The notes under the pieces were generated by a model, which ran no database searches, was not told where the DNA came from, and was given only the letters and a program-made list of their open reading frames with translations. From Candidatus Poribacteria bacterium (GTDB lineage: Bacteria; Poribacteria; DTPJ01; WJIO01), in assembly GCA_014730235.1 (NCBI GenBank), contig WJIO01000282.1:1-10711 (forward strand): a DNA stretch of 10,711 bases, written 5' to 3'. Both the position numbers and the translations under genes were made by a program. Numbering within the stretch: position 1 is the first letter of the stretch; each line of letters begins with the position of its first letter. Shown piece after piece: positions 1 to 10,711 of this stretch.

Positions 1-1262
1 CCAAGATAGAAAAAGAAGAAATGCGCAAATCTATCCTTGAAAACCAAAGCCGCGTGGATGGACGTAGTCTATCAGAAATAAGACCGATAAGCTGTGAAAT
101 CGGTGTTTTCCCACGGACTCATGGCTCAGCTTTATTTACTCGTGGTCAGACTCAGGCTCTGGGTGTTATTACCCTGGGTATTTCGGGAGACGAAGAACTT
201 ATTAAAGACCTGGAAGGTAAATGGACGCGACGTTTTATGCTTCATTATAACTTCCCACCATTTAGCGTTGGTGAAGTTCGACCTATCAGAGGACCAGGTC
301 GTCGGGAAATTGGACATGGAGCTCTGGCTGAAAGAGCTTTGGGCCCGGTTATGCCCGATGAAGAAGAATTCCCCTATGCAATACGGGTTGTATCAGAAGT
401 TCTGGAATCCAACGGATCATCATCTATGGCAAGCGTGTGCGTAGCTACATTAGCTCTTATGGATGCTGGTGTTCCTATAAAAGAACCTGTAGCGGGTATT
501 GGTATGGGACTGGTCAAAGAGGGTGATAAAATAGCGATTCTGACTGATATGGTTGGTGTAGAAGATGCCCTGGGTGATATGGACTTTAAGATCGCGGGTA
601 CCAGAGATGGTATTACATCCGTACAAATGGATATAAAAATCGAGGGGGTAACAAAGGAGATAATGCTCCAGGCTATGATGCAGGCCAAGGAAGCCCGAAA
701 TTATATTTTGGATAAAATGGCTGATGCCATCGCAGAACCTCGAAGCGATATATCCCTCTACGCACCAAGAATTGTGTCAATAACTATACCTGTAGATAAA
801 ATAAAAGATGTAATTGGTCCGGGCGGAAAAGTTATAAAGAAAATGCAGGACGATTTTGAGGTACAAATCGAAATTGAAAACGATGGAACAGTAAACATTG
901 CTTCCATCGATAGAGAAGCTGCTGAAAATGTAATCGAAACCATACGTTCTCTTACAGAAGAACCGGAAGTCGGTAAAATATATAATGGTAAAGTAACAAG
1001 CGTAACTAATTATGGAGCTTTTGTTGAGATCCTTCCCGGACAAGAAGGCCTACTTCATATTTCCGAACTGGCAGATGGTTATGTAAGAAAAGTTGAGGAT
1101 GTTATTAATACCGGTGACGAGGTTACAGTTAAGCTTGTTGAGATTGATAAGCTTGGTAGACTTAACCTGAGCAGGAAAGCGGCAATAGATAACGACGGTT
1201 CAAAACCTCAAGGCAAGCGTCCCCGAAAGGCATTAAGGTTGCCAAAGGATAGAAGACGCTGA
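1..1262 (+). CDS. pnp: Polynucleotide phosphorylase, C-terminal part (5' end outside window)
   Basis: Phosphorolytic 3'-5' exoribonuclease of mRNA decay; it normally works as a cytoplasmic trimer. The reading frame is open back to the first base (K-I-E-K-E-E before the ATG at 21), so that ATG is internal and the gene is cut by the window edge. Residues below count from the methionine at 21. The second RNase PH domain spans about 10-235 and carries [16 protein letters not shown] and the catalytic-site motif GDMDFK (D186, D188). The residue before it reads GVEDALGD, which I recall as the Bacillus-type rather than E. coli-type version. A KH domain follows, with the GxxG loop GPGG at 266-269, then an S1 domain at about 318-388 ([19 protein letters not shown]...LSRKA). 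The protein ends in a short basic tail and tandem stops TGA-TAG. Family identity is secure. Confidence 0.97.
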
Positions 1263-1278
1263 TAGTAAGGAGGAAGGT

Positions 1279-1566
1279 ATGGGAAGCGGACAAGAAAGTT
1301 CTGGATTTCTAGGTAGCAAATGGATGACAATAATCCTAGTTGTTATACTGGTAATTCTGGCAGCCATTTTCATATGGGCTCTCAGAAGCGGATGGTTTTA
1401 CAAAGTCGGCAGAAAGAAAGCTACTACTCCAAACGATGATTTTCAGCCCGGTGGTGCTATGAATCAACAGTTTTATAAAACCGATGAATATGTTGAGTTA
1501 AGGGATATTAATCCAAAATTAAGGTTAGCAGCTCAACTTTCTTGGGAAAAACCTGTTGTTTCATAG
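1279..1566 (+). CDS. Small single-pass membrane protein of unknown function
   Basis: A 95-aa protein starting 16 bp after pnp, with a strong Shine-Dalgarno AAGGAGG (1267-1273) 5 bp before the ATG, so it is very likely translated from the pnp transcript. It has one hydrophobic segment at about residues 16-35 (MTIILVVILVILAAIFIWAL), followed by a basic stretch (R36, K42, R45-K47). By the positive-inside rule this predicts a short N-terminal tail outside and a 55-residue polar C-terminal part in the cytoplasm. The tail is rich in N, Q and charged residues and has no cysteine motif or domain I recognise. I do not know its function. The gene looks real because of the ribosome site, the spacing and the clear membrane segment. 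Confidence 0.75.
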   Translation: MGSGQESSGFLGSKWMTIILVVILVILAAIFIWALRSGWFYKVGRKKATTPNDDFQPGGAMNQQFYKTDEYVELRDINPKLRLAAQLSWEKPVVS

Positions 1567-1586
1567 TAAAAACTTTGTTTAGTTTT

Positions 1587-1592
1587 AGGAGG
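1587..1592 (+). promoter_or_regulatory. Ribosome binding site with unusually long spacing
   Basis: A perfect AGGAGG lies 19 bp before the only available ATG (1612) of the LptE-like gene, far beyond the usual 5-9 bp. The frame is open back to a TAA at 1567-1569 but contains no ATG, GTG or TTG between, so no better-spaced start exists in that frame. Either the start is poorly translated, or an AU-rich spacer is looped, or initiation uses a rare codon. Confidence 0.5.
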
Positions 1593-1611
1593 ATTATCTT
1601 TCAGTAAAAGT

Positions 1612-2112
1612 ATGCTAAAATTAAGAATCAAGCATATTTTCATATTACCATTTTTACTATCTGCTCTTTTTTCTGGATGTGGCTATAGATCCAGATCAGA
1701 CCTTCTCAGACATATAAGAACAGTAACAATATCACCCATAAACAATGAAACAGTTGAATATGGACTTGAGGAGGATCTGGCAGACGCGATCAGAGACGAA
1801 TTCTCCAGAACATGGGGAGAAGGTACGGATTCCATATTTACAGCGACAATAAAGGAATATGAAATCCTGCCCATAAGTCTGGATCAAAATGGTCAACCAG
1901 AACAATATCGCTTGTTTATAGTAATGTCTTTTGTATTTGAAGACCTTAAGCGTAACAAGATACTCCGAAACGAAAAAAATTACGAGCAGTTCCACGACTT
2001 CTATGTTGTTTCTGACCGGAGTGAACCGCCAGAAACTTTGCCAGAGGCTAAGGAAAAGCTTATTGATGAAGTGGCGGCAGATATTGTAAGCAGCATTGTA
2101 GAGGAATGGTAA
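1612..2112 (+). CDS. lptE: LptE-like LPS-assembly lipoprotein
   Basis: A 166-aa predicted outer-membrane lipoprotein. LptE plugs the LptD beta-barrel and helps insert lipopolysaccharide into the outer leaflet. The signal peptide is clear: basic MLKLRIKH, a hydrophobic core at 9-20, then a lipobox-like LFSGC with the lipidated cysteine at C23. The mature protein opens CGY and runs through an LptE-type pattern: L-x2-HIRTVTISPINNETVEYGLEEDLADAI, then a beta-rich region with I-x-EYEILPISLDQNGQ-x-EQYRLFIV, and a final amphipathic helix EAKEKLIDEVAADIVSSIVEEW. Length is normal for the family. The sequence is divergent, so the call rests on pattern recognition; a generic DUF-type lipoprotein is the alternative. 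The gene is followed by a strong terminator-like palindrome, so it probably ends the pnp transcript. Confidence 0.75.
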   Translation: MLKLRIKHIFILPFLLSALFSGCGYRSRSDLLRHIRTVTISPINNETVEYGLEEDLADAIRDEFSRTWGEGTDSIFTATIKEYEILPISLDQNGQPEQYRLFIVMSFVFEDLKRNKILRNEKNYEQFHDFYVVSDRSEPPETLPEAKEKLIDEVAADIVSSIVEEW

Positions 2113-2136
2113 TCGAAAGCAATTCTCCTGAAAACT

Positions 2137-2196
2137 AACATGGCAAAATAAAACCACGAAATGATTAATCATTTCGTGGTTTTATTTTGCCATGTT
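2137..2196. repeat. Perfect 60-bp palindrome
   Basis: Two 30-base arms match without a mismatch or spacer; the centre is GATT|AATC at 2166/2167. The outer parts are GGCAAAATAAAA and its complement, and the inner parts are CCACGAAATGATT and its complement. Matching stops abruptly at both ends (T2136/C2197), and no target-site duplication flanks it. Perfect spacer-less palindromes of this size are unstable in replicating DNA, so this one is either recent or kept for a function. Confidence 0.95.
2154..2188 (+). terminator. Bidirectional rho-independent terminator
   Basis: The inner stem of the palindrome (2154-2179, CCACGAAATGATT paired with its complement) is followed directly by TTTTATTTT (2180-2188) and preceded by the mirror-image A tract (2145-2153). 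This gives a 13-bp stem with a U-rich tail on either strand. On the + strand it sits 41 bp after the LptE-like stop codon, in the right place to end the pnp transcript. The stem is not very GC-rich; its strength comes from length and the U tract. Confidence 0.7.
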
Positions 2197-2227
2197 CTTA
2201 CGTTGCGGAATACCTGAATAACAGTGT

Positions 2228-2256
2228 TTGTTTTCTATTATGGTAGCCATAATACT
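2228..2256 (+). promoter_or_regulatory. Possible promoter with overlapping operator-like inverted repeat
   Basis: TTGTTT (2228-2233) and AATACT (2251-2256) are 17 bp apart, a tolerable sigma-70 pair. An inverted repeat TATTATGG-tag-CCATAATA (2236-2254; 8-bp arms, 3-bp spacer) fills the spacer and overlaps the -10. This geometry suits a repressor operator. It lies after the terminator and upstream of the DUF362 operon. The base composition is AT-rich, so chance matches are likely. Confidence 0.25.
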
Positions 2257-2331
2257 TAATTTACTAACAAAATAGATTCTTCCAAATTTAGTGATTAAAA
2301 CATTTAGCACAGTAATACAAAACTTCAATAC

Positions 2332-2361
2332 TGTCATTCCTGCTAAGGCAGGAATCCAGTC
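2332..2361 (+). repeat. Dispersed hairpin repeat (VIPAKAGIQ type), single copy
   Basis: TGTCATTCCTGC-taag-GCAGGAATCCAGTC matches the first copy in the pair at 7469-7545 at 27 of 30 positions. The core CCTGC-TAAG-GCAGG forms a small hairpin. Read in one frame, this family encodes the peptide VIPAKAGIQ, widely seen as a spurious protein in bacterial databases. It is a non-coding dispersed repeat, and here it stands alone. Confidence 0.85.
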
Positions 2362-2385
2362 GTTATGTAAATCTTCTATAGAACT

Positions 2386-2568
2386 GAGCTTTCTCAGAAA
2401 TTATAGACCCTTTATTGACAAGGGTTCTCGGAATCTGGGGATCGGAGATCAATCCCGCTTTTACTGTTATTATGTTGATGTGTCAAATCGCCGATCCTGT
2501 ATTGCCGTATATAGCAGCAACAATTTTCAGATTTTTGACTTTCCGCTTAGGAATTTCTGAGAAGGCTC
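2386..2568. mobile_element. MITE-like element 1 (183 bp, TIRs and 5-bp target duplication)
   Basis: The terminal inverted repeats are GAGCTTTCTCAGAAATT (2386-2402) and the complement of 2552-2568, matching at 16 of 17 positions. The element is flanked on both sides by the direct repeat GAACT (2381-2385 and 2569-2573), as expected of a target-site duplication. It encodes no transposase, so it would have moved only with help in trans. Inside it, GGATCGG (2439-2445) pairs with CCGATCC (2491-2497). Its right end is 30 bp from the start codon of the DUF362 gene, so its inner part may act as a leader or supply promoter elements. I do not recognise the parent IS family. Confidence 0.72.
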
Positions 2569-2598
2569 GAACTTTGAATAAAAAATTGGGGTGAATAT

Positions 2599-3555
2599 AT
2601 GTCAGAAAAAATAAATCGCAGGGATTTTATCAAGGGATTGGCTGTTGCCAGTGCAGGTATATATGGTCTACAATCATCTAACTCCATTATCATACCTGAT
2701 AAACAAGCTTTAGCACAAGTCGCGACAAATACTATAATGGTAGTTGCCCAGGGTAATATTGAAAAAGGCCCGGAACCGGAAATTATTAAAAAAGTTACAA
2801 GGGAATCTGTAGCTGCATTAGGTGGTATGGGTAGATTTGTAAGTAAAAAAGATACTGTACTTGTTAAACCCAATATCGGCTGGAATCGAACCCCGGAACA
2901 AGCGGCGAATACAAATCCATATGTGGTGGAAGCCGTTGTTGAAATGTGCAAAGAAGCCGGTGCTAAAAAGGTTAAAGTTATAGATTATCCGGTAAATTCT
3001 GCTCGTATAACGTATTCGCGAAGCGGTATAAAGGATGCTGTTGATCGTGCTGACGGTTCAATGGAATTTGCCGATGAGCGCAAGTTTAAGGAAAAGTCCA
3101 TACCCGAAGGTGAAATGTTAAAATCCTGGCATATATATCAGGACGCTCTGGATGCCGATGTTCTCATAAATATACCAATTGCTAAACACCATTCACTGAC
3201 TAAACTCACCCTTGGCACAAAGAACCTTATGGGTTTGGTTCTCAAACGTGAACAACTACACACCCGCATTGATCAGAAGCTGGCAGATTTATCCACTGTA
3301 ATAAAACCCAACCTGGTAATAATGGACGCATACAGAACCTTAACCTCTCACGGCCCTAATGGTGGTACTCCAAGGGATGTAAAGCTGGTTGGTCAGATTA
3401 TTGCCGGTACTGATATGGTAGCTGTTGATTCCTATGCAGCTACGCTCTTCGGCTTAACTGGTGAGGAAATAGGTTATATAAAAGAATCATATGAAAGAGG
3501 CTTGGGAGAGATTGAACTGGGTAAAGTCGCCACTAAAAATGTAGAAGTAGCTTAA
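2599..3555 (+). CDS. DUF362 family protein with Tat signal peptide
   Basis: A 318-aa protein. The N-terminus is a textbook twin-arginine signal (NRRDFIK at residues 6-12, then the hydrophobic stretch GLAVASAGIYGL and a likely cleavage after ALA-Q), so it is probably folded in the cytoplasm and exported. The rest matches the DUF362 family: the opening strand-loop around VLVKPNIGWN, VVEAVVEMCKEAGAKKVKVID, DADVLINIPIAKHH with LTLGTKNLMGLV, and the closing DMVAVDSYAATLFGL. Only one cysteine is present, so unlike the DUF362-ferredoxin fusions it carries no Fe-S cluster of its own. A GGGGTGA ribosome site (2588-2594) supports the start. It heads an operon with the NapHG-like and AOR genes. The biochemical role is unknown; a periplasmic partner or maturation factor of the redox complex is my inference. 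Confidence 0.88.
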   Translation: MSEKINRRDFIKGLAVASAGIYGLQSSNSIIIPDKQALAQVATNTIMVVAQGNIEKGPEPEIIKKVTRESVAALGGMGRFVSKKDTVLVKPNIGWNRTPEQAANTNPYVVEAVVEMCKEAGAKKVKVIDYPVNSARITYSRSGIKDAVDRADGSMEFADERKFKEKSIPEGEMLKSWHIYQDALDADVLINIPIAKHHSLTKLTLGTKNLMGLVLKREQLHTRIDQKLADLSTVIKPNLVIMDAYRTLTSHGPNGGTPRDVKLVGQIIAGTDMVAVDSYAATLFGLTGEEIGYIKESYERGLGEIELGKVATKNVEVA

Positions 3556-3611
3556 ACAAATATATTTCATAATATAATTTTTACAAAAATACCCACCTTA
3601 AAAAGATATAT

Positions 3612-5243
3612 ATGTTCAGAAACATAAGACGAATTATACAAATATTATTTCTACTTTTCTTTATATTTTTACTAATCAAAACAGTATATCCTGCGGATTT
3701 TCCCATACCTCTGGACTTTTTTCCAAGGTATCTTGATCCCCTGGCGGCTTCTGCTACCATGCTGGCCTCCCGAAGCATTAGTATGCTCATTATACCCATG
3801 TTAATTGTAATAATCCTGGCCTTGCTTTTGGGTAGATTCTTCTGCGGGTGGATATGTCCCATGGGTACAACCATTGATATATCCGACAGAATCCTTTTTC
3901 GACGGTTCAAACGTCCTAAAATCAAACATAATCCCAGGCTCAGGAATCTAAAATATTACATCCTTGTGGCCTTTATAGTAGGTGCAGCATTCAGTCTGCA
4001 AATGATCTGGTTTGCTGACCCCATAAGCATTGTAACCAGAAGCTACGGTGTTATATTATATCCATATTTCAGTTATGTCACCCGGTCAACCTTTGATACG
4101 CTATATCTTATAAAGGGTGTTAATCTTATATCTGAACCTATATACGGGGTTCTCAGAAACAACGTATTAACTCTGTTTCAGCCTACTTCCCGGATGCTGA
4201 TCCTGTTTTTCAGCGTGTTTGCAGTTATAATATCCCTCAGCATAATCCAACGGCGGTTTTGGTGCAGAAATCTTTGTCCACTGGGTGCGCTTCATGGTCT
4301 GCTGTCTACGAGGTTGAACTTTTGGCGCAGACGGGTAAACGAAAACTGTATAGAGTGCGGAAAATGCCGCCGGGAGTGTGGACTAGGCGCAATTCCTGAA
4401 GATCCCAGAAAATACTGGCCCCAGGAGTGCACCGAATGTATGTCATGTCGGGATGTGTGCCCTGTAAATGCCATAAGCTTCGGCCTCAAACAGCCGTTCT
4501 TTGACAAACCAAAGACTACCGGCCTGAATCTGTCCCGGCGATCCTTTGTAAAATCGGCTTTGGCGGGTATTGCCGCAGTTCCACTGCTAAAGCTTAATTA
4601 CTCCAAAAAGAAGATGGATGAAGCTGTTATACGCCCCCCTGGTTCTCTGCCTGAAGAACAATTTCTGGATAAGTGCATAAGATGCGGCGAGTGCATGAAG
4701 GTGTGCCCTACCAACGGCCTACAACCAGCATTTATGGAAGCAGGTGTAGAGGGAATAGGCACGCCTATTCTGGTTCCAGAGGTGGGTTACTGCGAGTATG
4801 TATGCACGTCATGCACAAAAATATGCCCTACAGACGCCATAATACCCCTTAAAGAAAAAGAAAAGCAGTCTATAAAGATCGGTACAGCCCGTATTGACAA
4901 AGATCGCTGTATACCCTGGAGCGAATACGAAAACTGCCTTGTTTGCGAGGAACAGTGTCCTGTTCCCACAAAAGCCATTAAGTTTGAGACAAAGGACGTG
5001 GTGACATTTAACGGCGAAATCAGAAGGCTTAAAATGCCTGTGGTATTAAAGGACAAGTGCATCGGATGTGGTATATGCGAAAACAAATGTCCCGTAAGCC
5101 CAAAAGCCGCTATCCTTGTAACAGGACAGATACCCGGTAAGGAGTCTCACGGTGGTTTGCATAAAGCCGCTGATACATCAACCATGGAGCAACCAAGCCC
5201 ACAAGCCGTTGGTAAGATAAAAGTACCAGGACAAGAGGAATAG
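3612..5243 (+). CDS. NapH-NapG-like polyferredoxin fusion with internal Tat motif
   Basis: A 543-aa membrane electron-transfer protein. The N-terminal half is NapH-like: hydrophobic segments near residues 8-24, 58-75, 120-138 and 194-212, the two CxxxCP motifs C78-C82-P and C218-C222-P, then two [4Fe-4S] motifs (C246, 249, 252, 256 and C273, 276, 279, 283). A twin-arginine motif follows at SRRSFVK (308-314) with a hydrophobic run to 328, where a separate NapG would begin. The C-terminal half has four more clusters (C355-365; C394, 398, 401, 405; C433, 442, 445, 449; C483-493). NapGH-type proteins move electrons between quinol and periplasmic enzymes; the exact partner here is unknown. Spacing to DUF362 is 56 AT-rich bp, with no clear Shine-Dalgarno before the ATG. 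The AOR gene starts 1 bp after its stop, so the two are probably translationally coupled. Confidence 0.9.
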   Translation: MFRNIRRIIQILFLLFFIFLLIKTVYPADFPIPLDFFPRYLDPLAASATMLASRSISMLIIPMLIVIILALLLGRFFCGWICPMGTTIDISDRILFRRFKRPKIKHNPRLRNLKYYILVAFIVGAAFSLQMIWFADPISIVTRSYGVILYPYFSYVTRSTFDTLYLIKGVNLISEPIYGVLRNNVLTLFQPTSRMLILFFSVFAVIISLSIIQRRFWCRNLCPLGALHGLLSTRLNFWRRRVNENCIECGKCRRECGLGAIPEDPRKYWPQECTECMSCRDVCPVNAISFGLKQPFFDKPKTTGLNLSRRSFVKSALAGIAAVPLLKLNYSKKKMDEAVIRPPGSLPEEQFLDKCIRCGECMKVCPTNGLQPAFMEAGVEGIGTPILVPEVGYCEYVCTSCTKICPTDAIIPLKEKEKQSIKIGTARIDKDRCIPWSEYENCLVCEEQCPVPTKAIKFETKDVVTFNGEIRRLKMPVVLKDKCIGCGICENKCPVSPKAAILVTGQIPGKESHGGLHKAADTSTMEQPSPQAVGKIKVPGQEE

Positions 5244-5244
5244 T

Positions 5245-7131
5245 ATGGAAAAACGCTACATCCTTAAAATAGATGCAGAAAACAGGAGCTATACTCTGGA
5301 TGATATTGATCCTCAGAACATGCAAGAATTTGAGGGAGAGGATTACTCGATTCTATGGGGAGAAGCCTTAGCCCAGTATCTTCTGCGTCAGAATCCAGAA
5401 TATCTGGTAATAGCCCGAGGCCCTCTTGTGCGTTTTCCCGCCACCAAAACCACCGTAGGATATATATCACCCATGACAAGTTTACCCCATTACAGCTTTG
5501 TCGGTGGTAACAGTTTCCGGGAGATATGGTCATTGGGACTTGCAGCAGTGATATTCACAAATCCCCTCGATGAAACACCGGATTTTTACGTTGATGTTTC
5601 CGGTGAAGTTCCTGATTTACAGGTTAGATTTGTAACAGATGAAAATCTGCCAAAAGAGCAGAGGTCAGCCTACTATTACCTTGTATCCAAAGAGCTTGAT
5701 GGTCATGGCTTATGGGGAAGCGTTTATACTCTGGGTAATGCCGCTTATAATAATTACCTTTCAGCCAATATAGCCGTTGAAGCTATATATCATGCTGGAA
5801 GAGGCGGAGCCGGATTTGTTATGGGTAAATTTGCAAAGGCCCTGGTGCTACATTCAGGAAAGCGGCATAGTTATGATCCCGAAGGCCTGCCGCTGGAAGT
5901 CTTTAAACGTCTTGATAAATACGGCTCCCGGTTAAGTTGTAAAGACGCAGGCACAATCATAAAACTGGCAGCTACAGGTAAAGACCCAGCAGGGAAAAAC
6001 ACCCTTCCAGCCCTGAATGCTCAGAAGCTTGGTTATCCCATGGCAGAGATCGCCGAAGGTGACATACTGCTGGCAACCCGGGAGGGTAAGACTGGATGTT
6101 ACTGGTGTCCTGTAACCTGTCGTCATTTTCATACCATGTCTGTGGATTATTCCCCCAACGGTAAAGACAAATTTCTGGATGACTTCGAGCCGGCCTATTC
6201 CGTCTATGCCATGTTGAATATCCTGGCGGAAGAGGATACAAAGCGTTCCAAAATCAAGATGCTGGAGGATGTTGACCGGGAGATATTTCTTCTAATCGAG
6301 CAGATGGGGCTTGACGTTATTGACGTGGGTGTGGGTATATCTGCCCTATACGAGGGTATTTCCAGAGGTATAATACCCCTGTCGGATGTGCCTGAATTTT
6401 TGCACCAAAGGGATCAGAACTTCGGCAGCATAGAAAAAACTCACCGGGTATTGGATTTAATCAAGGAAAATAACCATATTTACAAGGTTTTAAGCTGTAT
6501 TGGCGATGGGCCTCAGGCTTTGGTTAAAGCCTACCCCGAAATGCAGGATTATGTTTTTACATGTGGCAAAGGCACTCTGGGCAACGCCGGTCACTGTAAT
6601 AAGTTGTGGACTTTCCTGATGCCTTTCTCACGATTCTTTAGCCACTATTCTGGTCAGATATACAAGGTTTCCGGTAATATCCCCGACGACCCCAACCCAG
6701 ATAATTTACATAAGCTGTTCACAGATGTTGTGAATGAGATGTTTAAAAGAGAATATTTCAGCATCCTTTGTAATGTCCTCTCCTGCTGTGCCTTTGGATT
6801 TGTGATATTTACAGAAGACGGTAAAGGCATAGAACTTGACAGGGATGAACTGCTGGTGGATGTGCTGAAATTCTATGATATACAAACATCTCGCAGGGAA
6901 CTTATGCGCTTTGCCCGAAATTTCTGGGCCCAATCCACAGATTTCAAGATACAACACGGCTGGAAACCCCTGAAAGCCCAAGATTTCCCCCACCGAATAT
7001 ACGAAGCTGTGTCCCAGGCCATATCTCACCCGCCGGAAAAATGCCATGAAATGATGGACATACTGATACAGGTATGGAAACAAAAAGCCCGTCAGGTCAT
7101 GAATATATATGGCTACCAACCGGACTGGTGA
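5245..7131 (+). CDS. Aldehyde:ferredoxin oxidoreductase family tungstoenzyme
   Basis: A 628-aa protein close to the usual AOR length (about 600). The family binds a tungsten-bis-pyranopterin and one [4Fe-4S] cluster and oxidises aldehydes to acids, or in the BamB branch reduces benzoyl-CoA. Cluster cysteines are visible as C285-x2-C288-x3-C292, almost the same numbering as in Pyrococcus AOR, with C515 as the likely fourth. The two pterin motifs DxxGL(D/C) appear as E352-QMGLD and N510-VLSCC, so the leading Asp is Glu and Asn. An N-terminal domain-1 pattern (ILWGEALAQYLL...LVIARGPL) is recognisable but divergent. There is no signal peptide, so it is cytoplasmic. GAGGA (5235-5239) is its ribosome site and overlaps the end of the upstream gene. 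The substrate cannot be told from sequence; the NapHG-like neighbour is the likely electron partner. Confidence 0.9.
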   Translation: MEKRYILKIDAENRSYTLDDIDPQNMQEFEGEDYSILWGEALAQYLLRQNPEYLVIARGPLVRFPATKTTVGYISPMTSLPHYSFVGGNSFREIWSLGLAAVIFTNPLDETPDFYVDVSGEVPDLQVRFVTDENLPKEQRSAYYYLVSKELDGHGLWGSVYTLGNAAYNNYLSANIAVEAIYHAGRGGAGFVMGKFAKALVLHSGKRHSYDPEGLPLEVFKRLDKYGSRLSCKDAGTIIKLAATGKDPAGKNTLPALNAQKLGYPMAEIAEGDILLATREGKTGCYWCPVTCRHFHTMSVDYSPNGKDKFLDDFEPAYSVYAMLNILAEEDTKRSKIKMLEDVDREIFLLIEQMGLDVIDVGVGISALYEGISRGIIPLSDVPEFLHQRDQNFGSIEKTHRVLDLIKENNHIYKVLSCIGDGPQALVKAYPEMQDYVFTCGKGTLGNAGHCNKLWTFLMPFSRFFSHYSGQIYKVSGNIPDDPNPDNLHKLFTDVVNEMFKREYFSILCNVLSCCAFGFVIFTEDGKGIELDRDELLVDVLKFYDIQTSRRELMRFARNFWAQSTDFKIQHGWKPLKAQDFPHRIYEAVSQAISHPPEKCHEMMDILIQVWKQKARQVMNIYGYQPDW

Positions 7132-7135
7132 TCCT

Positions 7136-7381
7136 ATGACACCTGCCAATAATGAAGAATCCGCACTATATGGACTAAAGTTGTACGTTGATCGCTACGG
7201 CAACGCTGTATCCAATCTCCTGCAACAGGCTGGGATCAGCGTTATCCAGTCTCCCGCCTGTTTCAAAATCCTGCATACCAGCTTTCCCGGAAGTTTCAAA
7301 GAACTAACTCAAAAGATACCCGAACTTACCCTTTATCCGGTGAAACAGTATAGATGGTGGCATCGAATAACAGAAAATTAG
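7136..7381 (+). CDS. Small hypothetical protein downstream of AOR
   Basis: An 81-aa ORF beginning 4 bp after the AOR stop. I chose the ATG at 7136 because GGTGA (7126-7130) lies 5 bp before it; an in-frame ATG at 7109 inside AOR would give 90 aa but has no ribosome site. The protein is soluble and has no domain I recognise. It contains an amphipathic helix-like start (EESALYGLKLYVDRYGNAVSNLLQQAG) and an aromatic, basic end (VKQYRWWHRITEN). It could be a small accessory subunit of the AOR complex, the remnant of a longer gene, or a chance ORF. Its position at the end of a tightly packed operon is the main reason to keep it. Confidence 0.45.
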   Translation: MTPANNEESALYGLKLYVDRYGNAVSNLLQQAGISVIQSPACFKILHTSFPGSFKELTQKIPELTLYPVKQYRWWHRITEN

Positions 7382-7438
7382 GTTTTATTTTGCATCTATG
7401 TATGATAACATAAGGTAGTTTAGAATTTAATACCATAT

Positions 7439-7610
7439 GTAATCGTTAAAAAATAGATATAATTTAGTTGTCATTCCTGCGAAAGCAGGGATCCAGTCTC
7501 CCAGGATAGTGTTTTTTCTGGATCCCTGCTTTCGCAGGAATGACAAATTTTGTAATTTACCATAATTATAAAGGTATTCTCTAAACACATTTTCATTTTT
7601 TAACGATTAC
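7439..7610. mobile_element. MITE-like element 2 (172 bp, perfect TIRs and target duplication)
   Basis: The terminal inverted repeats are perfect over 16 bp: GTAATCGTTAAAAAAT at 7439-7454 and ATTTTTTAACGATTAC at 7595-7610. The direct repeat CATAT flanks both ends (7434-7438 and 7611-7615). The duplication may be longer, because TACCATAT occurs at 7431-7438 and at 7608-7615, overlapping the right terminal repeat by three bases. No transposase is encoded. The element carries the inverted pair of hairpin repeats in its interior. It fills most of the 270-bp gap between the small ORF and the propeller gene; its right end is 41 bp from that gene's start codon. Confidence 0.72.
7469..7545. repeat. 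Inverted pair of VIPAKAGIQ-type hairpin repeats
   Basis: Bases 7469-7496 are perfectly complementary to 7518-7545 (28 bp), separated by a 21-bp spacer. Each half contains its own small hairpin CCTGC-GAAA-GCAGG (or its complement), so the DNA or RNA could fold as one long stem or two short GAAA-capped hairpins. The flanks AATTTAGT (7461-7468) and AATTTTGT (7546-7553) agree at 7 of 8 positions, which hints at an insertion inside MITE-like element 2. In RNA this could also end transcription, but no U tract follows directly. Confidence 0.85.
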
Positions 7611-7651
7611 CATATATCATAAAATTTGCTAAATAATACGGAGGAATATAA

Positions 7652-8515
7652 ATGTCAGTTATAGTGGGGTCAGGAGATTTCAGGTATGAAGTTCAGGAGG
7701 GATGGGCAAAGCTTCCTGATGGATGGGAATTTACACAGGTCCCGGGGGTGGTAATTGATTCGGAAGATAAGGTATATGTGTTTAACAGGGGTGAACATCC
7801 GGTTATTATCTTTGATGTAGACGGTAACTTCATAAAGTCCTGGGGTGAAGGTATTTTTAACACGCCTCACGGGGCGTTTCTGGATGAAGATGAAAACCTG
7901 TATCTGGCCGATTCGGGAGACCATACAGTAAGGAAATTTACAAAGGATGGAAAACTGCTGATGACCCTGGGAACAAAGGACATTCCGGCAGATGAAGGCA
8001 GTCCTTTTAACAAGCCAACAGGAGTTGCTGTATCGCCATCCGGTCATATATACGTTTCCGATGGATATGGAAACCACAACGTGCATAAGTTTTCATCCCA
8101 TGGTGAATTGCTTCTGTCATGGGGTGTTGAAGGTGAAGATGCCGGTGAGTTTGCCCTTCCTCATGGGGTTTTTGTTGATAAAAATAATCAAGTCTATGTG
8201 GCCGACAGGGAAAACCACCGTATACAGAGATTTACACCCGAAGGCGAATTTATAAAGCAGTGGACGGATTTCCGCGAGCATAAGCCATGCACAGTCTTTA
8301 TTAAAGATAATATTGTATACATACCAGAGCTTCACCAGAGGATGAGTATTATGACCATTGATGGACAGCTTCTGGCCCGATGGGGTAAGGATGATCCAAC
8401 CCATGAGCCGGGGATGTTTTATGCTGCCCATACGGCCTGTGTGGATTCTAAAGGTGATCTCTATATAGGCGAGGTACTGGAAGGACAGAGGATTCAGAAG
8501 TTTATCAGACTTTAG
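7652..8515 (+). CDS. NHL-repeat protein, PAL-like (alpha-hydroxyglycine amidating lyase family)
   Basis: A 287-aa six-bladed propeller with no signal peptide, hence cytoplasmic. Blade strands start near residues 41, 83, 133, 181, 222 and 270, each of the form VYV-x-DxxxHxVxKF...G. It resembles the PAL domain of animal peptidylglycine amidating enzymes, which cleaves carbinolamides (peptidyl-alpha-hydroxyglycine to amide plus glyoxylate). The landmark residues are there: NRGEH (R46), NTPHG (H73), VSDGY (Y139), LPHG (H171), VADREN (R186) and AAH (H260). These appear to match the PAL arginines, tyrosine and three zinc-ligand histidines. A bacterial role in peptide amidation is unlikely; a lyase on another N- or O-hydroxyalkyl compound is inference. 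GGAGGA (7640-7645) sets the start. It leads an operon with a Gfo/Idh/MocA dehydrogenase and a flavin oxidoreductase. Confidence 0.8.
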   Translation: MSVIVGSGDFRYEVQEGWAKLPDGWEFTQVPGVVIDSEDKVYVFNRGEHPVIIFDVDGNFIKSWGEGIFNTPHGAFLDEDENLYLADSGDHTVRKFTKDGKLLMTLGTKDIPADEGSPFNKPTGVAVSPSGHIYVSDGYGNHNVHKFSSHGELLLSWGVEGEDAGEFALPHGVFVDKNNQVYVADRENHRIQRFTPEGEFIKQWTDFREHKPCTVFIKDNIVYIPELHQRMSIMTIDGQLLARWGKDDPTHEPGMFYAAHTACVDSKGDLYIGEVLEGQRIQKFIRL

Positions 8516-8524
8516 GGGGATAAA

Positions 8525-9679
8525 ATGAAAACTTATAGAGTTGCTGTTTTGGGATGCAGAAGTCGGGGAACGGCTGCGGCTAAAGCTTATCATGCCCATC
8601 CCCGGACAGAGATTGTTGGCCTGTGTGACCTGGTAAAAGAGCGTTATGACCAACTGGGGGATATGCTGGGTGTATCGGCCAGGTTTGACGATATGGACAA
8701 GATGATCAGCAAAACCCAGCCGGATATAGTGGTGATCCCTACCGGCACAGAATATCATTATGAATTAACCATGAGGGCCCTGGAATACGGCGTAAATATA
8801 GACGTGGAAAAGCCCATGTGCGTAGACCTGGAACAGGCAGACGACGTTATGAAAAAAGCCAATGAAAAAGGCGCGAGAATTGCCGTACATCACCAGGGGC
8901 GCGTAGGTAGTAACATGAAGGCAGCGGAAAAGGCCATTGCTGAAGGCTTAATCGGCGAAATAAGGTATATTTACGGAAGCGGCAAGGGATACTACGCCGG
9001 ATATGGTCTTATGAATATCGGCACCCACACCATAAACGATATACTCAACGTAGGCGGTCATTGCCTGAGTGTATCGGCCATCGGTCTTACAGATGGTCAT
9101 CGCATAACACCAGAGGATGTTATTCCCTCAGCAGGTGGCATGGGAACTGTAGCCTGTGAACATATTACCGCAAATCTGCAATTACAGGGCAATATTACTG
9201 CAACATTATTACAACACCGATTCAAACAGGTGGACAGCACAGCCTATGCCATGCAGATTTTTGGCACAGAAGGTCGTATATACTGGAAGAACACCACAGC
9301 AGCTCTGCTTCCTCAGCCTCATTACCTGCCGGATGGTCAACATGATAACTGGAGGCCTTTAGAGCCTATCGATCCGGAGACCTTCGATCCCAAATCCGGG
9401 GCCAGCGTGGAAGATTACTGGTACGCGGAGGAATTTGTAAACGCCCTGGATAAAGACAGGGATCACAAATGCAGTGGCGCAGAAGCCCTGCATACCATTG
9501 AGATCATGATGGGTATATTTGAATCGGCTGCCTATGGCAACCGGGTCGATCTGCCCCAGGAACGCCGGGATCATCCCCTTCTCAGGTGGCGAAAAGAAAA
9601 TGGTCTGGATACTCCTGCGCCTATGCCTCGATCTTATGGAGAATGGTTAGCTGCGGAGGATAAAAGGCTGGGAAGATAA
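8525..9679 (+). CDS. Gfo/Idh/MocA family NAD(P)-dependent oxidoreductase
   Basis: A 384-aa soluble dehydrogenase. The N-terminal Rossmann fold has YRVAVLGCRSRG (G10-x4-G15) and ends in the family signature VEKPMC, with E95-K96-P97 and the catalytic lysine K96. The C-terminal alpha/beta domain contains GTHTIND (G166-D172), which stands for the usual GxHxxD: H168 is kept, but the position of the usual Asp holds N171, with D172 next. The family oxidises or reduces sugars, inositols and related polyols with NAD(P). The C-terminal tail (RRDHPLLRWRKENGL...MPRSYGEWLAAE) is a longer extension than in simple members. It starts 9 bp after the propeller gene, with a G-rich ribosome site (GGGGGA) overlapping the upstream stop, and is followed by the flavin enzyme 16 bp later. 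The substrate is not evident. Confidence 0.92.
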   Translation: MKTYRVAVLGCRSRGTAAAKAYHAHPRTEIVGLCDLVKERYDQLGDMLGVSARFDDMDKMISKTQPDIVVIPTGTEYHYELTMRALEYGVNIDVEKPMCVDLEQADDVMKKANEKGARIAVHHQGRVGSNMKAAEKAIAEGLIGEIRYIYGSGKGYYAGYGLMNIGTHTINDILNVGGHCLSVSAIGLTDGHRITPEDVIPSAGGMGTVACEHITANLQLQGNITATLLQHRFKQVDSTAYAMQIFGTEGRIYWKNTTAALLPQPHYLPDGQHDNWRPLEPIDPETFDPKSGASVEDYWYAEEFVNALDKDRDHKCSGAEALHTIEIMMGIFESAAYGNRVDLPQERRDHPLLRWRKENGLDTPAPMPRSYGEWLAAEDKRLGR

Positions 9680-9695
9680 TAACCAGGAGGTGTGA

Positions 9696-10711
9696 ATGTC
9701 GAAATTATTTGAACCGAAAAACTTAGGTAACATAAACATCAAAAACAGGCTTGTCAGGTCTGCCACTGCCGAAGGTGCTTCAGATGAAGATGGGCAGATA
9801 AGGGACGAAATAATTGATATATACAGGGATCTGGCATCAGGCGGGGTAGGGCTAATAATCACCGGCCATGCTTATGTGCATCCTCCAGGTAGATGTTCAG
9901 TAAATCAGATGGGCATACACAGGGATGAACTCATGCCCGGTCTGCACAGGATAACTGATTGTGTCCACAGTATCGCTCCTGAATGTAAGATAGCCGTCCA
10001 ATTATCCCATGCAGGACGACAGGCAGCCCCTAACAGCGTTTCTGATCCTGTTGCGCCATCATCGGTAAAGGATACAGCCACAGGTATAACACCAAGGGAA
10101 ATGACGGAGGATGAAATCCTGGAATGTATAGGATGTTTTGCCGACAGCGCGGAAAGAGTTAAGAAATGCGGCTTTGATGGGGTTCAGCTTCACGGAGCCC
10201 ATGGCTATCTCATAAGTTCATTTAACTCGCCGCATACTAACAGAAGGGCCGACAAATGGGGTGGAACTCCTGAGAATCGAATGCGTTTCGTTGTGGAAAC
10301 CTACCGAAGCGTCAGAAAAAAGGTGGGTGACGACTTCCCGGTATTTATAAAACTCAACGCTTATGACTTTGTGGATGGCGGCATAGAAATAGAGGAAAGC
10401 TCCCGGATCGCTGCTGTTCTGGCCCAGGAGGGCATTGACGGCATAGAGGTCAGCGGTGGTATGTATGAAAGCTATAGAGGCAAAGGCGTAGTGCGCATGA
10501 GGATACGCAAGCCCAAGCAGGAAGCGTACTTTCTGCCTTATGCTGAGAAGATAAAGCAAGCTGTGGGTGATGTGCCGGTTATGCTGGTGGGAGGTATACG
10601 ATCTACATCTGTTATGAATGAAATACTGGACAACGGTTATGCTGATTTCATTTCCCTCTGTCGACCGTTAATCAGGGAAGCTGACCTGCCGAATAAAATA
10701 AAGCAGAATAA
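9696..10711 (+). CDS. Old Yellow Enzyme family NADH:flavin oxidoreductase (3' end outside window)
   Basis: The frame is open from the ATG at 9696 to the window edge, at least 338 codons. AGGAGG (9685-9690) lies 5 bp before the start. It is an FMN TIM barrel of the YqjM/2,4-dienoyl-CoA reductase type: SKLFEPKNLGNINIKNRLVRSA at the N-terminus, QLSHAGRQ, then the active-site segment VQLHGAHGYLISSFNSPHTNR, with H166 and H169 at the substrate-anion positions and Y171 as likely proton donor, matching YqjM H164, H167 and Y169. The motif NRRADKWGG and the phosphate-binding MLVGGIRS follow. Around residue 24, where YqjM has its flavin-tuning cysteine, this protein reads RSATAEG without Cys. The visible end, CRPLIREADLPNKI, is where short members end or where the larger Fe-S/FAD-containing enoate reductases continue; which type this is cannot be decided here. 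It is co-transcribed with the two genes before it. Confidence 0.93.
   Translation, partial: MSKLFEPKNLGNINIKNRLVRSATAEGASDEDGQIRDEIIDIYRDLASGGVGLIITGHAYVHPPGRCSVNQMGIHRDELMPGLHRITDCVHSIAPECKIAVQLSHAGRQAAPNSVSDPVAPSSVKDTATGITPREMTEDEILECIGCFADSAERVKKCGFDGVQLHGAHGYLISSFNSPHTNRRADKWGGTPENRMRFVVETYRSVRKKVGDDFPVFIKLNAYDFVDGGIEIEESSRIAAVLAQEGIDGIEVSGGMYESYRGKGVVRMRIRKPKQEAYFLPYAEKIKQAVGDVPVMLVGGIRSTSVMNEILDNGYADFISLCRPLIREADLPNKIKQN

Follow-up and report, generated by a model that had tools for sequence, protein, structure and literature searches.

A DUF362–polyferredoxin gene pair found in many phyla and a divergent AOR-family gene behind it in one Poribacteria lineage

The genes for a DUF362 protein and a membrane polyferredoxin, here called PFD, form an old two-gene unit that recurs in many phyla, other Poribacteria included, without the type of AOR-family gene that stands directly behind them in the Candidatus Poribacteria contig analyzed here. 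The trio, which an earlier note had put forward as an undescribed redox module, is not a conserved module. We think it probable, though well short of certain, that the locus joins the conserved DUF362–PFD unit to a lineage-specific AOR rider and that the two act mostly separately. The module claim is thereby corrected, and attention shifts to the two-gene unit kept across many phyla, which is the under-described item of the locus.

Gene layout of the contig

The window, that is, the whole stretch of DNA analyzed, is the complete contig C219 (10,711 bp) of a 5.5-Mb genome that is 92% complete, and the readable context ends at the contig ends. The contig begins with a PNPase gene, followed by an unknown ORF, an LptE-like gene, the DUF362, PFD and AOR genes, an orphan ORF, genes for an NHL-repeat protein and a GFO/IDH oxidoreductase and, truncated at the contig end, an old-yellow-enzyme gene. 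The features of the locus are:

2599..3555, + strand: DUF362 (PF04015) protein, 318 aa, with an N-terminal twin-arginine signal (PF04015, 182 bits)
3612..5243, + strand: polyferredoxin PFD, a NapH–NapG fusion, 543 aa (NapG model, 115 bits; NapH model, 92 bits)
4524..4580, + strand: PFD residues ~305–323, LNLSRRSFVKSALAGIAAV, comprising the internal Tat motif and a hydrophobic stretch
5245..7131, + strand: divergent AOR/WOR-family protein, 628 aa, without export signal (AFOR_N, AFOR_C)
7109..7381, + strand: orphan ORF, 90 aa (81 aa from the ATG at 7136), with coding-like codon use

The DUF362, PFD and AOR genes are all on the + strand and are separated by 56 bp and 1 bp, respectively, the PFD stop codon occupying 5241–5243 and the AOR ATG starting at 5245. 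The operon-like packing of three co-directional genes and the 1-bp spacing between PFD and AOR, both pointed out in the earlier note, are thus borne out by the coordinates. With such spacing, co-expression of AOR and PFD is very likely, which makes functional coupling plausible in this lineage. Since PFD and AOR are alike in GC3 (0.444 and 0.452), nothing points to a recent arrival of AOR from a foreign source, and a foreign origin, considered on the basis of base composition, was rejected for lack of signal. The orphan ORF, which overlaps the end of AOR or starts just behind it, is a candidate, if unproven, member of the operon; it matches no Pfam or NCBIfam model and has no relative in any fetched locus.

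Several other elements of the contig were noted. Behind the LptE-like gene lies a perfect, spacer-free 60-nt palindrome with 30-nt arms (2137–2196), possibly a bidirectional terminator, for which 93 kb of this genome yielded no second copy. A dispersed repeat (TGTCATTCCTGCGAAAGCAGG...) occurs at 2332–2361 and 7468–7546, on either side of the DUF362–PFD–AOR block, the latter copy being a 29-bp inverted repeat; since those 93 kb contain approximately 13 copies of it, this flanking may be due to chance. The gene at 9696–10711 that runs off the contig end is old-yellow-enzyme/2-enoate-reductase-like and scored highest with the mycofactocin OYE, NamA and BaiCD models, all below their cut-offs.

The DUF362–PFD pair

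PFD contains two Fer4_5 domains plus Fer4, arranged as a NapH-like part followed by a NapG-like part, which agrees with its earlier description as a transmembrane polyferredoxin. In PFD, an internal twin-arginine motif (LSRRSF, with the arginines at 309–310) separates 12 N-terminal cysteines from 16 C-terminal ones, and the total of 28 is exactly what seven four-iron clusters require. In PMC5449189, a dual Sec-Tat polyferredoxin from a delta-proteobacterium (MLMS-1 Q1NSB0) is likewise presented as a NapH–NapG fusion. Three of its clusters are cytoplasmic and four extracellular, its last helix depends on Tat, and it has relatives in Chloroflexi, Nitrospirae and Euryarchaeota. PFD, in which NapH-like and NapG-like parts lie in one chain with the twin arginines between them and cysteines for seven clusters, matches this family as it is described in that text, the material used for the comparison. 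The fusion is thus not new in itself. By analogy with the family, the stretch at residues ~305–323 is expected to be the last transmembrane helix, and the C-terminal part is predicted to undergo Tat-dependent translocation. In this topology, the exported DUF362 protein would share the periplasm with the NapG-like clusters, and AOR would share the cytoplasm with the three clusters of the NapH-like part.

Using a profile of four PFDs, we collected the 80 best relatives in named genomes. They belong to Nitrospirae, Deltaproteobacteria, KSB1, Neomarinimicrobiota, Spirochaetota, Acidobacteria, Anaerolineae, Omnitrophota, Krumholzibacteriia, Scalindua, Methanoperedens and other groups. In 75 of the 80 loci, tblastn detected a DUF362 gene no more than 3 kb from PFD, just upstream in 72 and just downstream in three; three more loci are cut by a contig end, and two have no DUF362 gene nearby, although in one of these it is found ~7 kb away. 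In the 62 loci with both genes called, the median gap is 2 bp and many of the pairs overlap by 4 bases; a twin-arginine motif is present in 49 of the 53 paired DUF362 proteins. No third gene is common to the pair loci: no family recurs in more than two of 63 downstream or more than five of 56 upstream neighbors, and no AOR family is among the flanking neighbors listed. The AOR type of the window is absent from all 80 loci, and an AOR of any type is found in the flanks of two (L078 and L084). Both are ordinary AORs and were rejected as partners of the pair, being judged parts of separate operons: the one in L078 is on the opposite strand, 5 kb away, and the one in L084 stands behind an alcohol-dehydrogenase-like gene. 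The PFD, alcohol-dehydrogenase-like and ordinary AOR genes of L084 follow one another on one strand (276–5581).

Within Poribacteria, PFD relatives occur in seven of 84 genomes. In four of them (G003, G004, G007 and G011), DUF362 is beside PFD, with one ORF between the two in G004, and there is no AOR. In the nearest relative (G001, same order; PFD at 67%, on a 3,098-bp contig), PFD is followed by a convergent aquaporin gene. Two Poribacteria loci with a more distant PFD type have an aldo/keto-reductase-like gene after it (L029, 7679–8857, and L031, 5145–5933) whose product has a twin-arginine-like N-terminus. Neither PFD nor AOR was found in viral contigs. No description of the pair or of the trio was found in the open-licence literature, which is weak evidence of novelty.

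The DUF362 protein has the Tat motif INRRDFIKG and a single cysteine, C117, so its characterization in the earlier note as exported and devoid of a cluster of its own holds. Its structure, modeled from 52 aligned sequences with a pLDDT of 92.6, gave Z scores of 15.4–18.5 to 12 LarA-family entries over ~205 residues (next best, 5.7) and Foldseek E-values down to 1e-6. From this model, the region of residues ~53–287 is confidently predicted to adopt the N-terminal fold of the nickel-pincer lactate racemase LarA. An hmmsearch of the PDB with the DUF362 profile returned no relative, and LarA was found by fold comparison alone; consistent with the predicted fold, DUF362 and DUF2088 are placed in one Pfam clan (PMC11770544), CL0471, the LarA superfamily. 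The invariant residues of DUF362 are Lys90, Asn92, Asp187, Lys196, His198, Lys208, His221, Asp243 and Asp277. The spacing of 10 between His198 and Lys208 equals that of LarA His174 and Lys184 (LarA numbers from PMC11770544), which is a hint only, whereas Lys208 and His221 are 13 apart as against 16 for LarA Lys184 and His200. Lys208 and His221 are candidate counterparts of the NPN-binding Arg75/Lys184/His200 set of LarA.

LarC (PF01969), taken as a marker of NPN synthesis, was found in every Poribacteria genome tested, whether or not it has PFD; the seven PFD-bearing ones, with the genome of the window among them, all have it. Outside Poribacteria, 30 of 50 pair-bearing genomes have a LarC match and 20 have none, counted irrespective of genome completeness. 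In the Poribacteria genomes G004, G019, G020 and G022, LarC is in two overlapping pieces in different frames, resembling a frameshift.

The AOR-family gene

The AOR protein passes the Pfam cut-offs with low scores (AFOR_N, 55.9 bits against 29.8; AFOR_C, 50.5 bits against 27), and a two-row AOR profile aligned with ordinary AORs over 510 columns at 99% probability in hhalign. The cluster ligands C285, C288, C292 and C515, in both the window AOR and its relative L112, align with C288, C291, C295 and C494 of PfAOR. Identity is only 16–22% to PfAOR, FOR, AorB, the paralogues from the same genome and two AORs from other loci. In the tree, the window AOR and L112 are grouped with full support, and a branch 2.1 changes per site long sets them apart. 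Judged by these alignments, the window AOR is a deep, divergent branch of the AOR/WOR family and a putative tungsten or molybdenum enzyme.

Aldehyde-oxidizing WorL members have a second shell consisting of Thr243, Glu313, Tyr427 and His448, and in YdhV and GAPOR, changes in this shell accompany other or altered chemistry (PMC12096430). In the alignments of the window AOR, no match to Thr243 or Tyr427 was found, the Tyr427/DPRG region being unrecognizable, and the counterparts of Glu313 and His448 are E315 and H467 in MAFFT but S319 and H450 in hhalign. A structure model built from three aligned rows had a pLDDT of 34 and was discarded, so the active-site residues lack firm placement. Since the two alignment methods disagree and the model is unusable, the label of aldehyde oxidoreductase is unwarranted. 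Of the cytoplasmic tungstoenzyme proposed in the earlier note, what is supported is an AOR-family protein that lacks an export signal.

The search for relatives of the window AOR covered about 1,350 genomes and produced one, L112/L113, with 48% identity over query residues 3–625. It was the single match in 350 genomes of the phylum of the Anaerolineae locus; there were none in 83 other Poribacteria (E 1e-20), in 50 pair-bearing genomes (1e-10) or in genomes of the phyla of the KSB1 (0/82), Desulfobulbaceae (0/395) and Scalindua (0/392) loci. An exact-peptide scan of genome contigs with the window AOR likewise found no relative, and plasmid-borne candidates were rejected as distant haloarchaeal AORs (23–24%). 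The L112/L113 AOR is a single gene, and its neighbors, among them genes for hydrogenase maturation and formate dehydrogenase, are on the opposite strand; neither DUF362 nor PFD lies within about 8–9 kb. The earlier note had proposed a neighborhood survey of this AOR clade and had held that an AOR found without the other two genes in relatives would make the arrangement incidental. This refuting outcome is the one observed, with a single relative: the sole AOR relative is solitary, so that the usual solitariness of the clade rests on n = 1, a genome that alone represents its order and class in the sample. The genome of the window has five further AOR-family genes, on C281, C135, C277, C191 and C142, and one of them (L013, 5943–8433) is YdhV-like and located behind a ferredoxin-type gene.

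Competing explanations and known systems

In a true three-part module, PFD would connect the cytoplasmic AOR with quinone or with the periplasmic DUF362 protein, and AOR would feed in electrons from aldehydes or draw electrons to reduce acids. The 1-bp spacing is consistent with such an arrangement, as are the lack of an export signal in AOR, which would put it on the same side of the membrane as three PFD clusters, and the known pairing of WorL with the polyferredoxin subunits WorS, AorA and BamC. We nevertheless regard it as unlikely, because the window AOR is missing from all 80 pair loci and all 50 pair-bearing genomes, its single relative is solitary, and PFD is not a small soluble subunit of the WorS type. 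Greater weight, though still short of an even chance, is given to the opposite extreme, in which AOR came to lie behind the pair through a chance insertion and has nothing in common with it but the promoter, exchanging no electrons with PFD. The absence of the association everywhere else sampled and the dispersed repeats on both sides of the block point to this, but the tight spacing, the intact reading frames and the similar GC3 values, with no mark of recent foreign insertion, speak against it.

Another explanation concerns DUF362, which would be an NPN enzyme exported in folded form with its cofactor, PFD supplying or draining electrons so that the hidden-redox chemistry of NPN becomes net redox. 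The LarA N-terminal-domain fold (Z up to 18.5), the invariant H198, K208 and H221 with the LarA-like His–Lys spacing of 10, the suitability of Tat export for folded cofactor proteins and the presence of LarC in the genome of the window all agree with this idea. It is quite unlikely given that 20 of the 50 pair-bearing genomes outside Poribacteria have no LarC match, that LarC occurs in Poribacteria irrespective of PFD and that K208 and H221 are 13 rather than 16 residues apart. Least probable, and by our estimate very unlikely, is that the locus encodes a Class V WOR, membrane-coupled and Tat-linked, of a new type that falls outside clade 41. Class V is recognized by an adjacent WorS-like iron-sulfur protein with a Tat signal and/or transmembrane segments (PMC13328260), and with PFD 1 bp upstream the layout would qualify under this gene-context rule. 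However, Class V has been published only in clade 41, of the YdhV type (PMC13328260), the association of AOR with PFD is not conserved, and PFD, as it sits with DUF362 elsewhere, is not a dedicated WorS. In addition, the YdhV/BamB clades carry an extra Cys metal ligand (PMC12096430; the YdhV Cys336 type), whereas the window AOR and L112 have no conserved Cys between C292 and C509; the paralogue L013 has one Cys in the region matching this site.

Under the preferred reading, a conserved pair with a rider, PFD would span the membrane with three [4Fe-4S] clusters in the cytoplasm and four on the periplasmic side of its Tat-dependent last helix and would carry electrons to the periplasm, with quinol or a cytoplasmic donor as their source, or in the reverse direction. 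The exported LarA-fold DUF362 protein would be its periplasmic partner, either a redox enzyme or a cofactor-binding acceptor. AOR, which follows the pair in no lineage but this one of Poribacteria and is probably on a shared transcript, would most likely work alone in the cytoplasm with soluble ferredoxin, like other simple AORs. Opportunistic electron exchange with the cytoplasmic PFD clusters is conceivable, and coupling of AOR to the membrane or to DUF362–PFD in this one lineage is possible.

A bolder proposal, which we hold to be decidedly improbable, is that DUF362–PFD constitutes an unrecognized, widespread periplasmic redox system in which a LarA fold is wired through PFD to quinone or cytoplasmic donors, and that one Poribacteria lineage attached a deep-clade tungstoenzyme to it as a cytoplasmic electron source. 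If true, it would mean net-redox use of a racemase fold.

The confidently predicted LarA-type fold offers a concrete starting point for the DUF362 family, which has no assigned function, in the form of a cofactor and a Lys/His pocket; the PFD half of the pair has been published, as far as the available part of PMC5449189 goes, as a protein-targeting model only; and the window AOR adds a deep, uncharacterized branch to the WOR family.

Comparison with known systems also qualifies the word undescribed, as the earlier note had used it, since the NapHG fusion appears in PMC5449189 and membrane-coupled WORs appear as Class V in PMC13328260. The window AOR shares AFOR_N/AFOR_C, the four cluster cysteines and a full-length profile match with the WorL family (PfAOR, FOR, AorB and GAPOR; PMC12096430, PMC13328260) but differs from the members tested in its low identity and long branch (2.1 changes per column). 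Like the Class V WORs of E. coli (YdhVYWXUT) and Cetobacterium (WOR41), it is encoded beside a Tat-linked membrane iron-sulfur protein; unlike them, it is not clade 41-like, and what stands next to it is not a WorS but a NapHG fusion of 543 aa, the partner of DUF362; nor is the association conserved. PFD has the component domains and expected topology of NapGH, the quinol dehydrogenase of periplasmic nitrate reduction, but is a single fused chain that scores far under the NapG and NapH equivalog cut-offs, and the window contains no nitrate reductase. With the dual Sec-Tat polyferredoxin, as presented in the available part of PMC5449189, PFD shares the NapH-then-NapG order, a wide phylum spread and a set of seven [4Fe-4S] clusters, of which three precede the internal twin-arginine motif and four follow it; that account deals with protein targeting, and neither a DUF362 partner nor an AOR is its subject there. 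Finally, DUF362 resembles LarA in its predicted fold (~53–287) and invariant His/Lys set, whereas it is exported, shorter, only 8–12% identical and paired with an electron-transfer protein.
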